Positions 1-64,000 of a stretch of DNA of 64,000 nt are shown piece after piece (the first letter of the stretch is position 1; every line of letters starts with the position of its first letter). The translations under genes were made by a program, and so were the position numbers. Below the pieces are notes generated by a model. That model was not told where the DNA came from and did no database searches. It worked only from the letters and a program-made list of their open reading frames with translations. Source of the DNA: Candidatus Peregrinibacteria bacterium (GTDB lineage: Bacteria > Patescibacteriota > Gracilibacteria > UBA1369 > LOWO2-01-FULL-3); the NCBI GenBank assembly GCA_026395515.1, contig JAPLYN010000003.1:124001-188000 (forward strand), given 5' to 3'.

Positions 1-2
1 CT

Positions 3-149
3 AGGACGGCGGAAGAATCTTCCAATCCATTAAGTGAATTCGCGGAAAAAGTAAGCAAAAAAGTTGTTTATCCTGTTGCAGCTCTAACTTGTGAGCAAAG
101 AAATTTAGATTGTTTAAATAAAATTGATAATGGCGGAATCTCCCAATAG
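3..149 (+). CDS. C-terminal end of an unidentified protein (partial)
   Basis: An open frame runs in from the window edge and stops at TAG 147-149, giving about 48 residues. The visible tail is polar, with a Glu/Ser-rich start, a Lys-Val stretch, two cysteines and a Gln at the end. No family can be recognised from so little. It could be the real end of the upstream gene or a chance open frame. In its favour, the aroF promoter begins just after its stop, as expected at a true gene boundary. Confidence 0.4.
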   Translation, partial: RTAEESSNPLSEFAEKVSKKVVYPVAALTCEQRNLDCLNKIDNGGISQ

Positions 150-162
150 AGAGCTGATCTCA

Positions 163-191
163 TTGGCAATATCGAGGTTTTACGCTATTTT
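163..191 (+). promoter_or_regulatory. Probable sigma-70 promoter of the DAHP synthase gene
   Basis: TTGGCA (163-168), a 17-bp spacer and TATTTT (186-191). Transcription would begin near 198, giving a leader of about 22 nt. That leader is nearly filled by a small GC hairpin (CCCG/CGGG, 199-213) just before the ATG. The -10 is only a 4/6 match. Confidence 0.45.
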
Positions 192-219
192 AAGCTGGCC
201 CGCCTAAGCCGGGTGAAAT

Positions 220-1263
220 ATGAATTCAAAAATAAACAATTTACGTGTCTCCTCTTTTGGAGAGATTGATTCGCCAGCGAAAGTTTTGAAGCAGGCGAAG
301 ATTACTAAGCGCGCCTCAGAAACGGTGCTAAAAGCGCGTGAAGATATTCAAAATATTTTGGATGGAAAAGATTCCAGAAAAATTATCGTAGTTGGGCCGT
401 GTTCAATTCATGATGCGAAAGCGGCGCTAGAATATGCGGAAAAACTCAATGCTCTATGTAAAAAAGTGGAAGATAAATTTGTAATTGTGATGAGAGCTTA
501 TCTCGAAAAACCAAGAACAACTATTGGTTGGAAAGGTTTTATTTATGATCCTTATTTGGATGATTCTTTTAGTTTGAAAGAAGGTGTTATTTTGGCGAGA
601 AAATTGTTAATACAAATTAATGACATGGGATTGCCGACTGCCACTGAAGTTTTGGGACCAATTGTTATTCAATATCATTCTGATTTGATCTGTTGGAGTG
701 CGATTGGTGCGAGAACAGCCGAATCACAAACTCACAGAGAATTGGCAAGTGGTTTATCAATGCCGGTGGGTTTCAAAAATGGAACTGAAGGAAATATCGA
801 TGTGTCAGTGAATGCAATTTTGTCTGCTGAAGCTCCACATAATTTTCTGGGAATGGATGATGAAGGAAAAGTTTCCGTGGTTGGCACGACTGGAAATCCA
901 TACGGACATGTAATTTTGAGAGGAGGAGTGAGTGGTCCAAATTATTCTTCAAAAGATGTGGCGCTTGCAGTAAATTTTTGCAAAAAAGCTGGAGTAAAAC
1001 CAAGAATTATTATCGATTGCAGTCATGCAAACAGTGAAAAGGATCACAGAAATCAGGCAAAAGTTTGGGATGATGCAATGGGACAAATTAAAAATGGGAA
1101 TGAAAATATTGTGGGCTTAATGCTGGAAAGCCATTTGTTTGAAGGTAGTCAAAAAATTGGCGGAGGATGGGGAGAAATGAAATACGGAGTGTCTGTAACT
1201 GACAGCTGTATAGGCTGGGAAGAAACTAAAAAACTCATACTAGAAGCGGCTAAAAATCTCTAA
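220..1263 (+). CDS. aroF: 3-deoxy-7-phosphoheptulonate (DAHP) synthase, AroF/G/H type
   Basis: This enzyme condenses phosphoenolpyruvate with erythrose 4-phosphate, the first step of the shikimate pathway to aromatic amino acids. The 347-residue length fits the class I alpha (E. coli AroF/G/H) family. Recognisable blocks are VGPCSIHD near residue 58, MRAYLEKPRTTIGWKG near 91 (PEP binding), the GARTAESQ block, GFKNGTEG, and the metal-site segments IIDCSHANS and LMLESHL. It stands alone, with no other shikimate gene nearby. I cannot tell which aromatic amino acid, if any, inhibits it. No leader peptide precedes it. The start was chosen because it lies about 22 nt after a plausible promoter. Confidence 0.93.
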   Translation: MNSKINNLRVSSFGEIDSPAKVLKQAKITKRASETVLKAREDIQNILDGKDSRKIIVVGPCSIHDAKAALEYAEKLNALCKKVEDKFVIVMRAYLEKPRTTIGWKGFIYDPYLDDSFSLKEGVILARKLLIQINDMGLPTATEVLGPIVIQYHSDLICWSAIGARTAESQTHRELASGLSMPVGFKNGTEGNIDVSVNAILSAEAPHNFLGMDDEGKVSVVGTTGNPYGHVILRGGVSGPNYSSKDVALAVNFCKKAGVKPRIIIDCSHANSEKDHRNQAKVWDDAMGQIKNGNENIVGLMLESHLFEGSQKIGGGWGEMKYGVSVTDSCIGWEETKKLILEAAKNL

Positions 1264-1284
1264 TTAGAGCGTAATAGTCTATAT

Positions 1285-1313
1285 TTGACTAATGGCCTGT
1301 TTTGTTGTATAAT
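1285..1313 (+). promoter_or_regulatory. Strong sigma-70 promoter of the S-layer-homology gene
   Basis: TTGACT (1285-1290), a 17-bp spacer and a perfect TATAAT (1308-1313). The start site would be near 1320, so the leader is about 87 nt, unusually long for this window. It holds a GAAA-loop hairpin, AATTC-GAAA-GAATT (1365-1378), extended by G-U pairs. The hairpin could stabilise an abundant mRNA. Confidence 0.8.
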
Positions 1314-1406
1314 ATTGTCGTGATTAGATTAAAACAAAAAAATATAAAGATCTAAAAACAGGGGAATTCGAAAGAATTTTCTATTTTATTATTTAAACAA
1401 AAACAA

Positions 1407-3254
1407 ATGAAGAAAAACAAAAGTAAGCTCAGTACTCACAAAAAAATTCTTGGTGGAGTGCTGGCCACAGTTTTGTCGTTTACGGTAATTGCTTCTAGTA
1501 ATGTCAGTGATTTGAATCAAAAAATTACCGTTGATAGTACGGATAGTTCTATGACCGATTCAACAAGTAGAGAAAGAAGCGGAGATACTACTTCTACCGA
1601 TACGACGAGAACAGACTCTACCCTAAGAGGTGGGGGAATGGATTTAAGTACAAGGACTGAAATGTCGAGAAAAAATACTATTAATGGCTCAGGTCTCGAT
1701 TCATCGAGAAGAGACACTTCCGTGAATGAAGAGGCTATAAAATTACGCAGAGCTCTAGAGTTGAGAAAAGAACAGGAAATGAAAGTAAGATTTAAAACTA
1801 CGGATCAAAATTCGACTAATGAACAAGATGAGGATTTTGAAGATCCTAATATCAGTGATGAGCAAGATGTAGACTCTACAGACACCATTCTTCCTGAGGG
1901 GGATAGTACCAATCTTTCAGATCCTTCAATGTCTGACCCAACAATAACTACTCCTGAAGACCAGACTACAATTGATCAATTAAAGCTTCGTGAGAGAGAG
2001 ATGAGGGCTCAAAACCTCAAGGAAAATATGGCTAAATTGAAACTCCGAGAAAGAGAATTAAAAGCTAAACAATTCAAAGATCAATTCGTTGATAATACTA
2101 CGGATTTGAATACGAAATTGGATGAAATGATTAATGCTAAATTGGATAGTTTATCTACAACTACTGATGCGGCTACTATGGTGAAAATTAAAGATGCAAT
2201 GGCTAGTCTCAAGAGTGATTTAGTTACAAAATTTACTGAGAATCAGGATAAGGTTTCTATGTTCTCCCAAACTGCTGGGGATGCTGTAACTAAACAGCAA
2301 ACTTTGTCTGCTGAGATTATTCAAAATTTAGATAAAATTGCGACAGTTAGTTCTACTTCAACAGATGTAGTAGGAAAATTGAGAACAATGTTAACAGAAA
2401 GAATTTGGCCAGTAAGATATCTATCTGAATTTAAGAATATCACTGATAAAGCCTTGTCTGCTGCAAGTGAAGGAAAAGATCCTACCGAAATTCTCAGCAA
2501 ACTTGCTGATAGAAATTCTTCAAATGATAAAGAATTAAATCGTGAGTTGAGCAGCGAAGGATTGTGGGCTTTCCCAGATGTAAATCAGGATTCTTGGTAT
2601 GCGCAATCTGCTAATGAAGCTGCGGCTCTTGGTATTGTTCAGGGAACAGAAAATGCCGATGGATTCAAAGATTTGAGACCAGAAGCAAAACTAAATTGTG
2701 CTGAAGGTATTGCCATGATGGATAAAGCTGCAGGGCTAAAACCAGACGAAAGCATATCTGCTGACGTTGCTGCACTTGCAGGAAATATCGAATGGGCTAA
2801 GCCATTCCTACAATCTATGGCAAATGTAATTGGTGTAGAAAAATTGAGAAGCGAAATTGATGCTTGCGGCGGAATTGCCGGAGCAATGAAGAGAGAAACT
2901 TTCGCTGATACTGCAATTGCCGTATATGAAAAAATGACTGGCAAAACAGTAGATGTAAATGCTTCAAATGAAATCGGTCAGTACACAGATTTCAACCAGA
3001 TGAATGAACAACAGAGAGAAAATTTTGCTAAGGCTCATGATGTTGGATTTATTACTGGTGCCGATAATGGTACTAGAGCAAATTTCAGAGGTACAGCTAT
3101 CAGAGCTGAAGCGGCTAAGATGTTGATCATTCTTCATAAGGGATTAGTGAAAGAAGGAGTTTTGAAAAATGAATTTCCTACACCACCGAATGGAAAGGTA
3201 AATGATAGAGCTAAAACAGACGTGAATGCTTTACCAACTCCAACAGGTAATTAA
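1407..3254 (+). CDS. Secreted protein with two S-layer-homology (SLH) domains
   Basis: This 615-residue protein has a Sec-type signal: a lysine-rich N-terminus, then a hydrophobic segment ending about residue 30. Residues about 40-110 are rich in Ser, Thr, Asp and Arg. Residues about 110-230 are highly charged, with two near-repeats of K-L-R-E-R-E predicted to form coiled coil. A long helical region follows to about 370. SLH-like domains start near residue 386 (F-x-D-V, W-Y, A-x-x-G-I-V-x-G) and near 522 (Y-T-D-F, A-H-D-x-G-F-I-T-G). SLH domains normally bind cell-wall polymers, so a structural or anchoring surface protein is likely. The strong promoter suggests abundance. It is monocistronic and ends in a structured 3' region. 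Confidence 0.8.
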   Translation: MKKNKSKLSTHKKILGGVLATVLSFTVIASSNVSDLNQKITVDSTDSSMTDSTSRERSGDTTSTDTTRTDSTLRGGGMDLSTRTEMSRKNTINGSGLDSSRRDTSVNEEAIKLRRALELRKEQEMKVRFKTTDQNSTNEQDEDFEDPNISDEQDVDSTDTILPEGDSTNLSDPSMSDPTITTPEDQTTIDQLKLREREMRAQNLKENMAKLKLRERELKAKQFKDQFVDNTTDLNTKLDEMINAKLDSLSTTTDAATMVKIKDAMASLKSDLVTKFTENQDKVSMFSQTAGDAVTKQQTLSAEIIQNLDKIATVSSTSTDVVGKLRTMLTERIWPVRYLSEFKNITDKALSAASEGKDPTEILSKLADRNSSNDKELNRELSSEGLWAFPDVNQDSWYAQSANEAAALGIVQGTENADGFKDLRPEAKLNCAEGIAMMDKAAGLKPDESISADVAALAGNIEWAKPFLQSMANVIGVEKLRSEIDACGGIAGAMKRETFADTAIAVYEKMTGKTVDVNASNEIGQYTDFNQMNEQQRENFAKAHDVGFITGADNGTRANFRGTAIRAEAAKMLIILHKGLVKEGVLKNEFPTPPNGKVNDRAKTDVNALPTPTGN

Positions 3255-3268
3255 ATATTAACTTTAAA

Positions 3269-3398
3269 GGGCTCCACTTCGGTGGAGCTCCCTCAAGAGG
3301 ACCGCCAGATCAAGCCTTGCATGATAAACCTTCGGTTTTCATCCAAGAGCTTGCTCTGGGGCCCTCTCGGACACTCGCTGCTGCTCGAGCCTTTTTTT
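3269..3398 (+). terminator. Structured 3' region and likely terminator of the SLH gene
   Basis: Immediately after the SLH gene lies a UUCG-capped perfect hairpin, GCTCCAC-TTCG-GTGGAGC (3271-3288). Further small hairpins follow: AACC-TTC-GGTT near 3337, GAGC/GCTC near 3350, and a GCTCGAGC block. The region ends in seven T residues (3392-3398). The first GGGCTC can also pair with the last GAGCC, closing the whole 130 nt. A composite terminator is the simplest reading; a stable structured RNA is possible. Confidence 0.5.
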
Positions 3399-3407
3399 GA
3401 GAAAAAA

Positions 3408-3435
3408 TTGACAAAAAAGAGTCTTCAGATAAAAT
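3408..3435 (+). promoter_or_regulatory. Promoter of the lysine operon
   Basis: A perfect TTGACA (3408-3413), a 16-bp spacer and TAAAAT (3430-3435). Transcription should begin near 3442, about 18 nt before the leader peptide. It follows directly on the terminator-like T run of the SLH gene. Confidence 0.8.
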
Positions 3436-3459
3436 TGAGCCCGTTAACGTAATAATTAT

Positions 3460-3510
3460 ATGGCAAGGAAAGAATTAAAGAAGACTAAGAAGATGCTCCC
3501 AGCGGGGTAA
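3460..3510 (+). CDS. 16-residue lysine-rich leader peptide
   Basis: A short frame of 17 codons encodes MARKELKKTKKMLPAG and stops with TAA. Five of 16 residues are lysine, four of them in the cluster KKTKK. Threonine and methionine, also made from aspartate, occur once each. It begins about 18 nt after a strong promoter and ends inside the segment that can pair with the terminator. Its role is probably to let ribosome speed on lysine codons decide whether the operon is read. The peptide itself probably has no function. A sigma-70 promoter plus an adjacent terminator makes a chance ORF unlikely. Confidence 0.75.
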   Translation: MARKELKKTKKMLPAG

Positions 3511-3542
3511 GTTCTTAGAATTCTGAATTTCTTAGAACCTCG

Positions 3543-3567
3543 TCCCGCAAAGAAGCGGGATTTTTTT
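3543..3567 (+). terminator. Intrinsic terminator of the lysine attenuator
   Basis: TCCCGC (3543-3548), loop AAAGAA, GCGGGA (3555-3560), then seven T (3561-3567). It lies 24 nt before the lysC start and inside its transcription unit, so it should act conditionally. Confidence 0.88.
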
Positions 3568-3591
3568 ATTTCATATCAATAACTTTAAAAA

Positions 3592-4923
3592 ATGTCTGAA
3601 GCAAAAATTGAAAACGTAGTAGCAAAATTTGGAGGGACATCAATGGGCTCTGCAAAAGCGATCGCGCAGGTAGCAGAGATAATGGGTAAGATGGACGGAG
3701 CAAAAACCGCAGTAGTATCAGCAACTTCTGGTACCACTGATAAATTAATTTTATTGGGAGAAACTGCCGCTACTGGAGGTGCGTGGCAAGAAGGCATTCA
3801 GGCTTTAGTAGAAAAACATAATGCTATCATTGCTGAATTAGGCGTGACTGTGAATTTAGAAAATTTGTGGAAAGAATTGAAAGAGTGCTGCGAAGAAGTT
3901 CAGAAAAAAGGAGAACTTCTTACTTACATGAAAGATAGAATTTCCGGATTTGGCGAAAGAATTAGCAGCAATATTTTGCCGGAAGTTTTGAAAAAAAATG
4001 GATACAAATCTGTAGCGGTGGATTCTTACGACTTGGTTTTTACAGATAATAATTTTGGGGAAGGAAATGTGGATTTCGAAAAAACTTATAAAGCAATTGA
4101 GGAAAAAGTGGTGCCACTTTTGAAGAGTGGCGTGATTCCAGTCGTAACTGGATTCATTGGCCAATCCGAAACTGGCGAATATATTACTCTCGGCCGTGGA
4201 GGAAGCGATTACAGTGGTGCGATTGTGGCCGGAGCTTTGGATTCCAGTGAATTACAAATCTGGACTGATGTGGATGGAATTTTTAATTTCGATCCAAGAA
4301 ATGAGCCAAGAGCAAAAGTTTTACCAAAACTTTCTTTCAAGGAAGCGGCAGAGTTGGCTTTCTTTGGAGCAAAAGTGTTGCATCCAAAAACTATTAAACC
4401 GGCGATTGCCAAAAATATTCCGGTAAAAATATTGAATACTTTTAATCCAAGTGCGCCAGGAACTTTGATCACAAATGAAGAAGAAGAATCTATTAAATCT
4501 GTGACTTTCAAAAAGAATATTACCATCGTAAATATCTGTTCTGCGGGTATGCTCAGTGCTCCTGGATTTATGTCTAAAATTTTCCAGATTTTCGCAAAAC
4601 AACACATAGACGTGGATGTAGTTTCTACTTCTGAGGTGAGCGTGTCAGTGACAGTAGACAATGGTGAGGCAGATAAAGTAATTGATCAATTGAGCAAATT
4701 TGCGAACGTAAGGGTGGAGAAAGGAATGGCGATTGTGTGTCTTGTTGGTGCGGGAATTATTCACGATAAATTGGCTTTGCTGGATCTTTTCACAGCGGTG
4801 CAAGAACATGATGTGAGCATGGTTTCTCAGGGTTCTTCAAAAAGAAATATTACTTTCTTGGTGAAGGAGGCGGAGGTGCAAGAAGTAGTTAAAAAAGTAT
4901 TTAATAAATTTTTTATAGACTGA
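3592..4923 (+). CDS. lysC: Aspartate kinase
   Basis: It phosphorylates aspartate to 4-phospho-aspartate, the entry step to lysine, threonine and methionine. The kinase domain has the KFGGTS motif (Lys12 onward), a Ser-Ala-Thr-Ser-Gly-Thr block, and TLGRGGSDYSG near residue 197. From about residue 300 come two ACT-type regulatory segments, including the TSEVSVSVTVD stretch and a SQGSSKRNITF block. At 443 residues it is a monofunctional aspartokinase with its own regulatory part. It is the first structural gene after the attenuator and leads the lysine operon. The start is SD-less, with an A-rich upstream (TTTAAAAA). Confidence 0.95.
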   Translation: MSEAKIENVVAKFGGTSMGSAKAIAQVAEIMGKMDGAKTAVVSATSGTTDKLILLGETAATGGAWQEGIQALVEKHNAIIAELGVTVNLENLWKELKECCEEVQKKGELLTYMKDRISGFGERISSNILPEVLKKNGYKSVAVDSYDLVFTDNNFGEGNVDFEKTYKAIEEKVVPLLKSGVIPVVTGFIGQSETGEYITLGRGGSDYSGAIVAGALDSSELQIWTDVDGIFNFDPRNEPRAKVLPKLSFKEAAELAFFGAKVLHPKTIKPAIAKNIPVKILNTFNPSAPGTLITNEEEESIKSVTFKKNITIVNICSAGMLSAPGFMSKIFQIFAKQHIDVDVVSTSEVSVSVTVDNGEADKVIDQLSKFANVRVEKGMAIVCLVGAGIIHDKLALLDLFTAVQEHDVSMVSQGSSKRNITFLVKEAEVQEVVKKVFNKFFID

Positions 4924-4940
4924 AAAATTTTTATATGACT

Positions 4941-5034
4941 AAAATTGAAATTTTAAAATTCTCTTTTTGCTCAAAGTCGCGCCGTAGCAACGTCGCTCCA
5001 TTCGCAAAAATTTAATTTTATAAATTCCAATTTT
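4941..5034. repeat. Large intergenic inverted repeat between lysC and asd
   Basis: Two AT-rich arms of about 30 bp (4941-4970 and 5004-5034) are nearly complementary. They enclose a GC-rich 33-nt head (4971-5003). In RNA this is a long hairpin between two operon genes, with no T run. The same design, AT-rich arms and a GC-rich head starting with GCTCAA, occurs at 11575-11664. It may be an mRNA processing or stability element, or a small mobile palindrome. Confidence 0.55.
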
Positions 5035-5048
5035 CTAACCAAAATATT

Positions 5049-6110
5049 ATGAAAAATGTAGTGATAGTAGGAGCGACAGGTGCGGTGGGGGTGGAGATGA
5101 TTAATTGTCTCAAGGCTTTGAATTTTCCAGTAGGGAAGTTGAGACTAGTGGCGTCAGAAAAATCTCTAGGAAAAATAATTAAAACTCCATTTGGAGACGT
5201 GGCTTGCGAAGTAATTTCTGATAAAGTTTTTGAAGAGAGCGATGTGGCACTTTTCTCAGCAGGAAGCGATATCAGCAAGGAGTGGAGAGACCGTGTGGTG
5301 AAAGCTGGATGCCTGATGGTGGATAATTCTTCAGCGTTTAGATATGAAAAAGATGTGCCTTTGGTAATTCCTGGAGTAAATAGTGAAGCGGCTAAAAATA
5401 ATCCTGGTGTGATCGCAAATCCAAACTGTACGACAGCAATTGCAGCGATGGCGCTCTGGCCAATTTACAAAAAATTTGGTTTGAAGAAGGTGATTGTGAG
5501 CACTTATCAGGCGACTAGTGGAGCTGGTGCAAAAGGAATGAAAGAGTTGGTAGATCAGACTCGCGCAGTTTTTGAAGGAAATAATTTGGGGGCTAAAGGA
5601 ATTGAGGAATTGTTAGATCCGGAACATGTAAAAGTGAAGGCTGGTTCAGAAGCGGCTCCAAAGTTTTTTGTTCATCAAATTGCTTTCAATATTATTCCTC
5701 ATATCGATAAATTTCAGGATAATGGTTACACAAAAGAGGAAATGAAAGTGGCTTGGGAAACTAGGAAAATTTTTGGTGATGAAGAAATTGCGTGTTCATG
5801 TACAGCCGTGAGAATTCCAACTCTTCGTGCACACAGCGAGAGCATCGTGATCGAGACTCGTGATCCTGTAACGGTGGAGGGCGCGAGAGAAGTATTGAGC
5901 AATGCTCCTGGCGTTGATCTAGTAGACGATGTGAGCAAAAACCTCTATCCTATGCCTATAAACGCTGCTGGAAAGTTTAACGTAGAAGTGGGAAGAATTC
6001 GTCAGAGTTTGATTTTCGGAGATCATGGATTGGAATTATTTGTGAGTGGAGATCAACTTTTGAGAGGTGCGGCGTTGAATGCGGTGGAGATTGCGATGTT
6101 ATTTGTTTAG
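5049..6110 (+). CDS. asd: Aspartate-semialdehyde dehydrogenase
   Basis: It reduces aspartyl phosphate to aspartate semialdehyde with NADPH, the branch-point step after LysC. The NADP-binding loop GATGAVG lies at residues 8-14, and the catalytic cysteine is Cys127 in NPNCTT. A conserved histidine sits in the RIPTLRAHSES segment. Its length of 353 is normal. It is second in the lysine operon, separated from lysC by a large hairpin that could tune the relative mRNA levels. The start follows AATATT with no Shine-Dalgarno sequence. Confidence 0.95.
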   Translation: MKNVVIVGATGAVGVEMINCLKALNFPVGKLRLVASEKSLGKIIKTPFGDVACEVISDKVFEESDVALFSAGSDISKEWRDRVVKAGCLMVDNSSAFRYEKDVPLVIPGVNSEAAKNNPGVIANPNCTTAIAAMALWPIYKKFGLKKVIVSTYQATSGAGAKGMKELVDQTRAVFEGNNLGAKGIEELLDPEHVKVKAGSEAAPKFFVHQIAFNIIPHIDKFQDNGYTKEEMKVAWETRKIFGDEEIACSCTAVRIPTLRAHSESIVIETRDPVTVEGAREVLSNAPGVDLVDDVSKNLYPMPINAAGKFNVEVGRIRQSLIFGDHGLELFVSGDQLLRGAALNAVEIAMLFV

Positions 6111-6118
6111 TGTTGTAG

Positions 6119-6136
6119 TTTGCGCCCGGGCGCGAA
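6119..6136. repeat. GC-rich palindrome between asd and dapB
   Basis: GCGCCCGGGCGC (6122-6133) is a perfect 12-bp palindrome, flanked by TTT and GAA, in otherwise AT-rich DNA. A longer, perfect 18-bp version lies at 48742-48759 inside an unrelated gene. It could form a strong hairpin in the operon mRNA. Confidence 0.6.
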
Positions 6137-6161
6137 TTCTAATCTGTAAAATTGTACAAGT

Positions 6162-6911
6162 ATGAAAATTGCATTACTAGGATTTGGTGGAATGGGAAAA
6201 GTGGTGAGGACAATTGTGCTTGAAAGAGGGCATGAAGTGCCGGTGATTGTGGATCCAAGTGCGAAAGAAGCTACAACGGCAAAACTAGATGTATCAGCGC
6301 TAAAAGGCGTCGACGTAGCGATAGATTTTTCGAATGGTGATTCAGTAATTGAAAATTTAAAAATCTGTAAAGAAGCTGGTGTTAACTTAGTGGAGGGTGC
6401 GACAGGATGGTATGAAAAATTGGATGAAATCAAAAAAGTTGTGGGCTCAAAAGATACTGGTGGCCAGATCGGATTTCTCTGGTCATCAAACTTTTCTATC
6501 GGTGTAAATATGTATTTCAAAATAGTGGAAGCGGCAGCGAAATTAGTAAATAAATTCGATGAATATGATGTATGGGGAACTGAAATTCACCATTACAACA
6601 AGGCTGATTCTCCATCTGGTACCGCAAAGACTTTGGAGAAAATTTTGCTGGAAAATATTGAAAGAAAAACTGCAGTAGTGGAAGACAAACTAGATCGCAA
6701 ACGCGAGATGAATGAGATTCATTTTGCGTCTGTGAGAGGCGGACTTGTAAACTTCGGACACACTATTGGTTTTGATTCAGCTGCAGACAGAATCACTATT
6801 ACTCATGAGGCGCGTTGTCGTGATGGATATGCGCTAGGAGCAGTGAAAGCGGCGGAGTGGATTAACGGAAAGAAGGGATACTTTGAGATGGAAGATTTTT
6901 TGAATGGATAG
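6162..6911 (+). CDS. dapB: 4-hydroxy-tetrahydrodipicolinate reductase
   Basis: It reduces the DapA product to tetrahydrodipicolinate using NAD(P)H. The nucleotide-binding glycine motif GFGGMG is at residues 7-12. The family signature is EIHHYNKADSPSGTA, with catalytic His143-His144, Lys147 and the substrate-binding PSGTA at 151-155. It has 249 residues, slightly shorter than E. coli DapB. It is third in the lysine operon, preceding dapA by 30 nt, which fits their consecutive reactions. The start is SD-less. Confidence 0.94.
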   Translation: MKIALLGFGGMGKVVRTIVLERGHEVPVIVDPSAKEATTAKLDVSALKGVDVAIDFSNGDSVIENLKICKEAGVNLVEGATGWYEKLDEIKKVVGSKDTGGQIGFLWSSNFSIGVNMYFKIVEAAAKLVNKFDEYDVWGTEIHHYNKADSPSGTAKTLEKILLENIERKTAVVEDKLDRKREMNEIHFASVRGGLVNFGHTIGFDSAADRITITHEARCRDGYALGAVKAAEWINGKKGYFEMEDFLNG

Positions 6912-6941
6912 TTTTATTTCGTAAATTATTACCCTACTTAT

Positions 6942-7844
6942 ATGCCAAGAAAATATGCAGGAACATGGACCGCGATTGTGACGCCATTTGCTAAAGATGG
7001 TTCAGTAGATGAAGCTGCCATGCGCAAGATGGTGCAAAGACAAATTGCCGCTGGTGTGACAGGAGTTGTGCCGGTGGGAACAACTGGCGAATCGCCTACT
7101 ACTACGACAGAGGAGGATGCTAGAATTTTTCAAATTGTAGTGGAGGAAAGAGATAAAGCAGTGGCCTCTGGTGGACCAAGAGTAATGGTAATGGCAGGCG
7201 CAGGAAGTAATTCTACTCATGAAGCGAGCGAATATATTGGCAATGCTAAGAAGGCTGGTGTGGATTGCTGTCTTATCGTTTCACCTTATTACAACAAACC
7301 AACTCAGAAAGGTTTGAGGCTACATTATTTGGCTTTGGCTGAATTGGGATTGCCGATAATTGTTTACAATATTAAGGGCCGTACCGGCGTAAACATTGAG
7401 ACGGATACTTTGATGGAAATTGCGAAACATCCGATGATTGTGGGTGTGAAGGAAGCTAGCGGTGATATGGTTCAAATTAAAGATGTACTAGCGCGAAGAC
7501 CGGCTGATTTTACAGTACTTTCTGGAGATGATGGATTAACAATAGAAGTGATGAAGAACGGTGGAGATGGAGTGGTGTCTGTAGCGGGAAATTTAGTTCC
7601 AAAAGAATTGAGTGAAATGGTGAGATTTGCGAGTGAAGAAAATTTCGAAGAGGCAGAAAAAATTAATGTGAATTTGTCTCGTTTATTTAAAGATATTTTC
7701 GTAGAAACAAATCCGATTCCAGTAAAATATATTGCGTCAAAAATGGGCTTATGTGAGCTCTCATTCAGATTACCAATGTGTGAACCGGAAGATAAAACAA
7801 AGGAATACTTAGAGGAGACTATTAAATTCTATAAATTAATCTAA
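6942..7844 (+). CDS. dapA: 4-hydroxy-tetrahydrodipicolinate synthase
   Basis: A class I (Schiff-base) aldolase that condenses pyruvate with aspartate semialdehyde, committing carbon to lysine. GTTGES lies at residues 46-51, SPYYNKP near 114-120, and the Schiff-base lysine is Lys170 in GVKEASGD. A small variation is YNIKGRTGV where YNVPGRTGV is common. Length 300 is normal. The stop abuts the next start directly (TAAATG), so lysA is probably translated by coupling. Confidence 0.95.
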   Translation: MPRKYAGTWTAIVTPFAKDGSVDEAAMRKMVQRQIAAGVTGVVPVGTTGESPTTTTEEDARIFQIVVEERDKAVASGGPRVMVMAGAGSNSTHEASEYIGNAKKAGVDCCLIVSPYYNKPTQKGLRLHYLALAELGLPIIVYNIKGRTGVNIETDTLMEIAKHPMIVGVKEASGDMVQIKDVLARRPADFTVLSGDDGLTIEVMKNGGDGVVSVAGNLVPKELSEMVRFASEENFEEAEKINVNLSRLFKDIFVETNPIPVKYIASKMGLCELSFRLPMCEPEDKTKEYLEETIKFYKLI

Positions 7845-9077
7845 ATGAACCAGAACGTAATCTCTTATCCAAAAGAGGGTATAGCTAAAGCTGTGCAGAA
7901 ATTTGAAACTCCATTCTTTATTTATGAAGAGGCGAGACTTCGCGCAAATTGCCGAAATTTGAAAGCGGCATTTGTAAAATATTTTCCAGATTTCCAACCG
8001 ATGTTTGCAGTGAAGGCAAATAATAATCCTGTGGTTTTACAGATTATAAAGGAAGAAGGTTTTGGTTTTGATTGTTCCAGTGAGTCAGAATGCTGGATTG
8101 CTAAAAAACTGGGCGCAAACGGAACATACACTGGAAATTATACGCCTTCAAAAACTCTTAAATTCGCGAAAGATTGTGGAATGCTTTTGAACTTGGATGA
8201 TATTAGTAATGTGGCTATGCTTGCAGAAATAGGCGTTCCAGAAACTATTTCATTTAGAATAAATCCTGGAATCGGTAAAGGCGGAATGGAGAGTGTGATC
8301 ACTGCTGGACCAGATGCAAAATTTGGTGTGCCTTTCGAAAAAGCTGGAGCGGCTTATCAATTAGCGAAAGACGCTGGAGTGAGACATTTTGGTATTCATA
8401 TGATGACTGGAAGTAATGTTTTGGATGAAGAATACTTTGGAAAAACAGTAGAAAAATTATTGGAAATTGTGGCGATGGTGAAAAATCAAAGTGGAGTAGA
8501 AATTGAATTCATGAATATTGGTGGGGGATTTGGTGTGCCATACAGACCAGAAGAAAAAAGTTTGGATTTGGAAAAAGTGGCTAAGTTAATTAAAGAAACT
8601 TTTGATAAACAATGTGCAAAATTGGGAATCAAAGCTCCAAGACTTGTAGCTGAGCCTGGAAGATTTATTGCAGCAGATATGGGCTTTCTGATTGGGAAAG
8701 TAGTAGTTATTAAAGAAGGTTATAAAAAATTTATTGGAATTGATGCAGCAAGTAATGACATGCCGAGACCATCAATTTATGGAGCTTATCACCATGTGTC
8801 AGTGCTTGGTAAAGATGATGGCAAAAAAGAAATTGTTTCTGTGGTGGGAAGCATTTGTGAAAATAATGATCAATTTGCCAAAGACAGAGAATTACCAATT
8901 TGTGAGATCGGAGATACGCTAGTCATTCACAATTGTGGTGGTCATGCTTTTGCAATGGGTCATCATTACAATGGAAAGCTCTTACATGCGGAATATTTAT
9001 TGCAGGAAAATGGCGAATTGCGTATGATCCGCCGAGCAGAAACTTTTGAAGATTTATATAAAACAACTGAAGTATGA
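7845..9077 (+). CDS. lysA: Diaminopimelate decarboxylase
   Basis: A PLP-dependent, alanine-racemase-fold enzyme that decarboxylates meso-diaminopimelate to lysine. The PLP lysine is Lys57 in FAVKANNNP. Other signatures are the IGGGFGVPY glycine loop near residue 226, the EPGRF segment, and the CGGHAF / HYNG C-terminal block. Length 410 is typical. It starts immediately after dapA and overlaps the aminotransferase by ATGA. Ornithine or carboxynorspermidine decarboxylases share the fold, but the operon supports LysA. Confidence 0.9.
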   Translation: MNQNVISYPKEGIAKAVQKFETPFFIYEEARLRANCRNLKAAFVKYFPDFQPMFAVKANNNPVVLQIIKEEGFGFDCSSESECWIAKKLGANGTYTGNYTPSKTLKFAKDCGMLLNLDDISNVAMLAEIGVPETISFRINPGIGKGGMESVITAGPDAKFGVPFEKAGAAYQLAKDAGVRHFGIHMMTGSNVLDEEYFGKTVEKLLEIVAMVKNQSGVEIEFMNIGGGFGVPYRPEEKSLDLEKVAKLIKETFDKQCAKLGIKAPRLVAEPGRFIAADMGFLIGKVVVIKEGYKKFIGIDAASNDMPRPSIYGAYHHVSVLGKDDGKKEIVSVVGSICENNDQFAKDRELPICEIGDTLVIHNCGGHAFAMGHHYNGKLLHAEYLLQENGELRMIRRAETFEDLYKTTEV

Positions 9078-10282
9078 AAATAGAGCCATCAAAACGTTTA
9101 CAGAGTTTACCGGCATATGCCTTTAAAGAAATTAATGACAAAGTTGCAGCATTGCGTGCAAGCGGCGTGAAGGCCATAGATTTCGGTGTGGGCGATCCAT
9201 CCGAGCCAACTCCCGACTTTGTGGTAAAGGCTCTCGTAGAGGCTGCAAACAAGCATGTGCTCACAGGATATCCGAGCTATGTGGGACTAAAAGAGTTCCG
9301 TGTGGCTGCTGCAGATTATATGAAAAGAAGATTTGGTGTGACTCTCGATCCTGAAAAAGAAATTTCTTCAAATATTGGTTCGAAGGAAGCGATATTTAAT
9401 TTTTCTGAAGCTTTTGTAGATCCAGGCGATGTGGTGATTTGTCCTTCCCCAGGATATCCGCCGATGAAGACTGGAACTTTCTTCGCTGAAGGAACTCCTT
9501 TTTACGCACCTTTGCTAAAAGAAAATAATTTCCTGATTGATTATAAAGCTATTCCGGAAGACATTGCCCAGAAGGCGCAGATCATTTGGACTAATTATCC
9601 AAATTCTCCAACGGGTGCCGTGGCTGACAAAAATTATTACAAAGGACTAATTGAATGGGCTAGAAAATATGACATCGTGATTGCGGCGGATGAAGGTTGT
9701 TATATTGATATTTTTTTTGATGAGGCTCCAATTTCTATTTTACAAGCGGCGGATGAATTAGGGCTTGGTCGTGAGGGAATTATTGCTTTCTACTCTTTGA
9801 GCAAACGTAATAATATGACTGGTTATCGCGTGGGATTTGTGGCGGGAGATGAGGGAGTGGTGAACGTTTATAAACTTTTGAAAACTAATATCGATTCCGG
9901 TACGCCAAATATTATTCAGGAGGCGGCAATTAAAGCTTTAGAAAATGATGTACATGTCGGACAAATGAGAGAACTTTATAAAGAGAAAGCGAAGATTTTG
10001 ATTAATGGTTTGCGCGCAATTGGCCTCGAAGCTGAAATGCCAAAAGCGACTTTCTATATCTGGCAAAAAGTTCCTGCGGGAATGACAGACGTAGAATTTG
10101 CGAAAAAATTACTAGATCCTGAGATTGGAATTGTAGTAACTCCTGGAAGTTTAATCTCTGATGAATGTGATTACAATGACCAGAAAATCAATCCTGGAGC
10201 AGGCTATGTCAGATTCGCATTGATGCCAACTCTCGAAGAAATCAATGAGGCTGTGGTTAAACTTGCTAAAATCAATATTTAG
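9074..10282 (+). CDS. dapL: Class I/II aminotransferase, probably LL-diaminopimelate aminotransferase
   Basis: A fold-type I PLP enzyme of 402 residues. The PLP site is SLSKRNNMTGYRVG with Lys244. NYPNSPTGA (Asn177), Asp206 and Tyr210 complete the cofactor pocket. It begins with an ATGA overlap on lysA, so the two are coupled. In this operon it should make the amino group of diaminopimelate. The options are DapL, acting directly on tetrahydrodipicolinate, or DapC, acting on the succinylated or acetylated intermediate. No dapD, dapE or dapF lies in the window, which favours DapL without proving it. An epimerase elsewhere would still be required. Confidence 0.75.
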   Translation: MKIEPSKRLQSLPAYAFKEINDKVAALRASGVKAIDFGVGDPSEPTPDFVVKALVEAANKHVLTGYPSYVGLKEFRVAAADYMKRRFGVTLDPEKEISSNIGSKEAIFNFSEAFVDPGDVVICPSPGYPPMKTGTFFAEGTPFYAPLLKENNFLIDYKAIPEDIAQKAQIIWTNYPNSPTGAVADKNYYKGLIEWARKYDIVIAADEGCYIDIFFDEAPISILQAADELGLGREGIIAFYSLSKRNNMTGYRVGFVAGDEGVVNVYKLLKTNIDSGTPNIIQEAAIKALENDVHVGQMRELYKEKAKILINGLRAIGLEAEMPKATFYIWQKVPAGMTDVEFAKKLLDPEIGIVVTPGSLISDECDYNDQKINPGAGYVRFALMPTLEEINEAVVKLAKINI

Positions 10283-10298
10283 TGGGATAATCTCATCT

Positions 10299-10772
10299 AT
10301 GGAATCTCAAGGCTCACAAGAATTGGTTTACTATTATCCAGATGCAGAAACTGAACTAGCGGCGGTGGATGATTTTATTTACATGGATATGCTGGCTGAA
10401 TTAAATGCTGCGAAAATTGCTTACAATCTGATCGCCGATCCCCGAACAGATGACTACACTCGTCAGTCATTTATAAAAAAATATTTCGACATATTGAAGG
10501 CAGGGAATCTTGTGAATCCGGGAGTATTGCTACGCAAAGAAACTTATGCAAAAAGACCTCAGGTGGCTTTAATTAAGGATCATGCCTGCCACTTAACAAT
10601 CGCACTTTTGAGACAAATGAAAGTTTTTGATGAGGGCGGTAATGTTGATACGGGTTTTATACTTTGGGTAAACGAAAGAGTTAATTCCGAATTAGCTTAT
10701 TTGAAGGAGTTTAATGCAGCTATAAGGGAAGCTCAGTCTGGGGGATTTGCAAAAAATGAATCTGAAGCATAG
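10299..10772 (+). CDS. Unknown small soluble protein at the end of the lysine operon
   Basis: A 157-residue, mostly helical, acidic protein with no signal peptide or membrane segment. I do not recognise a family. It starts with MESQGSQ and has a tyrosine-rich patch followed by acidic residues. The start at 10299 is preferred to an in-frame upstream start at 10245, which would lie within the aminotransferase gene. It sits 16 nt after that gene and 27 nt before lgt, so it may be co-transcribed with both. Confidence 0.6.
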   Translation: MESQGSQELVYYYPDAETELAAVDDFIYMDMLAELNAAKIAYNLIADPRTDDYTRQSFIKKYFDILKAGNLVNPGVLLRKETYAKRPQVALIKDHACHLTIALLRQMKVFDEGGNVDTGFILWVNERVNSELAYLKEFNAAIREAQSGGFAKNESEA

Positions 10773-10799
10773 ATTGAAAGTGCCTCTTAACCTTTTCCT

Positions 10800-11582
10800 A
10801 TGCTTTTTACAAATAATATCGATCCTATTTTAGTTTCTTTTGCTGGTCTTCAAATACATTGGTATGGCGTGTTTTTTGCGCTGGGAATTATATTTTGTTA
10901 TTTGTTTTTGATTAAAGGTTTTGAAAAACATGGATATCCGGTGGAACACGTGGATAGTTTGGCAATTTATTTATTTTTGGGTCTTTTGATTGGTGCAAGA
11001 TTGGGACAAGTATTTTTTTATGAACCGGGATATTTCTTGGAAAATCCTTCAGAAATCGTGAAGGTATGGCATGGGGGATTATCCAGTCACGGAGCGACAA
11101 TTGGACTATTTATCTCCTATATTGCATGGGCAAAAGTACACAAAATTAAATTTGCTAAATATGTTGATTTGATTGTGGTGCCGATTCCTATTGCGGCTGC
11201 TTGCGTGAGAATTGGAAACTTTTTCAATTCAGAAATTATTGGAAATCCTACTAGGGGTAATTACGGAGTGATTTTTAAAAAACTCGGAGAGACATTCCCT
11301 CGTCATCCAGCTCAGCTCTATGAGGCTGCGTTGTGTTTGGCGACCTTTGGTGTGACATATTTCTTATATAAAAAATATTACGGAAAATTGCCTCAACTAT
11401 TTATTTTGAGTGCCTTCCTTCTCGTATATTTTGGAGGAAGATTTGTCCTCGAATACTTCAAGGATTTACACGGACCACTACCAACAGACTTTCCTCTATC
11501 AATGGGGCAGGTGTTGAGTATTTTGCCGGCATTGGCGGCGGTGGGGTATTTTGTTTGGTTGGCTGTGCGAAAAAGGAAATAA
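10800..11582 (+). CDS. lgt: Prolipoprotein diacylglyceryl transferase
   Basis: An integral membrane enzyme that moves diacylglycerol from phosphatidylglycerol to the lipobox cysteine of prelipoproteins. It has 260 residues and about seven hydrophobic segments. Family motifs are HWYGVFFALG near the N-terminus, GARLGQVFFY, GGLSSHGATIG, the RIGNFFNSE-GNPT signature and HPAQLYEA. It matches the lipoproteins in this window (50600 minus, perhaps 20820). It faces the DoxX gene, with a long inverted repeat in between. Confidence 0.93.
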   Translation: MLFTNNIDPILVSFAGLQIHWYGVFFALGIIFCYLFLIKGFEKHGYPVEHVDSLAIYLFLGLLIGARLGQVFFYEPGYFLENPSEIVKVWHGGLSSHGATIGLFISYIAWAKVHKIKFAKYVDLIVVPIPIAAACVRIGNFFNSEIIGNPTRGNYGVIFKKLGETFPRHPAQLYEAALCLATFGVTYFLYKKYYGKLPQLFILSAFLLVYFGGRFVLEYFKDLHGPLPTDFPLSMGQVLSILPALAAVGYFVWLAVRKRK

Positions 11583-11664
11583 ATTTAAATTACTTTTCTC
11601 GCTCAAGAGACGCCCCGAGGCTACGGGGCTTATTCGCTCAAACGTAATTTGAAATTTATTTCCT
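11575..11664. repeat. Inverted repeat between convergent lgt and doxX-like genes
   Basis: Arms GGAAATAAATTTAAATTAC (11575-11593) and its near-perfect complement (11645-11664, one extra base) enclose a 51-nt head with an inner CCCCG/CGGGG hairpin. The left arm includes the lgt stop codon. It probably ends or stabilises both convergent transcripts. Its layout copies the lysC-asd element at 4941-5034. Confidence 0.6.
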
Positions 11665-11670
11665 TAACCA

Positions 11671-12132
11671 CTACACCAACCAATTCTTCACCTTTTTATT
11701 GATTAGGTAGTCGAGGCCCCAGATGGTGCCGGCGCGCTCGCTGATAAATACGGCGAAAATGAAAACATAGATGATGTGCTCATCAACCAAAAATCCGTTC
11801 TTTACCAAAGGAAAATCTAGACCAGGGAAATAATAAAGAAGCATTAAAACAATTCCACCAGCAGAAGATATTCGAATAAAAGTTCCAGTGATCAAGCTGA
11901 GACCTATTAAGGCTTGTCCCCATGAATTAATGGCATTTACCCAGCCGATATTTCCAGCTGAAGCAAACCAGCTAAACATTCCCGGAAATGTTTTTGAAGC
12001 TAATAAAAACTTGGAAGCATCCCAAGCAGGATCCATAATTTTTGTAATTCCAGAATATAAAAATAACCAACCCAAAACTATTCTCAATAAAAAGAGGGCT
12101 ATTTTTTTATTGTTGAGGTTTTTTTTCTCCAT
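11671..12132 (-). CDS. DoxX-family membrane protein
   Basis: A 153-residue protein with four predicted membrane helices and the DoxX-like opening: a first helix with R-x-x-L-G, then YSGITKIMDP. DoxX proteins are often subunits of quinone-linked oxidoreductases and sit beside thiol-redox genes. Here it is the last gene of a DUF5665-DsbA-VKOR-DoxX operon, overlapping the VKOR gene by 26 nt. The quinol produced by VKOR could be recycled through it, which is inference. There is no cysteine pair to suggest direct disulfide chemistry. Confidence 0.75.
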   Translation of the reverse strand: MEKKNLNNKKIALFLLRIVLGWLFLYSGITKIMDPAWDASKFLLASKTFPGMFSWFASAGNIGWVNAINSWGQALIGLSLITGTFIRISSAGGIVLMLLYYFPGLDFPLVKNGFLVDEHIIYVFIFAVFISERAGTIWGLDYLINKKVKNWLV

Positions 12133-12583
12133 ATTGTTTGATTATTATTATTCCGAAAATAAATAACAAAGTAGAGGTAGTAGCGGAAATCATGCAGTAC
12201 TGACAGATCGCCTTAATCACAAACAATTGTAAGAATACAAACCATACGGAAGCAGCTAAACCTGCATTAGTAGCCCAAGCAATATACTTAGGCAAATATG
12301 ATTTTCGACTGTCGTAATAAAAAAGTGTCGCTAATAAAATGGTGAGATAATAAAGTACGCCCATTAGGGCTACTGGAATTCCCAAAACTACAGAATAAGG
12401 ACTTGTAGTAACTTGTTCGCAACCACTAAAAACACTGCAGCGTAAAGCGAGTCCGGTATAGTGAGCAATCGTCAAATAACTAGCATCTAGAAACCCGATA
12501 AAACTTACTATTATCAAGCTCCAAATCAGCCATTTAGGAAGATGAGTCGATTTCTCCTCTGATGAGTTTTCTAAAGTCGTCAT
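12107..12583 (-). CDS. Vitamin K epoxide reductase (VKOR) family disulfide-forming membrane protein
   Basis: Bacterial VKOR re-oxidises a DsbA-type protein and passes electrons to quinone, replacing DsbB. This 158-residue protein has four to five membrane helices. The loop cysteines are Cys49 and Cys55, and the active-site pair is Cys127-Gln-Tyr-Cys130, the standard four-cysteine set. A conserved Ser/Asp loop (FLDASYLT) precedes them. It overlaps the end of the DsbA gene by 50 nt and the start of the DoxX gene by 26 nt, so the three are tightly coupled. The context leaves little doubt about function. Confidence 0.9.
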   Translation of the reverse strand: MTTLENSSEEKSTHLPKWLIWSLIIVSFIGFLDASYLTIAHYTGLALRCSVFSGCEQVTTSPYSVVLGIPVALMGVLYYLTILLATLFYYDSRKSYLPKYIAWATNAGLAASVWFVFLQLFVIKAICQYCMISATTSTLLFIFGIIIIKQYGEKKPQQ

Positions 12584-13199
12584 TGCTTTGTGGTTTAATT
12601 TCTTTATTGTTTAAGAAGAAAGTTGGAGTGGAATTTACTCCGGAAGCTGTACCGCTATCTTTGTCTTCAGTCACCAATTTCACTACTTTGTCTGAATTAA
12701 GATCTTTGTTGAATTGATCCATGTTGAGTCCTAATTGTTTTGCGTAATCCGCTAAAGTAGATTGTACGGCATCTGGTCCCTGTGGTGCCCAAATTGATTG
12801 ATTTTGGAAAAGGAGATCATGCATTTCCCAAAATTTCCCCTGAATACCAGCAGCTTCTGCGGCTTGTGCTCCCATCTGAGAATTTGGGTGAAGAGGCGCT
12901 CCAAGAGGGAATTCGCGATAAACAAGACGGATATGAGTGCCAAATTCGCTCATGATATTTGCGATTTCTGGTTCCCAAGCACGACATGCCGGACATTGAA
13001 AATCGCTATATTCTACAAGAGTTACTTTTGAATCTTTTTGTCCTTTAATCCATTCATCAGCCGCAACTGCTTTGCTGAGAGTACCAGGTGTTGCCACTGG
13101 AGTTTTGCTCATAAACATTATAGCTAAGAAACTACCAATAAGGATTACTCCGACAAGGAACCAAAGGGTAAAACTCTTTACGTCTTCATTATTATCCAT
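12534..13199 (-). CDS. Membrane-anchored DsbA-like thiol oxidoreductase
   Basis: A 221-residue thioredoxin-fold protein with one N-terminal membrane helix (about residues 10-30), so the catalytic domain is outside the membrane. The active site is Cys69-Pro-Ala-Cys72 in the block SDFQCPACRAW. A cis-proline loop (STPTFFLN) lies near the C-terminus. It most resembles the DsbA/BdbD group (DSBA-like thioredoxin, Thioredoxin_4). It should introduce disulfides into exported proteins and be recharged by the adjacent VKOR. It starts 4 nt after the DUF5665-like gene. Confidence 0.9.
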   Translation of the reverse strand: MDNNEDVKSFTLWFLVGVILIGSFLAIMFMSKTPVATPGTLSKAVAADEWIKGQKDSKVTLVEYSDFQCPACRAWEPEIANIMSEFGTHIRLVYREFPLGAPLHPNSQMGAQAAEAAGIQGKFWEMHDLLFQNQSIWAPQGPDAVQSTLADYAKQLGLNMDQFNKDLNSDKVVKLVTEDKDSGTASGVNSTPTFFLNNKEIKPQSNDDFRKLIRGEIDSSS

Positions 13200-13203
13200 A
13201 AAT

Positions 13204-13578
13204 TTATTTAGTTATATTTTGCGTAGATGGAGTTGATGTAGAATTAGAAGTTGGAAATTTTATATTTGAGGAAGGTTTCACAGATTGTTCAGTTTGAATT
13301 TGATTAATTACTTCCTGAACAAAGTCTCCGAGAATTGGCACTAAACGAATTTGAGCCAATACATAAATAAAAATTCCTACGAGCACTGAAGCTCCAAGTA
13401 CAGAACCAAAACCTATCATCAATCCTTTCATGAATGAATAGAAAAGAAATTTAACAGGATGATTAAAAACCTGCATGAAATCCATTTTCTTGAGACGAGT
13501 GATTTCTGCTGTAAGCTCTTTCATCTCTCGCGCCAAAGCTAGACTATGATCGTGATGCTCTGTAGTTTGATTGCTCAT
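13204..13578 (-). CDS. Small membrane protein, DUF5665-like, leading the Dsb operon
   Basis: A 124-residue protein with a hydrophilic His/Glu-rich N-terminus, a short predicted coiled coil (EMKELTAEITRLKKMDF), one long or two short membrane segments (about 50-90) and a polar C-terminus. It resembles CPR membrane proteins annotated DUF5665; function unknown. The start MSNQTT at 13578 is chosen over an in-frame upstream start at 13599, which would overlap the divergent gene's promoter. The mRNA is predicted to start within a base or two of this codon. Confidence 0.65.
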   Translation of the reverse strand: MSNQTTEHHDHSLALAREMKELTAEITRLKKMDFMQVFNHPVKFLFYSFMKGLMIGFGSVLGASVLVGIFIYVLAQIRLVPILGDFVQEVINQIQTEQSVKPSSNIKFPTSNSTSTPSTQNITK

Positions 13579-13595
13579 GGACCGTATTATATAAT
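13567..13595. promoter_or_regulatory. Bidirectional promoter with palindromic -10 element
   Basis: ATTATATAAT (13586-13595) is a perfect palindrome containing TATAAT on both strands. On the plus strand, TTGATT (13567-13572) lies 17 bp upstream of TATAAT (13590-13595). Predicted start points fall at or beside both ATG codons (13602 plus, 13578 minus), so both mRNAs may be leaderless. Confidence 0.6.
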
Positions 13596-13601
13596 CCAAC
13601 T

Positions 13602-14114
13602 ATGAAAATTACCACAAAAACTGGCGATAAAGGTGAAACAAGTTTGTTTGGAGGAAGAAGAGTGAGCAAAGCTTCTTCATTTATTGAATTGGTGGGCGAG
13701 CTGGATGAATTACAGGCTTTGGTGGGATGGTGCAGAGTTTCTATGAAAGGTGAGGATGCTTTGGCAATGGATAAAATACAGGATGATTTATATAGAATGA
13801 TGTCGGTGGTGGGTTTTGAATTTAAATGTCCGGGAAATATTAAAATGATTGATGAAAGTGATGTGGAATTTTTGGAGAAAGAAATGGGGAAGCATGAAGA
13901 GGAAATGGATAAGGTGAAAGAGTTTGTAAGGCCGGGTGGATCGGAGTTGGCGACGAGATTGCATATTGCAAGAACGGTGTGCAGGAGAGTGGAAAGAGGG
14001 ATGGTGGAGATGAAGGAGGAAGCAAATGAAGAGGGAAAAGATGCGGCGGAGGCAATTCTGAAATATCTAAATAGACTGTCGGATTTTTTGTTCGTGTTGG
14101 CGTATAGGGCTTAG
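13602..14114 (+). CDS. Cob(I)alamin adenosyltransferase, PduO type
   Basis: It transfers the adenosyl group of ATP to cob(I)alamin to make coenzyme B12. The PduO-type ATP site TKTGDKGETSLFGGRRVSK lies at residues 5-23. The ELVGELDELQA helix follows near 31, then an RVERGM-type helix and the C-terminal LNRLSDFLFVLA block. Length 170 is typical. No B12-dependent enzyme or corrin gene occurs here, so salvage for an enzyme elsewhere is likely. It diverges from the Dsb operon across a palindromic promoter and probably has no 5' leader. Confidence 0.9.
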   Translation: MKITTKTGDKGETSLFGGRRVSKASSFIELVGELDELQALVGWCRVSMKGEDALAMDKIQDDLYRMMSVVGFEFKCPGNIKMIDESDVEFLEKEMGKHEEEMDKVKEFVRPGGSELATRLHIARTVCRRVERGMVEMKEEANEEGKDAAEAILKYLNRLSDFLFVLAYRA

Positions 14115-14154
14115 ATATGATTGCCAGATCAGGAAAAACTGATAGAATTCATGT

Positions 14155-14607
14155 ATGGCTAAAATTAAAGTAGTTTACGGGTCTGTAGGAGGAAACACTG
14201 AGTTGGTCTGCGAGAAAGCACAAGAAGTGCTGGAAAAAGCAGGAAATTCGGTGGAATTACTCGAAGCCAGGTTGGCTGATCCGGTGTATGCCGCTGATGC
14301 TGATTTATTGATTCTGGCTTGTCCCACTTATGGAATCGGCGAGCTAGAACATTTCTTTGAAATATTTTTAGGAAAATTAGCAGCTGTGGATTTGAAAGGT
14401 AAAAAGTGTGCAATCATTGGACTTGGAGACCCAAAATATGATAAAGATTACCATCTAGAGTCGGCAAGGATCATCATGGAATTTCTGCAGAAGAAAGAGG
14501 CAAAAATTCTACACATGCCTCTAAGAATTTCTAAAAATCCAATGGTTTTGATTCCAACAGGATTCGTGGATAGATGGGCGGAGAAGATTAATGAATTAAT
14601 GAAATAA
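14155..14607 (+). CDS. Flavodoxin
   Basis: A 150-residue FMN-binding electron carrier. The phosphate-binding loop is YGSVGGNTE at residues 9-17; a second loop, CPTYGIGELE, near 55 and the LGDPKYDKDYH segment near 92 make the isoalloxazine site. Its stop overlaps the next start by one base (TAATG), so it is coupled to the oxidoreductase alpha subunit. The context suggests it accepts electrons from that enzyme in place of ferredoxin. Confidence 0.9.
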   Translation: MAKIKVVYGSVGGNTELVCEKAQEVLEKAGNSVELLEARLADPVYAADADLLILACPTYGIGELEHFFEIFLGKLAAVDLKGKKCAIIGLGDPKYDKDYHLESARIIMEFLQKKEAKILHMPLRISKNPMVLIPTGFVDRWAEKINELMK

Positions 14608-16331
14608 TGAATAGATTTTCAATAAAAATTGCAGGAGCTAGTGGCGGCGGATTGCTCAGTACGGGCGATATTATTTTGAAGGCGCTACAAAATATGGGAT
14701 TTTATCTCGTAGCTGAAAGAGAATATCCATCTGTGATTAAAGGTGGACATGCTTGTTTCAATATTACAGCGAGCGAAGAGCCAATTTATGCTTTGCGTGA
14801 AGAAGTGGATTTGATTATGGCGATAGATTCTTTGAGTTTGAAAATGTATGTCGATAATTTGAAGGAAGGAGGAATTTTGGTGCATGGACAGGAAAGGGTG
14901 ATTGAAGGGAAAGAAGCTCTAGAAAAAGCGAAAGCAAAAGGGGTGAAAGAAGTACATTTACCTATAAGAACAGTGGCTTTGGAAAGCGGCGGAAATGTAT
15001 TAATGAGTAATGTCGTTTTATTGGGAATGATGTGGAAAGCACTCGGATTAGAATATAAATATATTGAAGCTGAAGTAACTGAAAGATTTAAGAGTAAACC
15101 AAAATTATTGGAGGCCGATTTGAGATGTCTAAAAGCGGGATTTGAAAAGTCGGAAAAAATTATGGATATAAAGAGACCGGCTAGTGTACCAAAAACTATT
15201 TTGATGGAAGGAAATAAGGCGATTGCGCTTGGCGCGGTGCATGCGGGATGTCGTGCTTATTTTGCTTATCCTATGAGTCCGGCGAGTACGGTGCTGACTC
15301 ACATGGCCAACTTTGCGGCAAAGACTGGAATGCTCGTAAAACAAGTGGAGGATGAGATCAGCGTGGCGAGCATGGCTTTGGGTGCGATGCACATGGGTAC
15401 GAGAGCTTTCTGTGCTACTTCCGGTGGAGGTTATGATTTGATGACAGAGACAGTTTCTTTGGCGGGAATGATTGAGTGTCCGCTTGTGATTTGTATTGCT
15501 CAGAGACCTGGTCCGGCTACTGGTATGCCGACTTGGACTTGTCAGGCCGATTTGGATTTAGCAATTTATTCAGCTCATGGAGAATTTACGAGATTGGTGG
15601 TGGCGGTGGGTGATCCTGCTGACGCTTTTGATTTAACTCAACATGCTTTTAATTATGCAGAGAAATTCCAGATTCCTGTCGTGCTTTTGACGGAGAAAGG
15701 AATTGCGGAAACTTATTGGACAATTCCAATGTTCGAACAAGAAAAAATTAAGATTGAGAGAGGATTGGTGGAGGGAGAAGATCTTAAAGGATTGGTGAAT
15801 GAGGACAGATTTAGAATCACAGAAAGTGGTGTGTCTAAGCGCTGGGTTCCTGGCGCGAGTGAGGCTTATTATTTTGCAAATAGTGACGAACATTTGGAAG
15901 ATGGATCGTTGACAGAAGATGCCGAGCCATCGAGAAAAATGATAGATAAGAGAATGAGAAAAATGGGAGCTTTGCTGGAAGCTTTGCCGGAGCCGGAGAT
16001 TTATGGCGAGGCTAGTGGAGCAGCAATTTCTTTCGTAGGATGGGGAAGTTCTAAAAATGTCATGCGCGATATCATCAAGGAATATGCGGAAAAAGGCGTG
16101 AAGGTAAATTATTTACATTATAGTTTTGTGTTCCCATTGAAAACCGAAGTGTTGAAAAAGTTCTTCAAAGAAAATAAAAATGTTCATTTAATTGAAGGAA
16201 ATTATCAAGGACAACTCGGCAATTTAATTGAAGCTAAAACAGATCTTAAATTCAAAAATCGTTTACTTAAATATGATGGCCGACCATTCTATCTAAATGA
16301 CCTAGAAAAATTTATTGATGCGAACAAATGA
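14607..16331 (+). CDS. korA: 2-oxoacid:ferredoxin/flavodoxin oxidoreductase, fused gamma-alpha subunit
   Basis: It oxidatively decarboxylates a 2-oxoacid to acyl-CoA with a low-potential carrier. Residues about 1-180 form the gamma domain (GASGGGLLSTGD, EREYPSVIKGGHA). Residues about 190-574 form the alpha domain, with the GNKAIALGAVHAG and YPMSPAST blocks, QVEDEISVASMA and a QRPGPATGMPT loop. The 574-residue gamma-alpha fusion with a separate beta subunit is the usual two-subunit KorAB form. The substrate, 2-oxoglutarate or another 2-oxoacid, cannot be told from sequence. It overlaps korB by ATGA. Confidence 0.9.
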   Translation: MNRFSIKIAGASGGGLLSTGDIILKALQNMGFYLVAEREYPSVIKGGHACFNITASEEPIYALREEVDLIMAIDSLSLKMYVDNLKEGGILVHGQERVIEGKEALEKAKAKGVKEVHLPIRTVALESGGNVLMSNVVLLGMMWKALGLEYKYIEAEVTERFKSKPKLLEADLRCLKAGFEKSEKIMDIKRPASVPKTILMEGNKAIALGAVHAGCRAYFAYPMSPASTVLTHMANFAAKTGMLVKQVEDEISVASMALGAMHMGTRAFCATSGGGYDLMTETVSLAGMIECPLVICIAQRPGPATGMPTWTCQADLDLAIYSAHGEFTRLVVAVGDPADAFDLTQHAFNYAEKFQIPVVLLTEKGIAETYWTIPMFEQEKIKIERGLVEGEDLKGLVNEDRFRITESGVSKRWVPGASEAYYFANSDEHLEDGSLTEDAEPSRKMIDKRMRKMGALLEALPEPEIYGEASGAAISFVGWGSSKNVMRDIIKEYAEKGVKVNYLHYSFVFPLKTEVLKKFFKENKNVHLIEGNYQGQLGNLIEAKTDLKFKNRLLKYDGRPFYLNDLEKFIDANK

Positions 16332-17230
16332 TCAAAAAAATGGATAAGAAAACTAGGGATGAGTTGATCGCGAAAGCGGATAAATTACTCAAATACGAAA
16401 CTGACAAAGTGATTACTTGGTGTAGTGGCTGCGGAAATTATGGTATTCAAAATGCTTTAGCGAGAGCGCTAGTTTTGGAAGGGAAAGAGAGAAAAGATTT
16501 TGCTTTGTTTTTTGATATTGGATGTTCTGGAAATGGTTCTGATAAATTTGAAGCAAATACTTTGCATGGATTGCATGGCCGTATTATCAGCACAGCGGCG
16601 GGTGCAGCTTTGGCAAATGACAAGATGAAGGTGATTGCTTTTGCTGGTGATGGTGCGACTTTTAGTGAAGGTGTCGGACATTTAGTTCATGGAGTGAGAA
16701 ATAATTTCCCTATGGTTTTTGTTCATCATAATAATGAGAATTACGGATTAACAATTGGTCAGGCTTCATCTACCACTCGTCTTGGAGCGAAAATGAATGG
16801 AACTCCTGGTGGCGTGAGCATTGAACCGATAAATACTTTGGAATTTGTGTTGAGCTTGAATCCGACTTTTGTAGCTCGTGGATTTTCTGGAGACGTGGAT
16901 CATCTTACTGAATTATTCAGAATGGCGATGAGGCATAAAGGCTTTGCATATCTTGAAATTTTACAATCATGTCCTACTTATAATCGTCTGACCACTGAAG
17001 ATTGGTATGCGTCACGCGTAAAATATGTGGAAGATTTGAAAGGATATGACAGACACGACATTTGGGCAGCGAAAAAATTGGTACAAGATATGGATAAAGA
17101 AATTTATCTTGGATTAATTTATGAAAATATTGAGAAAAAAGATTTCTTGAGTTTGCAGACGAATAGGGAAGGGGTAAAAACTTCGCTAGTTGAAGAAGTG
17201 AAGCATTACGACGTGAGGGATTTGATCTAA
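16328..17230 (+). CDS. korB: 2-oxoacid:ferredoxin/flavodoxin oxidoreductase, beta subunit
   Basis: The thiamine diphosphate-binding subunit, 300 residues. Cys32 and Cys35 (WCSGCGNYG), a cysteine in DIGCSGNG and one in LQSCPTYN make the four expected ligands of a 4Fe-4S cluster. The ThDP motif is GDGATFSEG, followed about 25 residues later by NNENYGLTIGQAS. There is no separate ferredoxin-like delta subunit. It is the last gene of the flavodoxin-korA-korB unit. Confidence 0.92.
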   Translation: MIKKMDKKTRDELIAKADKLLKYETDKVITWCSGCGNYGIQNALARALVLEGKERKDFALFFDIGCSGNGSDKFEANTLHGLHGRIISTAAGAALANDKMKVIAFAGDGATFSEGVGHLVHGVRNNFPMVFVHHNNENYGLTIGQASSTTRLGAKMNGTPGGVSIEPINTLEFVLSLNPTFVARGFSGDVDHLTELFRMAMRHKGFAYLEILQSCPTYNRLTTEDWYASRVKYVEDLKGYDRHDIWAAKKLVQDMDKEIYLGLIYENIEKKDFLSLQTNREGVKTSLVEEVKHYDVRDLI

Positions 17231-17252
17231 GCGCTGAGTCTCCTCCAACTGG

Positions 17253-17281
17253 TTGACCTTTGGCTTTTTTAGATGTATAAA
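17253..17281 (+). promoter_or_regulatory. Sigma-70 promoter that fixes the start of the next gene
   Basis: TTGACC (17253-17258), a 17-bp spacer and TATAAA (17276-17281). The RNA would start near 17288, downstream of the first in-frame ATG at 17273. That ATG cannot be used from this promoter, so the start moves to 17306. Confidence 0.65.
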
Positions 17282-17305
17282 CATCTCTTAAATTTCATTT
17301 TACAC

Positions 17306-17959
17306 ATGCCCTTAGAGCCAGAAATATCAATGTACGGAAAATTCTCGGAAGAGATGGATGGCGCAGGTCTGGGACTTAACGTGGAGGGTGACTGCTTAGC
17401 TCTGGATTGTCAGCAAAAAGGTCTGGCTGGATTAGGAGAGTTAGTTACTTCTATTGATTTAGTCTCTACTGTTCATCGATTACTTTTTTCTACAATTGAT
17501 CATGGAAGAGAGGACGTGAAAATTTTAAAAATGCAGGCCTATGACGAGGACCCTCAAGCTGCGGATATGGAAGATTTATCAACAATGATTAATTATAAAA
17601 TTATTACGCCTGAAGAAATTAACCTTATATATCTCTGCGCTGCAAAATTATTAAGTGATAGTTTGCATGTATGGAGCGAATCTTATGGTGATCCTTTTCA
17701 AAGTGAAGAGCTAAAAAATGTAGTAACGGCTCTTTTGGAAACCAAAATCCAATCAGTAATTATAGGACTAGGAGTAGATGGGCCAAAGGATAGCAGCTCT
17801 CCATATTCAACTGTAAGAGTTCAAGATTTCATAACTTATTGTTCCAGGTTTACAAGAAAAATTGTTGATGCAGCTTTTGCTGATGCAGAACTGCGTCAAT
17901 TTATGGAAAGTGAAATTAGGACGAAGGCTATAAAAATTACATCACAAACAACACATTAA
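17306..17959 (+). CDS. Unknown soluble protein
   Basis: A 217-residue acidic protein of mixed sheet and helix. It has no signal peptide, membrane segment or motif that I recognise. An N-terminal stretch with alternating glycines and acidic residues (about 5-30) looks like beta strands. The rest is helical and includes the cysteines at LALDCQQ, IYLCAAK and TYCSRF. Its own promoter precedes it. The next unknown gene follows 12 nt later, so the pair is probably one operon. Confidence 0.65.
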   Translation: MPLEPEISMYGKFSEEMDGAGLGLNVEGDCLALDCQQKGLAGLGELVTSIDLVSTVHRLLFSTIDHGREDVKILKMQAYDEDPQAADMEDLSTMINYKIITPEEINLIYLCAAKLLSDSLHVWSESYGDPFQSEELKNVVTALLETKIQSVIIGLGVDGPKDSSSPYSTVRVQDFITYCSRFTRKIVDAAFADAELRQFMESEIRTKAIKITSQTTH

Positions 17960-17971
17960 AAAATTCAACAT

Positions 17972-18496
17972 ATGAAAGAGGGCGTTCTAGATAAATCTTA
18001 TTTTGGCAGAATGGTGGAAACTTACGACGAGGCTAGCCGTGAAAATCCTGCAGCTATTCGCAGCGAGATGGCGAGGAGATTGAAGGTAGCAGCTGGGTCT
18101 ATGGATCAGGTGAGACAGTCGGAAAGTTACAGACTGATGAGAGAAGAAAAACTGACTATGGCCGCCCTAAAATATTCCTATACTGCTATCCAAAAAATAG
18201 TAAGAATTCAGCTTCTTGCAGAAAAAAATAATTTGGGAGCATTGAGAGCTCCAGGATTTTCGATAAAAATATTGGAACTTCTTAAACAGCAAATTCAAAT
18301 CACTGGAGCTCAAGTGGCTATGGCAAAGACTGAATTATCGCCTGGAGAAAGTGAAATTTTAAACACGTGCTTCAATTTATACAGGCAAGAGCCAGCATAT
18401 GTCCTGGATTTAATTGAGTCGGCGATTTCTGATGTGGAAAATGAAGAGCTAATGGCTACAACCAAAGCAAGTGTGAACAGAGCGATGATGAATTAA
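17972..18496 (+). CDS. Unknown helical protein
   Basis: A 174-residue, almost wholly helical protein with many charged residues, no membrane segment and no recognised domain. It opens with a short motif DKSYFGRMVETYDEA. It follows the previous unknown gene by 12 nt. Its stop codon TAA shares the tetranucleotide TTAA (18493-18496) with the stop of the convergent queG. Confidence 0.65.
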   Translation: MKEGVLDKSYFGRMVETYDEASRENPAAIRSEMARRLKVAAGSMDQVRQSESYRLMREEKLTMAALKYSYTAIQKIVRIQLLAEKNNLGALRAPGFSIKILELLKQQIQITGAQVAMAKTELSPGESEILNTCFNLYRQEPAYVLDLIESAISDVENEELMATTKASVNRAMMN

Positions 18497-19677
18497 TTAA
18501 ATATTTTTGCAGTTCTTTGGAGTCCTTTGCGTTTTGCGCGCATGACTGGGGAGCCGGCAAAAGTTTTCAGAAAGGTTTCTTCGGAGGTGCAGGTTTTAGT
18601 GAGAATTTTTTTAATATCGAGTGAGTCTCCAGCAATTGGCGTGAATAAACCGTCTTGTGGAGCGGTGGCAATTTTGGCTCGTGCATCATTATGCGGACAA
18701 ACTTCCTGGCAAACATCACAGCCGTAAAGACGCTTAGTTTTTTTAATAATTTTTGCGAGGGCGGGTGGAATTTTTTCTTTATTTTCAATGGTGAGATAGG
18801 AAATGCAGAGGCGTGCGTCGACAACTCCTGGGGCAATAATTGCACCTGTGGGACAGGCGGTCATGCATTTATTGCAGTTGCCGCAGACATTGAAAGATTT
18901 TTCGGCAGGAGAGGACCAGCGGGAGGAGGGAGGCGTGGCGATGTGCGCGTCAGTCGCAAAATTCAAATCTAGCGTCGTAATAATTTCACTGAGGAAAATC
19001 CAAGAACCAAATTTCTCAGTAATGAGGAGGGAATTTTTTCCGATGCGTCCGAGACCGGCCTGTTCAGCAAGGGCGCGTTCGAGAATAGGGCCTGTATCAA
19101 CATAGGATTTGGTGATAGCATTAGTGTGGGACTGGCCTCCACGAGGCGAGTCCTCGCGGACACTTGTTGATGCTGTTTTATTTGCGAGTTCTTGGTGCGA
19201 AATGTCCCCCCGTGATTTTGTGTGCACATTGGGCACACAAATTTGGGATGGAGGAGTAGAGGAAGAAAACTCTACAGGGGACCGCTCGTGCTCAAAGTCT
19301 GCACACATTTCCCCAATAAATTTCTCTACCATTTTCAACTTTTTTCCAATCACTTTGTGATAGTCGCGACCGAAAGCGTAGCGTGCGACGCGGCCGTGAC
19401 CACGCTTAAGCGCCGGCTGTTTGTTAAAATAATTCATCCCAAAAACAATCACAGATTTTGCGCCAGGAAGAATTTTCGTGAGATCGCGGCGCTGTTCTAT
19501 TTTCTTCATATATTCCATACTTCCTTCTCTTTCATTTCCCAACCAATCCTCAAAGGCTACCAAATATTTTTCTTCAATTTTTGCCGGAGAAAATCCCACT
19601 AAGTCAAAACCAATTTCCTTAGCGTAGTCGGAAATTTTTTGGCGGAGTGTGAATTTTTCGGCATTTGTGAGCTGCAT
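18493..19677 (-). CDS. queG: Epoxyqueuosine reductase with two in-frame insertions
   Basis: It reduces epoxyqueuosine to queuosine in tRNA wobble position 34, using cobalamin and two 4Fe-4S clusters. Counted from an upstream in-frame codon at 19740, landmarks are the catalytic Asp215 (VDTGPILERALAE), cluster cysteines 286, 289, 292, 296 (CGNCNKCMTACP), and 341, 344, 348 (CDVCQEVCPH). The start MQLTNA at 19677 gives 394 residues and matches the family N-terminus. Two segments are extra: about 59 residues before the catalytic loop (DNA about 19114-19290) and about 20 before the first cluster (about 18898-18957). Both are Ser/Thr/Pro-rich and palindrome-bearing. The enzyme needs B12, which fits the adenosyltransferase at 13602 only loosely. 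Confidence 0.85.
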   Translation of the reverse strand: MQLTNAEKFTLRQKISDYAKEIGFDLVGFSPAKIEEKYLVAFEDWLGNEREGSMEYMKKIEQRRDLTKILPGAKSVIVFGMNYFNKQPALKRGHGRVARYAFGRDYHKVIGKKLKMVEKFIGEMCADFEHERSPVEFSSSTPPSQICVPNVHTKSRGDISHQELANKTASTSVREDSPRGGQSHTNAITKSYVDTGPILERALAEQAGLGRIGKNSLLITEKFGSWIFLSEIITTLDLNFATDAHIATPPSSRWSSPAEKSFNVCGNCNKCMTACPTGAIIAPGVVDARLCISYLTIENKEKIPPALAKIIKKTKRLYGCDVCQEVCPHNDARAKIATAPQDGLFTPIAGDSLDIKKILTKTCTSEETFLKTFAGSPVMRAKRKGLQRTAKIFN

Positions 19678-19782
19678 GTCTGCTATGGTGGAATATCTTA
19701 CCTCTTTTTGCAATCTGTTTTTATACTTAACTCTTCCCATTAAACAAAAAAGTTATTAAGATTAACCCCTTTATCAGCATTC

Positions 19783-20796
19783 ATGCTTTATATTTCGGAA
19801 GAACTAAAAATAGAGTTCCAGAAAGCCAAAAAGGCGCTGCTAAATGCAAACAAAATTTGCATAATTTCGCATAGAAGTCCGGATGGTGATGCTGTGGGAA
19901 GTAATCTCGCACTGAGACTTCCGCTGGAGGCGATTGGAAAAGAAGTGGTTAGCGCTTCCGTGGATCCTGTTCCAGAGAATAGTATTTTCCTGAAGAAAGC
20001 GGACACCTTTGTTCAAGATTTTAATTATGATGATTTTGATTTAATCGTGAGCGTGGATTGTGGAGCATTAAAACTTGTGGCTTTTCACGAAAAAAAACCG
20101 GAACTTCTTTCTGCAGAAAAACCTTTTATTAATTTTGATCATCATATTTCCAATAATCATTTTGGAACTATTAACCCTGTGGATCCGGCTGCGTGCTCTA
20201 CTTGTATGATTCTTTATAAATTTCTGAAATTTTGTGATTGGCCAATTACGATAGATGTGGCGACTTGCTTACTGCACGGAATTTATTTTGATACTGGCGG
20301 TTTGGTTCATAGCAATACAAGCGCGGAAGTGATGAAGGTTTGTGGCGAATTGACGGCGCGTGGCGCAGATTTAAGACGTATTTCAAAAGAACTTTTTCAC
20401 ACAACTCCGGTGAATCGTCTCAGACTTTGGGGAAAAATTCTGGAACGAGCTTATGTTAACGAAGAGGGAGTGACAGTATCAGCGGTGAATCGTCAGGATT
20501 ATGAAGCGAGTGGTACAGATTCTCATGATACAGGTGGAGCGATTGATTACCTTAATGCAGTGCCGGGAAGTAAATACTGCGTACTTTTGAGCGAAGATGA
20601 AAAAGGATTGGTAAAAGGATCACTACGTACCCAGAGAAATGATATAAACTTATCTGATGTGGCGGGACAATGGGGCGGAGGCGGACATCCAAAAGCCAGT
20701 GGATTCGGAATGCCGGGAAAACTACAACCGGTGATGAGCTGGAAAATAATGAGCGGAAGCGAGGATGAAGCTCACGGTACCGAGATCAGTTTCTAG
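19783..20796 (+). CDS. nrnA: DHH/DHHA1 phosphoesterase, NrnA-like (oligoribonuclease / pAp phosphatase)
   Basis: A manganese-dependent enzyme expected to degrade 2-5 nt RNA oligomers and 3'-phosphoadenosine 5'-phosphate. Metal motifs are ISHRSPDGDAVGS near residue 28, VSVDCG near 87, and the DHH motif in NFDHHISNNHFG near 117. The DHHA1 substrate-binding loop GGGGHPKASGFG is near the end. Length 337 is typical. It could also work on cyclic-dinucleotide breakdown products, of interest because a diguanylate cyclase is encoded at 44522. It diverges from queG. Confidence 0.88.
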   Translation: MLYISEELKIEFQKAKKALLNANKICIISHRSPDGDAVGSNLALRLPLEAIGKEVVSASVDPVPENSIFLKKADTFVQDFNYDDFDLIVSVDCGALKLVAFHEKKPELLSAEKPFINFDHHISNNHFGTINPVDPAACSTCMILYKFLKFCDWPITIDVATCLLHGIYFDTGGLVHSNTSAEVMKVCGELTARGADLRRISKELFHTTPVNRLRLWGKILERAYVNEEGVTVSAVNRQDYEASGTDSHDTGGAIDYLNAVPGSKYCVLLSEDEKGLVKGSLRTQRNDINLSDVAGQWGGGGHPKASGFGMPGKLQPVMSWKIMSGSEDEAHGTEISF

Positions 20797-20819
20797 TTGC
20801 ATATTATTAATTATGTTTT

Positions 20820-21422
20820 ATGGAGAGTTTAGGATCAATTGGGAAAAAGGTAATGCCGGCATTAGCGGCACTAGCGATGGCTTGCACAACTGAAGTACCG
20901 GCAGATGAACAAATGAATACTGCGCTTGCTACTCTTCAGAAGGAAACTGATGATTTGGCGAGAGAATTTGAAATTGCTGCGAGTCATGCTATGGGAACTG
21001 GCGAAACTTTTGAAGAACAAGGAAGTGGTAGTGGAGAGGTTGTTTTAGTTGATGATGTGGACACCTATGGCTGCATGCCAAGCAATAGTGGGGATGGTAT
21101 AATTTGCGAAAAAGCTAGGTTTACCGGAGTGAGCACTAATCCTAATAAAGTTTCTTTAGATAGAGGAGAAAGTACAATAGTCGTTGCGGACAAAAGTAAT
21201 GTGCAAGTAGTACGTCGTTATGATAATGGAAAGACTCAAACTGCTTCAACAATGACTTTAAATGACAAGGCTTGTAGCATCACTAATGCCAAAGAGTCTG
21301 GAAGCAATTCAGCGCACTCTTATGATGAGGCTATGATGCAAAAATGTGCCACTATGCGCGATAAATTGAAAGTGAGACTAGAAAAGGTGATGAAGGCAGC
21401 AATAGTACTAAAGATAAAATAG
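20820..21422 (+). CDS. Probable exported protein, possibly a lipoprotein; function unknown
   Basis: A 200-residue protein whose N-terminus has a short Lys-Lys charge, a hydrophobic alanine/leucine run and Cys22 (ALAMAC), followed by a Thr/Glu/Pro-rich tail. This resembles a lipoprotein signal, but Met at -2 and Ala at -3 are imperfect for a lipobox. The mature part has four cysteines (YGCMP, IICEK, KACSI, QKCAT) that could form disulfides outside the membrane. I recognise no domain. It starts 23 nt after nrnA. Confidence 0.6.
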   Translation: MESLGSIGKKVMPALAALAMACTTEVPADEQMNTALATLQKETDDLAREFEIAASHAMGTGETFEEQGSGSGEVVLVDDVDTYGCMPSNSGDGIICEKARFTGVSTNPNKVSLDRGESTIVVADKSNVQVVRRYDNGKTQTASTMTLNDKACSITNAKESGSNSAHSYDEAMMQKCATMRDKLKVRLEKVMKAAIVLKIK

Positions 21423-21434
21423 AGAAACTCGTGC

Positions 21435-21463
21435 TTGACCTGAGGGGTGATCTTCTCTAAAAT
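21435..21463 (+). promoter_or_regulatory. Promoter of carB
   Basis: TTGACC (21435-21440), a 17-bp spacer and TAAAAT (21458-21463). The predicted start near 21470 leaves a 21-nt leader with no Shine-Dalgarno sequence. Confidence 0.75.
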
Positions 21464-21490
21464 CGTCTAAAGAAAGTTCATTTAAAATCA

Positions 21491-24400
21491 ATGCCTTTAA
21501 AGAAACGCGCTAAAAAAAGTGGGGCCTCCAAGAAAACAGGGGCTTTAGTTTTTCCTAAAAAAGTTTTGATCCTGGGAAGTGGTGCCTTGAAGATTGGTGA
21601 GGCCGGAGAGTTTGATTATTCCGGTTCCCAAGCCATAAAAGCGATGAAGGAAGAAGGCATACAGACGGTTTTGGTAAATCCAAATGTGGCTACAATTCAG
21701 ACTAGCAAAGGACTCGCTGACAAGATCTATTTCTTGCCGGTGAATGATTATTTCGTGGAGAAGGTGATTAAAGAAGAGAAGCCAGATGGAATTCTACTAG
21801 CTTTTGGTGGTCAGACGGCGCTGAATTGTGGTGTGAAATTATATGAAAAAGGAATTTTTGAAAAATATAAAGTAAAGGTGCTCGGCACTCCGGTGGAGGC
21901 GATTCAAAAAACTGAGGATAGAGATTTGTTCAACAAAGAGCTGACAAAAATTGGTGTAAAAATGCCAAAGAGTATTGCGTGTACAGATAAGAAATCCGGA
22001 ATGGAAGCAGCTAAGACTATTGGCTTCCCTCTAATGATAAGAGCGGCTTTTGCTCTTGGTGGAAAGGGGAGTGGTTTCGCTTATAACAATGCTCAATTGG
22101 AAGAAATGCTTGATACAGCTTTTGCTTATAGTCCACAGGTTTTAGTGGAAGAAAATTTGAAAGGCTGGAAAGAAGTGGAATACGAAGTGGTGCGTGATAG
22201 GGCGGACAATTGCATCACGGTTTGTAATATGGAAAATTTCGATCCACTCGGAATCCATACCGGTGAATCAATTGTAGTGGCTCCTTCTCAGACTTTGACC
22301 AATAGCGAATACCATAAATTAAGAGAATTAGGCATTAAGGTAATCAGACATTTGGGAATTGTTGGTGAATGTAATATTCAATACGCTCTCGATCCAAATT
22401 CAGAAGATTATCGTGTGATTGAGGTGAATGCTCGTCTCAGTAGGTCTTCTGCTTTGGCTTCTAAAGCGACTGGTTATCCTCTCGCTCATGTGGCGGCGAA
22501 ACTCGCTCTCGGATATACATTGCCTCAATTGAAGAACGCTGTGACTAAAACGACGACAGCTTGTTTTGAGCCGGCGTTAGATTATTTAGCTTTGAAAATT
22601 CCACGCTGGGATTTGAATAAATTCAGAATGGTGAGCAAAGAAATTACGAGCGAAATGAAATCTGTGGGAGAAATTATGGCCTTGGGTCGTAGCTTTGAAG
22701 AAGTAGTTCAAAAAGGCTTACGTATGCTACAAGTAGGTCTTCATGGACTAGTGGCAAATGAAGACGTGAGACTGGAAACTAACGAAATTGAAGAAGATAT
22801 TATTCATCCAACTCCAAAAAGAATTTTGGTAATTGCCGAAGCTTTGAGGAAAGGTTGGACGGTAGAAAAAATTGCAAAACTTTCCGGAATCGACAAATGG
22901 TTTTTGGATAAATTGAAGAATATCGTGGAGATGAGCGAGAGCTTGAAGAAAGCAAAAACTCTCGATGAAGAGACAATGAGGAATGCGAAGAAAAAAGGAT
23001 TTTCAGATAAGCAATTAGGATTCATGCGTGGCGTAGGCGAATTAGAAGTGCGCGCTTTACGTAAAAAATTAGGAGTGCTTCCTTCTTTGAAACAAATTGA
23101 TACGATGGCGGCAGAATATCCTGCAAATACAAATTATTTGTATGCGACTTATCATGGAAATAAAAATGATGTGGTAGCTGGAAATAAGAAAAAAATAATT
23201 GTTTTGGGAAGTGGTGCTTACTGCATTGGATCAAGTGTAGAATTCGACTGGTGCTGCGTAAATGCGGCTCAAACTGCAGGAAAAGAAGGCTACGAAAAAA
23301 TTATGATTAACTACAATCCGGAGACAGTTTCTACGGATTACGATATGTGCGATAAATTATATTTTGATGAACTTTCTCTTGAGAGAGTTTTGGATATTTA
23401 TGAATTTGAAAATGGCGGAATGAAAGGGAAAAATGTGACTGGCGTGGTGGTTTCTACAGGTGGACAAGTGGCCAATAATTTAGCGCTAAAATTATACAAA
23501 TTAGATGTGAAAATTCTTGGAACTGATCCAAAAAATATTGATAGAGCGGAAGATAGACACAAATTTTCAGGAATGCTTGATAAGCTTGGTGTGGATCAAC
23601 CAAAATGGAAAGAATTGGCGAATTTGAAAGAGATAAATAAATTTACGGACGAAGTAGGTTATCCGGTTTTGGTGAGACCTTCTTACGTACTTTCCGGTGC
23701 AGCGATGAGTGTGGCTTATGACGAACATGCGCTCAGCACTTTTTTGAGCAAAGCGGTGAAAATTTCCAAAGATGCGCCGGTAGTAGTTTCAAAATTTGAG
23801 ACTGGTGCAAAAGAAGTAGAAATCGATGCCGTGGCTTACAAAGGCCGTATTGTGGTGTATGCGATTTCTGAACATATTGAAAATGCCGGTGTACATAGTG
23901 GTGACGCGACGATAGTTTTGCCACCACAGAAATTGTACATGGAAACAATTCGTAGAATTAAAATTATCGCGAAACAAATTGCGAAAGAATTAAATATTAG
24001 TGGACCTTTCAATATTCAGTTTTTGGCTAAGAGCAATAGAGTGATGGTGATTGAGTGTAATCTACGTGCGAGTCGTAGTTTCCCATTTGCTTCGAAAGTT
24101 ACTGGATATAATTTCATCGAAATTGCGATGGAGGCGATGCTGGCGATGACGACTGGAAAGATGACAAAAAATGGAAAAAAATTATTAGAATATAGAGATT
24201 ATAAGACTTTGGACTTGGATCACGTGGCCGTGAAAGCGCCTCAGTTTAGCTTCCCTCGTTTAAAGGGTGCTGATCCTGTACTTGGCGTGGAAATGGCGTC
24301 TACGGGAGAAGTAGCGTGCTTCGGTGAGGATTTGTATGAGGCGTTATTGAAATCAATGATAAGCGTTGGATTTGAATTACCTAAAAAAGGAATTTTATTT

Positions 24401-24790
24401 AGTGTCGGTGGAGTGGAAGCGAAAGCGGATATTTTACCAGCAGCGCAGAAATTCGCAGAGATGGGATTCAAAATTTATGCGAGCGATGGCACAGCAGAGT
24501 TCTTTAATAAAAATGGCATTAAGGCCCATAAGCTAAACAAAATTTCTACCGGTCTGAAACCAAATATCGTGGATGCTATGATGGATCATGATGTGGATTT
24601 AATCGTAAATATTCCGAAAAATTATACTCGCAATATGGTGACTGATGGATATTCAATCCGTAGAAAAGCTTTGGATTCAAATATTCCGTTGATCACAAAT
24701 GTGCAGGTAGCAAAAATCATGGCAGAAGCCTTGGAAAAGTATAAACTGGAAGATTTAAAAATTAAGGATGTGGAAAGTTATTTCAGATAA
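21491..24790 (+). CDS. carB: Carbamoyl-phosphate synthase, large subunit
   Basis: It makes carbamoyl phosphate from bicarbonate, ammonia (channelled from the small subunit) and two ATP, for pyrimidines and arginine. At 1099 residues it has the full duplicated ATP-grasp layout. The first half has LGSGALKIGEAGEFDYSG near the start and EVNARLSRSSALASK; the second has LGSGAYCIGSSVEFDWC near residue 570 and ECNLRASRSFPFASK. A C-terminal MGS-like allosteric domain follows. No carA or other pyrimidine gene is adjacent. A lysine-rich N-terminal extension of about 20 residues precedes the first domain. Confidence 0.95.
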   Translation: MPLKKRAKKSGASKKTGALVFPKKVLILGSGALKIGEAGEFDYSGSQAIKAMKEEGIQTVLVNPNVATIQTSKGLADKIYFLPVNDYFVEKVIKEEKPDGILLAFGGQTALNCGVKLYEKGIFEKYKVKVLGTPVEAIQKTEDRDLFNKELTKIGVKMPKSIACTDKKSGMEAAKTIGFPLMIRAAFALGGKGSGFAYNNAQLEEMLDTAFAYSPQVLVEENLKGWKEVEYEVVRDRADNCITVCNMENFDPLGIHTGESIVVAPSQTLTNSEYHKLRELGIKVIRHLGIVGECNIQYALDPNSEDYRVIEVNARLSRSSALASKATGYPLAHVAAKLALGYTLPQLKNAVTKTTTACFEPALDYLALKIPRWDLNKFRMVSKEITSEMKSVGEIMALGRSFEEVVQKGLRMLQVGLHGLVANEDVRLETNEIEEDIIHPTPKRILVIAEALRKGWTVEKIAKLSGIDKWFLDKLKNIVEMSESLKKAKTLDEETMRNAKKKGFSDKQLGFMRGVGELEVRALRKKLGVLPSLKQIDTMAAEYPANTNYLYATYHGNKNDVVAGNKKKIIVLGSGAYCIGSSVEFDWCCVNAAQTAGKEGYEKIMINYNPETVSTDYDMCDKLYFDELSLERVLDIYEFENGGMKGKNVTGVVVSTGGQVANNLALKLYKLDVKILGTDPKNIDRAEDRHKFSGMLDKLGVDQPKWKELANLKEINKFTDEVGYPVLVRPSYVLSGAAMSVAYDEHALSTFLSKAVKISKDAPVVVSKFETGAKEVEIDAVAYKGRIVVYAISEHIENAGVHSGDATIVLPPQKLYMETIRRIKIIAKQIAKELNISGPFNIQFLAKSNRVMVIECNLRASRSFPFASKVTGYNFIEIAMEAMLAMTTGKMTKNGKKLLEYRDYKTLDLDHVAVKAPQFSFPRLKGADPVLGVEMASTGEVACFGEDLYEALLKSMISVGFELPKKGILFSVGGVEAKADILPAAQKFAEMGFKIYASDGTAEFFNKNGIKAHKLNKISTGLKPNIVDAMMDHDVDLIVNIPKNYTRNMVTDGYSIRRKALDSNIPLITNVQVAKIMAEALEKYKLEDLKIKDVESYFR

Positions 24791-26684
24791 AATCTTCAAG
24801 CGCTGGGAATTTATTTATCTTTCGATGATAGCTGTTTTACCATTAGTGGTGAATCCTTTCGAGATGGGTCCTTACGAAATTCCGAAACAAGTTTTTCTAA
24901 TTCTTGGAATTTCTTTTGCTATCTTATATTTCATCATAAATTCCGGCAAAAAAATATCTTTTTCCTTCAATAAATACGTCTTTATTTTCGTATTAGCGTG
25001 GCTTTTTTCATTAGCAATATCTGCATTTTTTGGAGTAGCTCCACTCGAGAGTTTTTGGGGAAGTACAGATAGAATGCAGGGTGTATTCACGTGGATTTTA
25101 TATTTATCTCATTTTTTTATTTGCTTACAAATTTTCAAGGAAGATCAGTGGAAAAAAGTGTTTTTCAACCTGATAGTTGGAGTGGGATTAATATTATCCG
25201 CCTATGCAATTCTTCAACATTTCAGAATTGATCCTTTGGGAATTTCTAATATTGATGAAGCGAGTGGAAGAAGTTTTGCTACGTTGGGTCAGCCAAATTT
25301 TCTTGGACAATGGCTAATTTTTCCTTTCATCGCACTGTTCGTGAAAATATTTAATGAGCAAAAATGGAGGGATAGAAATATTTTTATTTTTTTGATTGTG
25401 GTAACGGGGGCTGCACTAGCGACCACCCTAAATAGGGCTTCTATCATAGGCATATCGCTGAGCTTAATTCTATTTTTGATATACAAGTTCAAATCAAAAA
25501 TTTCTGCTAAAACTTTTATTGCTGGAGGGATTCTTTTGGCAATTTCTATTGCCCTGGTGATATTTTCTGGAGGGCTCAGATCCGTAAATTCACGTCTAAC
25601 TTTAATTAAGCCAGTGATTCCATTGGCTCAAGAACATATGTTAATTGGAGCCGGTCCTGAAACGATGTATCAGACCTATCAGAAGGTGTTGTCTAAAGAT
25701 ATATATATCACTGAAAACTTATATGATATTCCAGATCGTATTCACAATGAAACACTACAAGTTTTACTGGATCAAGGATTAATAGGATTGGTGCTGTATC
25801 TTTTTCTAATTGGATGCCTCTTAATTTTGTTCTTCAAAAAAGAAAATTTTTCCTATGAAGAAAACTCGAGCTACTTTTCATTGATTGCATATTTTATATC
25901 TATGCAATTTAGTTTTTCAATTAGTGCGCATGTAACTATATTGATGGCTGCCTTGGCTGTTTTACTCTCAAATAAACTGAAATTTGCTCAAAAAATAATT
26001 GATTTAAAAAATATTTTTCTACAAATTTCTTTAAAAATCTTGCTACTAATTTTTTGTATTTTTTACCTCTATAATGGATTAGCTATCTTAATGGCTGATG
26101 TATATTTCAGTAAAGGAATAGACAGTTATTTTTCACAAAATGATGAATCCGTTAATTATTTTGATTCATCTATTAAAACGAATCCCCATTCTCGTTATTA
26201 CCTCTATAATGCGTCTAATCTGTTGGCAGCAAAAGCTGTTGGAGATAAGTCAGTAGATCTTAAAATAGAAGGCTACCTAGAAAAACTTGGGCAGGTAACT
26301 AACTATGGATACAATTATTACTTGGCTTCAGCTGGTTATTACTCGAGAATAAAAGATTTTAAAAAGGAAAACGAGTCCTTTCAAAAAGCATCCGAACAAG
26401 CTCCAAATTGGCCTTTTGTTTGGCAAGAATGGGGGATGAATTTATTTGAAGAAGGAAATTACGTAGAAGCAATCGGCAAATATGAAAAACTGATGAGTCT
26501 TGCTCCTGTATATTGGAAATGGTCCGAGGGTTTAGAGAATAGGAGCTTCGAAGATAAAGAGAAATACAGACTCTTCAGAAAGAATAACAATTTGTTCTAT
26601 ATGTCTATGAATCAACTGAGTGCTGCTTACGCAAAAACTGGCGCAATTGATAAGTCTAATAATCTTCTACAATATTTAAAATAG
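24768..26684 (+). CDS. O-antigen ligase/polymerase-like membrane protein with C-terminal TPR
   Basis: A 638-residue protein with about eleven hydrophobic helices in residues 1-440. A large outside loop carries the Wzy/WaaL-like segment AGPETMYQTYQ and the RIHNETLQVLLDQGLIGL block, typical of the Wzy_C (O-antigen ligase) family. The last 190 residues resemble TPR helices. Such proteins polymerise or transfer lipid-linked glycans, so here it may modify surface polysaccharide or glycosylate exported proteins. The start overlaps carB by 23 nt. A later in-frame Met near residue 20 is possible. Confidence 0.75.
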   Translation: MWKVISDKIFKRWEFIYLSMIAVLPLVVNPFEMGPYEIPKQVFLILGISFAILYFIINSGKKISFSFNKYVFIFVLAWLFSLAISAFFGVAPLESFWGSTDRMQGVFTWILYLSHFFICLQIFKEDQWKKVFFNLIVGVGLILSAYAILQHFRIDPLGISNIDEASGRSFATLGQPNFLGQWLIFPFIALFVKIFNEQKWRDRNIFIFLIVVTGAALATTLNRASIIGISLSLILFLIYKFKSKISAKTFIAGGILLAISIALVIFSGGLRSVNSRLTLIKPVIPLAQEHMLIGAGPETMYQTYQKVLSKDIYITENLYDIPDRIHNETLQVLLDQGLIGLVLYLFLIGCLLILFFKKENFSYEENSSYFSLIAYFISMQFSFSISAHVTILMAALAVLLSNKLKFAQKIIDLKNIFLQISLKILLLIFCIFYLYNGLAILMADVYFSKGIDSYFSQNDESVNYFDSSIKTNPHSRYYLYNASNLLAAKAVGDKSVDLKIEGYLEKLGQVTNYGYNYYLASAGYYSRIKDFKKENESFQKASEQAPNWPFVWQEWGMNLFEEGNYVEAIGKYEKLMSLAPVYWKWSEGLENRSFEDKEKYRLFRKNNNLFYMSMNQLSAAYAKTGAIDKSNNLLQYLK

Positions 26685-26711
26685 GCGCCAGCTGTGTAGC
26701 AAGCGCCTATT
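26680..26711. terminator. Hairpin terminator between convergent genes
   Basis: AATAGGCGC (26680-26688) and GCGCCTATT (26703-26711) form a perfect 9-bp stem. On the minus strand it is followed by TTTTAAAT, so it serves best as the terminator of the cysteine-repeat gene. It also overlaps the stop of the plus-strand gene. Confidence 0.7.
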
Positions 26712-26738
26712 AGGTTTAGAGTTTAAGAACCAGTAAAA

Positions 26739-27578
26739 CTATGGTATTGGTGAGAACAAATTGAATCCAGCATAGTTACAAGCAGTGATAGCATCACTAG
26801 CCTTCTGAGTACTTCCTAGATTTGCAGTAAGCATCATTTGTTTTTGTGCAGCCTGATAATGAAGACACTGTTTTTTAGTTACTCCATTCCAAATCATCGG
26901 ATACTCTCCTGAGCAAGTGACAGCAATTTGAAGTTCAGCCTTTCCAGCTTTAATCATATCACTAAGAGTGCCAGCAGCTGCGTATTTTTTGTACTGAACG
27001 CAGAGGTCGTTATTTACTACTGGTTTTGTTGATGGCCATCCAATAAGTTGAGAGCAAGCTTTCATAATTGCTCCATAGTTACCTTTGTTTGAACTTCCTG
27101 ATAATAGTTTTGTGATATCTGCGCCTGTAGATTCAAAATTCTTATAATTCTGGCATTCGTAAGGTGTAATTCCTGTTCCGTACCATGTGAAAGGGAAAGA
27201 TTTTGAACAATAATCAATGTTTGATTGAGGTAATTTTGCATTAGTAAGGAATTTGGAGAATCCAGCTACTCCATAGTAATCAACTCTGTTTTTCAACATT
27301 GTGCATTCATTCAAAGTTGGCTGAGCGTTCCAATATGCTGCGTAGTTATTACTACAGTCTAGAAGAACCTGTGTAGCCTTTGTCTGTCCTAATGTGGAAG
27401 TTAGTGTTCCCTGGAATAGCATTGATTTGTACTGTTCGCATTGAGAAGAGCCTTTGTCTTGCATCCAAGTTAACTTCCCTTGGCCGAGACCACCATTAAC
27501 GCCCATACCGATAAATACGCCGACAACAAGTGTTACAAGCGCTATCACGGCAGTGAGCACTTTGCTTTTTTGTTCCAT
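26739..27578 (-). CDS. Membrane-anchored or secreted protein of five two-cysteine repeats
   Basis: A 279-residue protein with an N-terminal membrane helix (about 7-27) and an extracytoplasmic part. It has exactly ten cysteines in five regular pairs: 47/75, 92/124, 142/175, 193/222, 238/267. Spacing is 28-33 within pairs and 16-18 between pairs. Each repeat of about 45-51 residues begins C-x-x-Y/L-K and often ends C-S followed by an aromatic and W-x-G, so each probably forms one disulfide-linked domain. I recognise no family. It is a natural client for the DsbA/VKOR system at 12.1-13.2 kb. A clean promoter and terminator make it a single-gene unit. Confidence 0.75.
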   Translation of the reverse strand: MEQKSKVLTAVIALVTLVVGVFIGMGVNGGLGQGKLTWMQDKGSSQCEQYKSMLFQGTLTSTLGQTKATQVLLDCSNNYAAYWNAQPTLNECTMLKNRVDYYGVAGFSKFLTNAKLPQSNIDYCSKSFPFTWYGTGITPYECQNYKNFESTGADITKLLSGSSNKGNYGAIMKACSQLIGWPSTKPVVNNDLCVQYKKYAAAGTLSDMIKAGKAELQIAVTCSGEYPMIWNGVTKKQCLHYQAAQKQMMLTANLGSTQKASDAITACNYAGFNLFSPIP

Positions 27579-27605
27579 AGAAAAATGTTAGGGATAATTG
27601 TTAGA

Positions 27606-27633
27606 ATCATAGAACACCCCCCCTATCTGTCAA
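27606..27633 (-). promoter_or_regulatory. Promoter of the cysteine-repeat gene
   Basis: On the minus strand: TTGACA (27633-27628), a 16-bp spacer with a run of seven G, and TATGAT (27611-27606). The leader would be about 21 nt. The G run may alter promoter strength or lengthen by slippage. Confidence 0.75.
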
Positions 27634-27711
27634 ACCAACTCAAAATTAAGTTACCATCTTAAATAACGTGTAAATTTAACCATCGAGACATACAAGCTTT
27701 ATAAAAATTAT

Positions 27712-28125
27712 CTAAGCCAAAATCTCCTTCAAAACTTCGGCTGGGGTTTTTACTATTAGCCCTTTGCTTTTAAAATCTTTATCTAAAGTAATCAACCAAG
27801 TGCCGAGACGGTTAGCGGCTACATACTGGACGGCATCATCAAAATCTAAGCCTAAATCGGAATGAACAGAGTTAACCATTAAGTCGTCTTCTACTTTTAA
27901 ATCAAAAATTTTAATTTTATCTTCCAAAATAAGCAGCAAAAATTCTCTCAGAAAATTTGGTGGCTGTTTACTAGACATAGCCTCAATAGCGCTGAGCGCA
28001 AATCTCGTAACATAGACTTCTTTTTCGAACGCTCTTTGATCAATGGCATTGAGAAGTTTTTTACACTCCTCAGCTCTTTTCTGATTAAAAGCTATCTCAA
28101 TAATAATATTTGTATCAATCAACAT
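27712..28125 (-). CDS. vapC: PIN-domain ribonuclease toxin (VapC-like)
   Basis: A 137-residue PIN domain. The N-terminal strand LIDTNIII supplies the first acidic metal ligand, an internal Glu lies in the ALSAIEAMS helix, LDFDDAVQYVAA gives the third acidic site, and ITLDKDF the fourth. Such toxins cut tRNA or other RNAs. The first ATG of the frame is at 28125; the frame's earlier TTG lies deeper in the antitoxin gene. It overlaps the antitoxin gene by 11 nt, the usual antitoxin-first order. Confidence 0.85.
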   Translation of the reverse strand: MLIDTNIIIEIAFNQKRAEECKKLLNAIDQRAFEKEVYVTRFALSAIEAMSSKQPPNFLREFLLLILEDKIKIFDLKVEDDLMVNSVHSDLGLDFDDAVQYVAANRLGTWLITLDKDFKSKGLIVKTPAEVLKEILA

Positions 28126-28444
28126 AGTCAGTCCATTTTTTAGCAATTTCTACCGATGACAACCCTGGATATGGATTTTCCCAGGCACCAACAAACTCTG
28201 AAAATCTGCCATTTTCCAAATTCAATTCACTAATATTTTTTCTGAAACTTTCTGCTCTGAACTTACTCCATGCATCATACTTTTTCATCATAGTTTCGTA
28301 TTCAGACATGGAAAGCATTACAGAGATTGGTTTTGATTTTTTTACTATCACGCACATTCCTTCACGCAAAACTTTCTCACTCACCTCCTTGAAATGATTG
28401 CGAGCGTAAGTGGCGGAGACCTGTTGGGATAAGGAAATATTCAT
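28115..28444 (-). CDS. vapB: Phd/YefM-type antitoxin
   Basis: A 109-residue protein. Residues about 1-60 match the Phd/YefM DNA-binding fold (QQVSATYARNHFKEV, then a strand VIVKKSKPISVMLS and helix MSEYETMM). The C-terminal tail, about 70-109, would wrap and block the toxin. It is translated just before the PIN toxin. Two overlapping palindromes in its promoter are likely sites for its own repressor activity. Confidence 0.85.
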   Translation of the reverse strand: MNISLSQQVSATYARNHFKEVSEKVLREGMCVIVKKSKPISVMLSMSEYETMMKKYDAWSKFRAESFRKNISELNLENGRFSEFVGAWENPYPGLSSVEIAKKWTDYVD

Positions 28445-28471
28445 CGGTTAATTTAATTATTAACTGATTAT

Positions 28472-28500
28472 ATTTTAGCAAATGTACATTTAAATGTCAA
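28472..28500 (-). promoter_or_regulatory. Autoregulated toxin-antitoxin promoter with overlapping operators
   Basis: On the minus strand: a perfect TTGACA (28500-28495), a 17-bp spacer and TAAAAT (28477-28472). The spacer holds two overlapping perfect 12-bp palindromes, AAATGTACATTT (28480-28491) and ACATTTAAATGT (28486-28497). A third inverted repeat, GTTAAT-n6-ATTAAC, lies near the start codon (about 28447-28464). The -35 box overlaps the end of the ABC exporter gene. Confidence 0.75.
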
Positions 28501-30289
28501 CCTGGGCATCCTCCTTTTTCTCGTCCTCCAAATACCCACCAACCTGTAAATTCCAGAGTTTTTTGTAGAGGCCGGATTCTTTACTGACGAGGTCGGCGTG
28601 AGTGCCTTCTTCAATGATGTGGCCGTTTTCTAAAACAAAAATACGGTCGACATTCATGATAGTAGAAAGTCTGTGAGCAATAATAAAAGTGGTCTTATTT
28701 TTGATAAGATTCTTGAGAGCGTCTTGAATTAATTTCTCTGACTCAGAATCGAGACTACTAGTAGCTTCGTCGAGAATTAGAATCTTAGCCTGACTGAGAA
28801 TTGCCCTAGCAATAGCCACTCTTTGGCGCTGACCACCGGAAAGTTTTATTCCGCGTTCACCGACGAAAGTGTAATAACCATGAGGTAACTTTTTAATAAA
28901 TTCATGACAGTGGGCCATTTTTGAAGCAGCCATGATTTCTTCATTAGTAGCGCTCTGATTTCCATAACGAATATTTTCTATAAGTGATCGGTGAAATAAA
29001 ATTGGATCCTGTGGAACAAGCGCAATTTGTTTGCGAAGACTGTCTTGAGTGACATTGGAAATATCTTGGCCATCAATAAGAATGCGACCTTTTTTAATAT
29101 CAAATAGTCGGAGAATTAATTTTGTCAGCGTAGATTTTCCACCGCCGGAAGGACCGATGAGGGCGACCTTTTCTCCAGATTTCACGCTGAAAGAAAGATT
29201 TTTGATAACGCTTTCTTCCTTGGCTTTATTGTACGAAAAACTCACTTTTTCAAACTCAACTTTCCCTGAAGAAATTTTCAGATTTTTAGCTCCTGGGGCA
29301 TCTTTCACTTCGTGTTCTTCATCTAAAATTACAATCATTTCTTCACTGTCGGCAAGTGCCTCATAGATCTGGCGCACGTTTCTGCCGAAGCCCCAAATCT
29401 GGCGGAATAATTCCAACATGTAAGTCTGAATCAGGAAGAAATCTGCGAGCACTAAAATATCTTTTTTCCACAAAATAATAGAAGTGTAAGTGACAGCAAA
29501 TTCCAAAACAATCATGAGCAAAGCTTGACCGGCTTCAATGTAATGATTAACTTTCCAAGCTTTCACAGTTTTTTCATACCAAGAGGCCGTCTCTTTGCGA
29601 TATTTTGCAGATTCGTAGCCGAGGTTTGCAAAGAGTTTTACGTTGGTATTATTAGTAATTGTGTCCGCTAATCTAGCTGTAACCACACTGTCTTGTTCAG
29701 ATTTTGGAATGTCGAATTTCAGCTTGTAGACGGCAAGTTTGTAATTCACGGTAAGGAAGACGATAGTCCAAATGACAATGATCATTCCCAGGATTGGATT
29801 TAAATAAAAAAGCACGGCGCTGACAATTATCACTTTGAGTGCGAGAGTGGACATGTCCCAAAAAAGTCTATCGGTGATTTGCTCAAAAGCGCGGACAAAT
29901 CTGGTCACTTTCTTTACTAATGATCCAACAAAGTTATTAGTGAAAAAGCGGTAAGAATGTTGCTGCAAATAATCGAAACATTGGTTATTGATATTGGACA
30001 TGCATTTCGCTTCGAAGTGGAGAACGGCCTGCTGAAATCCGCGCCAACCAATCCATTCCATAAGCTCCACAACCATAATGGTGAGCAGGGTTTTGGTGAG
30101 AGAATTTACAATAATGTCTTTGCTTTCTCCAGAAGAAAGAGCGGCAAAAAAATTACGACCCACTACATACCAAGCCATAGAACTAACGGTAGCAAAAACA
30201 AGAGAGATTATCATAATAGTGAGCAGAAGCTTGTGCTTTTTGCCCTCATTGATGAAAAACTTGAATGTTTTGAGTGTGTTTTGCTTCAT
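28490..30289 (-). CDS. ABC exporter, fused membrane and ATPase domains
   Basis: A 599-residue half-transporter that should work as a dimer. Six membrane helices fill residues about 15-310. The ATPase domain has Walker A GPSGGGKST, Q-loop LVPQDP, signature LSGGQRQR, Walker B ILILDEATSSLDSES and switch His in IIAHRLST. All catalytic residues look intact. The MsbA/multidrug/lipid exporter type is clear but the substrate is not. The acidic C-terminal tail is unusual but short. It is transcribed from a promoter back-to-back with that of the kinase-like gene. Confidence 0.88.
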   Translation of the reverse strand: MKQNTLKTFKFFINEGKKHKLLLTIMIISLVFATVSSMAWYVVGRNFFAALSSGESKDIIVNSLTKTLLTIMVVELMEWIGWRGFQQAVLHFEAKCMSNINNQCFDYLQQHSYRFFTNNFVGSLVKKVTRFVRAFEQITDRLFWDMSTLALKVIIVSAVLFYLNPILGMIIVIWTIVFLTVNYKLAVYKLKFDIPKSEQDSVVTARLADTITNNTNVKLFANLGYESAKYRKETASWYEKTVKAWKVNHYIEAGQALLMIVLEFAVTYTSIILWKKDILVLADFFLIQTYMLELFRQIWGFGRNVRQIYEALADSEEMIVILDEEHEVKDAPGAKNLKISSGKVEFEKVSFSYNKAKEESVIKNLSFSVKSGEKVALIGPSGGGKSTLTKLILRLFDIKKGRILIDGQDISNVTQDSLRKQIALVPQDPILFHRSLIENIRYGNQSATNEEIMAASKMAHCHEFIKKLPHGYYTFVGERGIKLSGGQRQRVAIARAILSQAKILILDEATSSLDSESEKLIQDALKNLIKNKTTFIIAHRLSTIMNVDRIFVLENGHIIEEGTHADLVSKESGLYKKLWNLQVGGYLEDEKKEDAQVDI

Positions 30290-30312
30290 AGTCTAACCCT
30301 TATTGAATTCCA

Positions 30313-30341
30313 TTTTTACCACAAAAATGAAGTTTTGGCAA
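30313..30341 (-). promoter_or_regulatory. Promoter of the ABC exporter
   Basis: On the minus strand: TTGCCA (30341-30336), a 17-bp spacer and TAAAAA (30318-30313). The start would be near 30306 and the leader about 17 nt. Confidence 0.5.
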
Positions 30342-30348
30342 ATTTGCT

Positions 30349-30377
30349 TTGACCAGACGTCTATTTTCCCGTAAATT
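30349..30377 (+). promoter_or_regulatory. Promoter of the kinase-like gene
   Basis: TTGACC (30349-30354), a 17-bp spacer and TAAATT (30372-30377). The leader would be about 13 nt. It lies 7 bp from the divergent ABC exporter -35 box, so shared control is possible. Confidence 0.65.
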
Positions 30378-30396
30378 ATCTCCTTAAAAGAGAATT

Positions 30397-31614
30397 ATGT
30401 CAGAGCTAGAACAACAAGAAGACTACCAAATGGAGGTGATAACTTTGCCACAAGATTTGCTTATGGATGTGATAAAAGTTGGCACGGCTATTGATTCCGC
30501 TGGAAGCACAAGTTTAAATCGTAGAATTGACTATTTTACTAAGGCTTCAGTGCAAGCATGTAGAGAAGGGCAGAGAATTCTTTTGCCGAGAGACACCCTG
30601 ACTCCAGAAATGAGTGCTTTGCTTGACCGTGCACAGAGCTGGCAAGCATTTGGGAATGTCTGCGACAGAATAATGAATATAAGGTTACAATTAGGTGCAA
30701 ATCTCATGCTAAATGGCGCTGACCCAATGGTGGAAACTGGGCTCTTGAGACCGGATGATTTTGACAAGAAAGATCCAGAATATTTAAATATTTTTTCGAG
30801 ATGGGCTCCCTTAAAAGGCGAGGGAGGAAGCAAGGTGGCAAAAATAAATTTTACTTCAGCAAATACAAGTATTGAAAATGGTCCCCGCCTAAGTCATCCG
30901 TTTATATATCCTGAAACTGTATATGAATTAAATATGGATGATTCTCAGTTTCATGGACGTTTCAGAAACCCAAATTTTGATAGAAATTTTCATCTAAGTG
31001 TAGCTGATAACGCAGCGAGTAGAAAAACTATGGACGAGGAATTGTGCGAAATGTCAGATCAAGATGGCTTCGCTAAAATAATGATTGGGACTCTTAATAT
31101 GATGGAAGCTGTGAGGTTTTTACATGGGAATAAAAAAGTTCATCGAGATTTAAAATATGAAAATGCTTTTGAAGGTGGAATTGTCTTCGATAATCTTTCT
31201 GTGATCGATGCAAAAAAATTAAAAATAGAATTGAGTATATTTGGAACGACTCCACTTTTGCCAGAGGCTTATAAAGTAGGATGGAAAACTCCTGTAAGTC
31301 CTTATTTTAGAGACATTTTCGCTCTAGCAATTTCTATGGCGGAAGCAGTTTCAAGACTAACTAGAAATGATTGCACACCTGAAGATTTTCTGGATAAAAT
31401 TAAAATAATTTCCGCGCAATTTTCCTTCGCTCCTAAATTCTTTGATATTAATTTGTTTTTGGCAACGCTGGAACAATATTTCTTTAGCTCAATTCAGGAT
31501 GAGAAACAAAGAAAAACGGCAGAGTTGGTTAAAAAAATGATTTTCCATCAAGGAGCGTTTACGGTGGCTGATGCACAAAGAGAATTGGCCGAGATATTTG
31601 GATCAAAAATTTAG
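30397..31614 (+). CDS. Degenerate protein-kinase-like protein
   Basis: A 405-residue protein. The block VHRDLKYEN (His249-Asn256) matches the catalytic loop of eukaryotic-type Ser/Thr kinases, with Asp251, Lys253 and Asn256 in place. It follows a helix with an RFLHGNKK segment, as kinases have. About 15 residues later comes VIDAKK (Asp271) where kinases have DFG, and then DIFALAISMAE, like the kinase D-x-F/W-x-L-G helix F. I could not find a glycine-rich loop or a convincing ATP-anchoring Lys/Glu in the first 200 residues, which are unlike known kinases. It could be a divergent kinase or a pseudokinase. Confidence 0.55.
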   Translation: MSELEQQEDYQMEVITLPQDLLMDVIKVGTAIDSAGSTSLNRRIDYFTKASVQACREGQRILLPRDTLTPEMSALLDRAQSWQAFGNVCDRIMNIRLQLGANLMLNGADPMVETGLLRPDDFDKKDPEYLNIFSRWAPLKGEGGSKVAKINFTSANTSIENGPRLSHPFIYPETVYELNMDDSQFHGRFRNPNFDRNFHLSVADNAASRKTMDEELCEMSDQDGFAKIMIGTLNMMEAVRFLHGNKKVHRDLKYENAFEGGIVFDNLSVIDAKKLKIELSIFGTTPLLPEAYKVGWKTPVSPYFRDIFALAISMAEAVSRLTRNDCTPEDFLDKIKIISAQFSFAPKFFDINLFLATLEQYFFSSIQDEKQRKTAELVKKMIFHQGAFTVADAQRELAEIFGSKI

Positions 31615-31627
31615 TAAAATAAAGTCC

Positions 31628-31655
31628 TTGGGTAATCTGAAAACTTTGTTATAAT
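31628..31655 (+). promoter_or_regulatory. Promoter of the M1 aminopeptidase gene
   Basis: TTGGGT (31628-31633), a 16-bp spacer and a perfect TATAAT (31650-31655). The predicted leader is about 24 nt. The -35 is weak. Confidence 0.55.
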
Positions 31656-31685
31656 TCGCACGTTCGAATTATTAATTTTTGAATT

Positions 31686-34364
31686 ATGGAAAATGAAATG
31701 GAGAAACCGGTTCGTCGCGCGGATTATAAGGTGCCTGAATATTTTGTAGAGCATGTTGATTTGTTTTTTAAGGTGGTGAATGAAGGTCATGTAGAAGTGA
31801 CCGGAGAAATGAAAATGAAGGTGAATGCAGATGGAGAGGGCGCAAAAGCCGGCAAGGTGGCAGATGTATTTTTGAATGTTGGCAGCGAAATAAAAGAAGT
31901 TACTGGCGTGTGGGTGGATGGCGTGCAACTTAAAGTCGGAGAATTTGTGCAGAAAAAATATTCTCTAAGTTTTGCGGGAAAGAAAGAGCCGTTTACGGTA
32001 AAAGTTGGCTCAATTATTAGCCCGGTAGAAAACCAGAAACGTCGTGGACTTTATAAGAGTGGAGAATTGATCATTACACAAAATGAATCTGAAGGATTCA
32101 GAGATATTATTCCTTTCCCAGATAGACCGGACATTCTTACAAGCTGGAGGACGGAAGTGACGGCGGACAAGGCGATGTATCCTGTGATTTTGGCGACAGG
32201 AAATTTGGTTTCAAATAAAGAAAATTTTGACGGTACTCACACTTCTCTTTATCAGAGTGAATTGCCTATGCCATCTTATTTATTTGCGATGGCACTCGGA
32301 AAAATGGATGCGCTAGTGGACGAATACAATCTTGATGGTCACAAAATTAAATTACAAATTTTTACTGCTCCGGGAAAAACTGATAGAGCGGCGATTGCGA
32401 TGGAGTCATTGAAAATGTCTTTGCAGTGGGACTTTGATAATTATGGTCGTCAATATCCTTTGGATCAGTACAGTATTGTGGCGGCAGATGATTTCAACTT
32501 TGGAGCGATGGAAAATTTGGGCTTAAATATTTTCAATAGTGCGAGCGCAATTTCTAGTCCGGAAACTGGTACGGATGAAACAACTGTGGGCATCGCTGTG
32601 ACGGTGGCTCATGAATATTGTCATACTTGGAGAGGAGACTTGGTTACCGTAAGAACTTGGCATGAAGCTGCGCTAAAAGAAGGCTTTGTACGCCTGATGG
32701 ATTGCACTTTCGAAGGAGAATTAGTGGGAGAAAGTGTGGCGAGAATTAGAACAGTAAGATATTTGAGAAGTTCACAATTTACGGAAGATGCAGGAAATTC
32801 TGCACACCAAATTTGGCCAGAAGAATATGTGGGCGATCCGGGCGATAGCATTTACACTTCTACAACTTATTCAAAAGGTGCGGAAGTAGTGAGAATGGTA
32901 AAAACTTTGGTGGGCAAAGAAAAATTCCGCAAAGGTTTGGATTTATATTTCGAGAAATTTTATGGCAAAGCAGCGACTATCGAAGATCTCGTAACTTGTT
33001 TGCAGGATGCGAGTGGCAGAGATTTAACTCAATTCAAACAATGGTTTAAACAAGTGGGAACTCCGACGGCTGAGATTACTAGTTCTTACAACGAGAGCGA
33101 TGCGACTTTCACTTTAAACGTGAAACACGAATGCCCTCGCGAACCTAAATACGCTTTGAATTTTCCTTTGCAAATGGGACTAATTGCCCCAGATGGAAAA
33201 GCGGTGAAGCTCGAATTGGCTGAAGAATGTGCCGGTAGCGATTTGGCTCGTGGTGTTCTCAATATTACAAAAAATGAGCAAACTTTTGTTTTCAAAAATG
33301 TACCGAAAGGAAGTGTGCCATCTTTGTTTAGAGAATTTTCTGCGCCGATGAAATATTCGTACGATTATTCCATCGCGGACTTAATGCACTTAATGCAATA
33401 TGACGATGAAGGATTTAACAGATTCGAAGCTGGTCAAAGAATTATAAATTTTGAATTAGATAAATTGGTAGCGGCAGCAAAGAAGGGTGAAAAATTAGTG
33501 GTGGATGAAGAAACTTTGAAATCTTTTGATGCAGTGGCTTTCGAATTGATGGATGTGAATCCGGCTCTAGCGAGAGAAATGCTAATTCTTCCAGGAGAAA
33601 AGGAAATGGTTCAAAAAATGGAGGCCTATGATTTCCAGGCAGCGAAGGCGGCGAGAGATGCTTTCCGTTTAGCAATTGCAACGAGATTTAAAAATCGTTT
33701 TGCAGAGCTATATAAAAAATATCAGGTGATTGCGGCTGAGCATGAAGCGAAAAAAGACGCTCCAGTAATCGATAAAGAAGCGATGCTCGCTAGAAGAGTG
33801 AAGAATACTTGCTTGATGTATCTCGATTCTCAAGGTGCAGAATTTATTGCGATGGCAGAAGCTCAATTTAAGTCTGCAAAAAATATGACTGATGAGTCTG
33901 CGGCTTTGAAAATTTTGTCTGATAATAAAGAGAAGAGCGACGAATATATGAAAGCTTTCTATGATAAGTGGGAACATGAAGAATTGGTTCTTCAAAGATG
34001 GAGAAGCATGCTTGGATTAATGGATTTGGATAATGTTTTCGAGAAAGTAGAGGCTTACACAAAATCTGATAAATTTGATTTCAATAAACCTGGCCATGTA
34101 ATGAATTTGTTTGGCGGATTTATTGGAAATCCGGCGAGGTTCCACGACGCTGACGGAAAAGCTTATCGCTTGGTAGTAGATGTGGCGGCGAAATCAAAGA
34201 ATCCTTACGCGGCAGCGCGAATGCTGCGCGAGGCTTTCGGAAGTTTGCCAAAAATGGATGCGAAGAGACAGGCTTTGATGAGAGCAGAATTGGAAAGATT
34301 CTTGAAGACGCCAGGAATAGATGACAGTCCGATGTTGGCGGCAAAGAAAATTTTGGAAGGGTAA
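31686..34364 (+). CDS. pepN: Aminopeptidase N, M1 family
   Basis: A zinc aminopeptidase of 892 residues that removes N-terminal amino acids from peptides. The substrate-binding motif is GAMEN (273-277). The zinc motif is His309-Glu-Tyr-Cys-His313 with the third ligand Glu332 after 18 residues, in KEG instead of the usual NEG. The E. coli PepN-like order holds: N-terminal beta domain, catalytic domain, then a long helical C-terminal domain. No signal peptide is seen, so it is cytoplasmic. It would recycle peptides, useful for a scavenging cell. Confidence 0.93.
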   Translation: MENEMEKPVRRADYKVPEYFVEHVDLFFKVVNEGHVEVTGEMKMKVNADGEGAKAGKVADVFLNVGSEIKEVTGVWVDGVQLKVGEFVQKKYSLSFAGKKEPFTVKVGSIISPVENQKRRGLYKSGELIITQNESEGFRDIIPFPDRPDILTSWRTEVTADKAMYPVILATGNLVSNKENFDGTHTSLYQSELPMPSYLFAMALGKMDALVDEYNLDGHKIKLQIFTAPGKTDRAAIAMESLKMSLQWDFDNYGRQYPLDQYSIVAADDFNFGAMENLGLNIFNSASAISSPETGTDETTVGIAVTVAHEYCHTWRGDLVTVRTWHEAALKEGFVRLMDCTFEGELVGESVARIRTVRYLRSSQFTEDAGNSAHQIWPEEYVGDPGDSIYTSTTYSKGAEVVRMVKTLVGKEKFRKGLDLYFEKFYGKAATIEDLVTCLQDASGRDLTQFKQWFKQVGTPTAEITSSYNESDATFTLNVKHECPREPKYALNFPLQMGLIAPDGKAVKLELAEECAGSDLARGVLNITKNEQTFVFKNVPKGSVPSLFREFSAPMKYSYDYSIADLMHLMQYDDEGFNRFEAGQRIINFELDKLVAAAKKGEKLVVDEETLKSFDAVAFELMDVNPALAREMLILPGEKEMVQKMEAYDFQAAKAARDAFRLAIATRFKNRFAELYKKYQVIAAEHEAKKDAPVIDKEAMLARRVKNTCLMYLDSQGAEFIAMAEAQFKSAKNMTDESAALKILSDNKEKSDEYMKAFYDKWEHEELVLQRWRSMLGLMDLDNVFEKVEAYTKSDKFDFNKPGHVMNLFGGFIGNPARFHDADGKAYRLVVDVAAKSKNPYAAARMLREAFGSLPKMDAKRQALMRAELERFLKTPGIDDSPMLAAKKILEG

Positions 34365-34501
34365 GGGCAATAGGATTGGCGAATAGAGAGATTTGGAATG
34401 ATAGGGCGTGGTTTGTTTCTACTTTCTATCCATGTAAAAAATGATGGCAAATTGACGTCAAAAACCACAAGGCCTGAGCCTGTATCTAAGCAGATTAGGA
34501 C

Positions 34502-34530
34502 TTGCGTCAGATATTCCTTACTTATAGAAT
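34502..34530 (+). promoter_or_regulatory. Promoter of the pdxS operon
   Basis: TTGCGT (34502-34507), a 17-bp spacer and TAGAAT (34525-34530). The start near 34537 is 14 nt before the ATG at 34551. The 137 nt between pepN and this promoter show no other clear element. Confidence 0.55.
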
Positions 34531-34550
34531 GCGCATTGCTTTAGAATTTA

Positions 34551-35447
34551 ATGACCGCTCTGCGGGATATTATGGAAAAAAATACTTTAAAATTGAAGAA
34601 AGGTCTCGCTCAGATGCTTAAAGGAGGAGTAATTATGGACGTAGTGAATGCTGAACAGGCAAAGATTGCTGAAGAGGCAGGAGCAGTGGCTGTGATGGCC
34701 CTAGAACGCGTCCCTTCTGATATTCGTCGTGATGGTGGTGTAGCAAGAATGAGCGATCCTAAGATGATTAAAGAGATCATGAAGGCCGTTTCTATTCCGG
34801 TTATGGCAAAGGTGAGAATCGGACATTTTGTTGAGGCGCAGATTTTAGAATCCCTAGGCGTGGATTATATAGATGAAAGTGAAGTTTTGACTCCGGCTGA
34901 CGAAAAATATCATGTGAATAAATTGAATTATAAAATTCCTTTCGTGTGTGGTGCTAGAAATCTTGGTGAGGCTCTACGCAGAATTCAAGAAGGTGCTGCG
35001 ATGATTCGTACAAAAGGTGAAGCAGGAACAGGAAATGTAGTAGAAGCGGTGAGACATATGAGAACAATGGTGGAAGAGACTGCAGCTTTGAAAAAAATGA
35101 ATAAAGCGGCTTTGAAAAAATGGGCCGTAAGCGAAAGAGTTGGCGTGGAATTAGTAGAACAAGTACAAAAATTAGGTCGCTTGCCAGTAGTGAATTTTGC
35201 GGCTGGTGGAATCGCAACTCCTGCTGATGCAGCTCTGATGATGCAATTAGGATGCGATGGCGTTTTCGTAGGTAGTGGAATTTTTAAATCTTCCGATCCT
35301 GCGAGACGTGCGAAAGCAATCGTGGAAGCTACTTTGCATTTCGATGACGCTGCTGTTTTGGCTAAATGCTCAGAAGGTTTGGGCGAAGCTATGGCGAGCT
35401 TGGAGATGAGCAAAGTGGAACAGAAATATGCAGAGAGAGGATGGTAA
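34551..35447 (+). CDS. pdxS: Pyridoxal 5'-phosphate synthase, PdxS subunit
   Basis: A TIM-barrel synthase making PLP from ribose 5-phosphate, glyceraldehyde 3-phosphate and ammonia supplied by PdxT. The first imine lysine is Lys87 in [10 protein letters not shown] and the second is Lys155 in RTKGEAGTG. The [10 protein letters not shown] block and the GSGIF phosphate loop are present. Length 298 is usual. A second in-frame start at 34572 is possible. PLP would serve LysA and the DapL-like enzyme. Unusually, its partner pdxT is separated by a 548-residue cysteine-rich gene. Confidence 0.95.
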
Positions 35448-35460
35448 GATAATTTTGCCC

Positions 35461-37107
35461 ATGACAAATTCTCAATCAAAATCTTGTAAGGAATGTTCTA
35501 AATCTTTTGAAATTTTTCCGGAGGATTTGGTATTTTATCGAAAGATTAATGTTCCGGAACCAACGCTTTGTCCAGATTGCCGTCAGCAAAGAAGATTGGC
35601 TTTTCGTAATGAAAAAAATCTTTACAAAAGAGCCTGTGATTTATGTGGAGCGGGAATGATTTCTTTCTTTGATAAAGATGTAAATTTCCCAGTGTACTGT
35701 TCTAAATGCTGGTGGAGTGACAAATGGGATCCGTTTGCTTATGGCCAGGATTTTGACTTTTCTCGTCCTTTTTTTGAGCAATTTAAAGAGCTGACTCATA
35801 AGGTGCCAAAGATTGGAGTGCTTCAACTAAATAATGAAAACTGCGACTACAATGCACTGGTTGCTTACAGTAAAAACACCTACATGTCTCCTGGATCTTA
35901 TGTAGTGGAAGACTGTTATTATTTGCGAAAAAGTCAGTACTGCAAAGACTGTGCCAATAGCAACTTCTTGGATCATTGCGAGCTAGTTTGTGCGAGTGTG
36001 AATTGCAATAATTGCTATAGCTGTAGCAACCTAATTGATTGCCGAAATTGTTCAGACTGTCATTACGTTGCGCATGCATCTGGATGCCAAAATTGCTTCA
36101 TGTGTAGTGACACGGTTAGTAAGAAATTTGCTTTTAAAAATGTTCCTTACCCAGAGGCTGAGTACAGAAAAATTCTGGAAAAATATAAAGAAAAAACTTC
36201 TGAAGAGTTAAGCAAGGAATTCGGAGAGTTCATGGCGACTTTGCCAAAGAAATATCAGAACCAAATTAACTGTGAAAGTTCTGCTGGTGACTACATTCAA
36301 AACTGTAAAAATGCTCAAAATTGTTTCGATTGTTTTGATGTGGAGGATTCAAAACATATGATTGAAAGTGTGGACGTAAAAGATTCCATGGACTTAAGTA
36401 TGCACGATAAAGAAATTGAATTGTGTTATGAATGCTGCTCCGGTGGAGAAAAAAATTACGATCTTAAATTCGCTTTTTGCACCTGTGATTCACAAAATTC
36501 CTCCTACCTATATGCTTGTTTTTACTGCATGAATTGTTTTGGTTGCGATGGGTTCCATTCAAAAAATAAAAATTGCATTTTAAACAAACAATATTCAGAA
36601 GCAGAATACAAAGACTTGTTGCCAAAAGTTATTGAACATGTGAGAAAAACAGGGGAGTATGGTGAGTACTTCCCGGTCAGCTTATCTTTATATGGATACA
36701 ACGATAGTGGTGCTCAGGATTTCTATTCTTTGACTAAAGAAGAAGCGCTAAAAAAAGGCTATCCTTGGAAAGAAAAAGATCCGGCTCAATATAGACCAGC
36801 GCCAAAATTAACGGAAACAAATACAGAAAAACTAGCCGATACCGTGACTAAAGAAATTTTCTCATGCAAACATTGTGGAAAAAATTTCCAGGTGTTGATG
36901 CAGGAATTAAAGCTATTCAAAAAAATGAAACAGCCACTTTCAGACTTGTGTGGAAATTGCCGTTTTGTAGAACTTTCTAAATTAAAAAATCCGAGAAAAC
37001 TTTGGGCAAGAAATTGTGATAAATGCGGCACAACACTAAAAAGCTCATACGCTACAGGCAGACCGGAAAAAGTGTATTGTGATAAGTGTTATCTACAGAC
37101 TATATAA
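35461..37107 (+). CDS. Cysteine-rich zinc-ribbon protein of unknown function between pdxS and pdxT
   Basis: A 548-residue soluble protein with dozens of cysteines, mostly CxxC pairs. An N-terminal zinc ribbon (CKECSKSF...CPDCRQQRR) is followed by a second (CDLCG...CSKCWW). A central array of short Cys-Asn/Asp-rich repeats (about 160-230: CKDC, CNNCYSC, CRNCSDC, CQNCFMC) and another near 330-380 look like a metal-binding solenoid. The C-terminus has another ribbon (CKHCGKNF...CGNCRF, CDKCG...CDKCY). CPR genomes carry similar proteins, often mislabelled CaiB/BaiF. The start at 35461 is preferred; an earlier one overlaps pdxS. It is 13 nt after pdxS and 9 nt before pdxT, hence one operon. Function unknown. 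Confidence 0.75.
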   Translation: MTNSQSKSCKECSKSFEIFPEDLVFYRKINVPEPTLCPDCRQQRRLAFRNEKNLYKRACDLCGAGMISFFDKDVNFPVYCSKCWWSDKWDPFAYGQDFDFSRPFFEQFKELTHKVPKIGVLQLNNENCDYNALVAYSKNTYMSPGSYVVEDCYYLRKSQYCKDCANSNFLDHCELVCASVNCNNCYSCSNLIDCRNCSDCHYVAHASGCQNCFMCSDTVSKKFAFKNVPYPEAEYRKILEKYKEKTSEELSKEFGEFMATLPKKYQNQINCESSAGDYIQNCKNAQNCFDCFDVEDSKHMIESVDVKDSMDLSMHDKEIELCYECCSGGEKNYDLKFAFCTCDSQNSSYLYACFYCMNCFGCDGFHSKNKNCILNKQYSEAEYKDLLPKVIEHVRKTGEYGEYFPVSLSLYGYNDSGAQDFYSLTKEEALKKGYPWKEKDPAQYRPAPKLTETNTEKLADTVTKEIFSCKHCGKNFQVLMQELKLFKKMKQPLSDLCGNCRFVELSKLKNPRKLWARNCDKCGTTLKSSYATGRPEKVYCDKCYLQTI

Positions 37108-37116
37108 AATCTACAG

Positions 37117-37728
37117 ATGAAGATAGGAGTTCTAGACATTCAAGGATCAGTGGAAGAGCACTTGGAAAGTTTGAAAAAACTTGCCAAGAGTGGAATGAAA
37201 ATTGAACCGATTTTAGTAAAGACTCCGGAGGCTTTGGCACAAGTAAGTGGACTAATTATTCCCGGTGGAGAGAGTACAACGATAGGAAAACTCCTAAGAA
37301 GATTCGGACTTCGCGATTTAATTATCGAAAGAGCAAAAAATGGAATGGCGGTGTGGGGAACATGTGCTGGAGCAATTTTGTTAGCAAAAAAAATAGTCGG
37401 AAAACAGCAGGCTGACTCGCTGGAATTGATGGATATAGAGGTAGAAAGAAACGCTTATGGAAGGCAATTAGACAGCTTTGAGACTCAATTGGAATTTGAC
37501 CTAGGAAGTGTAGGAAAATCCTATGCCGGACCAGGTATTCCTGGGGTATTTATTCGCGCGCCAAAGATTGTTAGTGTGGGAGAAGGTGTGAAAATTTTAG
37601 CTCAACACAAAGGCGAGATCGTCGCCGCACGTCAAAAAAATCTACTCGTGACAAATTTCCATCCAGAACTTTCCGACAACCTAGAAGTGCATAAATATTT
37701 TGTGGGGATGTGCGAGAAGAAAGTTTAA
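37117..37728 (+). CDS. pdxT: Pyridoxal 5'-phosphate synthase, glutaminase subunit PdxT
   Basis: A class I glutamine amidotransferase of 203 residues that releases ammonia for PdxS. The triad is Cys83 (WGTCAGAI), His182 and Glu184 (FHPEL). The GGESTTIGKLL segment near residue 50 is the PdxT/SNO signature. It is the last gene of the pdxS operon. Its stop shares TTAA (37725-37728) with the convergent unknown gene. Confidence 0.95.
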   Translation: MKIGVLDIQGSVEEHLESLKKLAKSGMKIEPILVKTPEALAQVSGLIIPGGESTTIGKLLRRFGLRDLIIERAKNGMAVWGTCAGAILLAKKIVGKQQADSLELMDIEVERNAYGRQLDSFETQLEFDLGSVGKSYAGPGIPGVFIRAPKIVSVGEGVKILAQHKGEIVAARQKNLLVTNFHPELSDNLEVHKYFVGMCEKKV

Positions 37729-38582
37729 TTTTTCCCTTTCATCACTCTCGCAACTCTTGCCGCTAAGTTAAGTCTTGTGGATTTAGGATCTTCGATTTTT
37801 GAGAAAGCTACCGTTCTAAGTAAGCGATACGCTCCTACATCCTCAGTTCTTAATCTCTCTAATTCTTCTTTTGTTACTTTCTTTCCATCACTACCTTCAG
37901 AAACTTCCACTTTTTTTGAGCTACTATAGGATCCTTCAACTTCTCTTCTTACTTCCAATACCGCTATCGCAACTTCCATAGTTTCTCCATCCATTAATTC
38001 TTCAACAATTTGATCTTCTCTTAATTCTAAAATCGACAAAAGTTGATCTTCCTCTACCGCAGTCAAATCCACACTGGTTACAATAGAATCTATCTCATCA
38101 AACAGAACTGCTCTTACAGCATCCCTAAACCTTGGCACCACTGCTGTTAAACCATATGGCAACTCACCAAGAATAAGTGAGTGTGCGGCTGCTTCTATAC
38201 CATCATCAAGATAGTCTACAGCTTGTTTCTCCAGGCTAATCTTACTAACAAATTCGTCAAAAGTAGCTGGCAAAAATCCATCGAGAGCAGGTTTATTTTT
38301 TATTCGATGATTCCTAAAACTAACCACTTTATTATCAATCTCGGCAGTTCTAAGAAAAGAGACAAGATGTTTATAAAACTTTTCTATAAAATTAAAATCT
38401 ATGTTTCCATTATCTGCTTCAATAAGTAGAAGTTCATCCTTAAGAGCGAGGTACTTCAAATTACCCATTAAATCTGGATACCACTGCTCCAAACTAGTCA
38501 TTTCATTCCTAATGTCTGTTATAACATTTATGGGACGAAGACTATCTAGAACTTGCTGAGATGATTCGCTCAATCCTTTCAT
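37725..38582 (-). CDS. Unknown soluble protein
   Basis: A 285-residue, largely helical, acidic protein with no membrane segment and no recognised domain. A long helical stretch near 150-210 is rich in Glu and Leu, and a Ser/Lys/Glu-rich linker follows at about 215-235. The C-terminus is basic (LNLAARVARVMKGKN). It begins 18 nt after the preceding unknown gene on the same strand, so the two likely share a promoter. Confidence 0.6.
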   Translation of the reverse strand: MKGLSESSQQVLDSLRPINVITDIRNEMTSLEQWYPDLMGNLKYLALKDELLLIEADNGNIDFNFIEKFYKHLVSFLRTAEIDNKVVSFRNHRIKNKPALDGFLPATFDEFVSKISLEKQAVDYLDDGIEAAAHSLILGELPYGLTAVVPRFRDAVRAVLFDEIDSIVTSVDLTAVEEDQLLSILELREDQIVEELMDGETMEVAIAVLEVRREVEGSYSSSKKVEVSEGSDGKKVTKEELERLRTEDVGAYRLLRTVAFSKIEDPKSTRLNLAARVARVMKGKN

Positions 38583-38600
38583 AAATATTATTTAGAGTCT

Positions 38601-39362
38601 TTAAGCAATCTCTACTACATCTGCCATCGGAGCTTCTTCATGTCCGTCTGATTCTACTTGAATTTTTGGACTAACATGAACACCTCTGCCATGAGTAATA
38701 TAGCCACGAGTTCTAATAATAATACTAGCAACTGCAGCCTTTGAACCTTCTCCGTTTTCTTTTAAAATATCTGATAACTCATCATCTGATAATTTCAATA
38801 ATTCGAAAACCTCAGGTCCTTGAGCTTCTAAGTCTTTGCGAATTTCTCTGGCCATACCATAGTCGGAAACTAAAGCTTTGAGAACTTTGGCCTTAATTCT
38901 ATCTCTATGGCTCGCAGTCACTTCCTCAATAGCAATGTCTCTAAAAAGAACATCTTCTACCGTATCATTTACGGCAAAAACTGCACCTTCGTGATAATCA
39001 AGTTCCGCAAAGTCCTCAAGCAATAAATCAAAAGACATGGGAATATAATTGCGTGGGATTAAGATTTGAGCCTGTCCGATAGCGGAAACTTGGGCATTTC
39101 TTTCATCAGAAATACGGTGAAGACATTCTCTAAGTTTATCAAAATATTGCCCCAAAACTTCTCTCTTTGGTGGATTTACATAAGCCTGCTCAATATTTCT
39201 TCTTAAGCTAATATATTCTGGATAATCCTCTTTTGGGTCTTGAGGTTTCAAATATGGGTGATCTCCTTCCATTACTTTTAATCTACCCAAAATATACGAA
39301 GCCATATCAGAGGTTTCCTCTGCTTCACGTGATAAATCTAGATTTCCTTGCACCTTAACCAT
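38601..39362 (-). CDS. Unknown soluble protein
   Basis: A 253-residue acidic, helical protein with no recognised domain. A segment with RDRIKAKVLKALV followed by acidic helices resembles, weakly, the RDAVRAVLF region of its operon neighbour, so the two could be distant paralogues. The start MVKVQG at 39362 is fixed by the promoter: an upstream in-frame codon at 39413 lies inside the -35 box and cannot be on the mRNA. Confidence 0.62.
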   Translation of the reverse strand: MVKVQGNLDLSREAEETSDMASYILGRLKVMEGDHPYLKPQDPKEDYPEYISLRRNIEQAYVNPPKREVLGQYFDKLRECLHRISDERNAQVSAIGQAQILIPRNYIPMSFDLLLEDFAELDYHEGAVFAVNDTVEDVLFRDIAIEEVTASHRDRIKAKVLKALVSDYGMAREIRKDLEAQGPEVFELLKLSDDELSDILKENGEGSKAAVASIIIRTRGYITHGRGVHVSPKIQVESDGHEEAPMADVVEIA

Positions 39363-39384
39363 AGTATTGAATTTAAAGAAGGTT

Positions 39385-39413
39385 ATTTTGCCACCTACCT
39401 GCTCGCTTGTCAA
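39385..39413 (-). promoter_or_regulatory. Promoter of a two-gene unknown operon
   Basis: On the minus strand: perfect TTGACA (39413-39408), a 17-bp spacer and CAAAAT (39390-39385). The start near 39378 leaves a 16-nt leader before 39362. Confidence 0.75.
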
Positions 39414-39467
39414 GGCCTGTTGAAGCGCGGGCTTGTATTCGAAAAGGACAGTCTCTAGAATTTCGGC

Positions 39468-40073
39468 ATGTCCAATTTCCTACCTAAGTCAGTTAGAATG
39501 CTCATAGAAGAGCTCAGTAAATTGCCTGGAATAGGGCCAAAATCGGCTCAAAGACTAGCGATTCATTTACTGCACTCACCAATGAGTAGAGTAAAACCAC
39601 TGGGAGATGCGATTCTTGGACTAAAGGAAAACGTAATGTTCTGCAAAATCTGCTGGAATATTGCCGAAAGTGACCCGTGCTGGGTGTGCTCAGACGGAAC
39701 TAGAGATCAAAGCATTGTGTGCATTGTGGAAGATGTTTTAGACGTAGTGGCCCTAGAGAAAACTGGCGAGTTTAAGGGTGCTTATCACGTGCTACACGGA
39801 GCTTTGTCACCAATTGATGGTGTAGGTCCGGAACAATTAAAAATCACTGAATTATTCGATAGAATCAAGCTCGGAGGAGTGGTGCAGGAAGTTATTCTTG
39901 CTACCAATCCAAGTCTGGAGGGAGAAGCCACCGCTCTCTACATTCAAAAACATTTGCGTGACATGGGCGTAAAAATCACTAGAATAGCCCGCGGATTGCC
40001 CGTGGGAGCCGACCTGGAATATGCCGACGAGATCACTTTGACCAAGGCATTACAGGGTAGAGGAGAATTCTAA
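39468..40073 (+). CDS. recR: Recombination mediator RecR
   Basis: A 201-residue DNA-binding protein that, with RecO or alone, helps load RecA at gaps. It has the helix-hairpin-helix LPGIGPKSAQRLA (about 19-31), a four-cysteine zinc finger Cys59, Cys62, Cys71, Cys74, and a Toprim domain with IVEDVLDV near 89 and HVLHGALSPIDGVGPE. Length is standard. The start is SD-less (TTTCGGCATG). The unknown gene at 40084 follows 10 nt later. Confidence 0.95.
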   Translation: MSNFLPKSVRMLIEELSKLPGIGPKSAQRLAIHLLHSPMSRVKPLGDAILGLKENVMFCKICWNIAESDPCWVCSDGTRDQSIVCIVEDVLDVVALEKTGEFKGAYHVLHGALSPIDGVGPEQLKITELFDRIKLGGVVQEVILATNPSLEGEATALYIQKHLRDMGVKITRIARGLPVGADLEYADEITLTKALQGRGEF

Positions 40074-40083
40074 ATTAAATTTT

Positions 40084-40581
40084 ATGACGGATAGGGCTGA
40101 AGCATTGGCAGATTTAGATTTAGCGACAGTGGATATATTTGATCCTGGAATCGTGATGTCCTCCGAAAAACTTTCTCCTGAGGAACAAGCCCTCGTAGAT
40201 AAGCTGTCGCAAACCGTGATGAAATTTGTCGAAGGAATGAGACTTTCTAAACCGATAGCAAAAGCTGTAGCGAGAAGATTATTGGAAAAATTAAAACAGG
40301 CAAATCTGCCAGGAGATTCTGTGGGCCCAATTGCTGAAGGTGTTTGGCGTAGACTAAATGGAGTAGGTCATGGAACGAATGCTCTTTTGGAGGACTGCTG
40401 CTTGGCAGAATTGAGAATAGTCGAAGATGTAATGCATAAAGTGGATGGACCAATGTCTATATTGATAAGCGGTTTAAAAAGAGAGGTTTTGGCATCTGTA
40501 GATCCAGCAACAAATGGAAAAATTATTCGCGCTGTAGCGAGAAAAACTTGGCCTCAAGTAAGGCTAAAATTAGGAGTTTAA
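40084..40581 (+). CDS. Unknown helical protein downstream of recR
   Basis: A 165-residue, helical, soluble protein with no recognised domain. A central stretch IAKAVARRLLEKLKQANLPGD and a C-terminal basic helix resemble a small nucleic-acid or protein-binding helical bundle, but this is not diagnostic. It is 10 nt behind recR, so probably co-transcribed. Its stop shares TTAA (40578-40581) with ispE. Confidence 0.62.
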   Translation: MTDRAEALADLDLATVDIFDPGIVMSSEKLSPEEQALVDKLSQTVMKFVEGMRLSKPIAKAVARRLLEKLKQANLPGDSVGPIAEGVWRRLNGVGHGTNALLEDCCLAELRIVEDVMHKVDGPMSILISGLKREVLASVDPATNGKIIRAVARKTWPQVRLKLGV

Positions 40582-41342
40582 ATTACAGTAAACGTGGAAG
40601 GACCGGAGCCGGAAAGGTGATGGTTAGTTTTTTGTGATGAGAGAGTTTCGAAGTCGTTGTGAAGGGATGCGAGGATGGATTTTTTATCTGATTTTTTTAT
40701 AGCTTTTAAGAGGGATTTTGTTTTGGCTAGATTTTTTCCGCAAAGAGAAAGGTCGAGAGAGGAGTAGGCGGAGGCGGTTTTTAAAGTGGATGAGGAAGAG
40801 GCTAAGTTGATCTTAAATTTAATATTTTTAATTGGGGGAAGAGCCTTTATTTTTTCTCCAAAATGAGTGGCGAGAGCTGTGCCACCGACGATAAAGAAAG
40901 GAACGTCCATTCCGAGCTTAGCTGCGAGAGTGAGAAGTTTTTTCTGAGAAATTTTCAGGTTCCACAATTTATTTAAACCTTTGAGAACTGCCGCGGCGTC
41001 AGACGAAGCACCGCCAAGTCCGGAAGAAAGTGGAATGTTTTTCGTGATAATAATGTGTGCGAATTTTTTGATTTTATAAGTCTGCTTAATCAGAAGAAGA
41101 GCTTTGTGAGCGAGGTTGTCGTTTTCAGGAATAGGCGTTTTTGACCCTTTGAATTTGGGTGCGTAAACTGTTGACGTAGAGTCTGAATCTTTTGTGCTTA
41201 TTATTTTGAGTTCGTCTCTAATTTCTGTGATTTCTTGGAGAACTGTTTGGATTTCGTGGTAGCCGGAAGCCGTTCTCTTGAGTACGTCTAAAGAGAGATT
41301 TATCTTTGCGGGAGCTTTGATTTTGATGAATTTTGCTGAAAT
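40578..41342 (-). CDS. ispE: 4-diphosphocytidyl-2-C-methyl-D-erythritol kinase with a probable AUU start
   Basis: A GHMP kinase of the MEP isoprenoid pathway. Reading the minus strand from 41342 gives about 254 residues with all landmarks: IKAPAKINLSLDVL, RTASGYHEIQTV, IPENDNLAHKAL, the ATP loop IPLSSGLGGASSDAAAV and, near the end, SGSGPSTF. An in-frame TAA lies 15 nt before ATT 41342-41340 (four codons between them). No ATG, GTG or TTG lies between it and the conserved N-terminus. ATT (41342-41340) or ATC (41327-41325) must serve as start unless the frame is broken. The ATT is 22 nt from the predicted RNA start, the normal leader length here. The first TTG at 40967 would remove half the enzyme. 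Confidence 0.8.
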   Translation of the reverse strand: MSAKFIKIKAPAKINLSLDVLKRTASGYHEIQTVLQEITEIRDELKIISTKDSDSTSTVYAPKFKGSKTPIPENDNLAHKALLLIKQTYKIKKFAHIIITKNIPLSSGLGGASSDAAAVLKGLNKLWNLKISQKKLLTLAAKLGMDVPFFIVGGTALATHFGEKIKALPPIKNIKFKINLASSSSTLKTASAYSSLDLSLCGKNLAKTKSLLKAIKKSDKKSILASLHNDFETLSSQKTNHHLSGSGPSTFTVI

Positions 41343-41370
41343 GGCCTCTGGTGTTTACAAAACTGAGGCT

Positions 41371-41398
41371 ATTGTGAAGTTTTGTGGTGAATAGTCAA
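41371..41398 (-). promoter_or_regulatory. Probable promoter of ispE
   Basis: On the minus strand: TTGACT (41398-41393), a 16-bp spacer and CACAAT (41376-41371). The start would be near 41364. The -10 is only 4/6. Confidence 0.45.
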
Positions 41399-41417
41399 GT
41401 TTGGCCGATGCCGCTTC

Positions 41418-41446
41418 TTGACTAATCCTTTTAAAAGTGTTTAAAT
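41418..41446 (+). promoter_or_regulatory. Promoter that fixes the start of the next unknown gene
   Basis: TTGACT (41418-41423), a 17-bp spacer and TTAAAT (41441-41446). The RNA would start near 41453, after an in-frame GTG at 41437. The ATG at 41467 is therefore the start. Confidence 0.5.
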
Positions 41447-41466
41447 GTAATACTCTAATAATTTTT

Positions 41467-42576
41467 ATGCTAGAAAAGGTCCGACAAGAAATTGATAAAA
41501 AGGAAACCCATGACTTCAGAGGAGAAGAGGGTCTGCTTTATCGTACATTAGTGAATGGCGAGCCACTCTGGGCAAAAAAATGGCACAGAAGTCATGACAA
41601 AGCTTTCTATATGCCCATTGAGCTTGGCGGATCCAGCCTATCTCCTTTTTGGCACAAAAAGATAGAACTTTCTTATTCAATAGTGCATGAACTTTTTCCT
41701 AACGATACTATCGACGTAATAGGCTCTTACGATGAAAGAACACCCTCTAGCCTTGGGGCTATGAGTGAATTCGAACCTCTGGCTGGAAAACCAGTGACGG
41801 TCAGTCGCGAAGCCGTAGGAGACCCTGAGCTTTGTGCTATAAGAGATGACATTATGAATCAGCATTATGATGTGCTGATGGCGAGGCGTGATGAAGGAGC
41901 TCGCAGAGGTGCAACCAAAGAACAAATGGCGCCATTTTTTGCGGCGGGAAGAAAAGAGGTAAATGCAAAAATAGTGGCAGCACTAGGTCCGGAAATTGAA
42001 TTAGATAGTCTAATTGCCTCCGTGGTTGCTAGTGGCTTTCAAGGACTAGACCAGCTTGCCAAAAGGATTCGCGCACGTAATCCTAAAAATGTGATGGCGG
42101 ATTTCCTAGATGCCGGAATATCAGCCGGACATCCTGAGGTGAACTTCGTGCCAGGAACAAAAGAGCTTCATCCAAATCCTCCACATGGAACATTTGTAGA
42201 ACTTTCTATAGCAGATTCAAAAATGCTAGTGGCCCATATTTCCAGAAAATTTGCCAATAATCCGAGAAAGCGTGATGAGCTATTATCAAGATTTCGTAGT
42301 TATGAAATTTACACTTTGGTAGATCAACTTTTCGACAAAATACTTTTGGCTTTTATACAGAAAACTCAAGGACGGGGAGATACGGAATTTTTAGGAAAAA
42401 TCTGCTTAAGCTTAGAGAAATTTCGCCAAGTAACTGAAAAATTCGGCCTAACAATAGACCCGTCTAGCATGGAAAGATCTATGATAAATATTGTGACGAC
42501 CTCCACTAATTCCCGAGAGGCGATGTCTCGTTTGCAAAGAGAATTTATTGCTCCAATGGAAGCTGTTTTAGGTTAG
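41467..42576 (+). CDS. Unknown soluble protein
   Basis: A 369-residue protein without signal peptide, membrane segment or recognised motif. The first third has mixed strands with several Trp and His residues; the rest is mostly helical. A Pro/His-rich loop (ELHPNPPHG) lies near residue 240. It stands between ispE and ispDF but on the opposite strand, with its own promoter. Its stop shares TTAG (42573-42576) with ispDF. Confidence 0.62.
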   Translation: MLEKVRQEIDKKETHDFRGEEGLLYRTLVNGEPLWAKKWHRSHDKAFYMPIELGGSSLSPFWHKKIELSYSIVHELFPNDTIDVIGSYDERTPSSLGAMSEFEPLAGKPVTVSREAVGDPELCAIRDDIMNQHYDVLMARRDEGARRGATKEQMAPFFAAGRKEVNAKIVAALGPEIELDSLIASVVASGFQGLDQLAKRIRARNPKNVMADFLDAGISAGHPEVNFVPGTKELHPNPPHGTFVELSIADSKMLVAHISRKFANNPRKRDELLSRFRSYEIYTLVDQLFDKILLAFIQKTQGRGDTEFLGKICLSLEKFRQVTEKFGLTIDPSSMERSMINIVTTSTNSREAMSRLQREFIAPMEAVLG

Positions 42577-43739
42577 CCTTTCACTAAAGAAACAATCGCG
42601 AAGCATTGGATGCCGAGGCCGGCGCCGAACATTGTAAGTTCTTCACCAGTTGTGGCAGTAATGCCAATGCGAGATGGCGGAAGATTGAGAATACTGCAGA
42701 GAGATTTTTTTAGCTTTAAAGTGAGGGGATCGATCTTTGGTTTTTTGCATTCAATCATTAATCCGAGACTGTTTATTTTGAATTTTTGCTGTTCTACTTT
42801 TTTCAAAATTACATCTAAATATTTGCGGCTATCTTTCACTCCTTTCTCACAAAGATCATCAGCATAAAATCCGAGAGACATATCACCAATGGCTTGAGAA
42901 AGCGCATTAAATGTGGCGTGGAGAATCACATCGCCGTCAGAATTAGCTTTTAGTTTTGGTTGGTCTGGAATAAAAATTCCGGCAAGAGTCAGGCCGAGAA
43001 CCTCAGAATCAAAGACGTGACTATCTTGTCCAAGGCCTACGCGAAAATCTTCCGGCAAATCGCCAAAAACTGCGCGGACTTTTTGCAAATCGTGATTTGT
43101 AGTAATTTTGAAATTATTTTCACTCGCTTCAATGTAAGAGACATTTTGACCAATAGATTCGAGAAGCATGGCCTCGTCAGTAACGTCTAGCTTCTTTTTC
43201 TTGGCGTGTTCCAATGCTTTCACAAAAAGCGAATAGGTAGCAGCCTGAGGAGTCTCAGCAGCAAAAAGTTTATCTCTGTCGTGAGTTTTCAGAATATGTT
43301 TATCGTTTACCTCCTTGATCGTAGAAGTCACATAATGCCCAGCAATGCAGGCGCCGTTTTCTTTAGACTCTTTAATTACGCTATCTATTTCTTCATGGCT
43401 TACGCAAGGATTGTCACCATTATGAGCAATAATCACGTCATCCTTTTTTAGATTTTTTGGTAGGGCCTCAAAACCTATAGCAAAAGAACTTTGGCGAGTT
43501 AGTCCGCCAATAACAATTTTTTTCACCTTTGGGAGATGATATTTTTTTACAATTCTTTCGAGGTCAAATTTATTAGCTTTATTCACAACTAAAATTATTC
43601 CATCAATTTCCGGATGGTCATTGAAAGCCACAAGAGAATGGTAGACTAAAGGCTTGCCTCCAACCTGTAGAAGCAATTTATCTTGTTGAGTTTTCATGCG
43701 CTCGCCACGGCCAGCAGCAAGAATAAGGGCGTAATTCAT
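42573..43739 (-). CDS. ispDF: Bifunctional IspD-IspF of the MEP pathway
   Basis: This fusion (388 residues) performs steps 3 and 5 of the pathway. Residues about 1-225 are the cytidylyltransferase IspD: LILAAGRGERM, DKLLLQVGGKPL and HNGDNPCVS. Residues about 230-388 are the cyclodiphosphate synthase IspF: GLGQDSHVF zinc site, SDGDVILHA, GDMSLGFYAD and TTGEELTMFG. The start MNYALILAAG at 43739 is preferred; the longer frame adds six residues of poor character. IspE, which catalyses the step between, is about 1.2 kb downstream on the same strand. Confidence 0.94.
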   Translation of the reverse strand: MNYALILAAGRGERMKTQQDKLLLQVGGKPLVYHSLVAFNDHPEIDGIILVVNKANKFDLERIVKKYHLPKVKKIVIGGLTRQSSFAIGFEALPKNLKKDDVIIAHNGDNPCVSHEEIDSVIKESKENGACIAGHYVTSTIKEVNDKHILKTHDRDKLFAAETPQAATYSLFVKALEHAKKKKLDVTDEAMLLESIGQNVSYIEASENNFKITTNHDLQKVRAVFGDLPEDFRVGLGQDSHVFDSEVLGLTLAGIFIPDQPKLKANSDGDVILHATFNALSQAIGDMSLGFYADDLCEKGVKDSRKYLDVILKKVEQQKFKINSLGLMIECKKPKIDPLTLKLKKSLCSILNLPPSRIGITATTGEELTMFGAGLGIQCFAIVSLVKG

Positions 43740-43833
43740 ACTTATATATATTGGCACATTCCTTATGGTTTTGCAAAAAACCAGAGGATTTAACGAGGTA
43801 GAAGTTTATTTATATTTCATGAAATTTTGATGG

Positions 43834-43861
43834 TTGACTTTTGGCAAAAATACTGTATCTT
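43834..43861 (+). promoter_or_regulatory. Promoter of the response regulator gene
   Basis: TTGACT (43834-43839), a 16-bp spacer and TATCTT (43856-43861). The predicted leader is 31 nt. Confidence 0.6.
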
Positions 43862-43898
43862 GCCACTCGCGTGATTTCAAAAAATTAATATAAATGCG

Positions 43899-44441
43899 AT
43901 GACAGAGGGGGTTGCAACAAAATCATTTTCAACAGATTCAATGAGTGCTTTACAGGCACTACATTATCCGGATACAGGGAGAAACAAAGTTTTACTCGTT
44001 GATGACTGTCCAAACATGAGGGACTTTATGAGGGTAATTTTGGGACGAGCTTTTCCGGATCTTGAAATTATCGAAGCGAATCATCCGGTAGAAGCTATAC
44101 AAATGCTGTCCGCGGACGGCGTTGCTGATAGTCTCGCGTTCGCCTTGTCGGATAAAGACATGCCATGGATGACTGGCGTAGAGCTAGCCGCGATAATGAA
44201 TGGCCAAGAGATCAATGGTAAAAGTCTTCATCCCGACCACGTCACTGCTATGAAGGGGGTTCCTAGATTGATGATGACTGGAACTTACGATCCTGAGTTG
44301 GCTGAGAGGCTGGTGGCGGACGGGCTTTTCCATCATGTCGGTGAAAAAGGTGGCGCTGGAGGACTTATGGAAGTTTTCGGAAATATTCATACAGCAATAT
44401 TAAAAGCTGCAAGCTTGAAGACTCAAGAGGCAACTGTTTAG
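43899..44441 (+). CDS. Single-domain response regulator (receiver)
   Basis: A 180-residue protein with one receiver domain. The acidic pocket is Asp35-Asp36 (VDDCP), the phospho-acceptor is Asp85 (SDKDMPWMTG), the signalling Thr is Thr127 (MMTG) and the conserved Lys is Lys150 (GEKGG). A 30-residue N-terminal extension has no clear domain, and there is no output domain. It should pass a signal from a histidine kinase not found here. The neighbouring diguanylate cyclase, 80 nt downstream with its own promoter, is the obvious candidate output. Confidence 0.88.
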   Translation: MTEGVATKSFSTDSMSALQALHYPDTGRNKVLLVDDCPNMRDFMRVILGRAFPDLEIIEANHPVEAIQMLSADGVADSLAFALSDKDMPWMTGVELAAIMNGQEINGKSLHPDHVTAMKGVPRLMMTGTYDPELAERLVADGLFHHVGEKGGAGGLMEVFGNIHTAILKAASLKTQEATV

Positions 44442-44467
44442 GGATGGCTTCTAAACAGCCCCTTCTC

Positions 44468-44496
44468 TTGACGCAATGCACAATTGGTGTTATTAT
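44468..44496 (+). promoter_or_regulatory. Promoter of the diguanylate cyclase gene
   Basis: TTGACG (44468-44473), a 17-bp spacer and TATTAT (44491-44496). The RNA would start near 44503, beyond an in-frame ATG at 44444. The start is therefore 44522. The hydrophobic segment seen when reading from 44444 is promoter DNA, not a membrane helix. Confidence 0.65.
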
Positions 44497-44521
44497 TTAT
44501 GGCTTATTAATAATTTCTCAA

Positions 44522-45580
44522 ATGGCTACCGTCGAAGATCCAAAAGACCCAGTTTCTCCTTCTGTAGATGCGCTAATAGATCAATCTTTGGCTGTATCTG
44601 GGAATGGGCATACCCAAAGAGGGCGTCCAATGACCCCTCCGAGTGCAGCAGAAAGTCTTTTAGCTATTACTTCTACAGATAAAGCCTTGACCGTTCATCC
44701 CTCTTTGGAGGGAGCTCTAGATCATGTGAAGGGTGCCATGGGGCATTTTAATAATCTGGAAACTGCAGACAAAGAGACTATTGCTGCCGTAGAAGACCTA
44801 TGTGCAGCCATAAATTTATTGGTAAGAATGGTGGGCCAAATGGGCGAGGAATCTGGTAAAAAAATTGAGATTTTAACAGAAAGGCTTACCAATGAATTGC
44901 TATCAAAAACTGCGTTAAAAGTTGCGGCCTATAGAGATAGGCTAACAGGACTTGGTAATCAGGCATCATTGCTCGAGTTTGGACCTAAGCTTTTTGAAAA
45001 AGCAAAAGAGTCTGGAAGACCTCTTTCTTGCTTGATGTTGGATATAGATTTTTTCAAAAGTGTGAATGATACACATGGACATCCTGTAGGAGATCAGGTT
45101 TTAACACAACTTTCTCTAAGACTGAGAGAGGCTTTGCGTACTTCAGATTTTTTAATGCGTATAGGTGAAGACGAGGATGGCGGGAAGGATGACAAACAGG
45201 GAGAACTCTTTGATATGATGGCCCGTGCCGGAGGCGAAGAATTCTGTTTATTGTTAGCCGGAACCCCTTTGGATGGTGCATGTATAGCAGCTGAGCGTGT
45301 GAGAGACGCAGTAGAATCTAAGCCCTTTGTAGTAACCGACAAATATGGCGAACAAATTAAGCTTAATATCTCTGTTTCTATTGGAGTTGCTGAAGCGGAT
45401 TTTGGAAAAGTCCACTCAGCTGAGCAACTAAGAAGCCAGAGTGATAGGGCTCTTTATATGGCGAAGGAGGGTGGCAGAAATGCCGTTGCTAAAATTGAAG
45501 TGGGTGCTGATGGATCACAGGTTTTTAGAGTGATTACTCCTGACACAAGATACAAACCACAAGGACAAAAACGAATCTAA
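44522..45580 (+). CDS. Diguanylate cyclase (GGDEF domain), soluble
   Basis: It should make cyclic di-GMP from two GTP. The 352-residue protein has a 160-residue helical N-terminal part. Then comes a GGDEF domain with DRLTGLGNQASL, MLDIDFFKSVNDTHGHPVGD and the active A-site GGEEF (Gly237-Phe241). The inhibitory I-site RTSD is present, but about 21 acidic residues are inserted between I-site and A-site, where five residues are normal. That may alter product inhibition. The C-terminal SIGVAEAD and DRALYMAKEGGRN blocks are standard. The cyclase is probably controlled with the adjacent response regulator. Confidence 0.88.
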   Translation: MATVEDPKDPVSPSVDALIDQSLAVSGNGHTQRGRPMTPPSAAESLLAITSTDKALTVHPSLEGALDHVKGAMGHFNNLETADKETIAAVEDLCAAINLLVRMVGQMGEESGKKIEILTERLTNELLSKTALKVAAYRDRLTGLGNQASLLEFGPKLFEKAKESGRPLSCLMLDIDFFKSVNDTHGHPVGDQVLTQLSLRLREALRTSDFLMRIGEDEDGGKDDKQGELFDMMARAGGEEFCLLLAGTPLDGACIAAERVRDAVESKPFVVTDKYGEQIKLNISVSIGVAEADFGKVHSAEQLRSQSDRALYMAKEGGRNAVAKIEVGADGSQVFRVITPDTRYKPQGQKRI

Positions 45581-46566
45581 AGTGAAGTAAATATTTCTGA
45601 AAAGTTTATTTTTCCGGCGAGAAATTTCTGGATAACTTTTTCTTCGTGCTGGAGAAAGGCGCGCATTTTTGTAGGATTTTTTTTGAAGAAATTTAGTACG
45701 AGAGGAATTCCAGCAAGAGTTTTTGTGGAAATTTTTGAGAGAGATGATTCGGAGATTTTCTTAAAAGTTTTTGGCAGAGATTGGAGCTTTGCAGCGCGGA
45801 GGAGAGCGTTTTCTATGTGTTCGCGCATATCAGGATTCGAGACGTAAGCAGTGAGAAATTTTTCTCCTTTGAATTTCACTGCGCCGTGGATTTGAGATTT
45901 AGGATGATAAATTGCAGAAATTTTAGAGAGAGGAAAATTAAAAAGAAAATGAGCTTCAATTAGTTCGAGGCCTTTGTTTATTAACGTGGCGGATTCGATG
46001 GAAATTTTCGGTCCCATGTCCCAGCGTGGATGGGCGAGAGCGTCAGCAACAGTGATGGATTTTAATTGAGCTTTAGTTTTTTTATAAAAAGGTCCACCGG
46101 AACAAGACAAAATTATTTTTTCAATTTTTTTCTGGGGAAATTTTTGAAGAATTTCGAAGATCGCGTTGTGCTCGGAGTCGAGAGGAAGAAGCTGAGCAGG
46201 TGAGTGCGCGGCAAGTTTCATTATTTTTTTACCTTCAGCAATGAGAGATTCCTTATTCCCAAGGAGGAGAATTTTGCCAGCTTTGAGGGCGGATAGAGAA
46301 GGATTTATTCCAGCGATGCCGGAGAGGACGTTGATAATTATGTCGGCTTTTTCTAGAGTAGATAGATTGATGAGAGCGGACGGAGTTGACTCGGAGGCGA
46401 GCACTGAATCCTTTACTTTCCATTTTTTCGCCTGCTTTCCCAAAAGGGTTTTATTCACATTCGCCGAAAGACCGATTACGCGGAAATGTTTTTTATATTT
46501 TTCTAAAACTTCCAGGGCTTGGACGCCTAAAGAGCCTGTGGATCCCAAAATTACGACGTTTTGCAT
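45577..46566 (-). CDS. ispC: 1-deoxy-D-xylulose 5-phosphate reductoisomerase
   Basis: It converts DXP to 2-C-methylerythritol 4-phosphate with NADPH, the committed step of the MEP pathway. Motifs are GSTGSLG (8-14), GNKESLIAEG, LPLDSEHNAIFE (metal site), SGGPFYK and HPRWDMGPKISI. At 329 residues it is about 60 shorter than E. coli Dxr, mainly in the C-terminal domain. With ispDF and ispE, four of the seven MEP enzymatic functions lie within 6 kb on one strand. Unrelated genes on the other strand are interleaved. Confidence 0.93.
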   Translation of the reverse strand: MQNVVILGSTGSLGVQALEVLEKYKKHFRVIGLSANVNKTLLGKQAKKWKVKDSVLASESTPSALINLSTLEKADIIINVLSGIAGINPSLSALKAGKILLLGNKESLIAEGKKIMKLAAHSPAQLLPLDSEHNAIFEILQKFPQKKIEKIILSCSGGPFYKKTKAQLKSITVADALAHPRWDMGPKISIESATLINKGLELIEAHFLFNFPLSKISAIYHPKSQIHGAVKFKGEKFLTAYVSNPDMREHIENALLRAAKLQSLPKTFKKISESSLSKISTKTLAGIPLVLNFFKKNPTKMRAFLQHEEKVIQKFLAGKINFSEIFTSL

Positions 46567-46652
46567 ATAACAATTATCTACAGTTCAGAGTCGTCTTTGT
46601 AAAGCGTAACTTTGGGCCGAGGAGCTAAATCGAGCGGAAGCATCAGTAGATC

Positions 46653-46681
46653 TTGACTTTCTAATCAGTTTTGCCTATCAT
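46653..46681 (+). promoter_or_regulatory. Promoter of infC-rpmI-rplT
   Basis: TTGACT (46653-46658), a 17-bp spacer and TATCAT (46676-46681). The start would be near 46688, three bases beyond the only GTG in frame (46685). Confidence 0.7.
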
Positions 46682-46708
46682 CCTGTGGCTTCGGGTAGTC
46701 ATTTCGTA

Positions 46709-47254
46709 ATACAAAATTATATAGTTAAGAAATTACGCATTAATCTGGAAATACGCGTTCCAACCATTAGATTGATTGGCGCAGAAGGTGAGCAGCTTGG
46801 GATTATGTCTCGAGATGCAGCGATAGCTTTAGCCCAAGAAGCGGGTCTAGATCTAGCGGAAGTAGCCCCAAACGTAGTTCCTCCAGTGTGTAAAATTCTG
46901 GACTATGGTAAATATCAGTATCACCAGAAAAAGGTGGAAATGAAGCACCGTAGAATGCAGAAAAAGGCTGAAATGAAAGGCATTCGTATTGGATTCAAGA
47001 TTGGAGATCACGACCTTGGTATCAAATCGAGACAAGCTCATGGATTCCTAGAAGATGGAAATCCAGTGAAGGTAACTCTTTTGTTCCGAGGAAGAGAAGC
47101 TGCTTACAAAGACTTAGGACTTGCAAAGATGATGAAGTTTTATGAAGCGGTAAAAGATGTAGGACATATGGATGAAGCGCCAAAGAAACAGGGAAATGCC
47201 ATGTTGATGGTAATTACCCCAAGCAGAATGAGCCATCAGGCACCACAGGAATAG
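46709..47254 (+). CDS. infC: Translation initiation factor IF-3 with a probable AUA start
   Basis: IF-3 binds the 30S subunit, prevents early 50S joining and rejects non-standard start codons. The protein has the family opening RINLEIR, then RLIGAEGEQLGIM, DLAEVAPNVVPPVCKILDYGKYQY, a Lys/Met-rich linker and the C-terminal LLFRGREAAYKDLG. No ATG precedes the conserved region and the GTG at 46685 lies upstream of the predicted RNA start. ATA at 46709 is 21 nt into the mRNA, the usual leader length here; ATA 46721 and ATT 46739 are alternatives. Enteric infC uses AUU and is self-repressed through it. The same logic is likely here. Confidence 0.85.
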   Translation: MQNYIVKKLRINLEIRVPTIRLIGAEGEQLGIMSRDAAIALAQEAGLDLAEVAPNVVPPVCKILDYGKYQYHQKKVEMKHRRMQKKAEMKGIRIGFKIGDHDLGIKSRQAHGFLEDGNPVKVTLLFRGREAAYKDLGLAKMMKFYEAVKDVGHMDEAPKKQGNAMLMVITPSRMSHQAPQE

Positions 47255-47287
47255 AAACTTAATTTTAAAAAAAATAATTTAATATTT

Positions 47288-47551
47288 ATGAAAGTCAAAA
47301 GTCACAGTGGATTGAAAAAACGTTTAAAAGTAAAAAAGAGCGGAGCGCTTGCCTTCAATAAGGCTGCTAGACGTCACTTACTTACAAACAAATCTAAGAG
47401 ACAGAAAAGATCTATGCGCAATGGTATTCCAGTTTACGCTGGCGGCATGAAGCACGTAAGAAGACTTTTGTCTGGCAGAGCTCAAATTCACGTTACAAGA
47501 AAGAGACAGGAACAGTTGAAGAAGATGAAAGAAGAGGAGAAGAAAGCGTAG
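47288..47551 (+). CDS. rpmI: Ribosomal protein bL35
   Basis: An 87-residue, very basic protein with the family opening MKVKSHSGLKKRLKVKKSG and the KAARRHLLTNKSKRQKR block. It has a C-terminal Lys/Glu tail of about 20 residues beyond the common 65-residue length. It lies between infC and rplT, the conserved bacterial order. Confidence 0.96.
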   Translation: MKVKSHSGLKKRLKVKKSGALAFNKAARRHLLTNKSKRQKRSMRNGIPVYAGGMKHVRRLLSGRAQIHVTRKRQEQLKKMKEEEKKA

Positions 47552-47586
47552 TATTTACAAAGTATTTATTTTTTTAATTAACTCAT

Positions 47587-47934
47587 ATGTCTAGAGTAAA
47601 AAGAGGTGTAAACACCCGCCGCAGGCACCAAAAGATGAAGAAGGCTGCCAAAGGCTACCGTGGACTACGTAGCCGCACATTTAAGTGGGCTAAAAATGCC
47701 ACGATGAAAGCAGGTCTTCGCAGTTATACAAGTCGTCGTTTGAAAAAGCGTGACTTCCGTAGCTTATGGATCACAAGAATCAATTCTGCATGCCGCGCAA
47801 TGGGCGTGAAATACAGCAGATTGATTGACGCCATGACTAAGAAAGATATGGTAGTAAATCGCAAAATGCTTAGCGAATTGGCGGTGAATGAACCGGCAGT
47901 TTTCAAGAAAATTGTGGAAGAAGCGATGAAATAA
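47587..47934 (+). CDS. rplT: Ribosomal protein bL20
   Basis: A 115-residue rRNA-binding protein of the 50S subunit. The opening MSRVKRGVNTRRRHQKMKK and the KAGLRSYTSRRLKKRDFRSLWI and RINSACRAMGVKYSRLI blocks are typical. In some bacteria bL20 represses its own operon through the mRNA; no obvious mimic was seen here. A good terminator follows within 70 nt. Confidence 0.97.
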   Translation: MSRVKRGVNTRRRHQKMKKAAKGYRGLRSRTFKWAKNATMKAGLRSYTSRRLKKRDFRSLWITRINSACRAMGVKYSRLIDAMTKKDMVVNRKMLSELAVNEPAVFKKIVEEAMK

Positions 47935-47996
47935 AGAGATAGGGCGGAGGCGTTGAGCGAAAGCTCAAAGGTTCTCAGCAAAACTCAAAATTTAAA

Positions 47997-48026
47997 ACCG
48001 TTCACAGAAATGTGGGCGGTTTTTTT
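47997..48026 (+). terminator. Intrinsic terminator of infC-rpmI-rplT
   Basis: ACCGTTCACA, loop GAAA, TGTGGGCGGT (10 pairs including two G-U), then TTTTTT (48021-48026). A second GAAA-loop hairpin, TTGAGC-GAAA-GCTCAA, lies just upstream near 47953-47968. The 196 nt after the terminator (to 48222) hold TTTAGAA-like repeats and no clear promoter. Confidence 0.9.
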
Positions 48027-48222
48027 GTGCGGTGGGGTGGCGGTGGGATTGGTGGAAAAATTGGCGAAACCAAAGAGGTTTTAGAACTTTAGGATAAGAT
48101 TGAGGTGAGCGGGCAGAGAAGGTGGTCAGCAATTGTGCCGAGGCCCGATAGAGTTTAGAAATTTTAGAATTAATTTAGAAAAAATTTAAGAAAATTTTAA
48201 GTTTGGGTGGTAGGGTGCGGGC

Positions 48223-49113
48223 ATGGAAGAAAAAGATCTTAAAAAATTTATGGAATATGGACAAGGAAGGGTTGGTGCGAAACCCAATCAGGGCGAGAAT
48301 GCGCAAATACTTGGTAAAAGTGGAGCTCTCATCTCTAATTTCTACAAACCTTTAGCAGAACTTCCTGATGAGGAACTTTATAAAAGATGCCGAGAGTGCG
48401 GAATGAATGCGCGGGTATGGTCGCGCAAATTTGCGGCGCTTTTACCAGAGGTGGCAAAAAGGGGACTGCATAGAAGAAAGGGATTCACGTCCCTGGGGGA
48501 ATTTGCGGCGAAAATGGCGGGGATGAGTGAATATGCGGTGGATAGGATTCTGCAGTTGCATGCAAAGATAAAGGATAAACCTTTGTTGCTGAAGCTTTTT
48601 GAGTCTGGGGAGGAAGGGTGGGCAAAAATAGACAGAGTAACTTATGTTGCGACAATAGAAACTGATAAATTTTGGGCAGATAAATTGAAACTTCTGTCAA
48701 AGTCGGCTCTTGAGACTTACGTACAAAATTACAGATTAACTTTTGCGCCCGGGCGCAAACAAGAAAGCAAAAATCTTTTTGGTCAAGCGGCCGATACCGG
48801 CCTCGCGGCAGAAGGTGACGGCTTTCAATTCGAGCCTCCTGTCCGCTTTTCTTTTCCGGCAAGTAGAGATTTGGAATTCGACCTGAGGGTGGCGAAACAA
48901 AAGATGGAAAAAGAGACTAAGCAAAACTTAACCTGGAACGAAACCTTTCAAATGATAATCAAAAAAACGGATTTCGCGCCACCTCCGCTAGGCGTTTGCA
49001 TAAAGTGCAAAAAGAAAAACGCGAAGGTGAAAATCTGCGAAAAGTGCAGTATGGGATTGAAAATGGGGGACCCGACAGCGAGTGGCGAAAGCACAGGAGG
49101 TAGCCATGGTTAG
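48223..49113 (+). CDS. First half of an HNH-endonuclease module (DUF222-like plus zinc ribbon)
   Basis: A 296-residue protein. The helical core (about 50-170, with CRECG and SEYAVDRILQLHAKI) resembles the N-terminal region of CPR HNH-endonuclease proteins. A second helix-rich region follows, then a short zinc ribbon CIKCKKKN...CEKC (about 258-276) and a Gly/Ser tail. The HNH domain expected at the C-terminus is encoded separately by the next ORF in another frame, overlapping by 8 nt. Either a frameshift split one gene or two subunits are coupled. The base composition is more GC-rich than neighbouring genes and a GC palindrome lies inside, hinting at transfer. Confidence 0.6.
   Translation: MEEKDLKKFMEYGQGRVGAKPNQGENAQILGKSGALISNFYKPLAELPDEELYKRCRECGMNARVWSRKFAALLPEVAKRGLHRRKGFTSLGEFAAKMAGMSEYAVDRILQLHAKIKDKPLLLKLFESGEEGWAKIDRVTYVATIETDKFWADKLKLLSKSALETYVQNYRLTFAPGRKQESKNLFGQAADTGLAAEGDGFQFEPPVRFSFPASRDLEFDLRVAKQKMEKETKQNLTWNETFQMIIKKTDFAPPPLGVCIKCKKKNAKVKICEKCSMGLKMGDPTASGESTGGSHG
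48742..48759. repeat. Perfect 18-bp GC-rich palindrome inside the HNH module
   Basis: TTTGCGCCCGGGCGCAAA is self-complementary over all 18 bases and encodes part of L-T-F-A-P-G-R-K. Its 12-bp core is identical to the palindrome at 6122-6133. Confidence 0.7.
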
Positions 49114-49438
49114 CCGATATATTCCTGTGAAAATTAGTAGGGATGTTAAGGGAAAGTTTGCCTTCAGGTCTGGAATAAGGTGTGGATTTCCTAAATGTAG
49201 GAAGCCGGCCACGAATTTTCATCACACCAAAAGATTTGCGATAGTAAAGAGACACTTGGCGGCAGAAATTGTTCCCCTCTGCAAAATTCATCATGAGCTG
49301 GCGCACGCGGGGCTGATTGAAAATGAAGAAGAAAATCCTTTGGCGTGGAGGATTGGCGATGCTAGAAAAGTGTCGCGGGCAACGATGGAGATAGACAATA
49401 TTGTGAACAAAAAGATCCAGCGGCAAAGACGAATGTAG
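49106..49438 (+). CDS. HNH-endonuclease domain protein
   Basis: A 110-residue basic protein. The HNH-like site is IRCGFPKCRKPATNFHHTKRFA with a later PLCKIHHELAH, giving two zinc CxxC-type half-sites and the catalytic histidines. It would nick or cut DNA. ATG 49106 has GGAGG 7 nt upstream, the only strong Shine-Dalgarno sequence noticed in the window, so it is probably translated by coupling from the ORF before it. In similar CPR proteins both parts are one chain. Confidence 0.7.
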   Translation: MVSRYIPVKISRDVKGKFAFRSGIRCGFPKCRKPATNFHHTKRFAIVKRHLAAEIVPLCKIHHELAHAGLIENEEENPLAWRIGDARKVSRATMEIDNIVNKKIQRQRRM

Positions 49439-49450
49439 AGAGGAGAGGCG

Positions 49451-49774
49451 TTAATAAATTCTGAAATCTTGGTAAATTTTGGCGGTAGGAATCGAGGTGG
49501 TGGTGAAAGAAGATGGCGACGATAGTTCCTCCCAAACGACCTCCACTTTTTCTACTTTTGCGGAGGGAGAACCTTTTTTCGCCCATTCAATAAAAGACTG
49601 AATGTTTTCTTCGGGACCCTGGACGAGAGCTTCCACATGTCCTTCTGGAAGATTGCGGGCGTAGCCGTTAAGGGTGAGACGTGCAGCTTCTTCGGCAGCA
49701 TGCGCACGAAAGAAAACTCCCTGCACTTTGCCGGAGATTAAGAGGGTGGCTTGTTTTGGGGAAGATGAGGACAT
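49451..49774 (-). CDS. acyP: Acylphosphatase
   Basis: A 107-residue protein with the family signature ISGKVQGVFFRAHAAEEA (catalytic Arg23) and GYARNLPEGHVE (Asn41). It hydrolyses acyl phosphates such as acetyl or carbamoyl phosphate. The start MSSSSPKQ at 49774 is chosen because the upstream in-frame extension would read through the terminator of the preceding gene. Confidence 0.88.
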   Translation of the reverse strand: MSSSSPKQATLLISGKVQGVFFRAHAAEEAARLTLNGYARNLPEGHVEALVQGPEENIQSFIEWAKKGSPSAKVEKVEVVWEELSSPSSFTTTSIPTAKIYQDFRIY

Positions 49775-49852
49775 GGGAGATGAGTGAGTGGAGGGATGGT
49801 CGGCGTTAAAATCAGGGGAAAGAGAAATGTGGGAGGCGTGAGTGGCAGAGGC

Positions 49853-49894
49853 TAAAGAAAAAAGCGCGAACCCCATTGTGAGATCCGCGCTTTT
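49853..49894 (-). terminator. Terminator of the cyclophilin gene
   Basis: On the minus strand, AAAAGCGCG (49894-49886) pairs with CGCGCTTTT (49868-49860) around a 17-nt loop, followed by more T residues. It begins 8 nt after the cyclophilin stop. Confidence 0.8.
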
Positions 49895-49901
49895 CAATAA
49901 A

Positions 49902-50600
49902 CTATTTAAACTCTGAAATCGTAACTTTCTGCACAATTACGTCTTCCGTAGGATTGTCGGAATATCCCACTTTTACTTTTGCGATTTTATCTACTGTTCC
50001 CATTCCGTCGTACACGAATCCGAAAACTGCATGTTTTCCATCTAGCCATGGAGTACCTTCGTCAGCTTGAACAATGAAGAACTGGCTTCCTCCTGTATTT
50101 GCTCCAGAGTTCGCCATAGAAACAGCGCCACGAACGTTTTTCAAACCTTTACCAAATTCGTCCTGAAGCTTTGTTCCAGGACCTTTATAAGAATAGCCTC
50201 CTGTGCCATTTCCTTTCTCAAAATCTCCGCCTTGCACCATGAAACAATCGATAACTCTGTGGAATTTTGTGCCGTTGTATTTACCAGCCTTTGAAAGTTC
50301 AATAAAATTCTTTGCTGTCTCTGGAGCTTCTTTGGTATAGAGAAGCATCTGAATATCTCCGAAATTTGTTTCGAGAGTAGCAACTGTGTCGCCAGCCTCT
50401 GGTTTGATTTTCATTTGTAGGTCGTTAGGATAATTAATTAAATTAGTAAGATCGTCCTGAGACATTTGTCCCTTGGCTACTCTTCCCTGATAATTGCAGG
50501 AAGGATTGTTGATGGAGAAAATGTTTTGTGCCGGAGCACTGCCGCAGCCACTGATCATGAGGGCAGAAATGGTTGCTAAACAAAATGATTTTTTATACAT
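49902..50600 (-). CDS. Cyclophilin-type peptidyl-prolyl isomerase, lipoprotein
   Basis: A 232-residue exported foldase. A lipoprotein signal ends in ISGC (Cys19). The cyclophilin domain begins near residue 65 and has FHRVIDCFMVQGGDF, GTKLQDEF, MANSGANTGGSQFFI and LDGKHAVFGFV with the active-site Arg, Gln, Phe and His. It should speed proline isomerisation in exported proteins at the membrane surface. It depends on Lgt (10800). A TAAAAT -10 at 50631-50626 lies upstream on the minus strand. Confidence 0.92.
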   Translation of the reverse strand: MYKKSFCLATISALMISGCGSAPAQNIFSINNPSCNYQGRVAKGQMSQDDLTNLINYPNDLQMKIKPEAGDTVATLETNFGDIQMLLYTKEAPETAKNFIELSKAGKYNGTKFHRVIDCFMVQGGDFEKGNGTGGYSYKGPGTKLQDEFGKGLKNVRGAVSMANSGANTGGSQFFIVQADEGTPWLDGKHAVFGFVYDGMGTVDKIAKVKVGYSDNPTEDVIVQKVTISEFK

Positions 50601-50744
50601 AGATTGAGGATTACTGATTGGCCGGATTTTAGCACAAAATGGTCCAATTAAGAACTGACAATTTTGTGGACAGGACGGGCTTTATATGGTGGTTTTTTCT
50701 TTGTCTTTGTGATAACCTTTTGGGGCTTTAAACAGGTATTAAAT

Positions 50745-52022
50745 ATGAAAAAATTTCTTAAAAAATTAGTGCTTAGTCTGCTAAGAACAATGGCTAAGTT
50801 TAGACTTAAAAGATTTAAAGGGAAAATTATTGGAATTACCGGGTCAATTGGGAAGAGCAGCACTAAGGATGCGGTTTATACAATCTTAAATACTCAGTTC
50901 AAAGTGAAGAGAACAAAGAAGAATATGAATTCTGACTTTGGTCTTTGCCTTACGATTCTCGATATAGAAAGCGGTTTTTCTTCTGCAACAAAGTGGTCCT
51001 GGTTTTTACTTAAGGGCCTTTTTAATTGCATGATGAAAGATCATAACGAAATTTTATTATTAGAATTCGGAGTTGATAAGCCTGGAGATATGGATTTCTT
51101 GGCGTCAGTGGTTAAGCCAGATATGGTGGTTTTCACAGGAGTGTCTCCGGTGCATATGGCAGAAGGACAGTTTTCTAGCTTAGAAGAAATTTTTAATGAA
51201 AAACATAAATTAGTTGAGGCGATGCGCGAACATGGGGTGGCGATTTTAAATGTAGATAATGATTTACTAGAGGGATTGTCAAAGAAACGTGGCAGAAAGA
51301 GCACTGTTACTTATGGAAAGGATCGCGAAGCGGATTTCTGGGCAAGCCAGATTCATCAAGACCTAGAAGGATTGAGGTTTGTTTTGCATTATGACCATAG
51401 GCATTATGATGTTCATGCAAATCTTATTGGAGAATTTCAGGTTTTCGTTTTGATGCCGGCAATTATTTGCGGATCACTTCTCGGAATGACTATTGAAAAT
51501 ATGATTTTAGCGATTGAGAAATATACTTTGCCTCCTGGGAGAATGAGTATTATTCCGGCAATAAACGAAGCGACGATTCTCGACAGCACTTACAACGCTT
51601 CTCCTGAAGCCGTAAGAGAGGCTCTTCAAACTTTGGCGAAGATTGCTGTTAATAAGCGGAAAATTGCGGTGCTTGGTAGTATGAATGAGCTAGGAAAGCA
51701 TACTCAAATTATGCACGAGATGATTGGAGAAATTGTGCCAAAATGTGCGGACATGCTAATTACCGTAGGCGATGACGCAATGATTATTGCGGAAAAGGCG
51801 AAGGAGAAAGGAATGGAAGAAAGAAATGTTTTCAGCTTTAAAACTTCTTTAGAGGCGGCCGGATTTTTGGCAGATAAAATTAAAAAGAATGATGTGATTT
51901 TAGTAAAAGGATCTCAAAATAACGTAAGGCTTGAGCGTTTCGTAAAAGCTCTTATGGCTGAACCAGAAAAAGCGAAAGACCTCCTCGTAAGACAGGAACC
52001 AGCGTGGACTACAAAATTGTAA
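50745..52022 (+). CDS. Mur ligase family protein, MurF-like
   Basis: A 425-residue ATP-dependent ligase. The ATP loop is GITGSIGKSSTKDA, then an acidic switch (LLEFGVDKPGDM) and HMAEGQFSSLEEIFNEKHKL, and the C-terminal LDSTYNASPEAVREAL block, as in MurF (UDP-MurNAc-tripeptide:D-Ala-D-Ala ligase). The central domain is shorter than E. coli MurF. It may join D-Ala-D-Ala or another group to a cell-wall or polymer precursor. The ATG at 50745 is preferred; an in-frame TTG at 50664 would add a hydrophobic segment, and CPR relatives sometimes have one. Confidence 0.8.
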   Translation: MKKFLKKLVLSLLRTMAKFRLKRFKGKIIGITGSIGKSSTKDAVYTILNTQFKVKRTKKNMNSDFGLCLTILDIESGFSSATKWSWFLLKGLFNCMMKDHNEILLLEFGVDKPGDMDFLASVVKPDMVVFTGVSPVHMAEGQFSSLEEIFNEKHKLVEAMREHGVAILNVDNDLLEGLSKKRGRKSTVTYGKDREADFWASQIHQDLEGLRFVLHYDHRHYDVHANLIGEFQVFVLMPAIICGSLLGMTIENMILAIEKYTLPPGRMSIIPAINEATILDSTYNASPEAVREALQTLAKIAVNKRKIAVLGSMNELGKHTQIMHEMIGEIVPKCADMLITVGDDAMIIAEKAKEKGMEERNVFSFKTSLEAAGFLADKIKKNDVILVKGSQNNVRLERFVKALMAEPEKAKDLLVRQEPAWTTKL

Positions 52023-52025
52023 TTT

Positions 52026-52928
52026 ATGAAATATAATTGGTCGATAATCGGACACGAAAAGCAACTCTTGCAGATAGAAAAGGATCTTGAGAGTGGAAAT
52101 TTGGCGCACGCTTATTTATTGTCTGGGCCAAATAGTGTAGGGAAAAATACTGTGGCAAAAAAGATGGCAGGGATTCTTCAATGTGAAAATGATTTTTGTC
52201 ATAGCTGTAATTCTTGTATTCAAATTGAAAAGGGTTGCCATGTAGATACTGTGGTTTTTGAAGATGATGGAGAATCTATAAAAATAGAAACCGTAAGGAA
52301 AATTCTTGAAAGATTGAGTATGACAAGACAGGCTCAGTATAAAATTCTTTTAATACAGAGTGTAGAAAGAATGGGAATAGAAGCTGCAAACAGTTTTCTC
52401 AAAATGCTTGAAGAGCCGCCAGAAAGAACAGTTTTTATTATGACCACGGATAATATTAGACTTATTTTGCCGACGATTTTGTCGAGAGTAAGAGTGGTGC
52501 AATTTAATAGTGTTTCACAGGTTTACTTGAAGGAAAAGCTAGAAAGTCTTTATCCGGAGAGAGACGCGGAAACGCTAGAAACGGTGAGTCTTTTGTCTAT
52601 GGGAAAAACTGGGAAGGCTGTGCACTTGATGGAGCATCCGGAATCTCTAGCAGAGTATTTAAAAATCTATCACGACATTCAGAATTTTTTGAATTACAGA
52701 AGTGTGGTGGAAAGATTTAGCTATATTGAGGAGATGGCGGAAGATCCGAAAAGAATAGAAACTTTTATGAATATTTTGACTCACGTGGTGAGAAGTAAAA
52801 TGTTGGGGCTAAAAGAAGACTCGGCAAATCACACAAAAGCCCTTTCAAAAATCGATGAGGCTGCTATGCTCTTAAAGAAGAACGTAAACGTCAGGTTAGT
52901 TTTAGAAAATTTAATGTTACAAATTTAA
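52026..52928 (+). CDS. holB: DNA polymerase III delta-prime-like clamp-loader subunit
   Basis: A 300-residue AAA+ protein. The nucleotide loop GPNSVGKNT is at 34-42, the four-cysteine zinc module is Cys53, Cys58, Cys61, Cys64, and VERMGIEAANSFLKMLEEPPE gives Walker B/sensor. SRVRVVQFN replaces the usual SRC motif. It helps load the DnaN clamp. It is 3 nt from the Mur ligase stop and precedes ricT, a common bacterial neighbour. Confidence 0.9.
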   Translation: MKYNWSIIGHEKQLLQIEKDLESGNLAHAYLLSGPNSVGKNTVAKKMAGILQCENDFCHSCNSCIQIEKGCHVDTVVFEDDGESIKIETVRKILERLSMTRQAQYKILLIQSVERMGIEAANSFLKMLEEPPERTVFIMTTDNIRLILPTILSRVRVVQFNSVSQVYLKEKLESLYPERDAETLETVSLLSMGKTGKAVHLMEHPESLAEYLKIYHDIQNFLNYRSVVERFSYIEEMAEDPKRIETFMNILTHVVRSKMLGLKEDSANHTKALSKIDEAAMLLKKNVNVRLVLENLMLQI

Positions 52929-52931
52929 TAT

Positions 52932-53831
52932 ATGGCCACAAAAGTTATAGGAATAGAGTCTGGATATAGTGCCTCTGTAGCGGAAATTCCTTTCAATGAA
53001 GGGTCCATTTTTGTTGTTGGAGACGAGGTAATTTTCAAGGACGCGGAGGATAAAGAAGAATACGGAGTAGTAAAATATACTAATCGCGATTCCGCAGAAG
53101 AAGACAAAATTCTTTTCACTTCAAAAATTTTGCGCAAAGCAACAGCGAACGATATTCAAAAAGTAGAAAGCCATATCGAGCTCAGCAAAGCTGCGATGAA
53201 AAAGTGCAAAGAGGTAGTAGAGAAGTTGGGGCTTTTGATGAATGTCTTTAGAGCTGGATATTCTTTTGATGGAAATAGACTACAGTTTATGTTTACTTCT
53301 GATGATCGCGTGGACTTCAGAGATCTTGTAAAAGAGCTCGCGAAGACTTTGCAGAAACAGATTAACTTGAGACAAATCGGACCAAGAGATAGAGCCAAGA
53401 TGATAGGTGGTTATGGAAAATGCGGACGCCCACTTTGCTGCAGCACTTGGTTAGGAAAATTAGAAAGTATCAATATGGAAATGGTGCGTATGCAAGCGCT
53501 CGAGAGCAAGGGAAGTTCAAAGCTTTCTGGAGCCTGTGGAAAACTTTTGTGTTGTCTAAAATATGAAGTGGAAGCCTACAGAGATCTCAGAAAAACTGTT
53601 CCAAGAATTGGATCTATAGTTAAACTAAAAAAGCCTGCAGTCGAGGGGACTATTATCGCTGTGGATATCTTAAATCAGAAAGTAAAAGTTTTGATTGTTG
53701 GTAGCGAACCACAGGTGGTAAAAGTTTCTGATATAGAAAAAGTTTTGAAAGAAAAACGCGCCTATGGAGAACGTGAACCGCGAGCTGAAGTGCCAAAAGA
53801 TAAACCTGAAGCAGAACCAATAGCATCTTAA
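52932..53831 (+). CDS. ricT: PSP1-domain protein, RicT-like
   Basis: A 299-residue PSP1 (YaaT/RicT) protein. The conserved block is GPRDRAKMIGGYGKCGRPLCCSTWL, then LSGACGKLLCCLKYE, carrying the four-cysteine set that can hold an Fe-S cluster in RicAFT. In Bacillus it supports RNase Y in mRNA processing, and RNase Y is encoded at 56873-58402 here. Partners RicA and RicF are not seen. holB-ricT adjacency is typical. The C-terminal 25 residues are Glu/Lys/Pro-rich. Confidence 0.92.
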   Translation: MATKVIGIESGYSASVAEIPFNEGSIFVVGDEVIFKDAEDKEEYGVVKYTNRDSAEEDKILFTSKILRKATANDIQKVESHIELSKAAMKKCKEVVEKLGLLMNVFRAGYSFDGNRLQFMFTSDDRVDFRDLVKELAKTLQKQINLRQIGPRDRAKMIGGYGKCGRPLCCSTWLGKLESINMEMVRMQALESKGSSKLSGACGKLLCCLKYEVEAYRDLRKTVPRIGSIVKLKKPAVEGTIIAVDILNQKVKVLIVGSEPQVVKVSDIEKVLKEKRAYGEREPRAEVPKDKPEAEPIAS

Positions 53832-53841
53832 ATAAATTATT

Positions 53842-54609
53842 ATGTGGACGTATTTAGCAATTTTATTTAGTTTTTTATTTTTGGTTGGCGTTTTTGTACA
53901 CAGGGTGATGAGCAATAAAAGGGATGCCATTCAAGAGAAGGCTAGGGCAGAAGCAAAGGCGGCAATGGAATCTCAGGAATCAGAAGAAGAAAAGAAAGTT
54001 CGTCTCTCTCGTGAACAAAAAGACCAAGTGGAAACTTTGTGCAAACGAGGAGAGTCTTTGATAAATGCCGGCAAAGACGAAGAGGCAGTAAAATGTTTTG
54101 TACAAGCGCTTTCCATCAACACTCAGCATCCAGAAACACAGCAGAGATTGGCTTTGCTTTATCTACAGAAACAGATGTACGGAGGAGCTGCAGCATTGTT
54201 TCAGCAACTTGCTCAACAGACAAATGATCCAATGCACTACAGTCATTGGGGATTAGCTTTATATCAACAAAGTGATTTCGAAAATGCAAAAGTTGCTTAT
54301 CAAACAGCTGTAGACCTAGACCCTTCTAGGCCTCAGAGGTTTATTAGTCTTTCTCAGGTATACAAAGCTCTTGGACAGCTGTCTAACGCTATAATTGCTA
54401 CCAACAAGGCTCTCGAAATCGACGAGAAAAATATAGAATTCTTGTATCAATTAGCAGACCTTCAGGCCGAAGCGGGAAATTACATGGAAGCGAAGGAGAC
54501 CCTGAAAAGACTATTCGAAACTGATGCTACGAATAGAGCGGCAAAGACTTTGCTAAAAGAAATAAGCAAACTAGAGCTTGAAGCGGCGAATCCTTCAGAG
54601 CAAAAATAA
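53842..54609 (+). CDS. Membrane-anchored TPR protein
   Basis: A 255-residue protein with an N-terminal membrane helix (about 3-22), a charged coiled linker and four to five TPR-like helix pairs (from about 60 to 235; for example AEAGNYMEAKETLKRLFE). TPRs bind other proteins. The repeat domain probably faces the cytoplasm. It follows ricT by 10 nt and ends exactly where the convergent VanW gene ends (54609/54610). Confidence 0.85.
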   Translation: MWTYLAILFSFLFLVGVFVHRVMSNKRDAIQEKARAEAKAAMESQESEEEKKVRLSREQKDQVETLCKRGESLINAGKDEEAVKCFVQALSINTQHPETQQRLALLYLQKQMYGGAAALFQQLAQQTNDPMHYSHWGLALYQQSDFENAKVAYQTAVDLDPSRPQRFISLSQVYKALGQLSNAIIATNKALEIDEKNIEFLYQLADLQAEAGNYMEAKETLKRLFETDATNRAAKTLLKEISKLELEAANPSEQK

Positions 54610-56514
54610 TTAAGGTTTGTTTACGGAAGCAGGTTTTGCTGGAGTCTTTTTTGACGTACTCGCGGCTGGAGTTGCCGGAGTTTCACTTTTGGCTGGAGCG
54701 GCGGCGGCGGCGCCAATTGCGATCTTTTCTGGCATGGCTTTGTAGTGAGTCTCGATTGGCTCTTTGGTTTCTTTGCCGTCTTTATCAAAGAGATGGCGAT
54801 ACCAAATTGCCGTAAACCCTGGATGCGCGTGTTCAAGATCGAGAGTTTGTCCTACCGGCAATCTTGGTGTTGGAACGTATTCTGTTGGTGGGGGATTAAT
54901 GTGATTGGAAATATATGGACCTTCCATGTTCACGTGTCGACCGTCCGGAGTTCCGTAAAAGACTATATAAAGTTCAAAATCCCCCTCGGTATAAGTCTGC
55001 ATTAAAATATAGTGGCCGGTGTCGTTTTTAAATTTCATATCTGGCCCACCAAGATAAATCGTGGCGTCTAGTCCGTGACCGAGAATTTGAGAATAATACG
55101 AAACGGCATAAGTATGCTGATTTCTTTCTACTATTGGTAATCCAGCAAAAAGAGCGGTGCGATACATTGTTGTGGAGACCTGACAAATTCCTCCTCCAAA
55201 TTCCGGAATAGTGCCTTCCGGCTTGATAACCAACTCTTTTTTAAATCCTGTAGTGTCGTCTACTGGGCCTAGCGTCGTGTCGAAAGAAAAAACCTCGTCA
55301 GGGGCCACAAGAACTCCGTTGAACTTACTGGCGCCCGCTTTGACGTTTATAACCCTATTTGTTGGGGAGCCATAGTAAGAAGTGTGCCCTACCGCCAATC
55401 TTTCCGTCACCCCTTTTTCCTTTAGGTCTTCGGCAATGTTTATTTTTGGCGTAGTGCTAATGGTTGGAACAGGAACTCTGTCTATTTTGTTTTCCACTGC
55501 AAGCTCGAGGGCCTTTTTTAATTGCTCTCTTTGAACCTTTTTACCGTCGCTTCCTTGTCCTTCAATTTTTACCTTACCTTTGTCGTCCGTGTAAATATTT
55601 ACATCCTGAGATGGCCTGTCTAACCACTTTGAAATATTTTCATCCACAAACTGATCTAGTTTTTGTTGATTAACTTGTAGTGTAATTTTCTTTGTAGTAG
55701 CGGAGTCGAGAGTGTCCACAGATAGAACCTGGTCAAGGAAAGGAATTTTTATTTCGCTTTTCGTGGTGAAACTCACCCAGTCCTGATGCATTTTTAGGCG
55801 AACTTTCCATGTACCAGTATAAACAGGATCGACGAGGGTAGTGGTCTGGTTTAGCTCGTCCACAATCTTATCTTTCTGGGCCAAGAGGTCTTCTTTTTTT
55901 ACAGAAGGCTGCTCATTAAAAGTGGTGACTTTTATTTTTTCAGATTTTAAATTTTTTGCGGAAAACTTTAGGTCTTTAAGCAGAACGCCCTTGTCTATTG
56001 CTGTTCCCGGTTGGCCGTCAACAACCTCGAAGTCGCCATTTTTGTTGATAAAAGCGTTGGCGGACTTTGCCGAAATCTCGCTGAGCTTAAACTCTTTCTC
56101 TAATGTTGAAAAAAGCTTGTCGTAATCTATGCGAGCTAGGATTTCTAGTTTTTTGTTTTCTCCTGCGCCAAAACCAAAAACTTCCCAAAGGCGAGTACTG
56201 TTTAGGTCTACTGTTTTTAATGTTTTCAAGGTCTCGCTTACTGAGATTTTAATACCGAGATCTTCTGGCTTTATACTTTTTACTTTTCCGAGAATTTCTA
56301 TTTCTATTGGAGTTTTTAGGTAGGCGTCTCCTTTTTCAGAAAGAAGTGTTTCCGCTTGGTTAAAAGAAAGGAAGGAAAGGTTTTCGTTTGCTACGTAGGT
56401 GCCGGCAGTAAATTTCCCAACCATTAAATATTTATAAACGGCAAGGGTCGTGGAAACAGTCGTTCCAACTACTGCCCCGACAATTATTCCAATTAATAAT
56501 TTACGGTTTTTCAT
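54610..56514 (-). CDS. VanW-family protein with peptidoglycan-binding-like domains
   Basis: A 634-residue exported protein with one membrane helix (about 5-26). Two copies of a PG_binding_4-like region (about 30-160 and 200-350) precede the VanW domain (about 390-540; FSFDTTLGP, FGGGICQVSTTMYRTALFAGLP, ERNQHTYAVSYY). The C-terminal tail is Ala/Pro/Lys-rich. VanW proteins are linked to cell-wall attachment, but their activity is unknown. It is upstream of nothing on its strand and downstream of the YtxH-like gene by 2 nt. Confidence 0.88.
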   Translation of the reverse strand: MKNRKLLIGIIVGAVVGTTVSTTLAVYKYLMVGKFTAGTYVANENLSFLSFNQAETLLSEKGDAYLKTPIEIEILGKVKSIKPEDLGIKISVSETLKTLKTVDLNSTRLWEVFGFGAGENKKLEILARIDYDKLFSTLEKEFKLSEISAKSANAFINKNGDFEVVDGQPGTAIDKGVLLKDLKFSAKNLKSEKIKVTTFNEQPSVKKEDLLAQKDKIVDELNQTTTLVDPVYTGTWKVRLKMHQDWVSFTTKSEIKIPFLDQVLSVDTLDSATTKKITLQVNQQKLDQFVDENISKWLDRPSQDVNIYTDDKGKVKIEGQGSDGKKVQREQLKKALELAVENKIDRVPVPTISTTPKINIAEDLKEKGVTERLAVGHTSYYGSPTNRVINVKAGASKFNGVLVAPDEVFSFDTTLGPVDDTTGFKKELVIKPEGTIPEFGGGICQVSTTMYRTALFAGLPIVERNQHTYAVSYYSQILGHGLDATIYLGGPDMKFKNDTGHYILMQTYTEGDFELYIVFYGTPDGRHVNMEGPYISNHINPPPTEYVPTPRLPVGQTLDLEHAHPGFTAIWYRHLFDKDGKETKEPIETHYKAMPEKIAIGAAAAAPAKSETPATPAASTSKKTPAKPASVNKP

Positions 56515-56516
56515 AA

Positions 56517-56840
56517 TTATTGTTCTATCTCTATAACGTCTTCGTTAGGAATTTTCTTGATAGAGGAGTGGTTCTCGCGATTTTTATCTGGAGAGTTTTG
56601 TTCGGCATCTTTTTTCTTACCAAAAGAGAAAAGGTTTTTAATTTTGTGAAATATTTTTCTTGAACTTTTTCCGGCGCTTTTTGCGGCATCGGCGATTTCT
56701 TGTCGTGTTTCTTTTCCTTTTTTAGGGGCGATACTGGCTCCAAGAACAGATCCAATTGCGCCTCCGATTACAGCTCCCATAAAAACTTTGTCGAGAGTGT
56801 CCATTTTTGAAATTTTTTTGTTTTCTTCGTTGTTACTCAT
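56517..56840 (-). CDS. YtxH-like small membrane-associated protein
   Basis: A 107-residue protein. A Gly-rich hydrophobic segment (MGAVIGGAIGSVLGASIAP) and the KKGKETRQEIADAAKSAGK helix are the YtxH (gas-vesicle-like) signature. A Lys-rich helix and an acidic Glu/Ile/Asp C-terminus follow. It is probably tail-exposed to the cytoplasm. Function unknown. It is in one operon with VanW. Confidence 0.8.
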   Translation of the reverse strand: MSNNEENKKISKMDTLDKVFMGAVIGGAIGSVLGASIAPKKGKETRQEIADAAKSAGKSSRKIFHKIKNLFSFGKKKDAEQNSPDKNRENHSSIKKIPNEDVIEIEQ

Positions 56841-56872
56841 AGGATTGGGGATTATGAGAATAGGGTTTGTGT

Positions 56873-58402
56873 TTACTGTGAAATTTCTGTGTGCTTTGTT
56901 CTACGAATCACATTTACTTTGATTTGTCCTGGATACGTCAATTCGTCTTCTACTTTTTGAGCGATTTCTTTAGCCATTGGATATAATTGCTCATCTTTAA
57001 TTAAGTCTGAATCCACAAGAATTCTAAGCTCTCTACCGGCAGAAATTGCGTAAGAACCTCTTACCCCTTCGTAGCCAGATCCGGTTTCTTCAAGAGCCCT
57101 GATTCTCTCTATGTATTTATCAAAAGACTCCTGTCTCGCTCCGGGTCTACTTGCAGAAATAGCATCGGCCGCCTTTACTATAAGAGCTTCCGGTGTTTCC
57201 TGAGGAATAGCGTCGTGGTGAGTCCACGCTGCGTGCACTTCCTCCCAGGAGAATCCAAACTTCTCCATAATTTCTTTAGAAAGTTGATCATGCGTGTCTT
57301 TCACGTTTGGATCTTGATCGATAGCTTTTCCAAGATCATGAAGGAATCCACCAATCTTACAGGTGTTCATATTTAATCCTAGTTCGCAGCCTATCATTGC
57401 TGCTAACCAACCAACCTCCAAAGAGTGCTTCATAATGTTTTGACCATAACTTGTTCTATACTGAAGCCTTCCAACTATTCTCAAGAAATCTTTGTCTGTA
57501 TGTTTTAGTCCAATTTTTTCTGCAGCCTTTTTTCCAATCTCATATAGCTCGTCATCAGTTTCTCTCTCTGCCGCCTGAACAGCCCTTTGAACAACCTGCT
57601 TAGTAATGTCTCCTCTATAGTTAACAAGTTTCTCCATAGCTCTTTGTGCTACTCTTCTTTTTACCAACTGAAATGCTGAAAGACTTATAGTGTTAGGAAG
57701 GTCATTAAAAACGATGTCCACCTCCAATAAACGCTCAAATTCTTTAATGTTTTCTCCATTTCTTCCTACAATTTTTCCTTTAATGTGGTCTTTTGGAACC
57801 ACTACGTTTACAGCCCTGGTTTCTACTGACGTTGGAGAGGAAAGTCTTTGTAGTACATTTACCACTATTTTTCTAGCAACCTTCTCGGCATTTTCTTTCG
57901 CCCACTCTTCTCCCTTGATCAACCTCTCTGTGTTTTCGTCTTCTAACTCTCTGGTAAAACTATCTAAAAGGTTCTTTTTCAACGCTTCCGTTGTTGTTCC
58001 CGTTTTCTCTGAAAGTTTTTGAATAAAATCTTTTTCGCTATTCTTTATTCTCTTCTGTAGGGTATCGCTTTCTTCTGTAAGAGTAGCTATCCTTAAACGA
58101 ATCTCGTTAAGCCTTTCCTCTCTCTTCTTAAAGGACTCTTCTTTTAACGCAAGAGCCGCCTCCACTTTGTTCAAACGTTCTGTTTTCTTGTCGGATTCTT
58201 GTTTAAAAAAGGTTACCCTGTTTTGAACAGCCTCGGTCGCTTGTTTTCTAATAAGCTCGGCCTCAGCTTTGCTCTGCTCTATCATCTCTTCGGCCACTTT
58301 CTTGTCTTTTTCAACATCAAAAAACTTCATGCGTTTTAGCGCTACAGTGCTCACGAATCCGCCTCCGACTAATCCAATTAATATATATATTATGTTTTCC
58401 AT
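56873..58402 (-). CDS. rny: Ribonuclease Y
   Basis: A 509-residue membrane-bound endoribonuclease that starts mRNA decay. Parts in order: N-terminal membrane helix (about 4-22), long coiled coil (about 35-160), KH domain (GKIVGRNGENIKEFE near residue 205) and HD domain (HSLEVGWLAAMIG, GGFLHDLGKAID with the metal pair, and THHDAIP). The start MENIIY at 58402 is preferred, since the longer frame adds 19 basic residues and would run into repeated TTTAAAC sites. It ends 33 nt before the YtxH gene. Confidence 0.95.
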   Translation of the reverse strand: MENIIYILIGLVGGGFVSTVALKRMKFFDVEKDKKVAEEMIEQSKAEAELIRKQATEAVQNRVTFFKQESDKKTERLNKVEAALALKEESFKKREERLNEIRLRIATLTEESDTLQKRIKNSEKDFIQKLSEKTGTTTEALKKNLLDSFTRELEDENTERLIKGEEWAKENAEKVARKIVVNVLQRLSSPTSVETRAVNVVVPKDHIKGKIVGRNGENIKEFERLLEVDIVFNDLPNTISLSAFQLVKRRVAQRAMEKLVNYRGDITKQVVQRAVQAAERETDDELYEIGKKAAEKIGLKHTDKDFLRIVGRLQYRTSYGQNIMKHSLEVGWLAAMIGCELGLNMNTCKIGGFLHDLGKAIDQDPNVKDTHDQLSKEIMEKFGFSWEEVHAAWTHHDAIPQETPEALIVKAADAISASRPGARQESFDKYIERIRALEETGSGYEGVRGSYAISAGRELRILVDSDLIKDEQLYPMAKEIAQKVEDELTYPGQIKVNVIRRTKHTEISQ

Positions 58403-58409
58403 TTTATTT

Positions 58410-58490
58410 TTTAAACTTTGAATTAAAGATTTAAACAAACGTCTTCGAGACTCTACCACTTTTTAAACATTTTTTAAACATCTTTTAAAC
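58410..58490. repeat. Five TTTAAAC heptamers phased with the DNA helix
   Basis: TTTAAAC occurs at 58410-58416, 58430-58436, 58462-58468, 58473-58479 and 58484-58490. Start-to-start distances of 20, 32, 11 and 11 bp are close to whole helical turns, so the sites lie on one face. The last three are extended to TTTTAAACAT or TTTTAAACC. They lie just upstream of rny and on the far side of the dnaN promoter. Confidence 0.6.
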
Positions 58491-58653
58491 CTTCATTGTT
58501 TTTATTCGTTTTATAATGTCTTCTTAAATCGTTTTAAGGCTTATACATAGAGGCTTTTTAGGAAAAGTATTTTTACTACATTTTATATTAAATGTAAATC
58601 TCTATAACTACTACTGTTTATATATATTACTTAATAAATTAATTTAATTGGCA

Positions 58654-58681
58654 TTGCCAGAATGTTGATTATTCATATAAT
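58654..58681 (+). promoter_or_regulatory. Promoter of dnaN
   Basis: TTGCCA (58654-58659), a 16-bp spacer and perfect TATAAT (58676-58681). The leader would be about 23 nt. The AT-rich stretch 58491-58653 before it has a TTATACATA (near 58540), one mismatch from a DnaA box, but no array of boxes. Confidence 0.7.
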
Positions 58682-58710
58682 GACTTTGGGCTTTTAAAAC
58701 AGATAAACAT

Positions 58711-59817
58711 ATGAAACTCTTTTGTTCACGAAGTGATTTAGATTACGCAATAAATATTGTTAGCAAGGCGATAAGCCCAAACAATACTTTGCCGGTATTA
58801 AATAATATTTTAATTAAAGCTGAAGGTAAAAAATTATATTTTTCTTCCACTAATTTAGAAATTGCGATTAGTTGTGTTATTGATGCGGACGTAAGAAGCG
58901 AAGGTTCTATTACCGTACCAGCAAAATTAATTGGAAGCTATGTTTCATTATTAACTGATGAAAAAGTTGAATTAGGAGTTGTTGAAGGTTTGAATTTAGC
59001 GGTAACCTCTTCGAGTTCTAGTACTAAAATTAAATGTATTAGTTCTGACGAATTCCCATTAATTCCAAAAATTGAAAAAGGACAAGAAATCACTTTAAGC
59101 GTAAACGCTTTACACGAAGCTTTAACAGAAGTAGTTTTTGCGGCATCTTTGAATACATCTAGACCTGTTTTATCAGGAGTTTTACTTGTTTCTTTTGAGA
59201 AAGGAATAAAATTAGTGGCAACAGATAGTTACAGACTAGCCGAAAAATCTGTAGTTACTTTAAAAAATCCAACCGAACCAGTTTCTTGTATAATTCCAGC
59301 AAAAACAATGCTTGAATTATCAAAAATTATTAGCAAAGCTCAAGGAAAAGAGGTTAAAATTAATATTTCTAAAAACCAAGCTTTATTCACAATTGATGGA
59401 GTTGAATTAATTTCTCGCCTAATTGAAGGTAAATTCCCAGATTATGACAAGATTATTCCAAAGGAAATTAAGACAAAAATTGAAGTATCCGTAGAAGATT
59501 TATCTTTAGTTTTGAAAAGAGTTAGCTTATTTGCTAGAGAGAATAATAATAGTATAAAACTTAGCGCCACAAATGATGGAAAATTATTAATTTCATCAGA
59601 GGAAACAAAAGTTGGTGAAGAAAAAGCCGAAGTTTCTATCCGAATGGAAGGAGAAAATAATAAAATCTCCCTAAATGCTCAATATTTATTAGACGTTTTG
59701 ACCTATATTACCGACGACAAAGTTAGTATAATCATAAACGACAAGGCTTCTCCTGCCGTTATTAAGCCGGTAAAAGAAGAAGATTATGTTTACATAATTA
59801 TGCCGCTTAAGATATAA
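58711..59817 (+). CDS. dnaN: DNA polymerase III beta subunit (sliding clamp)
   Basis: A 368-residue clamp that rings DNA and tethers polymerase. It has three repeated clamp folds and landmarks such as LPVLNNILIKAE near residue 27, the ATDSYRLAEK block, and the C-terminal DKASPAVIKP and YIIMPLKI end with the usual M-P-x-R/K pattern. No dnaA or recF flanks it, unlike the classical arrangement. The next gene is mfd. Confidence 0.96.
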   Translation: MKLFCSRSDLDYAINIVSKAISPNNTLPVLNNILIKAEGKKLYFSSTNLEIAISCVIDADVRSEGSITVPAKLIGSYVSLLTDEKVELGVVEGLNLAVTSSSSSTKIKCISSDEFPLIPKIEKGQEITLSVNALHEALTEVVFAASLNTSRPVLSGVLLVSFEKGIKLVATDSYRLAEKSVVTLKNPTEPVSCIIPAKTMLELSKIISKAQGKEVKINISKNQALFTIDGVELISRLIEGKFPDYDKIIPKEIKTKIEVSVEDLSLVLKRVSLFARENNNSIKLSATNDGKLLISSEETKVGEEKAEVSIRMEGENNKISLNAQYLLDVLTYITDDKVSIIINDKASPAVIKPVKEEDYVYIIMPLKI

Positions 59818-59846
59818 AGCTGCGGAAGTTTGAAAATCACCCAAGT

Positions 59847-62800
59847 ATGAGGAACATTATTTCGTATTTTCCAGACAATACGTTGCAAGACGTAACCAGT
59901 CTTTTTAGAAGGCAGAAAAATATTTCTGTCTCTGGAGCAGGAAACGCTTCTTCAAAAGCGATGATTTTAAGCCAAGTCTTAAAGAAAAACCGAGACGCTA
60001 TTAAAAATATTTTATGGGTTGTTTCTGACCCAAACGAACAAAACGTTGTAAAAATGGCCATGGACGTTTGGGGCGATGCGCCAGTTTTTATTTACAAAAA
60101 AAGAGCTGACGAAGAGGTTATTGGCTTTCCAACAAAAAGAGATTTTGATGAACTAAGAAATAGGGAATTAGTAGAGTTTGTTTCTAGGGTGTTTTTTAAC
60201 ACTGGATCTGTTTTTGTGGTCGACTTCCCGTCTTTGTTGCAGAATTTTCCTGAAATGAACGAGCTTTTAAACAATAAAATTTCCCTAAAGGCTGGCGCAG
60301 AGGTTGACGTGGTGTCTCTTATTGGAAAACTGGTCGCGATTGGTTACGAAATGTCTGATGATAAGTTTTTGCAAAAAGGACAGTATTATAAAACCGGAGA
60401 CAGCGTGGTTATTAGACCTATAAATTCCGAAGAAGCATATAGCATAGATGTGGCTTTTGATAAAATTGAAAGAATTGAGATTATTGACCAAAAAGACTTT
60501 TTAACAAACCTTAAAGAAGTAAAAACCTTAGACGTTTTTCCTTTAGAATACGAGAAAAACTCAAACGACTTTTTGTCTCTACTTGGACCAAAAGGAGTGG
60601 TTGTAGATGATGAGGTGGATGTGGTGGATGAGTTTTACGAGGTTTGGAATGCTTTTATGGACGAAGTTACCACGAGAGGACAAAGCCTTTCTTTTTCTTC
60701 GTTTAACGACGATGTAGAAAACCATGTTCATTTACATTTTTTGTCCGTGTTGAAATATCGCAACGCTTATGACTTTGCGAACGACATGAGAGACAAAATT
60801 AGTGCCGACTGGAAGAATATTATTTTTACCAAAAACGTAGAAGAGGTTAGCGGATTACTAAGGGATCAAAAAGTTCCATTTATTGAAGGAATCACTGAGG
60901 ATAATTTTTCTAAATCTTCTGCTTTTTTAATTAAGGTTGATAAAGAAGATGTTTTTCCACAATCTTTTCAGGCGCCAACACAAAGAATTAGCCTGGTTAC
61001 AGACACAGATATTTCGTTTTTAAGAGAAGAAAAGAAAAAATACGTGGACCAAAATGTTTTTAACGATTTCCTTACAAGCTTGAAGTTTGGGGATTTTGTG
61101 GTGCACGCCGATCATGGAATTGCGAAATTTATGGGGTTAGACAAGAAGACGGTGGACGGAATTACGAAAGAATATTTAAAACTTGGGTACGCAGAAAACG
61201 ATAAGCTTTTTGTGCCAATTGATCAGGCGGACAAGGTTAATAAATACATTGGATCAGAAGATTTAATGCCAAAATTAACAAGGCTTGGAAGTGCAGATTG
61301 GAACACTATTACAAGCAAGGTAAAAAAAGAGACACAGATAATTGCGAAAGAGCTGCTTAAACTGTACGCAGAAAGAAGGGCAGCAAAAGGATTTGCGTTT
61401 AACAAAGACAACGATCTTCAAGAAAAATTTGAGAAAACTTTTCCTTACGATGAAACTCCGGGACAAATGAAGGCTATTAACGATGTGAAAGAAGATATGG
61501 AAAGCGGCGAGCCGATGGATAGATTGGTTTGTGGAGATGTAGGTTTTGGAAAAACAGAGGTTGCAATGAGGGCGGCTTTCAAGGCTGTACAAGGCGGAAA
61601 ACAGGTTGCGCTGATTTCTCCAATTACAATTTTGGCGGATCAGCATTACAAATCTTTCAAAAAGAGAATGGAGGAATTTAATGTGAGAGTGGATATGTTG
61701 AGTAGGTTTAAATCTCAAAAAGATCAAAAAGAAATTGTGCAAAAATTAGGAAAAGGAGAGGTGGATATTATTATTGGAACTCATCGTTTATTACAGCCAG
61801 ATATTAAATTTAAAAATTTAGGACTGGTTATTATCGATGAGGAACAAAGATTTGGAGTGAAGCAAAAAGAGGCATTAAAAGAATTGAGAAAAGAAGTGGA
61901 TATGCTTACTTTGACTGCGACGCCGATTCCAAGAACATTAAATATTTGTCTAAATAAACTAAGAGATATTACGACAATTACTACTCCACCATACGGACGC
62001 TTGCCGATTATTACCGAGGTGAGAAAATATTCTCCGAGCTTGGTGAGGGAAGCAGTTATGAGAGAAATTGAGAGAGGTGGACAGGTGTATTTTTTACACA
62101 ATAGAGTTCAAACAATTGATGGGTTTGCTGAAAGTTTAAGAGCTTTAATTCCTGAGGCAAGAATAGGAGTGGCTCACGGAAAACTAGGAAGCGGAGATCT
62201 TGAGGATAGAATTATGGCTTTTACTGAACATAAATTCGACGTACTGGTGAGTTCGACAATTATTGAAAACGGAATCGATTTAGCAAATGCGAATACTTTG
62301 ATCGTGAATAATGCGGAAAAATTTGGATTGTCTCAGTTGTATCAGTTAAGAGGACGTGTAGGTCGCGGAAAGAGACAAGCCTTTGCTTATTTCTTGTATC
62401 ATGGACAGAGATTAAAATTGGATGCGAAGAAGAGGTTGCGTGCGATTGTGGAGGCGAGCGACCTAGGAAGTGGATTCCAAATTGCCATGAAGGATTTAGA
62501 AATTCGTGGAGCAGGAGATATTTTAGGGGCAAATCAACACGGAGTTATCAACGTGGTGGGTGTTGCGCACTTTATGAGAATGTTGAATAAGGCCGTGGAA
62601 GACTTGAAGGCAGGAAGAGTAATGGAAGGAGAAGAAGAGATTACGGATGTTTCTATAGAATTGCCAGTTCCTGCGTATATTCCGGATGCATATATTCCGA
62701 CATCAAAAGATAAGATTAATACTTATCAAAAACTTTCTTCTGCGGATACGAAAGATTATTTGAATGAAGTTTCAAAAGATTTAGTGGAGGATTACGGAAA

Positions 62801-63131
62801 GATTCCGAAAGAAGTGGACAATTTGTTCAAAATTATTGAGCTTAAAATTATTGCTAAAAAGGCTGGAGTGGTCGGCATTAAGGCCGAATCCGTACCCATG
62901 AGCGAGGACAAAGAAATAGTTTTGCACCTTTCCGGAAGAGTGAAGCCGGCGAATATTATAAACATGCTTGAGTATAATTCTAAGTGGCAAATTATCGGAA
63001 ACAGAATGAAGATAAACATGAAAGAGTTGGGGTACGTGTGGTTTGCTGAATTGATTAAGTGTGTAGGCAAATTGAGCGAAAAGGCTAAGCATGGAGCAGC
63101 AACTGCGAGCGAAGTGAAGCCAGGGAAATAA
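59847..63131 (+). CDS. mfd: Transcription-repair coupling factor Mfd
   Basis: It displaces stalled RNA polymerase and recruits UvrA. At 1094 residues it has the UvrB-like N-terminus, an RNA-polymerase-interacting domain (FVVHADHGIAKFMGLD near 412), the translocase domains (CGDVGFGKTEVAMRAAFK, SPITILADQHYKSFK, IIDEEQRFG, LTATPIPRTLN) and a C-terminal TRCF domain. It starts 29 nt after dnaN without a clear promoter of its own. A terminator follows. Confidence 0.95.
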   Translation: MRNIISYFPDNTLQDVTSLFRRQKNISVSGAGNASSKAMILSQVLKKNRDAIKNILWVVSDPNEQNVVKMAMDVWGDAPVFIYKKRADEEVIGFPTKRDFDELRNRELVEFVSRVFFNTGSVFVVDFPSLLQNFPEMNELLNNKISLKAGAEVDVVSLIGKLVAIGYEMSDDKFLQKGQYYKTGDSVVIRPINSEEAYSIDVAFDKIERIEIIDQKDFLTNLKEVKTLDVFPLEYEKNSNDFLSLLGPKGVVVDDEVDVVDEFYEVWNAFMDEVTTRGQSLSFSSFNDDVENHVHLHFLSVLKYRNAYDFANDMRDKISADWKNIIFTKNVEEVSGLLRDQKVPFIEGITEDNFSKSSAFLIKVDKEDVFPQSFQAPTQRISLVTDTDISFLREEKKKYVDQNVFNDFLTSLKFGDFVVHADHGIAKFMGLDKKTVDGITKEYLKLGYAENDKLFVPIDQADKVNKYIGSEDLMPKLTRLGSADWNTITSKVKKETQIIAKELLKLYAERRAAKGFAFNKDNDLQEKFEKTFPYDETPGQMKAINDVKEDMESGEPMDRLVCGDVGFGKTEVAMRAAFKAVQGGKQVALISPITILADQHYKSFKKRMEEFNVRVDMLSRFKSQKDQKEIVQKLGKGEVDIIIGTHRLLQPDIKFKNLGLVIIDEEQRFGVKQKEALKELRKEVDMLTLTATPIPRTLNICLNKLRDITTITTPPYGRLPIITEVRKYSPSLVREAVMREIERGGQVYFLHNRVQTIDGFAESLRALIPEARIGVAHGKLGSGDLEDRIMAFTEHKFDVLVSSTIIENGIDLANANTLIVNNAEKFGLSQLYQLRGRVGRGKRQAFAYFLYHGQRLKLDAKKRLRAIVEASDLGSGFQIAMKDLEIRGAGDILGANQHGVINVVGVAHFMRMLNKAVEDLKAGRVMEGEEEITDVSIELPVPAYIPDAYIPTSKDKINTYQKLSSADTKDYLNEVSKDLVEDYGKIPKEVDNLFKIIELKIIAKKAGVVGIKAESVPMSEDKEIVLHLSGRVKPANIINMLEYNSKWQIIGNRMKINMKELGYVWFAELIKCVGKLSEKAKHGAATASEVKPGK

Positions 63132-63150
63132 ACAGGGGGTTTGCTACGAG

Positions 63151-63172
63151 GCCTTGCGAAGAAGGCTTTTTT
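63151..63172 (+). terminator. Intrinsic terminator of mfd
   Basis: GCCTT (63151-63155), a six-base loop, AAGGC (63162-63166), then six T (63167-63172). The stem is short. It overlaps the promoter of the next gene. Confidence 0.75.
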
Positions 63173-63181
63173 GTTTATAAT
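63154..63181 (+). promoter_or_regulatory. Promoter of the last gene
   Basis: TTGCGA (63154-63159), a 16-bp spacer and perfect TATAAT (63176-63181). The start near 63188 leaves a 12-nt leader. Confidence 0.55.
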
Positions 63182-63199
63182 TAGCCCTTATCTAACTAT

Positions 63200-63976
63200 A
63201 TGCGTGAGAGCTTACTTAAAGCGCAGGAGGAAATTCCATTTAATAATTTTACTTGGATTTTGCAGCAGGCGGGAAAACCCTTTCCTAAAGAGTTGGGAGG
63301 GGACTGCGTTTTGCAGTCGAGAAGATTAGTTGAGATGCTGAGAGGAAAGGGTATGTCCGCAAAGTATCTGAGGGCGTCTGGATCTTTACACGTGGCCGTT
63401 GTGGCGAGATCAGAAGATGAACTTTTTTATCTGGATCCCTTTTTAATACAGGAAGAGCCGGTTTCTATTACAAAGGCCATGGCGAAAGAAGAGCCAGAAT
63501 ATGGAGAGGCTAGGCCCAAAGTAGAAGGTGTTTTTTCAAGAGTTTCTGTGGAGCGTTTTGCGGATGAATGTATAGCCGTCAGCCTTTCCAGATTTGATCC
63601 AGAAAGGGGAAGGCAGGCTAGGGTGGGAAGAGGAGTCCTTTATGGTCTTCAGTCTGCGGTTGATAAATTGGGATCAGGAGAAGGATTGGTGGGGGGCGGA
63701 GCTCCGGATATTTTAGCTTTGCGAGTTTTGGACGGCGATGATCTTTTGAGTATTAAGAGGGCTGCTCTATCGACGGGGGAGTTTGAGGTTGGTACTTTGG
63801 GAAAAGAGGAGTACTCGGTTAGTTCCGTGGATGAGCTAGGGGGAGAGCAAGAAAAGTTAGTTTTAAACATAGCGAGACTTGTTGGGGTGGAGGTATCTGC
63901 CTTGATGGACGCGTTTGCGGAGACATCCAGAATTTTAAGAAAAATAAGGTGCGTAGACGGAAAAGCGGTTCGCTAG
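63200..63976 (+). CDS. Possible cysteine-hydrolase-fold (transglutaminase/NAT-like) protein
   Basis: A 258-residue soluble protein. GGDCVLQSRRLVEML places Cys36 at the start of a helix, GSLHVAVVA puts His64 in a strand, and FYLDPFL puts Asp79 in the next. This Cys-His-Asp order and spacing is like transglutaminase-fold and arylamine N-acetyltransferase enzymes. The remaining 170 residues are mixed and unknown. The substrate cannot be guessed. A family search would be needed before using this call. Confidence 0.5.
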   Translation: MRESLLKAQEEIPFNNFTWILQQAGKPFPKELGGDCVLQSRRLVEMLRGKGMSAKYLRASGSLHVAVVARSEDELFYLDPFLIQEEPVSITKAMAKEEPEYGEARPKVEGVFSRVSVERFADECIAVSLSRFDPERGRQARVGRGVLYGLQSAVDKLGSGEGLVGGGAPDILALRVLDGDDLLSIKRAALSTGEFEVGTLGKEEYSVSSVDELGGEQEKLVLNIARLVGVEVSALMDAFAETSRILRKIRCVDGKAVR

Positions 63977-64000
63977 TTGTGGCAGGTTGAGTTTTCTGAT

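What the first reader, a model, noticed from the sequence alone, without database searches (positions are those of the whole stretch)
3408..3591. Lysine leader-peptide attenuator controlling the lysine operon
Seen directly: promoter, a 16-codon ORF with five lysines (four in KKTKK), an intrinsic terminator 24 nt before lysC, and a GCGGGGT segment (3502-3508) overlapping the ORF end that can pair with GTCCCGC of the terminator 5' arm. A TCCC protector (3497-3500) completes the four-segment scheme of trp/his attenuators. The lysine codons sit where a stalled ribosome frees the antiterminator and a ribosome at the stop blocks it. Known lysC control is mostly by the lysine riboswitch; I know of no well-described lysine leader-peptide attenuator of this layout, though I cannot search.
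Basis: partly seen in the sequence, partly recalled or inferred. Interest (0 to 1): 0.9.

Follow-up and report, generated by a model that had tools for sequence, protein, structure and literature searches.

The report
Lysine leader-peptide attenuator before lysC
In a group of tiny, mostly uncultured bacteria (Peregrinibacteria), the lysine-making genes appear to be switched on by a ribosome that stalls on lysine codons in a 16-codon leader, a textbook type of switch that I found described for other amino acids but not clearly for lysine.

Summary
Window 3408-3591 holds a promoter, a 16-codon ORF (MARKELKKTKKMLPAG, 3460-3510), an antiterminator strand overlapping its stop, an intrinsic terminator, and then lysC-asd-dapB-dapA-lysA-aminotransferase.

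Fourteen lysC loci carry a Lys-rich leader ORF, usually KKxKK: the window, 12 more genomes of its order and one of another order. Each leader is placed so that a ribosome held on the lysines frees the antiterminator, while one at the stop codon blocks it. The three competing strands change together (88 of 92 shared positions). Lys is concentrated in the control window (46/84 codons against 19/175 elsewhere). The lysine riboswitch is absent from all 89 genomes searched.

Aspartokinase-homoserine dehydrogenase genes in the class carry Thr/Ile leaders instead. The same genome has Ile, Leu, Met and possibly Arg leaders before matching genes, and the Met leader (MMMxMMM) recurs in about ten genomes.

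The mechanism class is known (trp/his/thr attenuation). Lysine specificity and its use in this candidate phylum look new. I found no published lysine attenuator, but the library is incomplete. Nothing is tested in vivo, and in this locus read-through must be kinetic: at equilibrium the terminator wins.

The parts
3409..3436 (+). sigma-70-like promoter, TTGACA - 16 bp - TAAAAT; approximate coordinates
   Evidence: same promoter in L003, L005, L007 and L013 at a similar position relative to the leader ORF, and retained in L004, which lost the leader
3460..3510 (+). leader peptide ORF MARKELKKTKKMLPAG*, Lys codons AAA, AAG, AAG, AAG, AAG; no Shine-Dalgarno
   Evidence: Lys-rich leader ORFs at 14 loci; the organism as a whole lacks SD (22/770 ORFs, control offset 64/770)
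3478..3492 (+). regulatory codons AAG AAG ACT AAG AAG (KKTKK), the control region for ribosome stalling
   Evidence: segment 3 sequestered (0.86-0.87) with Lys 7-11 in the A site, free (0.02) at the stop; for enrichment
3494..3509 (+). segment 1:2 protector hairpin TGCTCC / GGGGTA, extended by CTAAGAA (Lys-Thr codons) / TTCTTAG
   Evidence: MFE; not conserved in all relatives
3502..3508 (+). segment 2, antiterminator 5' strand GCGGGGT, overlapping the stop codon
3511..3538 (+). AT-rich inner stem of the antiterminator (GTTCT.AGAA ... TTCT.AGAAC)
   Evidence: structure, -19.0 kcal/mol for the antiterminator
3542..3548 (+). segment 3, GTCCCGC: pairs with segment 2 (antiterminator) or segment 4 (terminator)
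3555..3567 (+). segment 4 GCGGGAT plus T-run: intrinsic terminator 3' strand, -12.4 kcal/mol
3592..4923 (+). lysC, monofunctional aspartokinase (lysine-sensitive AK III type)
   Evidence: best NCBIfam model lysine-sensitive aspartokinase 3, below its cut-off; asp_kinases over cut-off
5049..6110 (+). asd, aspartate-semialdehyde dehydrogenase
6162..6911 (+). dapB
6942..7844 (+). dapA
7845..9077 (+). lysA, diaminopimelate decarboxylase
9074..10282 (+). LL-diaminopimelate aminotransferase-like (dapL), last gene of the lysine operon
   Evidence: best hit LL-DAP aminotransferase, below the curated cut-off

Best explanation
It is a ribosome-mediated transcription attenuator that senses charged lysyl-tRNA and controls the lysine operon. 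Transcription starts just upstream of a 16-codon leader ORF. When lysyl-tRNA is plentiful, the ribosome runs to the stop codon, covers GCGGGG (segment 2), and leaves segment 3 (TCCCGC) free to pair with segment 4, so RNA polymerase terminates before lysC. When lysyl-tRNA is short, the ribosome stalls on KKTKK, segment 2 is exposed and pairs with segment 3 before segment 4 is made, so transcription continues into lysC-asd-dapB-dapA-lysA-dapL. With no ribosome, the 1:2 hairpin in this species favours termination. Shown here: the anatomy, its conservation, the concerted changes of three strands, the placement of the Lys codons, and the folding outcomes under a ribosome mask. Inferred: translation of the ORF, stalling at Lys codons, and the effect on read-through.
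For: Lys-rich leader ORFs at 14 lysC loci, most diverged in sequence: KKTKK, KKIKK, KKGKK, KKSKK, KKKAKK, KKLKK, KKAKK, KKSSKK, KKK, KKNKKAKK. Stop-to-terminator spacing is 25-41 nt, mostly 25-31, as in the Thr/Ile/Leu/Met/Arg leaders. Segments 2, 3 and 4 change together: GCG, CGC, ATA and TAT triples, seg2 = seg4 at 88 of 92 shared positions. Masked folding: segment 3 sequestered at Lys codons and released at the stop, clearly in most of the 15 loci, weakly in L013 (0.54 vs 0.29). Lys 46/84 codons in the control window against 19/175 outside; shuffles p = 2e-21 combined. Leaders prefer AAG (53:13) against 28% AAG genome-wide. Internal control: G034 has a Lys leader on its monofunctional AK (L014) and a Thr/Ile leader on its AK-homoserine dehydrogenase (L114); L018, L140, L141 and the own homoserine dehydrogenase gene also have Thr/Ile leaders. 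Same-genome Leu, Ile and Met leaders match their genes. Lysine riboswitch 0 of 89 genomes with working positive controls; no Rfam hit in the window or the leader loci.
Against: No experiment. At equilibrium the window's terminator still wins with a stalled ribosome (0.78-0.98), and largely so in L003, L007, L013 and L118, so the switch must be kinetic. L015 has a terminator and antiterminator but only scattered Lys codons (p = 0.12). L004, same genus, kept the promoter but lost the leader and terminator. L113 and most aspartokinases of other orders have no leader. No Shine-Dalgarno precedes the ORF, although this organism uses none. Relatives are not independent, so combined p-values are optimistic. 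The ribosome footprint (A site +9 or +12) is assumed.
Confidence: 0.9

Rival explanations
1. An untranslated lysine-binding riboswitch (new class), or another ligand-binding leader, with the ORF a coincidence.
For: lysC is riboswitch-controlled in many bacteria; the leader is structured (z = -3.8).
Against: No Rfam match, RF00168 absent. The leader is about 110 nt with no conserved sequence outside the codons and the antiterminator repeats. Conservation is of an in-frame amino-acid pattern, and paralogous leaders swap Lys for Thr/Ile, Leu or Met codons with the gene.
Confidence: 0.03
2. A leader-peptide attenuator that responds to general ribosome slowing on a polybasic stretch, or to overall translation rate, rather than specifically to lysyl-tRNA.
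For: Lys-rich nascent chains can slow ribosomes (general knowledge); a leader cannot by sequence alone prove its signal.
Against: The same architecture carries non-basic Thr, Ile, Leu and Met runs matched to pathway. Lys replaces them only before lysine-pathway aspartokinases.
Confidence: 0.05
3. The hairpin is an ordinary terminator of the upstream gene and the ORF is chance.
For: A surface-protein-like gene ends at 3254, upstream on the same strand.
Against: A conserved promoter lies between that gene and the leader, and upstream sequences differ among relatives. Chance ORF: combined p = 2e-21.
Confidence: 0.02

Closest known systems
thrL attenuator of the E. coli thrABC operon (and trpL, hisL, leuL, ilvL, pheL)
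   Same: Short ORF with a run of cognate codons, stop overlapping the antiterminator strand, 2:3 against 3:4 hairpins, control of an aspartate-family operon.
   Different: Regulatory codons are Lys; different phylum; no Shine-Dalgarno; leader ORF starts very near the predicted +1; the 1:2 protector is variable.
Lysine riboswitch (L-box, RF00168)
   Same: Controls lysC or the lysine operon by premature termination.
   Different: RF00168 not detected in any of 89 genomes of the order; here the sensor would be a translating ribosome.
Sinorhizobium meliloti SEP5 sORF (PMC10117765)
   Same: Possible leader peptide with clustered Thr (six) and Lys (three) codons in the 5'-UTR of a gene annotated as aspartate dehydrogenase.
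   Different: Only suggested to be a leader peptide; mixed codons, and no terminator or antiterminator described in the passages read.
S. meliloti trpL leaderless attenuator ORF (rnTrpL, PMC10117765)
   Same: Attenuator ORF translated from a leaderless transcript, as predicted for L010 and L017.
   Different: Trp specificity; alphaproteobacterium.

Membership tests
Ribosome-mediated (leader-peptide) transcription attenuator | Short translatable ORF between promoter and structural gene | tested here: met
   promoter, then 16-codon ORF 24 nt after the -10; translation itself not shown
Ribosome-mediated (leader-peptide) transcription attenuator | Regulatory codons cognate to the product of the operon, located in the control region | tested here: met
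   Lys codons before a lysine operon, enriched in the control window across relatives
Ribosome-mediated (leader-peptide) transcription attenuator | Intrinsic terminator before the first gene | tested here: met
   GTCCCGC-loop-GCGGGAT-T run; conserved at all 15 leader loci
Ribosome-mediated (leader-peptide) transcription attenuator | Mutually exclusive antiterminator conserved with compensatory change | tested here: met
   shuffle p = 3.7e-13 combined; 88 of 92 concordant positions (segment 2 was chosen as the best match)
Ribosome-mediated (leader-peptide) transcription attenuator | Stall position switches terminator and antiterminator | tested here: met
   (kinetic, transcript to the end of the terminator loop): 0.87 at Lys against 0.02 at the stop; equilibrium version fails for this locus
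Ribosome-mediated (leader-peptide) transcription attenuator | Read-through rises when the cognate charged tRNA is limiting | not testable with these tools
   needs a reporter or RNA measurement
Lysine riboswitch RF00168 | Match to the covariance model upstream of lysC | tested here: not met
   positive controls detected in four known genomes
T-box RF00230 (lysine-specific) | T-box upstream of lysC | tested here: not met
   none in the own genome nor in the lysC loci; sub-threshold T-boxes exist elsewhere in 19 of 89 genomes

The most novel reading that the evidence does not exclude
A lineage of candidate-phylum bacteria without Shine-Dalgarno signals runs much of its aspartate-family and branched-chain amino-acid synthesis by ribosome-mediated attenuation, including the first lysine-sensing and the first methionine-sensing (MMMxMMM) leader peptides, with some leader ORFs apparently leaderless.
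Probability: 0.7. Interest if true: 0.75.

Novelty: new variant of a known kind. Interest (0 to 1): 0.63.

Why it matters
Lysine biosynthesis is known to be controlled by a riboswitch, and lysine did not appear among the leader-peptide specificities in the reviews and surveys I could read. A clade-wide Lys leader, with parallel Thr, Ile, Leu and Met leaders in the same genomes, widens the range of this mechanism. It gives rare, testable predictions of gene regulation in uncultured Patescibacteria: coupled transcription and translation, initiation without Shine-Dalgarno, and charged tRNA as the sensed signal. It also lets one read from the leader which amino acid each aspartokinase serves.

Tried and rejected
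Lysine riboswitch and T-box were sought and not found for this gene. Equilibrium folding with a masked ribosome explains several relatives but not the window locus; a kinetic fold truncated before segment 4 does. The protector TCCC as a conserved fourth segment was rejected, being variable among relatives. The relaxed genome scan gave many chance K-, L- or S-rich ORFs (gene tails, a histone-like protein, a Leu-rich frame before lysS), so only candidates with antiterminator pairing or pathway fit were kept. Literature phrase searches for lysine or methionine leader attenuators found none, but subscription papers, including wide-scale attenuator surveys by other groups, are not in the library. 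L216 (another class, GTG-start ORF with KSKK and a terminator) looked similar, but I could not define its antiterminator.

Full report
WHAT IS THERE. The window lies at G000:C4:124001-188000 of a 1.30-Mb genome in six contigs. Its nearest named relatives are Peregrinibacteria/Peribacteria MAGs. Upstream of lysC I confirm a promoter (TTGACA-16-TAAAAT), a 16-codon ORF MARKELKKTKKMLPAG at 3460-3510, GCGGGGT at 3502-3508 overlapping the stop, and an intrinsic terminator GTCCCGC/GCGGGAT plus T-run at 3542-3567. The operon is lysC, asd, dapB, dapA, lysA and an LL-DAP aminotransferase-like gene, the aspartate-to-lysine route by the aminotransferase variant.

CONSERVATION. Upstream regions of lysC were taken from relatives of the order, the class and the phylum. 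Fourteen loci, the window included, carry a Lys-rich leader ORF followed at 25-41 nt by an intrinsic terminator: MERKELKKTKKMLPAE, MIRKEFKKTKKMLPAG, MHMDFSRTTKKIKKPCSWRS, MMMQASVTKKGKKTKLSAE, MHFQIVDKKSKKLIS, MFHSVDKKKAKKLYLLAE, MINIVSENKKLKKIQF, MNFIVNTKKAKKFISKVE, MQIFLSLSKKSSKKTTLRLERANSR, MNYCFQ...LDVKKPGKVR, MNIILAVIFGAKKKIAPTRQ, MNLPSQLKKNKKAKKTLKKGRFDA and, in another order, MHVVSQIKKAKKSTS. A fifteenth locus, L015, has the hairpins but only scattered Lys and Asn codons.

CO-VARIATION. In each locus the strand near the stop (segment 2) repeats the terminator 3' strand (segment 4), both complementary to segment 3. Over 92 shared positions segments 2 and 4 carry the same base 88 times while the triples range over G-C-G, C-G-C, A-T-A and T-A-T. 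L013 contributes no shared positions by that automatic search. Segment 2 was chosen as the best match, so significance was taken from shuffles of the stop region: combined p = 3.7e-13, or 1.8e-11 without L003 and L015.

PLACEMENT OF LYS CODONS. Using the position of segment 2 to define the last codon at which a stalled ribosome leaves it free, the six codons up to that point hold 46 Lys of 84, against 19 of 175 elsewhere (p = 2e-13). Shuffled leaders rarely give a suitable ORF with as many Lys codons (combined p = 2e-21; 4e-18 without same-genus copies). Related sequences make these optimistic.

SWITCHING. With the transcript folded to the end of the terminator loop and the ribosome masking RNA to A site +9, segment 3 is sequestered at 0.86-0.87 when Lys 7-11 of the window leader are in the A site and at 0.02 when the ribosome is at the stop. 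Most Lys leaders behave the same way with the fall just after the Lys codons; L013 is weak (0.54 to 0.29). At full equilibrium this holds for L005, L006, L009, L010, L014, L016, L017 and L112, but in the window the terminator stays at 0.78 or more, so the decision there must be kinetic. The protector (1:2) is strong in the window (free-RNA termination 0.98) but absent in L017 (0.00), so it is not a defining element.

CODON CHOICE AND INITIATION. Leader Lys codons are 53 AAG to 13 AAA, while the own genome uses AAG for 28% of Lys and has one tRNA-Lys each for TTT and CTT. The background was computed for the own genome only. Elf and Ehrenberg (PMC1183508) argue that a particular synonymous regulatory codon is needed for sensitivity; pairing of AAG with CTT in the 1:2 hairpin is another possible reason. 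No Shine-Dalgarno precedes the ORF, but only 22 of 770 ORFs of 200 or more codons have one, fewer than at a control offset (64), so this organism does not seem to use it. In L010 and L017 the ORF starts 7 nt after the -10, consistent with leaderless translation.

INTERNAL CONTROLS. Aspartokinase-homoserine dehydrogenase genes of the same class carry Thr/Ile leaders: MSTIQSTTTIITTTTTGSLMR (L141), MFMSRLVTITTTTITTITS (L018), MNQKSPLKVTIIISTTTSI (L114); an aspartokinase in L140 carries MKFVTMITTMTKITK. G034 has both kinds, Lys on the monofunctional gene and Thr/Ile on the bifunctional one. In the own genome the stricter scan recovered Thr, Ile, Lys, Leu and Met leaders before homoserine dehydrogenase, a threonine synthase/deaminase-like gene, lysC, leuC and homocysteine methyltransferase, plus a leader-like structure before rplJ that is probably not of this kind. 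A weaker Arg leader lies before an argG-like gene.

ALTERNATIVES. The lysine riboswitch is absent in all 89 genomes of the order while the control genomes ring. T-boxes occur below the cut-off in 19 of 89 genomes but not in this one nor at the lysC loci. G003, same genus, kept the promoter but lost leader and terminator (L004), as expected of a dispensable regulatory insert.

NOVELTY. Ribosome-mediated attenuation is a known kind. Listed specificities in the papers read are trp, his, leu, thr, ilv and phe, with cys, leuS and trpS in Actinobacteria, where lysine operons showed none. The nearest precedent found is a S. meliloti ORF with Thr and Lys codons, proposed only as a possible leader. I found no lysine or methionine leader attenuator, in a library that lacks most subscription journals. 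Verdict: a new variant of a known kind, very likely real, awaiting a lysine-limitation experiment.

Noticed in passing
G000:C6:525177 (minus strand, outside the window); relatives L223-L233: Methionine-rich leader ORF (MMMxMMM motif, e.g. MYQSTQMMMAMMMRTMRRLMCCM) with an intrinsic terminator, conserved in about ten genomes upstream of a homocysteine S-methyltransferase. Looks like a methionine leader-peptide attenuator; possibly more unusual than the lysine one.
   Followed up: partly
G000:C2:61098 (+); relatives L018, L114, L140, L141: Thr/Ile leader (MNAAKIIITTTTTTTIM) before homoserine dehydrogenase. In the own genome the fused aspartokinase domain is truncated to its C-terminal part (Pfam AA_kinase 167-234) while the ACT and dehydrogenase domains are kept.
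   Followed up: partly
G000:C4:76894 (minus): Ile/Leu/Val leader MKKLALSLLIIVIIIL before a PLP enzyme (threonine synthase/deaminase type) fused to a LeuA allosteric domain (PF08502): an odd fusion, probably an isoleucine-controlled threonine deaminase.
   Followed up: partly
G000:C6:447346 (minus): Leu leader MKNRIITNDVQNLGLLLLGRLILR with a very strong antiterminator before a leuC-like aconitase-family gene.
   Followed up: partly
G000:C2:56501 (+): Possible Arg leader MIKLTSTTSVVRRSRLRQKLR with a terminator before an argininosuccinate-synthase-like gene; antiterminator weaker (p = 0.17).
   Followed up: partly
whole genome G000: Shine-Dalgarno-like sequences are depleted upstream of genes (22/770 against 64/770 at a control offset); the organism appears not to use them.
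   Followed up: partly
L004 (G003), upstream of lysC: Same-genus relative kept the promoter but lost leader ORF, antiterminator and terminator stem: a natural deletion, or an assembly fault.
   Followed up: no
L220-L222 and other places: T-box-like elements below Rfam's cut-off in 19 of 89 genomes of the order; targets not examined.
   Followed up: no
L216, upstream of aspartokinase (another family of the phylum): GTG-start ORF with K-S-K-K and a downstream terminator, possibly a more distant lysine leader; antiterminator not defined.
   Followed up: no
window 3265-3400: Hairpin-rich stretch (GGGCTCCACTTCGGTGGAGCTCCC and GAG-rich repeats) between a surface-protein-like gene and the lysC promoter; not examined.
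   Followed up: no
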